Of a stretch of DNA of 64,000 nucleotides, positions 1-64,000 are shown in pieces. Each line of letters begins with the position of its first letter. Within the stretch, counting starts at the first letter, position 1. The DNA comes from Argopecten irradians (lineage: Eukaryota > Mollusca > Bivalvia > Pectinida > Pectinidae): positions 3,468,001 through 3,532,000 of the forward strand of contig NC_091134.1 in the NCBI RefSeq assembly GCF_041381155.1. The letters are read 5' to 3'. Made by a program: the position numbers and the translations under genes. Under the pieces are notes generated by a model. It did no database searches. It was not told the DNA's origin and was given only the letters and a program-made list of their open reading frames with translations.

Positions 1-1020
1 GTCTGCCAATCGGTAATCGAATATGGCGCCCACTGCGTCTGCGTCAAGCAAGCTCTTATTTTTGTGCCTGATGTACAAGCGCCTAGTAGATTGAGTTGAA
101 TTGGGTGATACTAATAATCGGATGCCTGTTGCTCAATCTAACCAAAAACATATACCTATATATCTTTATATTTGTTTATGATATAGCCTGCAAATAAAGT
201 ATTTATTTTTGGGATCAATTTTTATGCTATTTTGAGTGGGTAGTTTTCAGCCCTAAAATATTTATAAAACATTACTGGTATCTTTAAAACTGCGGAAATA
301 TCTTTGTCAGGAACGTTTTGGATCACCTAAAGTAACGTTAGTTCTGTCAAATGGATTGTTGTATCGATTATAATATTTTTATGAACACTGCATAATACGA
401 TGTTTCATATTTTTAATACAATATTAGGCCTAATATTTTTCAACATCATATTTTTTTCTTTTGTGAAAGCCACAAAGTGTTTTAATTCAAAAAAGCAGAA
501 TTTATACAAACTATTAGAAATCTTAGCCATTTTTTTAGAAAATGTAGGAAAACGGTAACAAAACCAGACATCAATATGTTTTCCACATCCCTGGTTATTT
601 TCCTTTCTATCTTGTACCAGAATAGATTTAAATCTATTTTCCATGGATAGTATCCTACCAACAGAATAAAATAATATTTTTTATATGACATAATTTATTT
701 TTTGGATCACCGTAGAAATGCTTAAAACGCCTTAACTTGATTATCAACATTGGATACATGTATGTGGATTATGATAATTTTGATTTTTTTCTGTATTTTT
801 TGAATTCCGACTTTTTAGATGCGCGAAAAATGATACCTCTAGGATACAAGTTATCATTGATTACACCCTAGTTGTGTTTGATTAGTATGTAAATAAGTTC
901 ATACATGAAATGAGTTCCACGCCAAGTGACCTTTTCGAAAATGCTCTAGATTCTGCATTTCTGTACATTTATTTCTCTCATGCAATACTGCAGACTGGTC
1001 CCAGGCAATACTGCAAGACT
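1..1020. other. AT-rich intergenic stretch, no gene seen
   Basis: Only short, AT-rich open frames occur, with no recognisable domain, splice pattern or RNA gene. A short phrase, TTTGGATCACC, occurs near 318 and again near 702, which could be chance or an old repeat. Confidence 0.5.
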
Positions 1021-1023
1021 CTT

Positions 1024-1600
1024 TACGAGGTTATTACAACATTTTGTGATCCCGAGGGCAGAAAAGCCCTGTCCTTTATATCAACATATTATGAAAGAGT
1101 ATTTTTCTCTCATTCCTCGACGTTTTATTGCAATTTATTGCAAACTGCTATCATTTTCCGTCATTTTGAAATAAATAAAATTAACTAAAAAAAAAAAAAA
1201 AAAAAAACAAAAAAAACTCGCGACTGCAAGCCAAATTCATACATGATATTTTCAACGCATATCACGTACGGGTGTGAAAGTAAATCCAGCCTAGTTTCTG
1301 AAAAAAAATCAAAATAGTAATTTTGTTGACGCTTTGACGTCATGGTAGTTTTATTGCAATACAGCCTCAGGCGACATGAGTGTCTTTTTAAAATTTAAAC
1401 ATTTTTTAACAAACTAGGCTGTTTTTTTCGAACTTGTTTCAAAATGACAGAATGTCACAGTTGTGAAATTGCAATAACCGTCGAGGTATCAGGAGAGAAA
1501 TACTCAATATTCATCTACAAACGAAAATAGGCTCATTACCCTCGAGGTTTTAAATTACAACACAATGTCACCTTATCTCGAGCCACATAAATTGTCTCAA
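1024..1600. repeat. Fold-back (long inverted repeat) element, MITE-like
   Basis: The segment around 1045-1175 reappears in reverse complement at about 1437-1560. Shared blocks include CCTCGACG followed by TTATTGCAATTT, and GTCATTTTGAAA near the inner ends. Inside, CAGCCTAGTTT (near 1288) is also mirrored near 1420. A run of about 20 A sits at 1187-1206. No transposase frame is present, so this looks like a non-autonomous fold-back element. The outer ends and any target duplication could not be fixed. Confidence 0.55.
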
Positions 1601-1695
1601 TGCTTATGATCAAGTTAAGATAGACTAGATAAACATATTTGGAGAATTATTTTTTTTCCTTTATAAATATAGATATGAAATAAGTTGAAGGTTTA

Positions 1696-1925
1696 GGTTT
1701 GTTTGTTTGATTGATTTTAAACGTCCTATTAACAGCCAAGATCATGTAAGGACGGCCTCCCATGTATGCAGTGTGTAGCGTGTGTGTGGAGTGCAAAGTC
1801 TTGTTTTGGGAGACTGCGGTATGTTTGTGTTGTGTCCTCTTGTATAGTGGAATTGTTGCCCTTTTTATAGTGCTATATCACTGAAGTATGCAGTCGAAGA
1901 CACCAAGCAACACACCCACCAATTC
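1696..1925 (+). repeat. Interspersed repeat of a type common in bivalve genomes
   Basis: The stretch contains ACGTCCTATTAACAGCC, GGGAGACTGCGGTATGTT, TTTATAGTGCTATATCACTG and GAAGACACCAAGCAACACA. I recognise this series from memory as a dispersed bivalve repeat, but I cannot give a database name. It has no coding capacity. A decayed relative lies at 16335-16500. Confidence 0.55.
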
Positions 1926-2399
1926 GACTTAAGCTACCACTGTTTGAGACAATTTACCACTGTTTGTCGTTGCAGAAAATACAACCCCTGACATGTTTTC
2001 AGATATGTTTTCATTTGAATTATTTTCTGTTGGGTCTAAACAACTACTTTCTTCTGATTCTAACTATTGATGCACCAAATTGTCGTACAAGTGCACGATA
2101 TGGGCAGTTCACAATGGTGTTGTTCCGTATGGGGTTCACAATAGTGTTGTTCACTTTTGAATGCTCTTCATTATTAACATCAAGACGGAGAATCGTAATA
2201 AAATGTCAAAAGTTTAATATGGCCAAAAGCCAAAACGCATATCAACTTTTTTCTGCAATGGCTTTTGAAATAAAAGCTTTGGTATAATTTGATGTTTAAA
2301 ATGTGATTGATAATGGTTATTTCTATTAATCAATACAAATAATACCAAGCAGTATCAGCATTTACCAGACCAGTCAATGGTTCTCCCATCATATATTGC
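1926..2399. other. Unannotated spacer
   Basis: An open frame of about 107 codons starts near 1964, but it has no recognisable domain and an AT-driven, leucine/phenylalanine-rich composition. Nothing else is visible. Confidence 0.4.
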
Positions 2400-2870
2400 T
2401 TGTAACGTTAACGTAAGACCGTAATAGGACGCAACATACCGTTGCGCGTATGACTTTCAGACATACCTCATCGAAATGGCTATCATCCACCTTGGCTCGC
2501 CGTGAAAATCGTGAAAAAACCTTAACAATACGGGACGAAATGTGTAGCCAATCTGCATCAACCTTGATAAAACTTGAAAGAAAAAAAAACCGCAACAGAA
2601 CGTCACAAAACTTGATAGCACCACGGGCCGTCTGCAAGTTCTGTTACGGCTCCGTACGCTCTGTTACGTCTTGTTGCGTCAATCCCGCTTTATTACGTCA
2701 TGTTACGTTTACCATCTGTTCCGTGACTGCCGTGGCAATTTTAACACGGCCGCTCACGTTTATCTATCACGTCCGACTGCGTCGTCTCACGTTGTCTCGC
2801 AGTCACCACGCATTGTCCACTGTGGCCTGAAGCGGAGCTGCCGTGGCCGCCGAGAACATAGCGTAAACCT
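2400..2870. other. CpG-rich island of unknown nature
   Basis: This block is clearly richer in CG and TTACG words than its surroundings (GTTACGTC, TTACGTCATGTTACG). Its left part (GTAATAGGACGCAAC) is loosely mirrored by its right part, suggesting an inverted-repeat element. An open frame of 126 codons at 2450-2830 matches no family that I know. It could be an unclassified mobile-element fragment or an undermethylated CpG island. Confidence 0.35.
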
Positions 2871-3149
2871 AGCATTACCGTTAGCCCTTTTTCTGATATA
2901 CAGAGAAAATAATTATGACATTATATTTTTAAAACTTTGCAAAAAATTTTGATTCAACCAAAATTAAACTTTGCAGTCGAGTTGGAAAGTGTCCCAAAAC
3001 CTGCTTGTTTTGAAGATATTTTCGCATACATATCAAAAACCTACAATGTTACATAATAGAAAAATCTCCAATTTGATAGAGTTAGTTAATAAATATCTGG
3101 TTTCACTCTTTTGAAATTGTGTATTTGTAGTTTGCAAGGACAGAAAAAA

Positions 3150-3290
3150 GATTAATCACTACCTAGAAAGTAGGTCGGAGGTGATCCACGACAGTCTAAC
3201 CCTCAGCAAACCTTGGGTTGAATCTTCTCCGAGGGTAGAGATTTCTCCATCCTACTCTCAAGGTAGGATAATATCCTATTAATCTCTTGC
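3150..3290. repeat. Short palindromic element
   Basis: AGATTAATCACTACCT followed by GTAGGTCGGAG at the left is mirrored at the right by GAGGGTAGAG, CCTACTCTCAAGGTAGG and ATTAATCTC. The arms are imperfect and about 40-60 bp, separated by a short loop. There is no coding capacity; it is probably a tiny fold-back MITE. Confidence 0.4.
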
Positions 3291-3319
3291 TAACCACTAA
3301 AATGTGGACAGCAGTAGTA

Positions 3320-3990
3320 CATGTACGTGACTATAGCACACGTGCTTCGGCGGGTAACATCTGACAAATATCTGGCCTGTACTATAACATTATCGTTTAG
3401 ATGGAACACCCGCATCTCCAACATCTGCAATAAGGCGAACAACACACATGGATTTCGAAAACAGAACCTAAACATCAATAATCGAAGCATCATGGAAAAT
3501 GTCTACAAATAACAACATATTTGCAGTAGACCAACATTGGAAATGCTAGCACCATACGGAATCTAAACCTTTGACCAACACTGCAACATATACACCGGCT
3601 GGTCCAAAGACGTGCAACGAGATATGTAACAAATTGTTATCATCACACCTCATCTGTCAGCGGTATGTTACAAGACCGTACTGGGTCGGAGACTTTGTAC
3701 TTTACAGGAAAGAAGGAAATATCAAGCCTTAATGGCGGTGATGTACAAAGTGGTAACTGGAAACATAAAGTTAAATAGAGATGACAAATTGAAAACTATT
3801 GATAGACAAACAATATCTTACACATTCCCTAGTGTTGAACGTTTTATGCAAAACAACAACTAGAAAAGAAGCAGTCTACCCGATATTCACCAAACACGCT
3901 GGAAATTTCTATAGATATCGTGTAAGTACAAATTAGATATATCCCGACTGAAAGATGTTGCTATTCAACACTATTCTTGTCGTTCTCCTT
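3320..3990 (+). mobile_element. LINE fragment: 3' end of a non-LTR retrotransposon ORF2
   Basis: Frame-shifting translation gives a typical LINE ORF2 C-terminus: a WNTRISNICNKANNTHGF segment at about 3400-3460, then LVQRRATRYVTNCYHHTSS near 3600-3655, then a LQERRKYQALMAVMYKV segment near 3700-3755. The blocks fall in different frames with a stop near 3570, so the copy is dead. It is 5'-truncated, with no reverse transcriptase palm in view. It lies just upstream of another LINE remnant in the same orientation, but the two have different C-terminal types and are probably separate insertions. Confidence 0.75.
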
Positions 3991-4316
3991 AAAAATTAAT
4001 CAAAATATGCTGATCATTTTTTATATAACTACACTAGGATCAAAATAAATACTTTATTTCATTTTACGCAACATTGGTGTTTACCGCAAGTCGTATTTGA
4101 TTTTTGGGCGATACGAATATTTATAAAAAAAAGTTTGATATATAATTTATTTATGTATAGATGTTATGACGTATTGTGCACTTTTAAAAATCACGTACTA
4201 AATCATATCACTTAGGGATAAATAATTACATACCTGCTGCCGAAATCAAACATGTGGATGCGACTAAATGATTATCTATAATATTAATGTACTTTACATT
4301 TTCTCCCCACTCTTAA

Positions 4317-6310
4317 TGTTATAAGGCATGTGGCCCTGATGGCTTGTTGAATGAATATATGATTTATTTTAAGGATATTTTAATGCCATGTTTTATCATG
4401 TTGTTCAACAATATTCTTACATCCGGGTGTTTTCCGGACTCGTGGTCTAAAGGTAAAATTGAACCAGTCTTTAAGAAAGGAAATCCAAATAATGTTGATA
4501 ATTACAGGGATATTACTCTTGTAAGTTGCTTAAGAAAACTATTTACGACAATTATCAATAAAAGACTTTTGGCTTTTGATAAGAAATATAATAAAATAAC
4601 TGATGCCCAATTTGGTTTTAGAAACAATCATTCGATAGTAGACGCTATATTGCCCGCCAATCTTTGATTAATAGGAGTTCAAAAAACAAGAAAAGATAAT
4701 ACAAATTGTATTGTTGTTTTATAGATTATTCGAAAGCATTTGATTTTGTCAACCGGCAAAATTTATGGTTTAAGTTAGTAAGAAAGGGGATCGATTGAAA
4801 GCTATTAATATTAGATAGATCATTATATGAAAATGTAAAATGTTGTGTCAAGCATAATAATTCATTGTCGAGTTATTTCAATTGTGAAAACGAATAATTT
4901 CAAGGAGAAATTTTGTCACCATTACTGTTTTCATTATATGTTCATGATTGTGAGATGCAGTTTTTAATTGACAATTGTCCATCTATAGAAATCCAGACCT
5001 TAAATTTGATCCTGCTTATGTACGCAGACGATATGGTGACCTTCTCAGAAACACCAGAAGGCTTACAAGATATGTTGAATTCATTAGCAAGGTACACTAA
5101 AAAGTGGGATTTAATAGTTAATACAGATAAAACAATATTATAGTTTTTAGAAATGGCGGAATTTTGAGAAATAATGAAAATTGGATATATAATGGATGCC
5201 ATTTGAATATTGTCAATGAATTTAATTACCTGGGAATGTTACTGAATTTTAATGGACAGTTTAGAAAAACTTAACAAAAAATAGCAGACCAAGGCAGAAA
5301 AGCATTATTTGCAGTTTTGAACGTATGTCGTCAAAATTATTTTAATGTAGAAACTCAGCTATCAGTTTTTGATACTTATGTCAATAGTGTTTTAAGTTAC
5401 GGCTCAGAAATATGGGGCTTTCATAAAGCGCCTGACGTTGAAAAGATACATACTATGTTATGTAAACGTTTACTCGGCTTACGTGAAAATACTTGTAATG
5501 CTATGCTTTTCTGAGAACTTGGTAGATATCCTATGGTGCTCTTAAGAAAATTAAGAATATTTAAGTATTGGTTGAAACTGACGGAAACTCAAAATTGTAT
5601 TTTGAAATTATGTTATTAAGAAATGTTAGACCACAATGATGTTTGGGTGACAAATATAGATAAATGAATTGTATAGAATAGGTTTAGGTTACCTTTGGCA
5701 AACAGATAATATAGATAACAGTTTTTATTGTATAATTTAACAAAGGTTAATGGACATGTAAAAACAGAATTGTCTTGAACAGATAAGAACGTCTTCAAAA
5801 GGATTATTTTACTTGTGTTTTGACCACAATTTTGGTTTACAAAACTATTTCAGAAAACCAATCTTAAAAGATCTTCTCAAACAAATTTCCAAAATAAGAA
5901 TCTCTGCACACAGTCTTAATGTAGAAAAGGGTCGATACCAAAATATACCACAACATTTAAGAATATGTACCTTGTGTAACTTAAATGATGTTGAAGATGA
6001 ATTTCATTTTGTTTTGAAATGTCCATGTTACTCTGATATCCGTCAAAAATTCACGAAAAACTATTATTTAAAAAAACTCAAATATTTATAAACTACCACA
6101 ACTTTTTAATGTAACAGAAATGAAAGAATTACATAACTTTGCAAAATACCTTAAAGCTGCGAATGCAAAACGATCTTTATTAATCAATTATTATTAGTTA
6201 CGCTCTTCCGAATGTAGTACTGTCTACCTGTATCTTTGTACAATATGTATTATGTGATCCATTTTTTAATGCAATGTATTAACGTATGTATGTATGTATG
6301 TATGACTCAA
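4317..6310 (+). mobile_element. LINE remnant with reverse transcriptase domain and 3' tail
   Basis: The reading begins with K-A-C-G-P-D-G-L-L-N-E at 4323, continues through a fingers/palm segment (CFPDSWSKGKIEPVFKKGN), palm motif A as FIDYSKAFDFVNR near 4717, the EILSPLLFSLYVHD block at about 4905-4950, and the catalytic YADD at 5021-5032. Thumb-region LSYGSEIWGFHKAPD follows near 5390-5435. The C-terminal Cys/His block C-x2-C-x9-H-x4-C lies near 5967-6025. Stops and frameshifts interrupt it (for example near 4664, 4795, 4894, 5143, 5272 and 5513), so it is dead. The N-terminal endonuclease is missing, as in usual 5' truncation. The 3' end carries a GTAT microsatellite at 6284-6304 and an A/T-rich tail. 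The clade was not assigned. Confidence 0.85.
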
Positions 6311-9120
6311 AGTAAATATAACTTTAACTTGTTGTTTTTTATAGCTAGCCTAGCCCGTAGCGTCGACGAACTTACTCCGTGATGACGCGTCAGTCGTCCA
6401 TCAATAATTCCTTTAAAACACTACTAATGACGAAATGATTAGTAAAAACAAAACTTTGGCAGTAACTCCGATGTCTAGATGGCCGCAGAGACATGTTGGC
6501 AATAGGGGATAAAGCACAAATTGAAATAATGTATTCAATTGACTTTAAGCAAAGGTCATTTCTGTGGAAAGTGAACAGATTCGTCATGTCTTCCCAAATA
6601 TTGTTCTTCTCGGTAACTACATCCGTGTCTATTAGTACATGCATTTCTCCCATTTCCCTTCAATTAATATGTTCAAACTTTTCTAGAAAATTCCTGTTGT
6701 TTTTTTTTGTCCTGACTTAGAATACAAAGTTTTTATATAACCATAATTGTGATCTGATGAGAGTGAAGTAGTGCTCGTTTCTTCGGTAGTTTTTTCAGTG
6801 AGGTACATACAGGTACCAAACACGAAAAGACAAAACATTCAATCAACAGTTTGAAATAATATGTAATAAAATAATAAAGAACAAAAAGTAAAGGTATTTG
6901 AGGTACGTGGAGTTTATTCAACCATTCTATCCCAGTAGGGCTAGTAATTACCTGTTCAACTATTAATGATATTGCATAAGCTTGAGCTTCTTCAAAAATA
7001 CTAAACTGCAATTTTTACTTCATTTTCTCTAACAGTAGCAACAGACAATCCAAAAAGAAAATTAGCTTATCTAAACACAGAAATGTTGAAAATTAGATAA
7101 AACAAATAGAAATAAAAGGATACAAAACAAACTAAAATTTACAAACGACCTATACATTAAATGAACAAAATGTTATTCTATATGTAAATCAACAAAACAA
7201 GCTTATAAACTTGGCCATAAATGTATAAGATACTCAAGAAATTATCATTTTATTCGCCCATAGGGATGTATGTGAGGTATAAGCATGCGCGTGAGAATGG
7301 CTGGAATACTGAACTCGGTAAACAATGCAAAAATAAATTAATATAAAAATAAATATACATCGTCATAAAAATGATGTTACATCACGGTAATGTACCACCA
7401 TTATATATCACAAATAAAAATGCAATATCACAATATAAACAAAGCAGTGGAATTAGATAGAAATATTTCAGTGGGAATCATTATTTTGTTGTCCTAATCA
7501 TCATTTTCAAGTGGAGGAATGAAATCACAAATAACCCAGTTTCTTCCATAATAGACATCTGCCCGATGTGCTTGACAAATACATTTTGCTCAAAGCATTT
7601 CCTCGTATTCAAATAGAATGAAGGACTTCATTGGTAACGTCAATTTGGGACACATACAAAATATTTGCCCACGAAAGTTAAGAACTCTACAGCATATTAG
7701 ACACTTAGCAGACGACTTCTTTATACTAAATAACTACATGTTGTGAAGGCAAGACTACTTGTGCATTACATAAACCCCAGAACGGTGTGTCTCATTAGTA
7801 GCTATAGAAAAATAATAGACTTATTGTTTTTATAAATACTTATCAGACACTTGTATGGAGACAAAAATAAGTATTATCAACAAATGTGAAATGCTACATA
7901 CGACTAGATCTATCTTGGATTAAATATCCCAATTTGAAAAAAAATGAAAAAAAAAATAAATTTATAATGCTATCTATTAAGCAATATAGGTAGCCATGAC
8001 GTTGATGCACGCCAGCCATTTACATAAAATCTGTCAGGCTTTCAACTATAGTTCGACGACGTCATAGATATTCACGTAACCATACCACAATTCAAGACAA
8101 AGTTGTACTAAATAGCGTATTATACGATATCGACATTAATGCATAACAATGAAACATTCACCAATCAAAAACACTTTACGAACCAACGGAATTACGAACG
8201 ATTTTAAAATTGGCAAATGAAATATAGTCATACTGTCTCATCCATGTCCAATATATTTTGATGTTGTATCTTAAATATTTGCAAGACTAGTTAAAATGAT
8301 CACAATCGCGTTACTTTTCATTTATTTGATTTGGAAATCATAAAACAAACTAGTTGAATAAAATTTAAAATCATGATCTTACTACAATGTTAAGTATGAT
8401 GGTTAAATTACATTGTGTCCTATACAACAATGTAGTTTATTCGAACTTCAACATGGTAAAGTATAAAATTCTAAGAATCTAAAAACTAAAACCTCGGTAG
8501 ACAGTATCTTTTTCCTGTAATAATAATTTTCACTTTCTCGGTAGATAAAAATATTTTGCATAAACTGAACTTGTTTTGATTATTTTTCATGAAAAAAACC
8601 TTTTGTCATTTCAAAAAAAATAAATTCACTTAGATCGTGTAATTTTATATGATAGTATCGTGAACCTTTATATTATTTCTGTCAACATTACTTAATTTTC
8701 TTAGATTTTTCTTTTTTAACTAAGGATATTCTTCATTTACAATTTATCCTTTAAATAAAACGTTATGAATTATTCTCGTCATTTTTGATAGTCTCTAGAT
8801 AAATTTGCTCACTTAGCTTTTGAATGTTTTAGATGAAAATATGTACCGTGATAAAGGATGAATCGTATGCATTGAACTGTATCGTATCGCCAGGTATGAT
8901 GTTTTACATCGTTTGCTATCTAAATTCATGTTGCTGCCTAAAAGTGACCGGTATTAAAATGACATGTTTACAATGGCCAATTAGTCTCTATGGTGCCCAC
9001 GCTAGAATGTCACGACAGAATAAATTCGCCCTTGTGTCAGAGGAGTTCAATATAGACAGATTGTTTCTATCACAAATTAGCTTGTTGTAATTTGTCCACA
9101 GTGTATGCCTCATTCTAACG
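6311..9120. other. Intergenic stretch, no gene seen
   Basis: AT-rich sequence with only short open frames and no domain, tRNA or repeat that I recognise. A reverse-strand AATAAA (plus-strand TTTATT at 9124-9129) is a possible polyadenylation signal for the minus-strand TRIM gene, which would give a 3' UTR of about 0.9 kb. Confidence 0.45.
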
Positions 9121-10065
9121 TATTTTATTCCTTATTACACATACTACAGGACACCAAAAATGCTACGTAAGCCACCATTTGTTTCGTTATCACTTCGGTA
9201 ACGTCATTCCATTTGGCATATTGTTAAAAAAAAAGTTGTCGTTGTTCACATCAGTCTAGTTTTCTAGTTCTATCATTCTCTTACTAACTTCAACAGGATT
9301 TTCAATCACGATTTTGTTGTCTTTGATCCTTAACTGAAATAAGCCTAATGCTGAACATTGCGAGTTCTTCCTGGATATTGCCGTTGATAAGCATCGGCAG
9401 TCACGTTCTAAAGCAAGCACTATGAGAAAACATGTGCTTTGAGATGTCAAATTGATCAACTTACTTTATCAGAATATCTGGTCTACAAATGCATGTATAT
9501 AGCCACTGAATATTATATTTTGGTATCTGGTTAAGTTTTTGTAATCATGTGTTCAATTTTTGCATTTTTAGAAATTCATCAATGAAAACTTTATAAACTT
9601 TATCTGGAAATTTACCCAGATTCCATTTGGTCTCCCGGTAAACATGTTTGTGACCATGATTTGACCGGAAGTTACAATCGGTCATGTAAACTATGACAGG
9701 TCGGATCCGTTTTAAAAGCCATATCTACATTACTGAATGTTAATTACTCTGAATAAGTGTAGTGGTATGAGTTCATTGTCCGTTGTTGTTCCTCAGTCCC
9801 TCTATAATGAATACTGCAATTCTAGTCATTAATATGTGCAATTGTATTTTGATTTTGGATGCATTAGCAATATTTGTATGCCCTAGATATATAGACAAGC
9901 AAGTTGAGTCTTTGAAACATCATGTTATATTATGTGACTTTGTATCCGGATGCCATTAAAAGTAAAAAGTTCCAGGTTCCCTCGCACTCCAACCACACGG
10001 GTAACAGTTAGAAGATGGTTTTCCAGGGCGTTATGTGTACGATCCCTGTAGTGCACGGTGCCATA

Positions 10066-10364
10066 CTACACATTCGCCTCGTTAGCCTCGGTCTGGAGCG
10101 AAACCTTGTTGGATATCTGACATTCTCCTCGTGGGTTACTCGCCATGATGACGAACTCGTACTCCACATTTGTGTCCAGTCCAAACACTCGATGGTCCTG
10201 TCGTCCGTACAGTACCAGAGTACGCCACGCGCGACTCAGGGCCACAGGTCGATACAACAGGAAATGAGATATACTTTGCTCTGCAGCGACATCTTGAGGA
10301 CTAGAACTATAGATCTGTATAGAGGTTGCGAACTGGCGACACAAACTTTCGATAATCACTGGTA
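10066..10364 (-). CDS. TRIM terminal exon, second FN3 domain and stop
   Basis: The exon starts after a CTAATTTCAG acceptor in phase 1 and encodes 99 residues ending in EANEANV and TAG. The FN3 signature is visible as the YEFVIMASNPRGE strand pair near the end. It closes the protein without a SPRY domain. No further SPRY-like exon is recognisable on the minus strand down to 6.3 kb. Confidence 0.75.
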
Positions 10365-13300
10365 CTGAAATTAGAAGTCGTATTTTCAATCTTAAACAGT
10401 ATCCAGCAATCGATTTAAAACTAAAACTGAACTCGTATGAAATATCAAGTTACTAAACCAAAAACATGAACACTTACTTTAATAAATGGAGGCATGTTGC
10501 CCTGTGCTTTGGAATAGGACTGATTGAAAAGTAACAATGGAAAAGATATTTTTTGGAATCCAACCTTTTAACCAGACTTACCTGGTACCACACTTTCTCC
10601 CGGAAGTAGTGTAATGCACTGAACGACCTCCGAGTTAGCACTTTTTCCTGCGCTGTTAATGGCACTAACACAGAAGTAGTAAGTGGTTCCTTTACACAGG
10701 TTTTCCAGAAGAATTACTACAAGACCAGAACTGTTCGGAACCCCTCGCGTAGTGGCTTTTTCATCCGGAACATTCTTTACTACCACTGTATCCTGCAAAT
10801 GGTGTTACAAAAATCTTATTTTTTTAGATAATCGTGTTTGATTCCCATACTAGTATAGTTACATTGCCTGTAGATACGAAAGCTTCTTATAACCTGAACA
10901 GTCTATAAAAGGTACAAGAGGGAGGTCTATGCAAGGCTGTTCATGTCAGAAACGAGATCATTTAACGTTAACATTTAACGCGTTAAATGCAGTTTAAAAA
11001 CTTTAAAAACAAGTTTAACGCTATAACATTTAACGCGTTAGCAACTTTTAACTTGTTAACATTTTACAAGCTAAATGCAGTTTTAACGCGTTAACATTTA
11101 ACGCGTTAATAGTTACTAACGCGTTAAACATTTTTTAAGTTGAACGCGCTAAATGTTGCAATCATAATTTTAACACGTTAAAGTTAAAAAAAAACCTAAG
11201 CTAATCAATTAGAAACATCAAGTTCGCCAGATCAACAATGCACAGCAGACCACAGATTATAAAATATTAGCCATCTTGGTGGACATGTTGAAACGATGCT
11301 GACAAAACGGAACGCTGAATTCAAACATATTATATTTGTTTAAACTGTATAGAAACTAGACGTCGAATCATGGCTTCTGAAAATATATAATTACATACTC
11401 AAAGAACTGAGTTGAGTCATCGCACGATGGCATAGACGTCATCAATAAAGGGAAGTAACTCTAGATCTATCATGTCCACCTGTCTCTTTTTATAGTCATT
11501 GGAAAATATTCGTTTGAATGATCTTTTATTTCCATTTTATGTCGATGGTTTAGATAATTACAATAAAATATAGCGTTGCATTTTTATGTTCTGGAATCTA
11601 CAAGTTTCATAACGAATCTAAAATGTTTAAAAAAAATGTATTTATGACGAGTGAAATCCATGATCAACTATGGGCAATGTACATTAGGAATATTGCTCTC
11701 AATTTTGGCTAAATCGTGTGCTCTTTATTAATTCTGGTTCATAGACCATGGGAATACACCTTGTAAGTGATACAATGAAGGTAACACGGGTATTTACCTC
11801 AATCTCCAGACTCTTCTGTTCCTCCGAGCAGTAGTGAATCTCGTACTGTTGTATGACGTCATGTGGTCCAAACGGTGGCGAGATCACCAAGACAACCATG
11901 CTGTCACTACGGGAACAGCGCGTGACGTCAATGACTGGGGTTGCTGGTGCTGTAGGGAGGAATGAGAATGATAGTAATCATTGCGTATCGTCGTTTAAAT
12001 GTTAAGCCGGCATATTAAAACTCTAAACTACTTTCAGTACACCATAATACATATGTATGTCTTCGGCAGTAAAAAGTGAAAATGATTTCACATTAATTTA
12101 GTTAAAATTTAGGTCAACTTCATTTGAAAAAATCCCACGAAAACTTCAAAGAAGTCGATTCAAGGTCAAGAAATGCCTGAAATTGACAATGGATTTTGGT
12201 TTGGCTGACGCTGTATTTGTGTTTTGGCGGAAAGCGGTATACATGTATTTATGTCTACATCATTGCAATACCAGAAAACTCTGTTCTATTTTATCTCACT
12301 GAAACAAGGCGATGACGGGGCATCAAAAACTGTCAGATCATGCTGACAATAGGCAAACCAGATTTCACACAGATTTAAAGTGAACAAAACACTGGCATCT
12401 GATGATTTGATTGTGGAAATATATCAAACAAGGCCATACAAATAAGATACAAACCAACAAGGTAATGTAAATCCCTGAGTATATTCTTTTCTCGACGGAA
12501 GTCGACAACTTTTTCCTGGAGAAACTCGTTGTCATAAGGCGTGAACTGTACACTTTCACAATCCAGCGTGGACTTCACCAATCTGTAAGGAATACATCAT
12601 ATAATAAAGTGAAATATGACAAGTTACAATAGGTAAAAGATATAGCAACAAATATCTTTATGATATCTTTATGATTTGTTAAAATTGAACTGATTAGCGA
12701 ATTAAAATGTACAATAACTACAATAAAGGCAAAACAGTCAGCGTGAACGAAGGCGCTTAAATAATTCCATCAGTGTACTTACTTTTCACTCGTAGAGCAG
12801 GCCGCCTAAAAGTGATAAAAAGATGTATGAATCAGATGCTACATGTTTCAATATTATTTCATTATCATTGGCGATAATTGCCACAAATCAGCAAAAAGAA
12901 ATTCATCTTCTGTTCTGGTAAGCTAATAAACATTTGACTTCAAACAGTTTTTCGAAAAGTTTTTTTTCCTAAAAGAATCTACTAATCACCAAACGAAAGC
13001 TAAATACGCGAATGAATGAAAAGTTATCCATTGATCAATGCAATGTAATAATGTTATTTTCTTCCACCACCAAATACCTTCTGGCTTTTTACAGATCTCA
13101 GTTTATGCGAATAATATAATTATTTCTCAACACATTATTTACCTCCAAAACATCAACTTGATCTTGTAGGAGAACCTCATTTGTATGACCGAGAAGCGCC
13201 TGCGCAGACCGCTGTATTTGATCCATTGCTTTGATCAAATCTTCCATGTCGTTCTGGCGCATGCGCTCCTCATACTCTAGGTCTGAGAGGAAGAAGTGAC

Positions 13301-16300
13301 GTTTGTTTTCGATTTCGGCTAGAAGTGCGTCACACTGGGAGTTGATCTCGTCCCTTCGTTTGTTTATCGCTTGCTGTAAATGAGGACATTGTATGTAAAC
13401 ACATGATCGTAAATTGTAATGTGACAAATAACGATAGTGTATGAAAATTACGAGTTAGTGTAACTATGAACTGAAAGAGCAAGAGGAAACTACAATTCTA
13501 TTTTGCATTTGTAATACTAATTCGTAAATTATAGGCGTAATTTATTTGAATTTCGGCTTATTGCAAAAACAGTATTGGTGTGGATTTATGTACATGTATG
13601 ACTAACCTGCATGTCTTTAAGGCTGTCCCTCTGTGATTTAATGGCTACCACCACCTTGGACTGACTAGCCTTTAACTTCTCACCCTTTTCTGCCAGGGAT
13701 AACTGAACAACACAAATCACATACAGTACAATGGATCTTGCATGCATAAATTCACATCTAGATGACACTTAAAGAGTGTTTCTTTACACGAACTTTCTTT
13801 TAGAATTTTAATTATATTATGAAAAATGTTTTATATTTGTGTGATTACAATAATTATCTATAATGTTTCAAAATATTCTTTTTGTTTGAAAGAGGATTCT
13901 TTAATTACGCCACTTTAAACTTGTAGGACGCAACAGAACGAATGATTTGTTGGTCTTAGTGAGTGATACAAACCTTTACATTTAGGAACGCTTCCTCGAC
14001 AGGTGCCATTTTGTGTTTCTTATGTCTGTCTGACGTCCGACAGACTTTACATATGGTCATCTCACAGCTCAGACAGTAAAGTGAAATCGGTACAGCTTTG
14101 TGTACTGAGCATGTACCGGAAGTTCCACCTGACACTTCTGGTGGTGCTGTCTTAGGCGCTGATGAAAGTTCCACGATCTCGTGAGTGTTAAACGGCTGTC
14201 TGTTAGGATGCGACAGACGAAGACAATGACCACAGTAGGAGACATTGCAATCTAAACACAGTCTTTTCGCTTTTCGCGGAGGAGTTTTCTCACATAATTG
14301 ACATATACTTTTTCCGCCTTCTGTCTTTGACGTAACGACTTCCGGCGTTGACTTCACGACTGAAATAGATTGTTCTTGTTTTTTATCTGCTTTGTATCGT
14401 TCGATAATATTTTCCAGTGCAATAACCCTAGGGAGACTAGATATGCCCCCACTTACGTAGCAGTTATCGCGACAAACTGGACATCGGATGAAGTTGAAAT
14501 CAAATAAATGTTCTGCGCATGGTGAACGACACAACACGTGCGAACATGGTAGTATTATGGGATAGTTGAAGAGTTCCAAACATATTGGACATTGTAGATC
14601 GGTGTCTACCTCCATTTGAGATCGTAGGAAATAGCCGAGTTTGGATTTCCTTGGTGACGGCTGGCTCCGTTTCCTATTAGAGGTATGAAGGTTAATCCCT
14701 ACGCTGTCACGATCTAAGAGGCGCTGTGCCTGGAAAATATGAATAAAAATGTGGTGATTAGTTACCATATATTTTTCATTCCAAGCTAGACCAATTCACA
14801 TCAAAACTAAAAAAAGCACTTTTTATGGAGACAGGCATTTGCAATATGTTTACGACCCATGAAAATCTATGGTCACTTGTACACGAATTCCAAGGTTATA
14901 GCATATAGTAACAACATATTGCCATATCTAAGTTAAACATAAAAACATTAAAACAATAATTTGTTATAGAGTGGGTGCACCGATCGGTGTCTTTTCTTCT
15001 ACATTCTTATAAAGGTAACCAAAGTCGAATAGACCCCGCTATCACACATCACCCATCAAATAACATTAAAGTTCAAACCGCAAAAATACATCAAGTGAAT
15101 TTGTACCATCCAGATCAAAGCAAAACAATTCCATCCAATACTAGTAATATGATCGAATGTAGCATAACTTATCGTCGACAAACCGTATTTGAAAGTCATG
15201 GTGAATTGAAGAGAAATGTGATTCAACATATCATTTTGTGCATACACTCCTGTAAAGCATGAAATAGTTGTATGCTATGGAAGGAAAAGTGCCCTCACTC
15301 ATATCAATAATATAAGTACATGTACTGGGATTATAGATAAATGTTGTCAAATAGGATGGAGAAATGAGAAATGATTTATTTAGCTGCTTATGACATATTC
15401 ATAATTACATATAACACAAATTACGTAAACATTTCAGCAATTTGTTAAAAATATTCCTCAAGTGAGACGGAATGCCAGTCATGTAGCCTATATTTCGCGC
15501 GATAATCTGCTTCCATCACGAAAGCTATTCCATTTTAAGGTTTTTTTTCTGCGATCGATTGTAGCCATGAAGCATGATATATCTTCTTTTATAGAATACC
15601 TTGCAATCTTATCCGGCATCTATGTATTTGACTTGAAGCATAGTAACAAATGATACTTTCTTTAACCATAAGACTAAAACAAACGAAAATTCCTCTTTAA
15701 AGTTTAGTCAGCATCCCATCCAATACCACTCTATGAAAATGAAAGTCCAGTGACTTAACTAATACATATACTAGGATATACCATATCTTAACAATGTCCA
15801 TGTGCTACTAAACATCTCCTAACGTTAACCATCCAATGTTAAGGTCTCGGACTAAACATGTAGTAAACTGTATGCTAATCAATATTAATGTCTGTGACTA
15901 TAAAATCATGTGAATAACTAACTGGTATCGATTGTAAAGTCAACACCCAAACACGAGATATAACGAGCGTGTAGTACTATTATATGTGTGTACCCAGTGA
16001 CGGTTAATGGTCCTCTACTGACCACTTGATGGTAACGACACAGGCCGGACGCTCAGGTGGAATTACCTGTGTGATAAAGCACGTGTTTATTCTAGGTAAA
16101 GCCAAAATATCAACGTTTATTTGATGTCGGAGTTAACGCGAAAACGATCAGTCAATTTTCGTCTTACGGGATCTTTAAACAAGGTCTTTAATAACGAGAA
16201 AACTAAATATTGTCTTGTACGATTAGTGGCTATGTCACTGAGTGAACAAATTCTGGTGATTCGATAGTCTAGCAATTTTAAGGGTCTCGCTGGGTCAAGT

Positions 16301-19300
16301 TTTCGTTTCGCTTAACATACTAATAACGTTTAAAGTCATTTGAGGGTGTTTCTTTTTTTACCTTCAGTGTGTGTATGGTGAGGTGTCAATGTTTAAAGTT
16401 TCGGAGACTGCAATATATTCGTGTTTAGTAATCGTCTGTAAATGGGAAATATTGCTCTTATTTTTAGAGTGCTATCGTAATGAAGCACATGGTATACTAG
16501 GGTAGTATCAGAATAGTCCATTTTAATGTACTCTGGCTCCGATTTCCTAAAACAAAAAAACAATAACTTAATATGTCAACAGGGTGACTTTGGATTGTAA
16601 ATCAAAGAGAGAAACGAAGCCTAGATATAGTTCATTGCTTTTCATGGGCAATTCATGATGCGTTTGTATAAAGAAATCCTTGGGTTTACTTTGATGTAAG
16701 ATGATTGTGAATTACAAAACGTCTTGTTTAATTGCACGCAAGGTATTGAAATCACGCGAACATGTAATTATCTTATGGATTCGTGACGTCAGAGAATTGT
16801 CTAAAAATTAATATTCAATCTTTATCATATCTTAGGCATTTACCATGAACACTTTTTTATTTACACGAAGAGATCCATAAAATCTCCGACATAATTAAGA
16901 GAGTAACTGGTATAATAGGAAGCATTGCCTATACATAATTGTGATAAAAAGGTAATATTTTCATAACATAGACTGTAAATACTAAGCGTTTATTCATAAC
17001 ATAGACTGTAAATACTAAGCGTTTATTAATTTACTGTTAAATCATCATATATTTCTTTCATATAAAAACTCAAGCAGCCCCTAACATTTATCACTACAGG
17101 CACACGGAGCAAACACTCACTCACTAACCATCACAAAAAATAAATACCTTTCAAAAATCTCAGAGAATCCACCGACCTTGTAAAGACTTTTTCACACATA
17201 TCTCGAATCTTCCATCCCTTTATAAACAATATTGAATATTTATACTTGACATTAAAGAGCCTTTTGCGTGTAGGGGTGTCCTTGGAGTTTTTCGCACAAG
17301 GCCACTTATATAGTGATCACGCTATGGTGTAAATAAGTACTAGGGAAGCTGGAGACAACATAGCACAAGTTTGCGTCATACTGAACCGAGAGATTGATCA
17401 CACTCAAACACGAGTGGATTCGTCAGTCACACCATCCCATTAGAACATGAGATCAACAAAGTGAAATCGATAAAAACGAAGAAAAACAAGGTATCTTAAA
17501 ATGGAAACACATGTCTTTAGATACTTGCAAGTAAAATCGTTGTTAGCTAATGATACTGCAATTAAACTGTACTTGTTAGTTTCAAGATTCAACGTCAGGA
17601 TGAAAGAAATTCTATGGAATGGTGTAGTAAATACTATATTGTACTCAGGTTTTAGCGCGACACGAGTGAGCAACAACGTTTTACATCGCTTCTATTCCCG
17701 AAAAGTTGTTTAATGATCTAGGTTGAACGACTGATTGAAATACGTATTGTATAGGTCAATGATTTTCTCTCCACCTGGTACGTCGGTTGAATGAACACAA
17801 CTATAGGTATGACGTAACCCTCTATCAATCTACTATTCAGACTATGTTTTTTTTATGAAATGGTACTGTCACGTGATGATGATTACAGTACCCGGATTGG
17901 CGCTCAGCACGATAACAGCAGACAATAAAATCTGTACTATTGCTCAAATTAATTTGTTTTTCATTAAAATATCTTAACTTTCTTTTACTTCAAAGTATGA
18001 TTGTACTTTTCAGTTTTCTAAGCAGTGCAAATATTTCATGTATACCGTCCATAAAATATGTACCGTTATAATTCCTACAGATCTATTAAACTCTCAATAG
18101 AAACAAATTGTAAATGTCATCCCCCGCTAAGGCACGCAGAGAGTAATTAAATATGTACTTTATGCAAAATCAGGATACAAGTACATTGGGGTGTCATGCC
18201 AGCTCTGAATACAAATTAGGACAATATATTAATCGGAGAGTGAGTCTAGGCTTATCAAATGTGATTATCAAATATTGAAAATTATACCGAGTATATGATA
18301 TGTAATAACTTCAATACAAAAAGAAATAGGCAGGTACCGAAAGGTGAAGAGAAGGTAAATGACAAAAGTAAAAAAAAAAGCAGTCGTACCTCAGATCTGC
18401 AAATCAAAAGAAATAAGATGTACAACCAGGATATCTCACACTAGAATCTGACGCCCATTCAACACTCGGAATTTGAGACACTATTGATTGAAAACATAAA
18501 ATGGGCTTAAAAATAGGAATATTTCACTTTTTAATTGATATCAAATATGTAGAAAGTGTTCTTTGAAAATTGTAATGCCATTTTCTGAACAAAACATGTC
18601 ATGTCCAATGTATATAAACATATGAGATTTAATAAAATAATCGAAGCCCATGGAAAATTCAGTGAACGACTTCAGGTCAATTTGACTCTCAGTCACACAG
18701 TAGTTTTAATTTCATTAGTCAGTAATTTAAATGTTGAGACATATTTGTATAATTTGATAGACCAGACCTCACAAAGCTCGCATTCTTCTTTACAGTTTTG
18801 AATGCACGGTTTTAAACATTGAAGTTCAATATTTATTGACAGCTAAGTCAACAGTGAAGTTTTTATTGAACTCAAATCAATATTGGTCCAGTTTACACCC
18901 GGAAATAAATCTCCCGTGAAATATACAACCCCATACTTCAGAAGTGAAGTTATTGAAATACTCGTCAAATATGACCCTTACGTACGATACACATTTTGTG
19001 GAATGAATGTTAAATATACCACAGGTGTGCTGACACTTTTTAGTTTCTTTATTGAATAAAGATATTAACATAAGAGTGATTTCATGTGATTTCAAAACAG
19101 AACAGCCTTGTACAAATGTATTTTTGTTTTACATCGGTGACAATTACCTAAAGTTTAGCTAAAATGGCGAAATAAAAATTCAAAATACACAAATAATTCA
19201 AGCATCCACAAAACTGTAGATAGATCGAAATGTGAACATTGGTACATCCACAAATGGAATCTCCACTTTTACTGTCCGCCATATTGGATTTGCTCGTCCA

Positions 19301-22300
19301 CTTCATGTTTTTGTTAGTAATCCTAAAGTTTAAGTATTAATGTATGCTATTGAATAACGCAATTCTAAAATATCATTTGATGTTTGGTTGTAGTTGAAAC
19401 TTTGTACCTAGTCACCAAAAATGGAGTTTCGTTTAATGTAGCATAGAACTTCCAGAGTATCAAGAAATGCCTATATACAATAAACATATAATATATTCTT
19501 GTTGCAACGATGTCTAGAGTAATCATTTGTGTATTCGAACAATGATTATAAAAATGGAAAGTCTGTCACAAAGCATTACAGCATCAAAAAGAATAATTGA
19601 TTTTACATTTGATCAGTAGAACAAAAGGAAAACGGGCGATATTAAATCTATACCAAATGTAAATTAGGAAACGTCCTAAACGTTATTACGTATAATATGT
19701 TTAAGTCTCACATATATACTAGTGAGAGCATTTATAATGTTAATAAACACTAAAACATACTCATCTACTCTAATGTCATTATAAAAAAATAGGACGCTTC
19801 CCCTCCCAGACCACCTGGTTTTGTTCCTATGTTTTCACGAGTCTCCACTCATACTTTATCTTATTTGACTTAGTTCGTCCTAATCTGGTCGACTTTGTAC
19901 TTTGGAACTATGTCGTGTTTCTTTAGAGTACCGTGATTAGCAGTGACTCTTTCCTGGTGAGGACTTAAAATACGGCAATGGTCGAGAGCTCTACAGGCAC
20001 TGTGTCACTCTGTCAAAGCACATGTAAAATTAATCTTAATCATACTGACATGAAATACGTTTTCTAGATAGCACCTAGTTAGAAACACAAAACAGACAGC
20101 TCTAGGCAAAATAGCCTGATCATGAGTTTGGTTTTGGCAAACGTTTTGAAACGTTTTACCTTGCTGATAATGCTGGTGACTATAGTCGATACATTTTTAT
20201 CCTCGTTGCTATTTTTATTTTCACCCTTTTCATGAAATATTCATCATCTAACTTATTAGCCTACATCCACAATAAAAACAACTCTTTATATAAATCCAAT
20301 GAATACAAGGCAAATAAAGATAAATGAATATGTAAATTTGAAAAGACACATGAAAATGTACAAATAGAATAGAACAAGGGGCTTCGGAAAACAAAGTGTT
20401 CACAAAAAACCTTTAAAGATGCTCCACCGCCGACAGAGCATAAATGGTATTCATCATTTGAACAATAATTGGTGTTTAATCGTGTATATAATAGTCTAAT
20501 TAACACAAAAAATAATATAAAATAATTATTTTGCCTTTGGTGCATGCCATTCAGTAGTTCATTCCATATAGGATATGATGGTACGGAATTTTTTCGGGAT
20601 GCAATTAATTATTTTTCATATTTTTAACTTGAAGTAAAATTAGAAGCTCAAACTTTTCAATGGTGTTAATGGTGTAAAGTATGTAACTTTTGTAACTGAA
20701 GAAAATACTAAATCGTCTGCTCCTATTTTTAATAGTGTTAAAATACAATTTGTCAGCGGCGGAGCATCTTTAATACAGTATATATGATGATTTCGGTGAA
20801 ATATTATTCACTTAAGAGAGAAAAACTTTTACTTTTTTATCATTACCGCATTATCATCATCCAAATGAACGAAACTTTTACAACCAATCTACGGTTTTTG
20901 TGGAAATTTATTTTTGTGCTTCGCGATGAAAGCAAATGTGATATAACAGAACTGTAGCAATGCGCGAAACTTTTAGTTCGGTAAGATAATTAACAGTATG
21001 GAATATTCAGAATTGTTTTAGAATCGATGATTCATAACACGTGCATATCTAAGATTAGTCACGCTCTACTGAACGTATAATGGACTTTATTCCTAACACA
21101 TTAATATGCATATGTAAGTTGTAAGTTACTTACAAATACAATACATAATAATTGCTAAAGCACTTTAGGGCATGGTTTCACAAATATATTATCGGGGACT
21201 TAAACACCATTAGGTGTTAAAACTTTAAATTATTTAATGGGCTCGATTGCCGTTAAAGCCTGTCACAAATAATTGACCAATATACATGTTTAAATTCATT
21301 ATAGGATAAAATTGGCTTTGTCAGGTAAATTCTTAATACATTTTTGTAATATAACGATAACTCGGTTTTCTAACATTATGCATAACAACATTGTGCATTT
21401 CTAATGGACATTCGTGACCGTAGCATTAATAGTCACTGAAACTGCTTTGGAAGCAATCATATTCTTATTTCCGTTAACGCTCAATTTCCATTTCCCGTGT
21501 TTCGCTGTAACGCGGACCAATTACATAACTACCGTATACAATTTGTTGCTAGTGTTTTAATTGATTATTGAATCAGAAAAAATAGTCAACAAGAAAATAA
21601 TTGCATTTTCAATGCAAAAATAGCTTAAGCGTTTTGCCATGATGATTTATATATGCATTAAGGTTGTATTCTTCTCAGGTTTCAGTCCCGTTGAAGTCTC
21701 GTTTCGACAAAGATCAAAGAAGTTATGAGATTTTCAAATAAAATCTATCAATATCTGTCGGAAGTTACCAGTTGCAAATTTTGTCAAAAAATTACATTTC
21801 TAGCTTAAGTAGATTTTTTTTATATGGGGATTTTAAGAAATGGCCCATTTGGCGGCCATTTTGAAATTGTGTCTTTTTTCGCTTTGAGTAGAGCCACAGT
21901 TTTTACCATTTTCTGAAATTGTTTTTACTTAAATCATCACTGCGTCAGTATTTTTAGCTGTATTGAGGTAATTTTTGCTGTAAATCTTTACTGGGTTCGT
22001 GGTAATTAAAATAATTGAGCATTAATGTGTGATATGATACACTTTTGTCTCTTTATTTTTACATTTAATGGTAATTTGAGCAAAATTATTTTTTACTCGA
22101 AAATACTGAAAAATAACAAATATTCAAATGGGGCAAAAAAGTAAGCACACGGACCCCCCATTTTTCTGCCTGATTTAGATAGAACAACCCTTTCTCTGTT
22201 GATATGCAAAATATTAACAAAAGTTTAATACCAAACTTTTTTATAAAGGGCTAAATTTGGCAAAAATTGCTGAAAATGGTGAATTTTGAAGCTCAAAATT

Positions 22301-25300
22301 AAGGGGTAGGGTAGCATATGTTGTTATTCTGAGAAAAAGTGTAAGTCTTATTGATCAAAACTGGTATATTTTTAAAGAAGACTACTAGAAAATAAATTAT
22401 ACAAACATCTATACATATCAAACACCTCATTCGGAAATTATGGCTTTAATCTATTGTGTATATGGTCAAAACGGCAAAATTCCCATAAAATCCAATATTT
22501 TGTCAATTAGGTATCTTTGAGTGACAAAGCTCAAAAAAGAGCACACGGACATATGTTTTTTCTTCTATTTTCTTTTATGGCATGAACTCCTATTTCCAAA
22601 AATCTATATGAGAAAAAAAGTTTAATACAAGAAAATTTTGACTTCTCAGAGGAGTACATCCTTAACTATAGTAACACTCGTTTATTGGAAGTGAACAATT
22701 AGGTCATGTAGAGTGCCACTCCCAAAGTTCTACACTGTGCGGAGGGGGATATCAAAGCAATACAATTAGCGTACTGTAGTGATATTAGACAAAATAAATC
22801 CCTGGAATAAAATGAAGACATGAAATGTTCATCCAACGATTTTATACTGGACGTACTACGCTGTTTTGTGTCATATTTGTTTACAATGTCGCATTTTCGC
22901 TCATAACAAAATTATTTTTGCATCATATAAACGGTCTAATAGAACAGGCAAATTAATTTGTTTAAATAGAAATGTGTACACTGTATACATAACGGACTTT
23001 AATAAAATATCATTATAAATTCAACATTTTACCATTAAAGAAGGTTAAAAAAAGTCCAACATAATATGAAATCCACTTACGGAGTCTGTATTCCAACCTC
23101 TACTGCTCCTTCACTAATATTTCACATCTACGTGTTCTCGATAAAGGCGACCTCTTGTGAACTTAACAAGAAGATGCGCGCGCAATAATTCATACTCGAC
23201 TGGTCCTAACACAGAATATATTATCATTCGGGAACACAGAAACAAGTTTATGTGAGCATGAAATTAACTGTGTTAAGTTTAAAGGACATTAGATAAGTTT
23301 GATTGAAAATTTCTGATAGAAAATTTATATTTAGCTGTAATGTTGGCGCTTTCACAATAGAGAAGCACTCGTAGGTATATATTTTTTTTGTATACATGCA
23401 ATCTTTCTTTTATTTAATTTTGGATTACGTTAAACATAGCTACTAAGAAACAAGAAGACATCAATGTGAAATTGTCGTTATATTTCTAAGCATCAGTCAC
23501 ATTGTCACGTTGTCACGCTGTACCAAAGGGAATCAACAATACAACCACTATTTAATGCTATACTGTAATTTGAACTCAGAATGATGGCTTCAGTTACATG
23601 TACGATTTTATTGGCGAAGAAACTCAACAAAATGGCTTCAGTTCATATTATCATACTGCCAAAGAAACTAAAAAGTACGATTTTATTGGCGAAGAAACTC
23701 AACAAAATGGCTTCAGTTCATATTATCATACTGCCAAAGAAACTAAAAAGATGGTGTGAGTCAGATGATGCTGTCAAAGAAACATAGTTCAGATGTCAAA
23801 GAAACCCATCAAGATGGCTTCAAGTCAGATTGTATTGCCAAAGAAACCCATCAAAATGGTTTCAGTTCAGATGCCAAAGAAACCCAGCAAGATGGCTTCA
23901 GTTCAGATGCAAAAGAAACCCAGCAAGATGGCTTCAGTTCAGATGCAAAAGAAACCCAGCGAAGAAGGCGTTGTTCGTGATTTTCGGGAAGCTACTGATC
24001 TCGGAGTGATACAAATGACATAACTGAACACTTAAAACACTCAATCCATGGTTTATATGTAAATACAAATTCAATGTCTGTGGTTTTGAATATTGGGGTT
24101 TTATTTTTTTTATACCATCAAAATGAACAAAACTTTTAATTTTCATCGCGGAGTGGTTTCATTGTTTTTATGTGCACAGGCTCGTCCAGCGTACCTAAGA
24201 ATGCTGTTTCACAGCATCAAAAATAGCTATAAGATTATGTTATGCTGTCTGACCCAATATGATGTCACTGACGAACAAATCATCATATCTTCAAAACTCT
24301 CCAACGCTACTAATACTCTGCGGTCAGAGCCATGACCAAAAAGATGAAACGTTTGCCAGACAGCTACAAAATCATCATTATCTATAATATTACCAGCAAT
24401 GGTTGCCATAGTGGAAACACCCGTATAGATTTATGATTATCACCTGCCCATGTAATTCACCTGTCTCACATGTCTAAGAAAATATGACTTACCTACAGCG
24501 TTCCCACACACGGAGTACTCTAACACAGTTCTAGTAACGTTTTGTAAGGTATATTCAGCCGCCGTTAAAACGACGATAAACCCGCGTTTGAACTTGTAAA
24601 CGTGTTATTCCTTATCAATTTAACGATAAACTTATAAATTGCTCCATTCATTTTTATCACAACTTCACCGATAATGGTGCTCAGTTTTACAATAAGTTAT
24701 ATATCCTGTGTGTATCAAGCCCTACCTGTGCCCGCGCTCTACTGATGACGGGCCGTAAAGGTATTATGGAGTAGGGGTATAAGTATGTACACGTTCGGCA
24801 GGTAAATATTGACAGGTACGCCAAATGATACAGCTTTAAAGCAGGTTGTTAATAGCACCCGATACAATATGATTTTAATAACACGGATATCTATCAGTTC
24901 TTTAATACATAAAATGCAAATTTAAATTTAAAAAAGAAGCTATATTGTTATGCTAGTTTCTTTCTTGATAACATTGATAGGTAATCAAGTGAAGATACAG
25001 GTGTAAAATTTCAGGTGTAAAATTACAGGTGAGTTTACCTATGTCAAATGATTTAGTCGATATCATGGTCTGACGTCTAATCATCATAATTTATTTCCAC
25101 ATGTATGTACAGATTTAATATATATCAATACTTCTGCACAAATACGATTGTGACGTAATATTTTTTACAATTGCCAATGAGCAAAGAGACCTGAAAATCG
25201 CTTTCAGATTTTGCATATGTAGGCCTCATTTAGTCTGTTAAGAATAATTTCATGTGATTCGGAGAACTAGATTAAAATCGAATAAAAAGTTACATTTTCT

Positions 25301-28300
25301 CTTTAGCGAATTTAATAGTTACCCCCATAAAACGCCTGAAACTGTTCTATCAACAACCCTCTCCTACATATTGAATATCTTAGAGAACCTACATTACGTA
25401 TATCTTCAGAACATACTAATTTCATTCATCTTCGGCTGTAAACATATCTACGTTTTCAAAAATAAGGTCATATTAGATGCGTTTGATATGCTTTGAAGCT
25501 CACACAGATATCATTGTGAAGTTCAAAGGACATCCTGATATAAGACATTGCATTTTCATGACAGACATTTCAGACCATTTCTGTTGTTAACATGTCTTCT
25601 CGCTGTTAGAGGATAATGCCTATTATTAGAGTAAATACGAGTGACAATGGGGAGGTTTAAAAGATCGGCTTAGTGAGTTATCCTACAGAGCCAGCATTGA
25701 CACTTTATATAAAGCATTTAGTGGGTTAATAGGTAAGTCACTGTCCAAAGAAATAAAATGATATACATAATAAACAACAAGTGATAGTATCATCCTGCTG
25801 TGTTACTCATTTAAGCTACTGTTGGCTACTTCACATGTTGGGACGTCTCAATCTCAGACCGGTCCGTTTCTCAGACTTACAAATGACAGGAAAGATTGTC
25901 AAATCAAAATCATGTTTTATCGTCTAAAACTACAGATCTTTTTAGAAGAATAAATGCATATACTATTGTTATGGTGGATACGAATGCTTACAGTCCCAGT
26001 GATATATCGAGATAGCCATAGCAAGATAAGACTACATAGGATAATTGGCTGGGAATAGTGTAGCTCTGGAAACTGACAGTAAACACATGTACAGCCATCG
26101 ATCAGCACGCACTCCTGATATGTGTTTAAGGATTTTTTTTTATAGAAATACAAATTAACACAGCAGACCAAATATGATACGTCATTATTTTCAGATATTG
26201 ATTTAAGATTGATTGACATCTGCTGCCTAACTTAATATATATACACATATCACATTCTGTGCACTGAAGAGGTAATATTAAACTACAATACAAGCGTTTA
26301 CCGTGATTCGAAATTAAAGTCAATATGAGTGCATGACCGTGCATTTCAGGAGCAAGTTATTGCTTAGATATATCGGATTGTTCAGCGATAGATGAGGGGG
26401 CGGGGGACAAGGGTTGGTGTGGGAGTTCAACCCCCATTTAATGATTATAGGTGCAATGGCATTAAGGGACTATGTAGCATATGTAAATGTAGTTGTTCTT
26501 TAAAATACGACCAATTACCAAACGATTAAATAATAGTTATATATTACTAATAGGTCCGTATGGTGTTCAATCTGCCATTTCGTGTTGGAACATTAAGCAG
26601 CTCAGATGTAATACTTCACTATATCATAAATCATTCACGTGCACGTGGCTACCCGTAACACATAACCATAATTTCTTGTTTAAGTATCAGAGTTCAAATA
26701 GATATATATTAATATAATAATAATAGGAAGACCTTACATACCTATAAATCCACCAATCCATCACCTCATGGTAATATCCCGTTAGTATCGAACACACTAC
26801 TGCTGAATCCGGTCTGTACCTGTCATACAGCCGGCATATATACCGGAATGTTTTAAATATATTCTACGGTCGTGTATTCTCGTATTATAATATCAACACT
26901 TTCACTGCTTCAGACGGCCAAGCTATACACAGGTGACACGAGTTTTGTCAGCTCAAATCGTACAGTTCAAAAATCAATAACCGTCCCGATTTCAATGACG
27001 CTAGTTTACAAATCAATTTACAAGTTCAGCAATAGAATTAAAGTTATAAGTCATATCTGAATAATGGGTAAATTGTTTATAGTTTTGATCATTGTGATAA
27101 GAAATGTTGCATGTTAAGTTGACGTAGAAATTTCCTATAGAAAAAAGTTCAATTCAACTTGGCTTATTCTTATCGCATGCAAGTCTGAATAAACGCAGAA
27201 GGCCAGAAAGCAATCCCCCTGACTGATATTTAAACGCCGAATGTATTAGTGTTATGTGCGAGCGAGCATACACCTGGATCAACCCTAACGATTCATATAT
27301 ATCGTGTGGGGGAGAGAGAATTACAGAAACTAATCATATTTCTTTTGTGTATTCAGTTAAATGTCCCATAGTTTAATCCGATAATGGCGGATTGTGTATT
27401 CATGAACCGATATTGGTTTTACAGTTATCCCAAATATTCTTTCATTGAGATGTTCTGTCCTATTGTGTAAAGGATAAACGATGGAACACCTTCACTTCAC
27501 ACTGCAGACCGAACTTAGTAACGATTCGTTATACCGAGGGGTCGGTAATGACAATAGGACCTGTAAGATGTAAATACAGATTATACATTTTTTCATAATG
27601 CTTCTTACTTTTAATCCCCGTTGAATTACAGAAAATGTCGAGTCAGCATTTTTGAAAACAAGAAATATTTTAGCGGATACCCATCCAAACTACGACAGGA
27701 ATTTATAGCAATTTACCAATGATCTTGAATTCTGGCTATTAATAAGACTGAAGTGGTAAAATACTAGCTTACATTTACCATATATTGTACATCATTTTTC
27801 TTTATAAGAGACTAATACAAATGACATCACCTTTTGTACAGGACGACAAGCGTCCCTTTTTTTACTACCGAAGCTCGCCAAATTATCAATACACTAGCAT
27901 ATCATACATTGGGATTACAATGGGTTCAGTGATGCAGGGAAATATCCTTCAAAAATAAATAATTATTGTTTGTGTAACATTTTTAGTATATATTATACAT
28001 ATTTTTTTGTTAATAACTGACCTAGTTTGTGAGCTTAATTTCCACTGCACTAAACATTTCCATCGTTTCTATTGTGTTTCAAATCAGACAATGATGTATT
28101 ATAATTCCACTTTGTCAAGAAAATAAATTCCACCACTGAAAGTCTATGTAGATAGAGTAACTCCCATGACATCTACACTACGCGCACTATAGTATTTCCA
28201 TGTCGCTACATTTGTATGACATACGCCTTTTACTGTCATTAGACTTATTTCTTCATTTTATCTTGTGAAACTGTTTCATTAAAAGGGATTAGAGCGGTGA

Positions 28301-29406
28301 TCAGATATATTGAGTCAGTGAAGACACCCGATATGTAACATTTAACCTAACAAAGAACCATTTAAATATACTGTACCTATCTTTGTAAGTGACAACATGA
28401 TTTCCAAGCTATTGTACTTCACCAATGGCCACGTCCAATATCTTATCATTCCATATAAATTTATATAAATGGACGATTAAGATAGCGTGGACAGTATTTA
28501 GATTCACACAATACACTAAAATAACGTTATTTAGGTCTATTATGCTCATCATGCCGACAAATAGCGGTCACAATTCTACACCTGTATTTACTAAATTATC
28601 AGAATAAAAGTTCTGTGAAACAGTTGAGTACGGCTTTATGTAGAATCTTACAGAGCCCATTATTCAAGATCACTTTTTATTGATTAGTAACGCAGTCTGT
28701 GAAAAAAACCCACATGTTCACAGAGAAGGCAAAGTCGTGGTACGATGTATTGTTAGTGCTAATACATTTGTCATAGCTTTGGTGTGAAGGTTTTTTTTAT
28801 CGATTAATTTAAAGTAGCTAGCTACCCTGTGTACGGTGTTATATGAGATCATAAGACAGTGTAGTAACTAAACTATTTAAGTAGTCTGTGACGTGTTAAC
28901 TTGTAATTAAATCTGCAAAACAATTCTTTGCTCTTTTTTAAAAAAATGATGTGTTGTCGAAGGGGAGCAACTCGTACGATTCCGATGTCAAGAAGGCGTA
29001 CAAAAGTCACTTTAAGAGTCATGGTAGAAGTGATCATATTTAAGTTAATCAATTTATTTAACGTCAATTAAGTACCATTTCAGAACAAGAAAGGATGGAG
29101 TTACACGAGTCAAACATTCAGTCAAAGACTCATTGTGAGATTTGAAAAACGAAAACGTGCAATTCGATCCAGAACAAACGGCAGTATTGTGGATGGGTCT
29201 GCTACATTTAACATGTCACCATCATAATTTACTTATACAGATATTCAGAGGCGAAGCAAATGAGTATCTCAGATTATTATAGAGACGTCGCCAATACTTA
29301 CTGGAGATTGGTCTGGTTTAGAAGGACTTGAGGAAGATCGTGTTGGTTCAAGCTTTCGTAGACACAACGAATCACCATCAGCACTCCAGAAACTGATGCC
29401 TTCCAT
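10066..29406 (-). CDS. Class C-I TRIM protein: RING, B-box1, B-box2, coiled coil, COS, FN3-FN3
   Basis: Probable microtubule-linked E3 ubiquitin ligase of the TRIM9/36/46/MID type. Inferred coding exons, in transcript order: 29406-29302, 14729-13974, 13702-13607, 13373-13143, 12805-12783, 12582-12455, 11949-11798, 10792-10582 and 10364-10066 (TAG at 10068-10066). All junctions have GT/AG ends and matching phases, and the sum is 2001 nt, or 666 residues. RING Cys/His spans about 82-125 (CPIC, CSH, CPVC); B-box1 about 178-219; B-box2 about 242-275; coiled coil about 288-396; COS box about 397-446 (FLQEKVVDFRREKNIL); FN3 about 449-567; a second FN3 about 568-666. No B30.2/SPRY is encoded before the stop, unlike most family members. 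The RING has three rather than two residues between its fourth and fifth cysteines. The link to the distant first exon is inference; an alternative start is the ATG of MEVDTDLQCP in the RING exon. Confidence 0.85.
10966..11185. repeat. Cluster of AACGCGTTAA palindromes in a TRIM intron
   Basis: Within about 220 bp there are five AACGCGTTA palindromes plus degraded versions (AACGCGCTAAA, AACACGTTAAA, AACTTGTTAAC), spaced by AT-rich linkers containing ATTTAAC and AAATGCAG. It lies in the intron between the two exons of the first FN3 domain. It may be a decayed short-unit repeat, or a cluster of binding sites for a factor that reads ACGCGT. Confidence 0.6.
13974..14729 (-). CDS. TRIM RING and B-box exon
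   Basis: A single 756-nt phase-0 exon encodes the RING and both B-boxes. The acceptor is TTTTCCAG before GCACAGCGC and the donor is AAATGTAAAG before GTTTGTATC. B-box1 pattern is C-x2-C...C-x2-C...C-x2-C...H (CQLCEK, CLDCNVSYCGHC). B-box2 is the C-x2-H...C-x2-C type (CSVH, CLSC, CKVC, HKKH). The basic stretch NRKRSQPSPRKSK precedes the RING. Next exons of 96 and 231 nt carry the coiled coil, and a 23-nt microexon starts the COS region. Confidence 0.9.
16335..16500 (+). repeat. Decayed copy of the bivalve interspersed repeat
   Basis: CAGTGTGTGTATGGTGAGGTG, TCGGAGACTGCAATATAT, and TATTTTTAGAGTGCTATCGTAATGAAG, read in pieces, follow the same order and spacing as the copy at 1696-1925, with many substitutions. 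It is therefore much older or less constrained. Confidence 0.5.
16960..17025. repeat. 33-bp perfect tandem duplication
   Basis: The unit TTCATAACATAGACTGTAAA continued by TACTAAGCGTTTA occurs twice head to tail without mismatch, at 16960-16992 and 16993-17025. It is a recent local duplication in the TRIM intron. Confidence 0.9.
20412..20773 (+). mobile_element. MITE, AAAGATGCTCCACC family, copy 1
   Basis: About 362 bp with terminal inverted repeats: TTTAAAGATGCTCCACCGCC at the left, mirrored by GGCGGAGCATCTTTAA at the right. The inside is AT-rich, with no coding capacity. Other copies lie at 41324-41693 (reverse orientation, both ends) and 59383-59695 (right end lost). The termini fall in TTTAA, compatible with a TA or TTAA target duplication. 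Confidence 0.8.
21662..22661. mobile_element. 1-kb non-autonomous element with TTAA flanks
   Basis: The left end reads TTAA-GGTTGTATTCTTCTCAGG; the right end in reverse complement reads TTAA-GGATGTACTCCTCTGAGA. So there are roughly 20-bp imperfect inverted ends and a TTAA duplication on each side (21658-21661 and 22662-22665), as in piggyBac-type targeting. The interior is AT-rich, has no transposase, and includes a half-repeated phrase GCACACGGAC (near 22146 and 22541). Confidence 0.65.
23600..23972 (+). repeat. Compound minisatellite (75-bp and 36-bp units) with open reading frames
   Basis: A 75-bp unit starting GTACGATTTTATTGGCGAAG is present twice (23600-23674 and 23675-23749). It then grades into 36-bp units built on CAAAGAAACCCAGCAAGATG and GCTTCAGTTCAGATG up to about 23960. 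As 75 and 36 are multiples of three, two frames stay open: one reads DAKETQQDGFSS repeatedly, the other KKPSKMASVQM. There is no splice support, conserved domain or clear start, so I treat it as non-coding repeat. Confidence 0.7.
26396..26423 (+). other. Possible G-quadruplex motif
   Basis: Four G-runs (GGGGG, GGGGG, GGG, GGG) are separated by loops C, ACAA and TTGGTGT, which fits the G3+ N1-7 rule. It stands out in otherwise AT-rich intron sequence. Confidence 0.5.
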
Positions 29407-29491
29407 TTCATCTGTCACTGGGACGCCTGTGATTCCGTATCCGTTGTCGCCCGGGCCGCAGCCCTCACTGCCTTATTCCTCGGGAAATACA
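29302..29491 (-). CDS. Candidate first coding exon of the TRIM gene
   Basis: Read on the minus strand, an ATG at 29406-29404 opens a 35-codon frame (MEGISFWSADGDSLCLRKL, then a Ser/Pro-rich tail) that ends in phase 0 at 29302 before GTAAGTATT. It joins in frame to the RING exon (phase 0). A TAA lies in frame 23 codons upstream of the ATG, and an acceptor-like GTAACTTTAG precedes 29491. The exon is GC-rich compared with its surroundings, which supports coding. Assignment to this gene is inference from strand, phase and position. Confidence 0.55.
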
Positions 29492-30524
29492 CTAAAGTTA
29501 CATATACCAAACCTGGGGGTCCATCAGTTGGTTTTATTCATTATCCTCTCTCACGAATCTTCATTCAATAATTTCTAACTCTCGTCTCTGGAAATCCAAG
29601 ATATTCCTTATCCCTTGCAATCTACGAAAGTCTCATTATTCCTTGTTCCCCGATAATTCATTTACACAGGAATGTTTCCTTTTACGTGAACATTTGCTAT
29701 CGACACCGTTACTAGTTTTTTATGACTTGTCCCTCGGGATTTCTCACCTGCCGGCATTAATTGATGACATATGCTTGCTGTTGTTTGTCCTGAACTGGAA
29801 AAAGTAAACAGAGAGAATAAGGTCGATATGTCTGATCATAATTGTGTACTAGACAGTATACATAGACATTAAACAGAAAAGGTGTTGTACAATGGTCCAT
29901 AAATCGTATTTATATTTAATCAATTATCTACACTACCAATTGTCAACGTTTTCTGTATTCACACCATATAGAGAACGAAAAGCGCCATTATGTAATGGTT
30001 TGAATATATTCAATGATCATTGACAAAAAGTAATTTTGGGTTTTGTCACACAATTCTGTATCGCAGGTATATCTATTATATTTTGAAGCAGAAAACTCGT
30101 GTTATAAAGGCTAAATCTAAATGCAATAATACATTAAGTATTGCGAATATCAGACATTGATTCCTGGGATGAAATTGTTAGATAGCAAACAAATAACATC
30201 AAATCAGCGATATAAAAGGTGTGTCGAAATATATCTGTGAAATTAATAACCATCTGTTGCCTTCAAATAGGAAAATTATCTATGTGAACTTTACTTCGTT
30301 AAGTCGAAGAAAAACGATATAACGGAATAATAGGTCATCGATTATTGTAGTTGAATGGATGCTTATTGCAATTGACTGATCTAGATATCACGAATTATTC
30401 TTGTTATCTCTTATTTCTCAAGCAGTAATATCTTGCAAAATATTTGCACCATGACGTTCGAAAGGGTTGCTATAGAGTTATGGTAAAATGAAACAGAAAA
30501 TCGTTATTACATAAAAAAAACCCA

Positions 30525-30651
30525 CTATACAAGTGGGAACGAAATTTGATTATTTTAGAAATGGTCGGTGGATTGGAACAAAGTTATTATATGAAATAGC
30601 CTATACAAGTGGGAACGAAATTTGATTATTTTAGATACGGTCAGTGGATTT
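30525..30651. repeat. 76-bp-spaced direct duplication
   Basis: CTATACAAGTGGGAACGAAA continued by TTTGATTATTTTAGA and GGTCRGTGGATT occurs at 30525 and again at 30601, with a few mismatches. It is a local tandem duplication upstream of the TRIM first coding exon. Confidence 0.8.
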
Positions 30652-30900
30652 GGCAAACCTGACATGAACATATGGATCATTAATACAAAATGACTTGACA
30701 GGTGTTTCAATTGCTACATTCTGACAGATATGCGGCATTACCGTTTCATTAAGTTGAGTAGGGTATCGATGTTTGGAATGGACCACGAAGCGAAGGGATC
30801 TATACTATCAATTCACCACTGACTGTAAATGTTTCAATAAAGAAAAAATATGAAAATACATAGTTGTGTTTCATAAATAAATGAAATTGATTACTTACCT

Positions 30901-30975
30901 GTGTGAAATCGATTGTTGTATACAGCGTAAGTCGTAACAGTAAATCGTTGTATTATCATCAGCAGCAGCACACAC
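30901..30975 (-). promoter_or_regulatory. Candidate TRIM 5' UTR exon with upstream TATA box
   Basis: On the minus strand, TATATAG occurs near 31005-30999. About 30 nt further a transcript start would fall near 30975, followed by a strong donor TTTCACACAG before GTAAGTAATC at 30900. This would be a non-coding exon spliced to the 29.4-kb exon. It rests only on the TATA motif and donor. Confidence 0.4.
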
Positions 30976-31009
30976 CCACACGTGTGATGGTCTGACAGCT
31001 ATATACTAC

Positions 31010-32690
31010 TTCATTAAAACATAGACTAATTACTCAGGTGTAGCGTCGTTATACATATTTTATCAGTCACACACCGACGATGTTCCTCCCCCGGTATGTG
31101 TGTGTACACTAGTAAAAGTGTGTAGTCTTGGTTTGTATACACTACCCATCCAGTCCTAATACCCGCGGGATTAAACCCTTGTAACCTATTTGTATCTCCT
31201 TAATACAAAGTAGATTAGAGCCCGGGTGTGTATTCTTATTTATACAGCACTACACGAACGCTTTATGTATGTATATAATAACGTTAAATGCTGTTTAAAC
31301 TCAGGGACGTTTATTAGGCTTACAGACTTAACTAAGTTACATCATTATAGCTTATATACCTCTATGTTTTCTGTAGAAATGACAATATTTATTCGCTGTG
31401 AAATTCACCACAGGATATTGGCTTTCCGTGCAAAAGTTTGAATTCGTACTTGCATTAATTAGTTTTCTACCCGGTAACACTAGCCTGAACCCTTGGTTCA
31501 TCAAGGGCACTAACAAACTGGAATGTTAATATGGATGGTTTTATATGACACCTGTATATATCTGAAACCTTTTCAACCGATGTTTATAAGATACAATGAA
31601 GGTTTTTGAAGTTCTCCTCAACACATCATTCGACCAAATGTGGTTTCTAGAAATGTCATTTAGACTGACGTTGATCTGAATAACGGATGAATTAAATGCT
31701 ATTTAAAGCCACAGTAATCAAACTGCAGCAGTTTTTTCTGCTGATATCTCCCAAACTCCTGTTTTCCTTTCTGTATAACTCCTTGTGATTCGACTGTCAG
31801 TTATGTGCAATAGACACCATTTTGTTCCAGGGCAGGTGTCATCCACGAGGTTCTGCCTGCCACACTTAGATTGTGTTACCCACCACGTGTTTCCATGCCA
31901 TGTATGGCTGCTATATGTTTGTTTGTAGTTAGTACCACATCAATATGGGAATCCTTCTTGGTTAATCAAATTCTTCAATACAAAGCTCGCAACTTATCAA
32001 TCAACTCTCGGTTAAAAGTAAAATACGTCTATAAAAACATTGCATTATGCAATGGAAGAACAGGTAGTGTCTTCAAATAAAGGCTATAGTTTGGTTAGGA
32101 CGAGAACAGATAAATGTGACAAGCTTTTGGGTGACTTACTTTCTGAAGGCAAGTACAGTAAACATGCTGACTAGGCTATATTACATTTTCACGAAAGTTC
32201 ATTTTTGCTCAATTTACACACAGAATTAAGTTCTAAATCCGGTTCTTTACATCATTACTAAACACAGCAAACAATATGTGCTGGGTGAATTCTGAGATTG
32301 CAAATGTCAGCTGTCAGAAAGATCAAAGGTTTGTCAATAATGCTCCTCTTATAAGGTTATTTGCAAATACCGCGTATATTTATATTAACTGAGGACATTG
32401 TCCTGATCAAACGTCAGGATAGACACTATATCAGACTCAACATGATACAATCGAAAAAGATGTCAATACATGTACACACCCCATCGAACAAGGAAATTGT
32501 TAGCAAAAGGAAAAAAAATATATATTAGTCAGGCTTCACCTTTAGCAGTGATGCGTATGGCCTATCAACTCCCGATATGTCACCAAATTTCATGTGTAGA
32601 TTAAACGTTATCTCTATGTCTAGTATTGGAATCAAGTGCGCATACGTACATAACGATCATCTGTTATATGTATATTCCATACATATTAGT
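31010..32690. other. Intergenic region between divergent TRIM and monooxygenase genes
   Basis: About 1.7 kb with no domain-bearing frame. It separates two TATA-like promoters pointing away from each other. No repeat was recognised inside it. Confidence 0.45.
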
Positions 32691-32691
32691 T

Positions 32692-32742
32692 CTATATAAG
32701 TGAATACAGCGTGGACATACGGAACAATTCTTGTACAATCAG
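32692..32742 (+). promoter_or_regulatory. Candidate TATA box and 5' UTR exon of the monooxygenase gene
   Basis: CTATATAAG at 32692-32700 is a good TATA box. About 30 nt downstream a short exon would end with GTACAATCAG before GTAAGTACC at 32743. It would splice to the acceptor TTGATTTCTAG just before the start codon at 33664. This is inference from motifs only. Confidence 0.5.
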
Positions 32743-33663
32743 GTAAGTACCACACAGTAGCTATTGCAGGATGGTTTCCTGTCATTTATAGTTGTAGGTA
32801 AATAGTGAATAGATATCTCCAGTTGTGGTATCTTAAAAAGATTTCATATGCCATAGGAATTGTTTACTATCACTGAATATTTCTCATAATAAAATGTATC
32901 CAAACATATTCCCTTGGTAGTATGCTAAGACCCGCAATGACATGAACCGTATAAAGTTTATTTGACCTTTACACTCATAAACTACCAGCCAAATAATTGA
33001 TTGTTTCGTGTTACATGTGTAAGACATCTGTAAAGCCTAACATACAATTATTTTGAATGTTTGATAACCTAACGTCCTCAACACCTCCGACACCATCCCT
33101 GATTGAGATGCCATGCCGAGAGAGTAGCTTCCTTGTTATCAATGAATATAACTGTAGGCATACTTAGACAATGGTCACAGATAACACAAAGTACAGTCTT
33201 ATCAAACGTGACATTCCTCAGGTAGTCAACAACGGTCCTTCTCTAAACAACCTAACTATATAGACATAACATGTGGTCGTAATTGTAAACATATTTATTT
33301 TAAATTTTAGCACAAAATTGATTGTAATTGGTAAGCGCATTGATGAATTAGGAATTTTGTAAAACAAACGCATTTAAAGCCCCTTTGCAATGAAATTCGG
33401 ATGCAGCACTATAAAAGGTTGCGCCAAAAAGGATACTGTGATGTTGAAGGGCATGACGAACTGAAGAATATCACTTGGTCATAAATGTGGCATACAATAT
33501 TAGAATACATACTTTGAATATCCCGTAATGTGTTAATTAATTTTGACATTGCATCTAGATAAAGCATTTGAACCACTCAAAAGATAATCCCGTAAAATTG
33601 ATAACATTATTTTATGTAAGATTGAGTTACGTAAGATTAACAATGCTACTGTTGATTTCTAGG

Positions 33664-36600
33664 ATGAGACAGTTTCTGGTTGTGATACTGTTACTGTGTG
33701 GATATACCTCTAGTGTCGTGGCTGAGCGGCCATTGGAAGCAGACGTCAGATACTTTGATATCAGAATTCCCGCGTTACAGGTTCCCACCAAGAGGACTCA
33801 CTACGTGTGTCAGAAGATTAAAGTAAGTAAAGAATATATTAATATATAATTTTTTTTATTGAAACACGATAGAAAATAATAATAATATTTTACTTGAAAT
33901 AATAATTGTCGTTGATTTAAAAACTTACGTGACCATCTCATGACGGTTTTACTGTCTATAGGTACCAGATGCCGATACGTTCCACGCCATTGCGTTTGAG
34001 CCACTCATCTCTAACCATGACGTCATGCATCACATGCTTTTGTTTGGATGTGACTATGACGTTCAGGATACGGTAGGCCGCTCTTTTATACTGTTATTAT
34101 TACTATTACATGGCATCCAGTCTCAGACTTTCCTCTAGTCTCAGACCTTTTGTCAGGATTGCTGAAATATACGTGATAATTGCATTCCCTTACCTTTCTG
34201 AGAAATCCCCGGATGTGTAATAAACCCTCAACCTTTGAGATATCTAAATGATAACATCAAAGTTTCCATTGCAATTTATTTATGTTTGAGGCTCCACACG
34301 AGTGTTCGGGAGCAGACGCCCAGTGCTCCTCGTGGCTAGCTCAGTGGACTATGGGGGTAGAGGGTAAAATCTACACCCCGGACAATGCAGGAGTCAGGTT
34401 TGGTAAACACAGCTATAGTTACATGTCACTACAGATCCACTGGAACAACGAAAGGTCTACAGCCAACCTTACAGGTAATAATACATCTAACACAAATGTC
34501 TTGTGTCAATCTCACAGTTAATAATGCATATAAAGCGAACGTCTGCTGCCAAACTCACAGGTCCAAAGTCTTAAGCCAAAAGTTGAAGGTAGAGTATGAA
34601 GAACTTGAATTACATTATCATTAATTTATTGATTTCATCAAGACTTTTCTGGTTATTTCTGTGGCTGAAATATGAATGGCACACTACGGAATTTCTACTG
34701 TTCCCTTAAGAATCTTTTGGATGAATCATGCATGCCTTCTGCTCAAACACAACTTGATATAATGTGTGAAACAGCCAAAAGATTCTTACAATGAATGTCT
34801 ACGTCAGGAGAGACCGTAACCCAGAAAAGGCAAACTGACTTGGTATAACGCTATGCATATGAAAACTGATATACATGAGGAGAATCTTGTTTTCGTCTAC
34901 ATACATTTTTTAAATCAACAATTTAGATTATTATTCTTTTATTAAAGCGTTAAAGTTCAATTATAGAAACTTTAAGATGAAAATGTCATATGTCCTGAAT
35001 CACGTCTTTCTATCCTGTAATGTTTATGAAACAGACGACACTTGAACCTTTTTACTAATAGATAACAGTGGATTCCGGATCTACTACACGACTAAACTCC
35101 GTCAGTACGATGTTGGGAATGTCCAGATTGGACAGCAGGACCTTGATATCCCTCCCCATGCTATCCACAACGAGTCTGGTGGCTGTAGCGGGACTTGTAC
35201 TGCCGCCATGTTACCCCATCCTATCTATCTCACCAGGACGTATATACATATGCATTATCTGGGTAAGAATAATTAAAATAACGCATCGATATTTGAAAAG
35301 AAATCACGTGGAAAAAACCATACTTAGTAGGTTAAAGCTCAATTTATTATTTCAGGTGAGCTGTATGTAGTACAGGTTATAAATCGCCGAGTGGTTTTCC
35401 TGTTTTGCAATGCATTCGAAAAGCGTGTAGCCTTCCAAATAACCCTGCTTCATATAAAATGATTAAGTTAGCTAATCAAAGCCGATATCCTACATTTATT
35501 AGCATAGAAAGAATCAGTTCTGACGCAAACAGGACGCTAAATCTAAGAAACCCAAAATATTTTCTAAATAGTGAAAAGCAGCTTTTGTATAAGTTTGGTA
35601 AGAATGAAGAAACGGAAATTGTTCTTCTAATATCACAGCAAACCTTAAGTTACAGTTGTATTTGATTTTGTATTGCAGTGTAAAATACATTTTCAACTTT
35701 TTGTTCCAATATGACAACAGGCGTTAATAGCTTGCTGGAGGTTTACCGGGACGGAAAATTCCTGAAGAGGGTGGCTTATGACAAGGAATATGATTACAAA
35801 ATCTCACCAATTCACACACACGACCCACCCATCGAGATCAGACCAGGTAGGTCTTATTAACGCCTCCGCTTTTTGATAAAGAATATATGTATGACTGCTA
35901 ATTGCAAGGGTTGCTTTGAAACGGTAAAGTGAACAGTTAGTGTCATATATTGTATGTAATTCAGGCCACGTGTAATGTATGATCAAAGTACAAAGGATAT
36001 ACTTTTCCAGCGATAAGTTGACGCATTTTCCAACCTGATTCAATAGCTTTTGAGAAGTTTGGTTTGGAGGAATTGCAACTTAACATGCTGTCAAACTCGG
36101 AATAGAAATATGGATGCTCACGTGCCATCCTAAGGCACGGGTCCCCTACAATAACAGGGATTGTCTTTGAATGAAATAGGACTGTCGGGTTGGATACTTC
36201 TGTTTTGGTATTAAATATTATATTGAATAATAATCTGCCGTTCTATGCATGATTTTCCTGTTGGATGAAATTGTCATTCGAACTAAAGAAAATCATGCTT
36301 GTATACAAGTGAGTGGATTCCATAGTTATTACAGGGAAGGTTCTGCCCAAAAGTTGTTACTATTTACTAACTGACAGAGTGTAAGATATATTATAGGACA
36401 TTTTCTGTGCATTTGACGATATTTCAATATAATGAAAGATTGGCCTTCGGTCGGTAACTTTTAATTGTGACTACAAGGGCTCAATAATTGAAATACCCAA
36501 AGCTAGAGATCTACTAGGATAAAAGATAACTCATTTCATACTTCAAATACAGTACGTACGATTAGTGGCAACATCCGGCAACAACCAGCCCATAAAACCA

Positions 36601-38899
36601 TACGTTTTGACCATCTTCGCTTGCTGATAACATTACTCTCCGCGAACCATGATTTGCAACATATACGTAATCTAAAGCCTTGGCTACAGAATCAGCATCT
36701 CGTTATATTACAAGGTTGTCCTCCTTTTATCCATCAATATGTGTGTGTTATTAGGTGACGAGGTACGTCTTACCTGTACATTCGACTCGCTGACGGGGGA
36801 CAGGAACAGGAACCAGTCCCTATATTTTGGAGAGGGATCAAACGTAAGCTGCTACCTTAATAACAGAACAGAGGCGTACTTTAGTATGTGTATATGCTGT
36901 ACTTGTTCAAAGAGTACGAAGTGGATCTCGCAATCATTCTCCCTTTTCTCTTCATGGCAATTAGGGTTTACATGGCAGAGGAAGAGAAAAAGTGTTCCCA
37001 ATACAACGTCGTACGCGTGTTAAACAAAGTATTCTCTACCGAATGATGAAGCAATGTGCCTACCTAGTATATCGTTTCCTGTATGGGTTAATCCAAAGTT
37101 TCTTTAAAGCAACTGGTCTTGTACATGTATCATGCAAATTTATGATCAGCGTTAAACTAAGGAAAGAATATAAAGTTATTCAAGGTGGTTTTTTTTTTTT
37201 TTGTGGCTTGTGAACTTTTGTGGAATATTATGTGTTCCTCCTTTTCTAATTTGTCGCTGGTTTATCTGGAATGGTATGTTTATAGGCGGAGATGTGTTAC
37301 GCCTTCGTGACCTACTTTCCAAACGTTCAAAACTTTGACCAGTGCCTTCAGTTTGACGAATTCGACATGAACTGCATAGATCCCAATAGTAAGTAATGAT
37401 TATTGAACTGAATCTGCGAATTCATTTCAGTGCGTATCAGATATATTTCTATGAATTTATGTTCGTCGATTCAAAAAATTGAAGTACATTATGCTATATT
37501 CAGTAAATTATTTTCTGTTTGGTGAGTTTATCAATCATATTTACATATTTAAATAAGTTACTTGCAATATACAATCACTGGCTTTTTAGAGTCCTTTACA
37601 GAGGAACAACTTTCCGGACATTAATTAACATTAAGAAATTGAACGTGCATTTTTCGGGAGTATCATATTTTCAAATGTGTCCTTGATGTATATAGTTAAG
37701 CAGTAGTTGTTTTTGGTAGGTCTTTTCTCCAACTTTTAATGGAATTATCACATGACCGGAGTCAAAATCTTGCTCTTAGAATCCAGTTGTTTGCTCAATT
37801 ACTTAAGCTAGTTGGCGGAACACTTTATTTCACTTATCCAGATTGTGCGTTTTCTTCAAGATTCTCCTTTTATCTGTAATATATCAGTATTAAGCACAAG
37901 TCTATAGACAGTTTAATCGTTTTCACTACTATCACCATCTTGGCTTCCAGAGCCTTACATGGGAGGCTGTGACTTCAGGAAGTTCCGACAAGATCTGAAA
38001 TCTTATCTGCAAGATATCCAAACCAACTGTCCGACGATTCCGGGGCCGTCGATATGTCACCAGCAGTGTGGGAGATCAGTGGGTCAGCTTCTAAATCAAC
38101 CATGTCTTCAGGTTAACATGACTTACTAGTATTCCCATACAATGACCACGCGTTCCTGCATATTGTTCAAGAGTTAGGTGGACGATGCTGTCAGTCTTAC
38201 TGAAAATGCTTGATTTTGTGGGAGACTTGATCAAAGGGTTCTTAGATAAATTTCTTGATTTTGGAAATTCAGTTCCATTTGGTGCCAAAACTTTTTGCAC
38301 ATGAATATGCATACAGGCAAATGCAATGTAATGCTTTTCAAGTTTATAAAATTTCATCAGTGTTATTGGCAAGAAATTCAGCTATTGCAATTTGTGAATA
38401 TCTATTAAAATATTTGTCAGCGGTGGAGCAGCTTTAACGTACTCACAGAAAGCAAAGTGCAATATAATGTTGCATCTATGAGTTGGTGTTGTTTTCATCA
38501 CATTTGATGGATGTTAGCTCGGCGAGAAAATATAGATGTACCAGGTCCACATCGGAACATATTCATTATCTATAACTACCTTCAGTAGCCATTTCACACA
38601 AGACATTATATTATAAACTGCAAGTTAGTCACGTTAGATCAACCGATTGACCTACATAAAAATATCCCATCATACAATACACATGTCATTATGATGTTAT
38701 TTCTATTTTTGTCTTCATTGAATCTCCTAGGTTATTCCCTTGGTGTGAACATTATCTGATGAATCTTATATTTACAGAATCCATTTCCGTTTTGTAGGGT
38801 CGTCTTGGTTCCAATACCAGAAGAACAATCCTATCACAAACTCCGATATGGACAGACGTATCACGTATCGTGGACCACTTTACTGAAACGTGCAACTAA
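33664..38899 (+). CDS. Copper type II ascorbate-dependent monooxygenase, DBH/MOXD/PHM-like, secreted
   Basis: Inferred exons: 33664-33822, 33962-34072, 34291-34474, 35062-35262, 35721-35846, 36755-36843, 37286-37388, 37951-38111 and 38798-38899 (TAA). All phases match; the product is 411 residues. A signal peptide (MRQFLVVILLLCGYTSSVVA) leads directly into the catalytic core, with no DOMON domain, unlike DBH itself. Copper ligands correspond to PHM H107/H108, H172, H242/H244 and M314: H76/H77 (VMHHM), H140 (LQIHW), H214/H216 (YIHMHYL) and M293 (AEMCYAF). Spacing is close to PHM. Cysteine-rich C-terminal part (CHQQC) fits disulfides in a secreted enzyme. It would hydroxylate a C-H bond next to an amine or amide using ascorbate and O2; the substrate is unknown. 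The last exon is least certain: an alternative acceptor 20 nt upstream changes the C-terminus. Confidence 0.85.
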
Positions 38900-38965
38900 C
38901 ATCAAAATAGGAACCTGTGGCTCTAACAATCAACTTTTTAACGTTTGTATCAATTGTAGAAACTT

Positions 38966-38971
38966 AATAAA
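38966..38971 (+). terminator. Polyadenylation signal of the monooxygenase gene
   Basis: A canonical AATAAA lies 67 nt after the TAA of the preferred last exon, with GT-rich sequence following. It supports the transcript ending just after 38.97 kb. Confidence 0.55.
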
Positions 38972-39001
38972 ATTTGCGACCATTTACTCGGCGTTCGTTT
39001 G

Positions 39002-39434
39002 AGCGTTTACCCGATGAGAAGGAAATAAGCAAAAACGCTTTTTTGATATCAATAATTGAACTCCTTTGATTACATTACGTATGACAACTTTAGCTAGTCA
39101 GCTGGTAGTCCTTGTTTGCAAATTTTGGAGATGTTATTGATATATTTGGCTTTGTCTTGAGAAAGTCATCATCAGTTAAACAGATAATATTGAATTAAAT
39201 ATCAAGGCCAGATATGCAAAATTGTCTTTAAGAATTTTTGGTAGTCATTGTAACAAGATACCCTAATACGGATTTTTATGCATGGCAATTGTGTTTCTAG
39301 ACAATAAGCCATCGTAGGCATTGAGCCAGTGTAATATCTAAAACTGCTACAGTGGTATGACAAAGTTTACGTTATAATACATTGATTGAAACTATAATGA
39401 ATGCAGTGTTTTGTACTACAACTAATATGGCAGT
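39002..39434. other. Spacer, nothing recognised
   Basis: AT-rich sequence between the monooxygenase 3' end and the pearl-like element, without gene or repeat signals that I can name. Confidence 0.4.
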
Positions 39435-41198
39435 TTTTTACCCCCATCACATGGTGGGCTATTCGAATCACATTTCGTCAGTAGTCCGTCCATCAGTGAA
39501 CAATTTTTGTTACTACTTTTTTCAAAGGGAGCTTTTTCAAATATGCATATGTTTCTCTCGGACTCTTGTGCATATTGCCTTTTGGGACCAGTTGGGCAAC
39601 AAAATGGTCGACAGGCAGCCATCTTATAATGTGAAAGTTGAAGTTTACTATCACTACATGTATTTCTAAGAAAGTTCTGAAGGGTTCTTTTTCTTTCATA
39701 TGTAGGTTCGTCATGGTCCCTATAATTCTCACAAATGCATTTTTGGCTGATTATATATTTAGCAGCCATCTCGTATATTGTAGCTTTCTACGTAAGTATT
39801 GAAGAGGTCTAGCTTCCTTAAATCATACTTGTTGGGCTTGATTGGTAGGTCTGTATATCCATTATGGAACAAATCCAAGCACAATGTGTATGGCAGACAG
39901 TGATCATATTGCATTTGACAATTGAAGTGTGCTGCTGATATGCCCACTAATATGAAGTCTCTATTTCAAAGGGAAAATAAAAAAAAAACAAAAAACATAG
40001 ATTATCCTAAGCTGCAGATCGGCTATCTTGTTGACCGATCACTCCCAAAATGCAATATGCACAACAAACTAGGGTTCAAGGGGAACATGCATATGAAATT
40101 TTGAGAGAGATCCCTTCAGTACTTTCTGAGAAATAGCGGTAACAAACTTTTAACTATCAAAATCCAAGATGGCCGTCAGTCGGTCGGCCATCTTGTTGAC
40201 TGATTGGTCCCAAAATGCAATATGCACAACTAGGGCCCTAGGGGAACCTATATATGAAATTTGAGAAAGATCCCTTCAGTACTTTCTGGGAAATAGCGGT
40301 AACAAACTTTAACTATCAAAATCCAAGATGGCCGCCGGTCGGCCATCATTGTTGACCGATTGGTCCCAAAATGCAATATGCACAACTAGGGCCCTAGGAG
40401 AAACAACATATGATATTTGAGAAAGATCCCTTAAGTACTTTCTGAGAAATAGCGGTAACAAACTTTAACTATCAAAATCCAAGATGGCCGCCAGTCGGCC
40501 ATCTTGTTGACCGATCTGTCCCAAAATGCAATATGCACAACTAGGGCCCTAGGAGAACCAACATATGAAATTTGAGAAAGATCCCTTCAAAACTTTCTGA
40601 GAAATAGCGGGTAACAAACTTTAACTATCAAAATCCAAGATGGCCGCCAGTCGACCATTTTGTTGACCGATCTGTCCCAAAATGCAATATGCACAACTAG
40701 GGCCCTAGGAGAACCAACATATGAAATTTGAGAAAGATCCCTTCATAACTTTCTGAGAAATAGCGGTAACAAACTTTAACTATCAAAATCCAAGATGGCC
40801 GCCAGTCGGCCATCTTGTTGACCGATTGGTCCCAAAATGCAATATGCACAACTAGGGCCCTAGGAGAACCAACATATGAAATTTGAGAAAGATCCCTTCA
40901 AAACTTTCTGAGAAATAGCGGTAACAAACTTTAACTATCAAAATCCAAGATGGCCGCCAGTCGGCCATCTTGTTGACCGATTGGTCCCAAAATGCAATAT
41001 GCACAACTAGGCCCTAGGGGAACCTACATGTGAAATTTGAGAAAGCTCCCTTCTGTACTTTCTGAGAAATAGCGGTAACAAGAATTGTTAACGGACTGAC
41101 GGACGGACGGACGGACGGAAGGAAGGACGGAACGGACGACGGACCACGGACGAAAGGCGATTTGAATAGCCCACCATCTGATGATGGTGGGCTAAAAA
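39435..41198. mobile_element. Pearl-like non-autonomous element with inverted ends and tandem core
   Basis: The ends are inverted repeats of roughly 45 bp: ATGGTGGGCTATTCGAATC followed by TTTCGTC at the left (39450-39480), mirrored by GACGAAAGG and GATTTGAATAGCCCACCAT at the right (41151-41177). The core is a run of about 156-bp tandem units (40010-41090), followed by an ACGG-rich microsatellite (41096-41145). This layout (unique flank, tandem core, ACYG microsatellite, flank) is that described for bivalve pearl elements. There is no transposase. The rightmost arm also forms a tight hairpin, CCACCATC-TGAT-GATGGTGG. Confidence 0.7.
40010..41090. repeat. Tandem array of about 156-bp units, around seven copies
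   Basis: The word AAGATGGCCG recurs with T at 40171, 40329, 40485, 40641, 40795 and 40951, a period of 154-158 bp. Each unit carries CCAAAATGCAATATGCACAA, CTAGGGCCCTAG and TTTCTGAGAAATAGCGGTAA. Copies are close in sequence, so the array is young or homogenised. It is the core of the pearl-like element. Confidence 0.9.
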
Positions 41199-41323
41199 CA
41201 TAGATTATCCTAAGCTGCAGATCCCTCTGGGACATCTTGTTTTATTACTCCTACAAGAAATGATTTTGCTGCTGAAATCATGAGATAAATCAATGTTTTA
41301 AAAAAAAAAAAAAATAAAAAAAA

Positions 41324-41693
41324 TAAAAATGCTCCACCACTGACAAATGGTTTTTTTTTTCACTATAAAAAACATGAGCAAACGATTTAGTATTTTTCTT
41401 CAGTTACAAAAGTTACTTACTTTACACCATTACCACCATTGAAAAGTTTGAGCTTGTAAGTTTACTTTAAGTTAAAAATATAAAGAAATAATTAATTGAA
41501 TCCCGAAAAAAATTCTGTGTCACTTTACCCTATATGGAATGAAATGCTGATTGCGCATGCACCAAAGTCATATCAAATTATTTTATCATAATTTTTGTAT
41601 TAATTAGACGTATATATTTACGATTGAACACCAATTATAATTGTTCAAATAATGAATGTCATTTATGCTCTGTCGGCGGTGGAGCATCTTTAA
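41324..41693 (-). mobile_element. MITE, AAAGATGCTCCACC family, copy 2 (reverse orientation)
   Basis: It begins AAAATGCTCCACCACTGACA and ends GTCGGCGGTGGAGCATCTTT, and its interior is the reverse complement of the copy at 20412-20773 (for example GTTACAAAAGTTACTTAC and CCAATTATAATTGTTC). It is preceded by an A-rich run at 41300-41330. It lies between the pearl-like element and the 3' end of TTF1. Confidence 0.8.
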
Positions 41694-41699
41694 TGGAAA

Positions 41700-42608
41700 A
41701 CCAGTTTCCTAGCTCACAATGATGTATTTGTTTAGAGTGCACATTCGAGTATAACTCTGCTCTCACTCATCCCAGAAAACTTGTAACTGTGCCCCATAAG
41801 AAACTATTAGAATACAGATCTTCACCAATGAAGAAATAAAAACATCGTTAAAACAGAAATGGCATTCATTAAAACAACCTTCACACTTTATGTTTTTGTT
41901 CTACATTGCTAAATGAAATCATTAAACCCTTTTACACACATTTCAATTTTCTGAAAATATTGTGAAATAAATGATGTTCATTATTTTTTTTATCGTCTTA
42001 GTGATGTTATCAATTCATGTATACAATAATTTATAAAATGTTTCCGTTCAAATCATTGACACTGCTGCTATATTTTACATATGTTAAAATGGTTCTCCAC
42101 ATTTAAAATACAATTATTAATGAAGTGTCGCTGTAAAACTGCCAATTAAGCTAAGCACTAAATGGACCATCAGGGTACTGGATAGTATTCACTTGTATTG
42201 AGAATTTTTGTAAAGCGACAAGTCCGGCCGGTGTCTGAAGTATCCATTATCCAGCTCCTTATAGCCCTCAACAATCCCTAATACCCTTCATTGTTTTCCC
42301 TACATTGTCCTTTTTAAAAGGAAGAGTTTCAAAAATTTCATAAACTTTGCATCAATAATGATTTAAAAAAGTCATTCAATTGTAGTCAGTAAAATCAATT
42401 CTCAAGTAACTGACCTGCAATGTTCAGTAAATAGACTTTGTAAATGACTGTCCCTCTAAAGTCCAGGTCTCACTCAATCTGGCTGGCCAACACATACATT
42501 TATTTCTGTCTGTGACATCTACAACAGGAGTACATGTAAAATAACCATGCTTTTCCTAACTGTCCTTTCAGTTGCTATTAACAATTTATCATTGTTAAAG
42601 CCATATTG
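41700..42608 (-). other. Likely TTF1 3' UTR and downstream flank
   Basis: There is no independent gene. Minus-strand AATAAA-like words (plus-strand TTTATT) occur here, but none is singled out by context. The TTF1 stop is at 42611-42609. Confidence 0.4.
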
Positions 42609-45600
42609 TCATAATTCAAAATATAAGGACGCTAATTCCTCACGGATTTCAGTAAAGCTCATATTCTCCCCACCACTTATAAGAGCCTTTAACCTTATCC
42701 ACTGATTAGCCAAGTTCTGTGGCGTCCCACCATTCGGAATTCTCTCCAACAACTCTTCCCAGTTTATCTCACTTTCCAGCAGAACATCTAAATTATAGAT
42801 TTCTTTCACTAATGTTACTTTGTCTACTTGAATCTTTTGCATGCCGAGTGTACCCTGTGCCAGTAATGGTCGAAGTCTGTAGACCCAGAGGTTCCGACAC
42901 TGTTTTGCACTGCGATGGTTCATCTTACTAGCAATTTTTGTCCACGGTAATTGAGTATGTGGTAGACTAAGCAGGTCATCCGTCTGCATCACTTCTGATA
43001 TAGCAGCTATTAAGTCGTCTACCTGTAAAACACAAATCATTAATTAGACATCTAATTGACAAGTCATCAAACAATTCATGGTGATCTGAGTAGAAGCATA
43101 TCTATAGAACTTAACTAAACCAAACTGTGTTCCTTGGTCAACATCTGATCTAGATCTTTCTACATACGATCATGAAATCATGGGAGTTCAGAAGATAGAC
43201 ACATTTACTATCATGATGTATGTCAGAAACTGTGAACCTTGGTCAACATCTGATCTAGATCTTTCCACATATGATCATGAAATCATGGGAGCTCAGAAGA
43301 TAGACCCACTCACTATCATGATGTATGTCAATTGAAATTACAGAAACTTTATCACAAAAACTACTGAAGTAGGAATTCTCTTTCGATTAAGTACAATAGT
43401 TTTATAGACACAACCTTATTGGATTTAAATAGTTGGATTAAAGTTTTTTTTTCTATCAACATTTAAGGATGTGCCGGGTTTAGGAGGTAAGGAGGTTGAG
43501 GAAAGCTGAAGTACCCAAGAAATACCATTGACCAGTGGTCAGTACCTGGCAACTGTCTAATAAAGGTTTCAAACTTCAAACTTATACACCAAGATATGGA
43601 GAGTAAGGAGAAGTGTCAATTTAGGTCCTCTTGCAGCCATGACAAATAAGTTTATTCTTTGTTCAGGGATATCCGGGGTTTAAGGTCATGTTGTAGTCCC
43701 TTGTTAGTTATGGGGGGTTAAACTGAAGGATCAATTTTCTGTTTTGTCTAGTTTTGCTGGAATAAAATGAATTTGAAAATAAACTTGACTTGGCCTACAA
43801 GTTTTTAATATTAAAGTTCCGAAATGACTCTAGCAAGTACCAAAACTACTTTGTACTAAAACATGGACATGACCTAAACTGTAACTATTAGGGTATTGTA
43901 ACATGACCTACTGTAACTAAGTGTATTGTGACATGACCTACTGTGTAACTAAGTGAATTGTAACATGACCTACTGTAACTAAGTGTATTGTAACATGACC
44001 TATACTGTAACTAAGTGTATTGTAACATGACCTACTGTAACTAAGTGTATTGTGACATGACCTACTGTAACTAAGTGTATTGTAACATGACCTACTGTAA
44101 CTAAGTGTATTGTAACATGACTTACTCTAACTAAGTGTATTGTGACACGACCTACTCTAAGTGTATTATGACATGACCTATACTGTAACTAAGTGTATTG
44201 CGACATGACCTACTGTAACTAAGTGTATTGTGACATGACCGACTGTAACTTAGTGTATTGTAACATGACCTGCTGTAACTATGTGTATTGTAACTTGACA
44301 TATACTGTAACTTAGTGTATTGTAACATGACCTACTGTAATTACTAAGTGTATTGTGACATGACCTACTGTAACTAAGTGTATTGTAACATGATCTACTG
44401 AAACTAAGTGTATTGTAACATGACTTACTGTAATTAAGTGTATTGTAACATGACCTATACTGTAACTAAGTGTATTGTAACATGAACTACTTCAACTAAG
44501 TGTATTGTAACATGAACTACTGTAATTAAGTGTATTGTAACATGACCTATACTGTAACTAAGTGTATTGTAACATGAACTACTTCAACTAAGTGTATTGT
44601 AACATGAACTACTGTACCCAAGTGTATTGTGACATGACCTACTGTACCCAAGTGTATTGTGACATGACCTACTGTAACTAAGTGTATTGTAACATGACCT
44701 ACTGTAACTAAGTGTATTGTAACATGACCTATACTGTAACTAAGTGTATTGTAACATGACCTACTGTAACTAAGTGTATTTTAACATGACCTATACTGTA
44801 ACTAAGTGTATTGTGACATGACCTACTATAACTAAGTGTATTTTAACATGACCTATACAGTAACTTAGTGTATTGTAACATGACCTACTGTAACTAAGTG
44901 TATTATGACATGACCTACTGTAACTAAGTGTATTGTAACATGACCTACTGTAACTTAAGTGTATTGTAACATGACCTTTACTGTAACTAAGTGTATTGTA
45001 ACATGACCTACTGTAACTAAGTGTATTTTAACATGACCTATACTGTAACTAAGTGTATTTTAACATGACCTATACTGTAACTAAGTGTATTGTGACATGA
45101 CCTACTATAACTAAGTGTATTTTAACATGACCTACTGTAACTAAGTGTATTGTGACACGACCTACTCTAACTAAGTGTATTGTGACATGACCTACTGTGT
45201 AACTAAGTGTATTGTGACATGACCTACTGTAACTAAGTGTATTGTGACATGACCTACTGTAACTAAGTGTATTATGACACGACCTACTCTAACTAAGTGT
45301 ATTGTGACATGACCTACTGTGTAACTAAGTGTATTGTGACATGACCTACTGTAACTAAGTGTATTATGACATGACCTACTGTAACTAAGTGTATTGTGAT
45401 ATGACCTATACTGTAACTAATTAAGTGTATTGTTACGTGACCTATACTGTAACTAAGTGTATCATGACATGACCTACTCTAACTAAGTGTATTGTGACAT
45501 GACCTACTCTAACTAAGTGTATTGTGACATGACCTACTCTAACTAAGTGTATTGTGACATGACCTACTGTGTAACTAAGTGTATTGTGACATGACCTGCT

Positions 45601-48600
45601 GTAACTATGTGTATTGTAACTTGACATATACTGTAACTTAGTGTATTGTAACATGAACTTCTGCAACTAAGTGTATTGTAACATGACCTACTGTAATTAC
45701 TAAGTGTATTGTGACATGACCTACTGTAACTATGTGTATTGTAACTTGACATATACTGTAACTTAGTGTATTGTAACATGAACTACTGCAACTAAGTGTA
45801 TTGTAACATGACCTACTGTAATTACTAAGTGTATTGTGACATGACCTACTGTAACTAAGTGTATTCTAACATGAACTACTTCAACTAAGTGTATTGTAAC
45901 GTGAACTACTGTAATTAAGTGTATTGTAACATGACCTATACTGTAACTAAGTGTATTGTGACATGACCTATACTGTAACTAAGTGTATTGTGACATGACC
46001 TATACTGTAACTAAGTGTATTGTGACATGACCTATACTGTAACTAAGTGTATTGTGACATGACCTACTCTAACTAAGTGTATTGTGATATGACCTATACT
46101 GTAACTAAGTGTATTGTGACATGATCTACTGTAGCTAAGTGTATCGTGACATGACCTACTGTAACTAAGTGTATTGTAACATGACCTACTGTAATTACTA
46201 AGTGTATTGTGACATGACCTACTGTAACTAAGTGTATTGTGATATGACCTATACTGTAACTTAGTGTATTGTGACATGATCTACTGTAACTAAGTGTATT
46301 GTGACATGATCTACTGTAACTTAGTGTATTGTGACATGATCTACTGTAGCTAAGTGTATCGTGACATGACCTATACTGTAACTAAGTGTATTGTGACATG
46401 ACCTACTGTAACTAAGTGTATTGTGACATGACCTACTGTAACTAAGTGTATTGTGACATGACCTACTGTAACTAAGTGTATTGTGACATGACCTACTGTA
46501 ACTAAGTGTATTGTGACATGACCTACTGTAACTAAGTGTATTGTGACATGACCTACTGTAACTAAGTGTATTGTGACATGACCTACTAACTGTAACTAAG
46601 TGTATTGTGACATGACCTACTGTAACTAAGTGTATTGTGACATGACCTACTGTAACTAAGTGTATTGTGACATGACCTACTGTAACTAAGTGTATTGTGA
46701 CATGACTACTACTGTACATACTGTAACTAAGTGTATTGTGACATGACCTACTGTAACTAAGTGTATTGTGACATGACCTACTGTAACTAAGTGTATTGTG
46801 ACATGACCTACTGTAACTAAGTGTATTGTGACATGACCTACTGTAACTAAGTGTATTGTAACATGACCTACTGTAACTAAGTGTATTGTAACATGACCTA
46901 TACTGTAACTAAGTGTATTGTAACATGACCTATACTGTAACTAAGTGTATTGTAACATGACCTACTGTAACTAAGTGTATTGTAACATGACCTACTGTAA
47001 CTAAGTGTATTGTAACATGACCTATACTGTAACTAAGTGTATTGTAACATGATCTACTGTAACTAAGTGTATTGTGACATGACCTACTGTAACTAAGTGT
47101 ATTGTAACATGATCTACTGTAACTAAGTGTATTGTGACATGACTTACTGTAACTAAGTGTATTGTGACATGACCTACTGTTACTAAGTGTATTGTGACAT
47201 GACCTACTGTAACTAAGTGTATTGTGACATGACCTACTGTAACTAAGTGTATTGTGACATGACCTATACTGTAACTAAGTGTATTGTAACATGACCTACT
47301 GTAACTAAGTGTATTGTGACATGACCTACTGTAACTAAGTGTATTGTGACATGACCTACTGTAACTAAGTGTATTGTGACATGACCTACTGTAACTAAGT
47401 GTATTGTGACATGACCTATACTGTAACTAAGTGTATTGTGACATGACCTACTGTAACTAAGTGTATTGTGACATGACCTATACTGTAACTAAGTGTATTG
47501 TGACATGACCTACTGTAACTAAGTGTATTGTGACATGACCTACTGTAACTAAGTGTATTGTGACATGACCTATACTGTAACTAAGTGTATTGTGACATGA
47601 CCTATACTGTAACTAAGTGTATTGTGACATGACCTACTGTAACTAAGTGTATTGTGACATGACCTATACTGTAACTAAGTGTATTGTGACATGACCTACT
47701 GTAACTAAGTGTATTGTGACATGACCTACTGTAACTAAGTGTATTGTGACATGACCTACTGTAACTAAGTGTATTGTGACATGACCTATACTGTAACTAA
47801 GTGTATTGTGACATGACCTATACTGTAACTAAGTGTATTGTGACATGACCTATACTGTAACTAAGTGTATTGTGACATGACCTATACTGTAACTAAGTGT
47901 ATTGTGACATGACCTATACTGTAACTAAGTGTATTGTGACATGACCTACTGTAACTAAGTGTATTGTGACATGACCTATACTGTAACTAAGTGTATTGTG
48001 ACATGACCTACTGTAACTAAGTGTATTGTGACATGACCTATACTGTAACTAAGTGTATTGTGACATGACCTATACTGTAACTAAGTGTATTGTGACATGA
48101 CCTATACTGTAACTAAGTGTATTGTGACATGACCTATACTGTAACTAAGTGTATTGTGACATGACCTATACTGTAACTAAGTGTATTGTGACATGACCTA
48201 TACTGTAACTAAGTGTATTGTGACATGACCTATACTGTAACTAAGTGTATTGTGACATGACCTATACTGTAACTAAGTGTATTGTGACATGACCTATACT
48301 GTAACTAAGTGTATTGTGACATGACCTATACTGTAACTAAGTGTATTGTGACATGACCTATACTGTAACTAAGTGTATTGTGACATGACCTATACTGTAA
48401 CTAAGTGTATTGTGACATGACCTATACTGTAACTAAGTGTATTGTGACATGACCTATACTGTAACTAAGTGTATTGTGACATGACCTATACTGTAACTAA
48501 GTGTATTGTGACATGACCTATACTGTAACTAAGTGTATTGTGACATGACCTATACTGTAACTAAGTGTATTGTGACATGACCTATACTGTAACTAAGTGT

Positions 48601-51600
48601 ATTGTGACATGACCTATACTGTAACTAAGTGTATTGTGACATGACCTATACTGTAACTAAGTGTATTGTGACATGACCTACTGTAACTAAGTGTATCGTG
48701 ACATGACCTACTGTAACTAAGTGTATTGTAACATGACCTACTCTAACTTAGTGTATTGTGACATGACCTACTGTAACTAAGTGTATCGTGACATGACCTA
48801 TACTGTAACTATGTGTATTGTGACATGACCTATACTGTAACTAAGTGTATTGTGACATGACCTATACTGTAACTAAGTGTATTGTGACATGACCTATACT
48901 GTAACTAAGTGTATTGTGACATGACCTACTGTAACTAAGTGTATCGTGACATGACCTATACTGTAACTAAGTGTATTGTGACATGACCTATACTGTAACT
49001 AAGTGTATTGTGACATGACCTACTGTAACTAAGTGTATTGTGACATGACCTATACTGTAACTAAGTGTATTGTGACATGACCTACTGTAACTAAGTGTAT
49101 TGTGACATGACCTATACTGTAACTAAGTGTATTGTGACATGACCTAATTTTCATTTATACCTCCTTTTCTGTCCATGTTCCTCTCTTCCGATTTTCATCT
49201 TTTATGATTTGATAATGGTCTAGCACACTATTTCTTGACCGATTCATATGAAAACCAATAATTGTCCACTGGTTTCCATGCTTTTCATGCTGCTCAAGTA
49301 GGGTCTTTTCTTCTTCAGGTGTAAAGGGACCCACTTTCCATGCAGGCAGAATTTTTCTGGCACGGTCCATTACACTTTCAGGTAATCTAAAATTAAGTAA
49401 AGAAACAAGCAAGATTGTTGTTATATTCAGCCAATAAAAATCGCTCCAGCCGGTCATATTATTCTAGTGTCATATGCAAAAATATTACACAGGCCAAATC
49501 ATTGGATACATATATATGTACATACCTTCTTAAATTACCAGCAAGTTTGACATAAAAGTCGCTGGTTTTTCGGAATTGCCTCACTCTTATTCTCTCTTCT
49601 GTTGAACTTGCTAAAAACTGCTCAAACAATAACTGTAAAAGAAAATCGTTGTCCATTTCCAATCCATATTCAGCCTTGATGGCTTCAAAATTATCCAACA
49701 AAATCTCATCTTCCTCTTGGATCCATCTTCCCACACGGAGTTGTATCCCCATTTCCTGGTACACTTTGCTCGATTTTCCATTTGAAACTTTCCCATTATG
49801 TATGATAGCGGCCTCATCATCAGTTAAAAGTAAAGTGGAAAGTATATCACTGGACAGATCCGACTGTCGCTTCTTCTTTGAATTTCGAAATGAAGGTTGT
49901 TTTGTGATGGAATCTGGGTCCAGCACAGAGTCCAAAGATGTTTGTTTTGTTACTAAATCTGGAACTGAAGAAGTGTTCTGATTTTCACCACCATCCATTG
50001 CATCATCAGAACAGGTTTCGTCTCGACATGATGTTAGATTGTCTTGATTTTCTGAGTTCAGACTTTCAGAAGGATGGAAGTTATCAGACAAGGAGTGGAA
50101 AATTCCTGAAAATAATTAAAGATCGTAATTAGTTTATAAAAGTTCGTGGTCAAGTCTTTTAATACCAGTTTAAGGTAGGTCCATACTTTTGAAAATCGCG
50201 CCAATTTATATGACGCTATACCGGAAGTTGCGGGGGTTGTTTTGAATTCCAGAATGGTTTCCGATAACCCACGACATCACACTTGGACATTTTTTCAATG
50301 GGTGAAAATTGTCTACATATAATATTGAATGTTTAAAATCATTAAATAAATCAAATAAAAGCAGTGAAGTGAAAACTGTATGCTATCTCTGTGGTTTTTG
50401 CGGTTGATGTCGTAAATGGGAATGGATTTTTAAACACCGGAAGTGGCGTTCGTCGCTATAAATCATAAGAGGGGACCCGGCCGGACCGAAATTCCGGAAT
50501 TCTAAAAAAATCGCATACGGATTTCCTTTAAACACACAATTTGGAGAAAATCATAAAAACAAACAGACATAAACCAGATATAATATCACAAAAACGTATG
50601 AACTGATGTGGAATGTTTTTTTGCGGCATGATTTTCAAAAAATAGTCAAATATAACCCATCTTAGCACTGGATGAAATGGGGGTAGGGTTGCGAGTTACA
50701 AACTTCAAGCTTACAAAATTGTGAAATTTTGATCGAGGACCCCGTGTTTTTATATGATATTTGAAAAATATATTACCTTGGGCATATCATATACAAATAT
50801 TGTGAAATTGACATGGGTTTTCATTTCCTTTTTGGTCTATTCATTGATTTTTTACGGGCGAAAATATGGCAAAACATGATAATTACGTAGAGAAAGGGTC
50901 CTGGGAAATAACAAAAATTAGTTAGCATTTGTAAAAATAAAATAGTTTTGTATATTGTTCTATCGTAAGAAATTTAGGACAAATCAAAGTACTGAAAGTA
51001 CTAAATGGCTCGGTCTCGATGATAGGAGAATATATTTCTAAGGTCAATACTACTGTAGTTGTGTACAATAAGAAATAAATTTGGCTGGTGTTCCTTCCAG
51101 TTTGGACTTTTGAGGATTCCTTGGACACCAAGGTGTAAAATAAGAGACACATACTAAAATCTTGGAAGCCCATTCTAACATTTCCTATGATGTTATATGT
51201 CAAATGATTTTATAACACCTTTAAGCATTTTCCTTGTTAATTTGATGTTAATGAAAATATTCATTCTTAATGACTATATATAGCTATTGTCATCAAGTTC
51301 CTGGGACCACAGTATCAGTTAACAAGTATTGTTTTGCAGCAGAGAAAGACAAGAGGCATACTTTTCTATGCCAAAATGTCTTAAATATAGAATATGTCTG
51401 TCCTCTAGAAGACTTATCAATATCATCATGTGATTTTTGAATAAATTGGTCAATTGGTCTACTTTTAACAAGTTTTGTAATTATTCTTTTGTAAAACAGC
51501 AAGTTGATTGATATACATTGTATCCGAACTTCAATTCAAACCGGATAACTTGTTAGCTCACCATAGACCATGAAATTGTTTGTACACTTTCTTAACTTCA

Positions 51601-54600
51601 GGATTGTTTTACAAAATTACAAATGAATTTTTCTACATTTTTATTTTCAAATCCCTATACCTCTGATGAGTATAATAAAACTGTTATTACAAGTGAATCA
51701 AATATTTTCAGTTCAAGATGAACAGGAAGAGATTCATTCCTTTATTTCTTATAAATAGCAAACACCGATTTAATTGTTTGTTCAGCAGGTTTTTTCCCTT
51801 TCTTTAAAAACGCTACCATTAACATTATTTTCTGTACCTAGATATGTAAACAATTCTTATAAATCTAATTCTGTATTCCATAACATCAACTGGTGTTGTT
51901 GTACCGATTTACGTCTTGAGAATATCACAATTTTTATCTTTCTGATATTAAAGGCCCAATACCTTTCCGACACGACTTTTAATTTTTAAAATGGGAATGT
52001 AAAACGAGATCGATAATTTTGTAGAGTCGCAAAAGTTATTAACTTACCGTTAATACTACGTTTATCATCACCTTCTGAACAATTTAATCAAAATAGATAC
52101 AATGTAAATTTTTATAACGCGGGTCGTCTTATGTTTCCCGCCGTCGTCCTAAATACCGCGCGGTAGTTGACTATTACAGCGCCAGACGGCAAGACAGCGA
52201 AACGACTCTCCACGGTTTTCAGATATTACGCAGGAAATCTTGCATATGTTTGGTGTTGTAACCTCATCTTAAGGCATCGGCATGGGTTTTCTGATGTTAT
52301 TAATGTTTTTTGAGAGACCTTTTAATTTTGCCCCGAAAAGGTAGTGGGCCTTTAAGTTCTAATTTCCATGTTATGTAATATTGTTAAAATTCATGTAACA
52401 TTTGTCGTAGACCATCAGATATTTCTGATATCATAATAGTGTTATTGGCAAATAATATGATAAAAAGTTTGGGATACATTCCAATATTATATACCGTAAA
52501 AACTGGTATAATTTGTGCAGGTACTTTTTAGGGCTGAAAATGCTTAAAAAATCTACTATCAGTATATTTTGCGCATCAAAAAAATGGGGAAAAAAGATGT
52601 CCAGGGAGTCCCAAAAACCGATGTATGAAGGCGACAATTTCAATGCAAAATATTCCCCATAAATGCTTGACAACTTGCACAAAAAGTGTTGTATTTAGAA
52701 GAAATAACATATGAAAACCGCAATGTGTTTGTTTTCTTTTATTGGCCACAGTAACCCGAAACTGAAATATCTAGCATATGTCCAAAACATCGGCGGTCTG
52801 GTCCGCCGTACTTCGTGCACATGTCAATGTTTTGAGATATTACACATGAATAGTAATCATGAATATTTGAAAAAAGTACAATATATTTACTTAAATTGGC
52901 ACAATAAGTAATTAGTGTGTTTGAGATCATTAACAATCAACAGCAATCAGCTAGCGGATACGTAGTTTAGCTTGCAACAATCACAGTGTGCATAATTTGT
53001 CAAGATTTGTAAGACAAAGTATTCTTTTCCACCAGGTAAGATTCTAAGTCATAAATAGGAAGGGAGATAAAATAACCAGATAAATATTTGTAGCATGATC
53101 AGACTGGGTTGATTATCGGTGATTAGGTAGCTTAGTCGGAAGAACTACATTTTCTTCTCTCCTGTTACAGAATTGGCACCCAACTAAATAACCAACGGTT
53201 GTGGTGTTTGAAAGGGTCTTGTATGTCTTCAAAAAAGAAGGGAGGAGTGTAGCGGGACTGGACTGGGTCGATTATCGATGACCAGATAGTTCAGTCGGTA
53301 GAGCACTCGGATAGTGTTCGGAGAGTCCAGGGATCGAATCCCGGTCTTGCCGCTACATTTTCTCCTCTCCTGTTACATATTCAAGGTAAATCAACAATGT
53401 TCGCTGATCTTGCCGAATTGCCTTAGTGTTATAATGAATGCAGTAAATGTATGTCTCATTGGTGTGATTGATTTAAAGGCAGTTCATGTGGTGACCGAAA
53501 AAAAGGTAAAATCAATACTTTCAGAGTGATCAGAGAACATTGATAGTCAAGGCGGGGAAAACATAAGACGACCTGTGTTATACAAATTAATGTTTAATTG
53601 ATTTTCATTAAATTGTCGAAGGTGATGGTTAGAGTGTTATTAACGATAAGCTTAATATGTTTTTGACAAAAAATATAAACAGCTAATGTCATATTGTGTT
53701 TTAAATTAAAATAATCTTTTATTTATTTATTTCATTTCAAGCATGTACATGTCATAGAATATAAACAAATATCAGGTATATGCTTAAATAATATTACAGT
53801 TAAATTCACAATAAGGAATATGAAGATGATTATAGTAATTATTTTCGGATTGAAAATGATTACAATATTAAGCTTCCACAGCTGAAAATTATTTCTTTTT
53901 GTTCACTCAATTCTTCTCCTAGACTGTTTCCAGTTGAAATGATACATGCATGCTGACATTCTGTAAAACATAAGGAAACAATAAATGTATTAACAGAGTA
54001 ATTACTGAAAAGGCTAATATCATATAATTAAACATTTTAATCATAAATAGCAATACCAGCATAGAGGAAATATTATTGAAGTTTAATTCCCGCTGTTCTT
54101 CAGTCCTCCTGTTCTTACATGTAAGAGTTTTGTCCTTCATAAATTGATTGTAATATAGAATTGTTGTTATATAATGTGCACAAAGAAGTATAAATATACA
54201 CACGTATGCATGGGTACAGTGGTAAATTAATAAATTATACGGAAAATGATGGTGCTGATCATGAAAAGCGTAAAGTCTATTTTGTTGAGTAAAAAGTTAA
54301 AAAAAACTAACATAAGATGTAATCGCAGTAAAAACAGTGATCATGTGGGCTTTTGTGCGATTGCATTTGTAAGACTGTGCCATGTGGTAGAGATTAGTTC
54401 CGCTCGAGTGATCACACAATGCAAGCGAGAGTCGGGAATATGTTTATGTAAGTTTTAATTGCTAATCCCTGATGCTTTTTGGTAAAATATAACTCAGGAT
54501 AATTGCTAAACAATTAACAGTTTTCTCTTCATTTGTTACAGATTGAATCAGCTTTTTAAGTGCCGTTTTACGGAAGAATTATGAAAAAGGAATCGGCATT

Positions 54601-57600
54601 TTCGTCGATCTAGTAGTCCAAAAATATCAATTCGAGTTATATGAACATTCCATATATGATTTATGTCATTCGGCCAAATATTTACTTCGTATTACCTAGT
54701 TTAATGAATATACTGTATGTATATGATCAGAACGGCAAGCTCCTATGCTGAAAATACCTAAAATGTTTTAAAAGTATGGTTTAGTGGTAATCTCTGAACG
54801 TGCTTTAGTATATAGATATAATCTGATATTTATGCATGTGCTTATGAAATTATCGATAATGATGGATGTGATAAATATTCATACCTTATTAACTGCCGTT
54901 AGTTTTAAGATAACGCCACCTTGGACATTTACAAAATATTCACCGTCTGTCACATGCTATTTTATCAGTAGTCCAAGTTTGTCCAAAATTTTGTTAGAGT
55001 TGTCTTTCTTCCATTGTAGTTTTACGTCCATGTCAACCTGAACACAGCCGTGATAAATGCATCTCCATTTCGCCATGAAATGTATTTGCTCCGAGACAAA
55101 TTTGATTCGAATTACAAAATTCATTATGGTATAAATTTTGATGTTCGAGGTGAAATATCGATTTCATTTTTTTCCGTTGCGGGTTAACTGTCACTAATAG
55201 GGAGTAAACGTCTGGGGGGAACCAGCTTCGGAGCGAAGCATTTTTGGGACGAAACGTCGTCATTCATTGTAAACACCATTTTGGGGACGAAAAGTCTAGA
55301 TACTTTGTAAACAATTCAGGTGAAAATTTTCAAACAGAAGATCTTTTGGATAGTGTGTATAGTAAGGATATGAAAGCCGTAATATACTATTCCTATTTCA
55401 ACGTTACAGATATGCTTATTTCAGTAACTTTCATAATCAAATTTTGCTATTTAAAATTCCCGGTAAAATCAAAGTTGTTGAATACACTGCCGCTAGGAGC
55501 GCTAGTATCTGCGAGCAATTTCTAAGCCAATCATATTGAGGAAATTGACTGTAAGAAAATTTTGCAACCACGATCACAATGGCGAGGTGACCCTCGCCAA
55601 AAATCAACAGGATCGAGACTAAATTCACCCTAATATTACAGAAAACATGATTTTACGAATTTTTCTATTTTCAGTCAGCAAATTTGCATGGATGGTATAT
55701 TTCAAGCTCAAATATCTCAAAAAGTAGTTCGAGAACACCCATTTATCTTTACAGATTTGAAATCTACATGAAAAATGCAAGAAAATAAGACCTGTTAGAA
55801 AAAAATGACATGGGTTTTCCCAAAAGTATGGAGCTACCTTAATATTCAGAGAAATTGATAAATGAATATAAGATTGAGATTCCATTTGTAAAATCAAATG
55901 AAATTTCTGACTTTTTTTAAAAAAAATGTGATTTTCAAGATGGTGACTGAAACAAACATCAACAGTTTACAATTTAACACATGTACAAAAATCGAATCAT
56001 TTCAATTATCAATTTGTAAATATATACAAGCAAAAAAATAATAATTATAAAAAGATACATTCATGCCATTCAATAAAAATGCAGCAAACAAGGAAAGAAT
56101 GAGGGCCGGGAGATAACTCCAACTTATGTACTTACCATTTGAAGATCCAATCATGTTTTCACCATCCCCACCAGTATCTTCATTAGAATGCTGTTTGCGT
56201 TTTTTGGATTTCTTGTGTTTTTTCCTGTGTTCATCTAAACTCTCCATATTGGGTGTTTCAGCTTCTTCATTAGAATGTTTTTTATGTTTTTTCGATTTCC
56301 TGTGTTCATCTAAACTCTCCATATTAGATGTTTCAGCTTCTTCATAGATTTTGTCAGCTGTGTTCATCTAAACTCTCCATATTATGAATGTTTTTTATGT
56401 TTTTTCGATTTCTGTGTTCATCTAAACTTCCATATTGTGTTTCAGTTCTTCATTAGAATGTTTTTTGTTTCCTGTGTTATCTAAACTCTCCATATTGGGT
56501 GATTCAGCTTCTTCATTAGAATTTCTTCTATGTTTTTTTGATTTTTTAGTTTTTTTCGTGAGTTCATCAACACTATCCTCGACATAAGATATTTCATTTT
56601 CTTCATCTGAATGTCTTTTCCTCTTTTTTGACTTTTTGTGCTTTTTCTTATGCTCATTGGCTGTATCAGATAAATCCAAAGTTTCATCTAAATGTTGTTT
56701 ATGTTTTTTAGATTTCTTGTGTTTTTTCCTATGCTCATCTGCACTGTTGATATCACATAATGAATCATCATTCTCATCTGAATGTCTTTTCAACTTTTTA
56801 GATTTTTTATGTTTTTTATTTGACTTAATTTTGTCTTCTGCACTGTCCATATCTGGTAAGCAGACATCATCATTTGAAAGCAAGTGGCGTTTTTCCTTTT
56901 TCTTTTTTGATGACTTCATCTGAAACACAGAAATATGTAATTAAAACATTAAAACCTTCCAATAATTAATTGAACATTTAGAAATTTTTAAAGTCTTCAT
57001 TGTCTAATATTTATAACTATAAGTAAAGTGCAAGTGGAATGAAAGAACAACAAGATAGGGGTTCGAACCCAGGAATTCTGAATTCAACTAACTGAATGCT
57101 GAACCAAGGACGTATATGAGAAGGATAAGTCACACTGAGTTTTAGGCAAAGACAGCGCAGGCGCTTTTGTGTTTGTGCACTGACCGTGACGTTGGGCGAC
57201 GACTGATTTCCTTTGATATCCGCCGCCGCAGCCTTTGATGTAGCATGGGGGTACGAGGGTTACCGTCTTACTTTCTGAAGCGTGCTGCCATTACATGAGC
57301 GGTCGTATTTTTTTAACGATAGTTTAAGACATTTCTTCTCAATCTTCCGTCTTTTAAGCAAGTTATAAATGTTGTGAAATTTAATTTACTTTACATTGGT
57401 GTTTCGTTTGACTCGATAAGACAAGTATTTGTTGAGAAAAACGGTTTTTATTCCCGGTTCATAAGCGTCTCGCGTGGTGTTTAGTAGTGTAAAGATACAG
57501 ACACGAATCCTTCTCACTTATAAATCCTTGGCTGAACCATTGATTATTTACCTGGTCATTGATCATGATGATGACAGACTGGTTCAGAAACATTACTGCA

Positions 57601-59048
57601 ACAACTTTTTCTCAAGATCTCAAGCTAATTGATTTTAATATGTACACTAGAACACTATACTACTATACCCTAAAAGAAGCCCAAATAGTGCCTCATTATT
57701 GTATTTCACTGGTTTGTTTCAACTTTGTTTCGAAATGCCTGATCTTATAATTTCTCGTTCATTACATGTATTTATAATGAAAATACATGAACACTGACTA
57801 GATGCCTTGTTGCAGTTATAGGCTGAAGAACAATAACTATGGTGTAACCAATGCATTTAGTCATTATTGCGACAGTAATGTCAAATAGGTCTAATAATGA
57901 AATGAAAACCAATCTAAAGCATGTGTCAAGCTGACAATGCTGTCTCTAACAATTTCAGCGACAAGGAACTCATAGTAAGAATGACTATTCACAAAGCATT
58001 GTTATCTTACAAGCATTATTTTTCACATGGGCATGTAAACACAACTTTTGCAGATCAGGTATGAATATGCGTATTTTCAAAACGCCATTAAATTTGAATG
58101 TAAAGGCCTACAGTAGGCCTAGCCAGAGCTCATAAATGTGACGGAAATCAAAAGTTAACATAAGCTGCATAAACCCATGACAGGGAAACGTAAACAGAAC
58201 TCATAAAAATTGGGAATATGCTTCTCCAGAAAATGGTTACCTTAAATGTATGATACAAGTCACAGTAATGAACACAATCTTCTATTTCTCTTGGCACATG
58301 TACACATGGCGCGCACGCACCTGTTCGGCTGAAGGAGAATCTAGAGAGATTCCGATAAAGCACACGAGTGGTATCCGAGTATTAATTCTCGCGAGAACTT
58401 GTTGCTACAGGCATGGCGGATTGTATACAAATGGAGTCCTAACTCGTTACCCATCAGACACATGAAAGTTAGATAACGTTACAACATGTAAGTTACAGTA
58501 CGTAAAAATTGTCTATAACGTGCGTGACAAGCACAACCGATCCTGTATCGGTTTTGTAACAAACCAGTGCACGTTTACGTTGCGAGAAATAAGGGATGCG
58601 TGTAAAACCTAATATGTTAACTTATAGATTCTGAGTCTGGATCGAGTACACGGGAAACCATGTTCTTATGATGACCATTGACGGTTATAAGAACTATGCG
58701 GATATTTTTGTAGCAGGAGAGGAAATAATATAGCTGTCAGACTGGTATTCGAACCAGGGGTCTCCGAACACTAGCCGAATGATCTGATGACTGAGATAGC
58801 CCGATCAGATACTTGAGATCTGGCCCGGACACCTGTAGACTTAAGCGATGACATATCTCTGATCGACGGACGGAAGATTTCTGACAGATGGTCATCGTCA
58901 GAGATACGAATCTGTCCCATTGACTAGTGTTGCAAAACATCCTGCAGTGAAAACGTTACAATTCATGAGTGTCAAGTAAATTTATAATTAAATTCAACAG
59001 TATCAAACATTTTAAACATAAAATGGTTATTTATTTACTCACCTCCAT
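42609..59048 (-). CDS. TTF1: Transcription termination factor 1 (TTF1/Reb1-type Myb protein)
   Basis: Binds rDNA terminators in the nucleolus to stop RNA polymerase I and block replication forks (family knowledge). Exons in transcript order: 59048-59043 (ATG GAG), 56919-56136, 50105-49526, 49386-49161 and 43022-42609 (TGA). Phases match and the sum is 2010 nt, about 669 residues against about 900 in mammals. Exon 2 encodes a lysine-rich N-terminus with repeated KKHKKSKKRKRHSDEE-like blocks, typical nucleolar-type sequence. Myb-like repeats follow at about 473-518 (FTPEEEKTLLEQHEKHGNQW), 527-580 (LPWTKIASKMNHRSAKQCRN) and 598-648 (VTLVKEIYNL, INWEELL), ending in a TTF1-like SFTEIREELASLYFE. 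One part of exon 2 (about 56368-56480) is locally out of frame with a stop, though the flanking frame is unchanged; it may be sequence error or a real lesion. Confidence 0.85.
43122..43331. repeat. 105-bp tandem duplication in TTF1 last intron
   Basis: CCTTGGTCAACATCTGATCT begins at 43132 and again at 43237, and both copies continue through GATCATGAAATCATGGGAG and ACTATCATGATGTATGTCA, with few mismatches. The duplication lies about 100 bp from the splice acceptor of the last exon. Confidence 0.9.
43340..43865 (-). other. Unique intron sequence between last TTF1 exon and minisatellite
   Basis: No exon, repeat or RNA was recognised in this part of the last intron. Confidence 0.4.
43866..49146. 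repeat. 5.3-kb minisatellite, 30/32-bp unit, about 170 copies
   Basis: The unit is CTACTGTAACTAAGTGTATT plus GTGACATGAC (30 bp), with a 32-bp version having TATACTG for TACTG. Left copies are mixed and diverged (GTAACATGAC, TTCAACT, ACTGCAACT types). From about 48027 to 48668 some twenty 32-bp copies run nearly without mismatch. The array fills most of the last TTF1 intron and ends 14 nt from the splice donor of exon 4 (49161). Some frames stay open because 30 is a multiple of three, but they are not genes. Confidence 0.95.
51948..52355. mobile_element. MITE with TTAAAGGCCCA inverted ends
   Basis: The left end TTAAAGGCCCAATACCTTTC is mirrored at the right: GGTAGTGGGCCTTTAA, which in reverse reads TTAAAGGCCCACTACCTTTT. 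It is about 408 bp and has a CpG-rich centre (CCGCCGTCGTCC, CCGCGCGG). There is no coding capacity. A partial inverted copy of its middle lies at 53545-53650. Confidence 0.75.
53089..53169 (+). mobile_element. tRNA-derived SINE, internally deleted copy
   Basis: It starts TGTAGCATGATCAGACTGGG, has an A-box-like TAGCTTAGTCGG, and then jumps to the 3' tail ACTACATTTTCTTCTCTCCTGTTACA (read as two parts). The B box is missing, so it has lost its middle. It lies 80 bp upstream of a full copy in the same orientation. Confidence 0.65.
53248..53377 (+). mobile_element. tRNA-derived SINE, full-length copy
   Basis: The head resembles a tRNA, with A box TAGTTCAGTCGGTAGAGCA and B box GGATCGAATCCC, and the tail is CTCCTCTCCTGTTACA. 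The ends TGTAGCGG and CCGCTACA around the head can pair. The acceptor and T stems are mismatched, so it is not a functional tRNA gene. Related copies lie at 53089-53169 and, on the minus strand, at 58709-58832. Confidence 0.75.
53545..53650 (-). mobile_element. Partial inverted copy of the TTAAAGGCCCA MITE
   Basis: GGGGAAAACATAAGACGACC and TTAAATTGTCGAAGGTGATG match, in reverse complement, the centre of the MITE at 51948-52355, with scattered changes. Neither inverted end is present. Confidence 0.6.
57106..57530. mobile_element. Small inverted-repeat element with 8-bp target duplication
   Basis: The inverted ends read AAGGACGTATATGAGAAGGA at the left and, in reverse complement, CAAGGATTTATAAGTGAGAA at the right. 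GCTGAACC flanks it on both sides (57098-57105 and 57531-57538), an exact 8-bp duplication as made by hAT transposases. It is about 425 bp and non-coding, and sits in TTF1 intron 1. It has a CG-rich centre (CGCCGCCGCAGCC). Confidence 0.65.
58709..58832 (-). mobile_element. tRNA-derived SINE, minus-strand copy
   Basis: Read on the minus strand it has GGGCTATCTCAGTCATCAGA (A-box region), GGTTCGAATACC (B box), and the tail TTTCCTCTCCTGCTACA, matching the SINE at 53248-53377. It lies about 210 bp downstream of the TTF1 start exon, in intron 1. Confidence 0.7.
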
Positions 59049-59999
59049 GTCTAAATTATGTTTGTAAGCACATTTGAATGGCTCACACCTCCGACACGGC
59101 TCACTTGGCTGCCATGATGCTTCTCATTAGTAAGCCTTGCGCTCCAAATATGGCAACTCTACTATCAGGTTATGATTATTTGTCCTACTGCAGACTTAGA
59201 CATTATGACAGATAGATGTCTGGTGTAGGGCCACTAAGATATCAAAAGCTGTAATTTGAAGACACCTCTTGGTATCAGGCCAGTTCCTCTCCGATTCAGA
59301 CTGCTAAGAAAACGTTTAAGTCAACTCAAGTTATCTTTATTTAGAGTCAGTAAGTTTGTAACAATATATTGCAACACAATCCTTTAAATATGCTCCACTG
59401 CCAAGAGAGCATAAATGATAAAATCATTTGAATAATAATTGGTGTTTAATCGTGTATATATATGTCTAATTAAATAAAAGAAATAATATAAAATAATTTA
59501 TTTTGCATTTGGTGTATGCACATCCAGTACTTCATTCCATATAAGATATAAGTACCACAATTTTTTTTCAAGATGCAATTGATTAAGTTTAATATTTTTA
59601 ACTTGAAGTAAAACTATAGAAGCTCAAACTTTTCAGTGGTGGAAATAGTGTAAATTAAGTAACTTTTGTAACTGAAGAAAAATACTAAATCACAGCAATT
59701 TAATTATAATACACTTTAGAATTAAGTGACTTGTGGTACCAAATTATTAATAAAAATTGACAATATTGATATTGAGGTTAGATGTTGGCACAAATATTAG
59801 GTGATTTCACAGTATCAAAGACGATTATATTGCTATTTGTACATGGAAGATTTACAGTTTGTACCATTCCATTCTGAAATCAGATTTTTAAAGTCTCTAA
59901 AACTCTTTGCTGATCTGATACAATCAGGCAAAGCATTCAAACATTTTTATTCCATGTTTACACATTGTTTGCCTTGCCAGCTAAAAGGAACGTAAAAAG
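59049..59999. promoter_or_regulatory. Divergent upstream region shared by TTF1 and the CFAP74-like gene
   Basis: The start codons of the two genes point away from each other, 951 bp apart. No clear TATA box was seen on the TTF1 side. On the plus side the start codon follows a good acceptor (TTTGCCTTGCCAG at 59980), so a non-coding first exon should lie further upstream. A truncated MITE occupies 59383-59695, so the gap was enlarged by an insertion. Confidence 0.45.
59383..59695 (+). mobile_element. MITE, AAAGATGCTCCACC family, copy 3, right end lost
   Basis: It starts CTTTAAATATGCTCCACTGC and follows copy 1 through ATTGGTGTTTAATCGTGTAT and GAAGCTCAAACTTTTCAGTG to ACTGAAGAAAAATACTAAAT, then stops before the right inverted end. 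Confidence 0.75.
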
Positions 60000-62900
60000 A
60001 TGGAGGACCAAACTTATGGCGAGATGTACGGGGGAGAGGAATATACTGGAGTAATGGCAGGCGATGACTTTGATGACAACGGTATAATTGACTGTGACGA
60101 CGGCGACGACGACGATGGAATGTTAGACCTTGGATCAGAGGAAGAGGAGTCTGTTATTGTGTAAGTTTATCACAGGGTTTTGTTACATTGAAAAAAAAAT
60201 CTTTAATTTGTATGTTTATTTCATAAAGTTAAGTAATGAAATAAGCTGTTGTCTTTAAAAATGTAAACAATTTTCAATTTCTAAAGGTTAATACAAAGCA
60301 TAGTGATGCTGTTGTAATAAGTAACTTAACCTGTAAGCATTGTATATTGAATTTGTTCTCAATTGATTTTTTTTTATAACTCATACAAATTACGTCATTA
60401 ATGTGCTGCACTATGAAAAACAATGAATTTGAGTCCCCTAGGAATAAGCCCCCAACAACAAACAGCTAAACATCAGATTATATGTTTATAAGAGTCCAAT
60501 CCTTGTCTTTTTACACATTGTTATTGATTAGACAGCTTCTAAGAAACTAGGATTTTTCTGTTTTAATACAATTTTAAAAGGAAATTTACCTTGTGAGAGT
60601 GATGATGTGTTGTTTTTCCTTTTGTAGCGAGCCCACTGTGTCAGTGCCTGAGGTGGAGACGATATCTAAACAGGAACAGTTACGTATGATTCACTTGAGG
60701 AGTCATCTGAATCAGCTGACAGAAACTGTGAAACACCACCGCTACCTAACAGAGAAAACCAGGTATGTAAACCAAGCATCTTAGCTTGATCACAATGGTA
60801 GTGACTTCATTTTTATAAAGGTCTGTTTTTGTACTCATTCTATTTTGTTTGGTTATCTTTGAATATTACTTTGAATAACAAGTCTTTTGAATTCCTTTAT
60901 TGATAAAGCAAAGTGACCATGATAAACTTATCAAAGAAATAAAAATATTTCAAATGGACAAATAAAATGTTTCCTTTCATGTGTACAAACACACAAATTT
61001 CTTTTGGCTGAAAGGCTTGAAAAAAATGTAAAAAAGTTGTAATTAATTATGCATGAAAATTCAGGGTTATATAAATGTGTTTTTGTAACCAATTTGTTTA
61101 AAAAGTTTTTTGTTTTTGTTTTCATGTTTTCTTTTCATTGCTTTTTGATTGATTAGAGAGGAGCAGAAACAGTGTCGTAATAAGATAGAGACGTTAGAGA
61201 CCGAGAGAGACCAAGTGTTTAAGGAAATACAGGGAGCCGAGTCAGACAACAACACGTACGTATAGCAGAGCTGTTCCTTAGTGTTAACAATAGGACAACA
61301 ACACGTATGTATAACAGAGCTGTTCCTTAGTGTTAACAATAGGACAACAACACGTACGTATAGCAGTAGCTGTTCAACAACACGTACGTATAGCAGAGCT
61401 GTTCCTTAGTGTTAACAATAGGACAACAACACGTACGTATAGCAGAGCTGTTCCTTAGTGTTAACAATAGGACAACAACACGTACGTATAGCAGAGCTGT
61501 TCCTTAGTGTTAACAATAGGACAACAACACGTACGTATAACAGAGCTGTTCTTTAGTGTTAACAATAGGACAACAACACGTACGTATAGCAGAGCTGTTC
61601 CTTAATTAGTGTTATCATTACGACAACAACATGTACGTATAACAGAGCTGTTCCTTAGTGTTAACAATAGGACAACAACACGTACGTATAGCAGAGCTGT
61701 TCTTAGTGTTAACAATAGGACAACAACACGTACGTATAACAGAGCTGTTCCTTAGTGTTAACAATAGGACAACAACACGTACGTATAGCAGAGCTGTTCC
61801 TTAGTGTTAACAATAGGACAACAACACGTACGTATAACAGAGCTGTTCCTTAGTGTTAACAATAGGACAACAACACGTACGTATAGCAGAGCTGTTCCTT
61901 AGTGTTAACAATAGGACAACAACACGTACGTATAGCAGAGCTGTTCCTTAGTGTTAACAATAGGACAACAACACGTACGTATAGCAGAGCTGTTCCTTAG
62001 TGTTAACAATAGGACAACAACACGTACGTATAGCAGAGCTGTTCCTTAATTAGTGTTATCATTACGACAACAACATGTACGTATAACAGAGCTGTTCCTT
62101 AGTGTTAACAATAGGACAACAACACGTACGTATAGCAGAGCTGTTCCTTAGTGTTAACAAAAGGACAACAACACGTACGTATCGCAGAGCTGTTCCTTAG
62201 TGTTAACAATAGGACAACAACACGTACGTATAGCAGAGCTGTTCCTTAGTGTTAACAATAGGACAACAACACGTACGTATAAAAGAGCTGTTCCTTAGTG
62301 TTAATAATAGGACAACAACACGTACGTATAACAGAGCTGTTCCTTAGTGTTAACAATAGGACAACAACACGTACGTATAACAGAGCTGTTCTTTAGTGTT
62401 AACAATAGGACAACAACACGTACGTATAGCAGAGCTGTTCCTTAGGGTTAACAATAGGACAACAACACGTACGTATAGCAGAGCTGTTCCTTAGTGTTAA
62501 CAATAGGACAACAACACGTACGTATAACAGAGCTGTTCCTTAGGGTTAACAATAGGACAACAACACGTACGTATAGCAGAGCTGTTCCTTAGTGTTAACA
62601 ATAGGACAACAACACGTACGTATAACAGAGCTGTTCTTTAGTGTTAACAATTAGGACAACAACACGTACGTATAGCAGAGCTGTTCCTTAGTGTTAACAA
62701 TAGGACAACAACACGTACGTATAACAGAGCTATTCCTTAGTATTAACAAATAGGACAACAACACGTACGTATAACAGATCTGTTTCTTTAGTGTTAACAA
62801 TAGGACAACAAGGCGTACGTATAGCAGAGCTGTTCCTTAGTGTTAACAATAGGACAACAACACGTACGTATAACAGAGCTGTTCTTTAGTGTTAACAATA

Positions 62901-64000
62901 GGACAACAACACATACGTATAGCAGAGCTGTTCCTTAATTAGTGTTATCATTACGACAACAACATGTACGTATAACAGAGCTATTCCTTAGTGTTAACAA
63001 TAGGACAACAACACGTACGTATAGCAGAGCTGTTCCTTAGTGTTAACAAAAAGGACAACAACACGTATATATCGCAGAGCTGTTCCTTAGTGTTAACAAT
63101 AGGACAACAGCACGTACGTATAGCAGAGCTGTTCCTTAGTGTTAACAAATAGGACAACAACACGTACGTATAGCAGAGCTGTTCCTTAGTGTTAACAATA
63201 GGACAACAACACGTACGTATAACAGAGCTGTTCTTTAGTGTTAACAATAGGACAACAACACGTACGTATAGCAGAGCTGTTCCTTAGTGTTAACAATAGG
63301 ACAACAACACGTACGTATAACAGAGCTGTTCTTTAGTAGTGTTAACAATAGGACAACAACACGTACGTATAGCAGAGCTGTTCCTTAGTGTTAACAATAG
63401 GACAACAACACGTACGTATAGCAGAGCTGTTCCTTAGTGTTAACAATAGGACAACAACACGTACGTATAGCAGAGCTGTTCCTTAGTGTTAACAATAGGA
63501 CAACAACACGTACGTATAGCAGAGCTGTTCCTTAGTGTTAACAATAGGACAACAACACGTACGTATAGCAGAGCTGTTCCTTAGTGTTAACAATAGGACA
63601 ACAACACGTACGTATAGCAGAGCTGTTTCTTAATTAGTGTTATCATTACGACAACAACATGTACGTATAACAGAGCTGTTCCTTAGTGTTAACAATAGGA
63701 CAACAACACGTACGTATAGCAGAGCTGTTCCTTAGTGTTAACAATAGGACAACAACACGTACGTATAGCAGAGCTGTTCCTTAGTGTTAACAATAGGACA
63801 ACAACACGTACGTATAGCAGAGCTGTTCCTTAGTGTTAACAATAGGACAACAACACGTACGTATAGCAGAGGTGTTCCTTAGTGTTAACAATATGTAATT
63901 GATTTACAGTTACATTGCTACATTGATTTCTGGGTTTACACTGTGGTCATATGTAAGCAATATTTTATGGACCATTATAATTACAGTATGTAATAAAATG
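60000..64000 (+). CDS. CFAP74: CFAP74-like ciliary coiled-coil protein, 5' part
   Basis: Three coding exons are visible: 60000-60160 (ATG at 60000), 60628-60762 and 61157-61255, all with GT/AG ends and phase 2 junctions. They give about 131 residues; the gene runs off the window. The N-terminus is very acidic (GDDFDDNGIIDCDDGDDDDG, EEEES). Then comes a helical segment HLRSHLNQL, YLTEKTREEQKQCRNK, EIQGAESDNN. From memory this parallels human CFAP74 (HLRQNL, FTEKMR, CR, EI, AE spacing), a component of the ciliary central-pair apparatus. The match is by eye, so a different coiled-coil protein is possible. The third intron holds a large minisatellite that starts at the splice donor. Confidence 0.6.
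61246..63893 (+). repeat. 2.6-kb minisatellite, about 49-bp unit, about 54 copies, containing the exon-3 splice donor
   Basis: The unit is GACAACAACACGTACGTATA plus GCAGAGCTGTTCC and TTAGTGTTAACAATAG. Its first copy overlaps the end of exon 3: GACAACAACAC is the last 11 nt of the exon and GTACGT the donor. Variants alternate GTATAGCAG and GTATAACAG. A divergent unit with TTAATTAGTGTTATCATTAC occurs at about 61602, 62046, 62936 and 63630, showing higher-order duplication. The left edge is inside the coding exon; the right edge is near 63893. Confidence 0.95.
63894..64000 (+). other. End of window inside the CFAP74-like intron
   Basis: Unique AT-rich sequence resumes after the array. ATTGATTTACAG at 63898-63909 looks like an acceptor, but the following frame has no feature that confirms an exon. 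Confidence 0.3.

Follow-up and report, generated by a model that had tools for sequence, protein, structure and literature searches.

A long minisatellite in the bivalve Argopecten irradians lies across the boundary between exon 3 and intron 3 of a gene that is, on sequence homology, CFAP74. It is very probably a "mirage" minisatellite: a boundary duplication that expanded in the intron, with a first donor that works and copies that are passengers. In the proposed mechanism, about 49 bp across the exon 3/intron 3 boundary would have been duplicated in tandem, and the duplicated unit would then have expanded within intron 3 by slippage or unequal exchange. Only the first donor would be in use, and the 53 downstream copies would be excised with intron 3 as evolutionary passengers. 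The repeat unit spans an exon-intron boundary, its copies carry splice-site dinucleotides, and its length of 49 nt falls inside the range of 10-160 bp reported for mirages (PMC3087553). The array is thus best explained, by analogy, as a large new instance of an already described type: real, well preserved and most likely a passenger.

Array and host gene

The window (the whole 64,000 nt stretch of DNA that was analysed) ends inside the gene, which was therefore read from 40 kb starting at window position 59000. Twelve exons of a predicted structure were joined by hand; the join is open throughout, gives a product of 511 residues, and has exons 1-6 all ending in phase 2. The product matches chain C of 9ijj ("Cilia- and flagella-associated protein 74") at E 1.8e-26, with query 61-379 on chain 58-376, and this homology over the N-terminal part identifies the array-bearing gene as CFAP74. 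Exons 1-3 alone gave no convincing match (best E 0.05 in Pfam and 0.34 in the PDB), and Rfam returned no family at gathering score within 59500-64000.

The array was delimited with TRF and a fuzzy anchor search. The original prediction had its end right and its start (61246) one base off, and the approximately 54 near-copies it described were counted as 54 units in the assembly. Consecutive unit starts are 30-53 nt apart, usually 49; the main TRF row (61375-63893) has a period of 49 with 93% matches, and 61245-61502 is covered by overlapping rows. The consensus unit is GACAACAACACGTACGTATAGCAGAGCTGTTCCTTAGTGTTAACAATAG, which 21 of the 54 units match exactly, and there are 26 distinct unit sequences. 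As predicted, the unit contains the gene's own donor and the final 11 nt of exon 3: unit 1 opens with those exon bases, GACAACAACAC, is identical to the consensus and has a second GT (GTATAG) four bases past the donor. The donor GT is kept in 53 of the 54 units, with exact CACGTACGT in 46. An AG stands immediately 5' of 48 of the 53 later units (as exact TTAACAATAG in 42), so that an 11-nt pseudo-exon, predicted to be possible in every unit, is formally possible but not in all of them. A paired variant occurs four times, in units 8-9, 17-18, 35-36 and 49-50.

Table 1. Features of the CFAP74 locus and its array (window numbering)
Feature	Position	Strand	Remarks
Coding portion of CFAP74 exon 1; donor GTAAGT	60000..60160	+	Open, in phase with exons 2-12
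CFAP74 exon 2	60628..60762	+	Homologous to 9ijj_C
CFAP74 exon 3, end ...GAGTCAGACAACAACAC	61157..61255	+	Ungapped homology through exon 4 join
Minisatellite array, 54 units	61245..63893	+	Consensus 49 nt = 11 nt exon 3 end + 38 nt intron
Unit 1	61245..61293	+	Exon end and presumed working donor CAC/GTACGT, donor G at 61256
Unit 3	61343..61372	+	Cut to 30 nt; no AG immediately 5' of unit 4
Units 8-9	61569..61670	+	Paired variant: 53-nt unit with end TTATCATTAC, then CATGTACGT
Unit 35	62902..62954	+	Sole unit without donor GT (CACATACGT)
Unit 54	63846..63893	+	Final unit, passes into single-copy intron (AACAATATGTAATTG)
CFAP74 intron 3	61256..64000, on to 64084 past window	+	2829 nt total; predicted
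CFAP74 exon 4	64085-64189	+	Just beyond window

Splicing capacity of the copied donors

The original prediction was that the copied donors could be decoys or a means of variable splicing. In that role they might tune or lower full-length CFAP74 by sending part of the transcripts to a common stop. The near-complete retention of the GT and of the AG directly before most units speaks for this, as does the report that splicing can be altered by tandem repeats located at exon-intron boundaries in human genes (PMC2812944). Several lines of evidence speak against it. First, the repeated donor, CACGTACGTAT, is weak: its U1 pairing was -3.4 kcal/mol versus -14.0 for the consensus, it ranks 10th of the 12 identified CFAP74 donors, and 20% of the 168 other intronic GTs outside the array pair with U1 as well or better. 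Second, every later unit donor truncates the protein. When donors 2-54 are joined to exon 4, all 53 reach an identical stop (TAG) after residue 134, because that TAG sits in unit 1's own intronic part; only donor 1 joins exon 4 without a stop, and retention of intron 3 reaches the same stop as the later donors. Inclusion of the 11-nt pseudo-exon, tried with 0-9 consensus copies, leaves the frame open only with 0, 3, 6 or 9, so that one or two copies move the frame into a stop, and a 23-nt version beginning after CTTAG fails for 1-6 copies.

Third, the acceptors that would accompany these donors are mediocre or poor. They were scored against a profile of CFAP74's 11 true acceptors (leave-one-out -0.2 to 11.0, median 3.8), and the scores are rough because the profile is so small. 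On this scale the 48 junction AGs of the array have a median of 0.6, whereas the 108 other intronic AGs have a median of -1.9 and 37% of them reach 0.6. Roughly speaking, then, junction AGs beat the usual intronic AG and fall mostly below true acceptors. The best of them, at 4.3, exceeds the median true acceptor and is a point in favor of decoys; the 42 CTTAG sites are worse, with a median of -6.1. Fourth, the donor positions show no visible conservation. The count was restricted to units whose length is exactly 49 nt, which left 41 and dropped 13 of the 54, including the one without GT. The nine donor positions carry 5 of the 15 derived states, and 98.3% of shuffles gave no more than five; counted by cells, these positions hold 9 of the 37 that differ from the consensus, both counts being of small numbers. 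There is thus no sign of constraint on the copied donors, which are not visibly kept better than the rest of the unit. Given the weak donor, the common stop, the acceptors and the unconserved donor positions, a role in decoying or varying splicing finds little support and is unlikely.

Some of the same evidence counts against the mirage interpretation as well. The presumed working donor is itself weak and would have to win over copies with its own sequence, and the junction AGs lie above the intronic median, the best of them scoring higher than the median true acceptor. The account of the lancelet arrays also notes that the copies in a mirage might act as cryptic sites (PMC3087553).

RNA structure adds little that is specific to the array. 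The core of the donor (ACGTACGT) is palindromic, with a predicted energy of -11.4 kcal/mol for pairing between two copies. Self-quenching by RNA structure was considered as a specific mechanism and dropped, as the folding of the array is ordinary: a six-unit array compared with dinucleotide-shuffled units gave z -0.32, with 39.5% of 200 shuffles as stable or more. The predicted accessibility of donor 1 ranks 1, 4 and 4 of 54 across three folding settings. With shuffled exon flanks it was above the mean of units 5-8 in just 24 of 100 trials, which places any advantage of donor 1 in the exon sequence. Such an advantage is a weak prediction of the folding models.

Another role that would leave the RNA unspliced at these sites is that of an intronic cluster of U1 snRNP sites, for example suppressing premature polyadenylation or holding nascent RNA. 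The same 11-base sequence is present in 46 of the 54 copies and 9 of its 11 positions are able to pair with U1, but the predicted in-register pairing is poor (the -3.4 kcal/mol given above, far from the consensus value) and the donor positions have no protection from change, which makes this function very improbable.

Origin of the repeat and integrity of the locus

At the exon 3/4 join the alignment with 9ijj_C has no gap (query ESDNNTSALYRL, chain KEANNMAAIGRL), implying that the unit 1 donor yields a protein of the expected length there. The Asn-Asn encoded inside unit 1 aligns with the Asn-Asn of CFAP74 in 9ijj_C, and its presence in both suggests that the array is younger than the coding part of its unit. 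Comparison with one homologous protein therefore gives a good indication that the exon sequence preceded the repeats. The reverse history, in which a minisatellite born in the intron spread into the exon and the exon end is repeat-derived, would fit the exact equality of unit 1 and the consensus, but the shared Asn-Asn and the agreement in protein length with this one homolog leave it scarcely plausible.

The edges of the array hint at how the AG before the units arose. The bases directly before the unit are TCA for unit 1, in the exon, and TAG for most later units, and the last unit runs into ...AACAATATGTAATTG, where the matching AG is missing, as it is at the outer left edge. Absence at both outer edges suggests that the duplication joint probably gave rise to the AG, through one added G or a silent TCG->TCA change in the exon. 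Turnover within the array fits the identical units, the truncated unit and the fourfold paired variant. Block duplication inside the array was tried as an account of the unit order and rejected, since the unit-order tests gave no significant signal (P 0.83 and P 0.78).

It is also most unlikely that the array, or its copy number, is a product of assembly. A 10-N gap downstream, accompanied by a near-duplicate of the later CFAP74 part, suggests that assembly of this region may have been difficult. On the other side, the array has unique flanks on both sides, its 26 distinct unit types are scattered along it, and a copy of it was found nowhere else in the assembly. A 30-base pattern that allowed up to three mismatches found at least 53 places in the whole assembly (846 Mb, some stretches of which were masked as N), all in the CFAP74 array and on the + strand only, and its backward control had no matches; a 98-base search found at least 24 matches, all within the array. 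Neither search found the unit elsewhere, and the one assembly searched yielded no further copy of the array or of exons 2-3.

The downstream duplicate is an observation in its own right. Two tandem copies of the later part of CFAP74 lie past the end of the window, at 65787-79713 and 79783-92909 (window numbering), with matching pieces of 87-96% identity and the gap at 79745-79754 between them. This could reflect either a second haplotype left unmerged or a genuine duplication. Downstream of CFAP74, at 94427-97750, another region of tandem repeats covers about 3.3 kb.

Other minisatellites in the genome

Minisatellites are common on C1, the contig that carries the array: a background sample of 20 evenly spaced 10 kb stretches from its first half (200 kb in total) held 9 arrays with a period of 10-100 and at least 5 copies, 5 of them with at least 10 copies. 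If a genome of such size has about 200,000 introns (a round figure), then by rough estimate 49-bp seeds placed at random, as densely as the 5 larger arrays, would give about 250 donor overlaps before selection, so that one donor-spanning array is not surprising. Two sampled arrays have donor-like motifs (2945-4087 of stretch L016 and 7710-7932 of stretch L028); six-frame translations of their flanks, judged by eye, revealed no clear coding frame ending at either.

Within the window, the largest minisatellite is at 43866-49146, with a 30-nt unit and about 170 copies. Between it and the predicted 3' end (49161) of an exon on the minus strand lie 14 bases of intron, and this exon encodes a Myb domain (PF00249, E 4.2e-12) and has the donor GAG/GTATAA; given that short distance, this array too begins at the very start of an intron. 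Short tandem repeats at 23600-23969 and 56269-56524 are overlapped by open frames of 72-84 codons and may therefore encode repetitive protein stretches.

The two largest arrays of the window are thus both at a donor, the CFAP74 array spanning it and the Myb-gene array starting at intron base 15. A general tendency of minisatellites in the Argopecten irradians genome to arise at the 5' ends of introns is a doubtful, minor possibility.

Relation to known boundary repeats

Arrays described under the name "mirage" were found only for lancelets in the literature searched. There they are minisatellite-like duplications of intron-exon boundaries in Adh3, the globins BflGb6 and BflGb9 and troponin C, with similar imperfect repeats in PGBD5; they are reported to be length-unstable and are said to leave regular splicing undisturbed, and their units measure 10-72 bp in Adh3 and 150-160 bp in the globins (PMC3087553, PMC3902484). 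Like the CFAP74 array, these repeats lie across an exon-intron boundary and, as far as the published descriptions go, many have splice signals. The CFAP74 array differs in its gene and its phylum, and in having 54 units where two lancelet haplotypes of BflGb6 are reported with 6 and 3.

In human IFI6 (6-16, G1P3), as in the CFAP74 array, exon-end repeat units supply several splice donors; the IFI6 minisatellite is reportedly the subject of Turri et al., 1995. Two downstream repeat units are described as used donors there, giving rise to three mRNA species (PMC4526556). The later donors of CFAP74, in contrast, are all predicted to bring a stop, and because they would truncate the protein the array is closer to the lancelet mirages than to IFI6.

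Human segmental duplications are reported to contain internal tandem repeats at exon-intron boundaries, averaging four 30-bp units (PMC2812944). The likeness is a minisatellite expansion across such a boundary; the human repeats are described as affecting coding sequence or creating novel introns, whereas the 54 units in CFAP74 are intronic except for the first 11 bases. A tandem duplication with splice signals is also reported for potato RdRp (PMC4974935). No new intron is indicated in CFAP74, in contrast to that case; intron 3 seems instead to be an existing intron that has lengthened. Literature on minisatellites, introns, splice sites and bivalves yielded no such mollusc array in titles and the opening lines of abstracts, and no literature was found joining CFAP74 with bivalves.

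Implications

If the array is what it most probably is, mirage arrays would extend to the conserved cilia gene CFAP74, to a bivalve and to 54 units. Should minisatellites in this genome indeed tend to originate at intron 5' ends, the CFAP74 array would test, in an extreme natural case, how the spliceosome settles on the first of 54 near-equal donors. If the first donor is nearly always used, the array would also be a natural experiment in how one 5' splice site is chosen from among equals, because each later donor would give the same recognisable truncated product.
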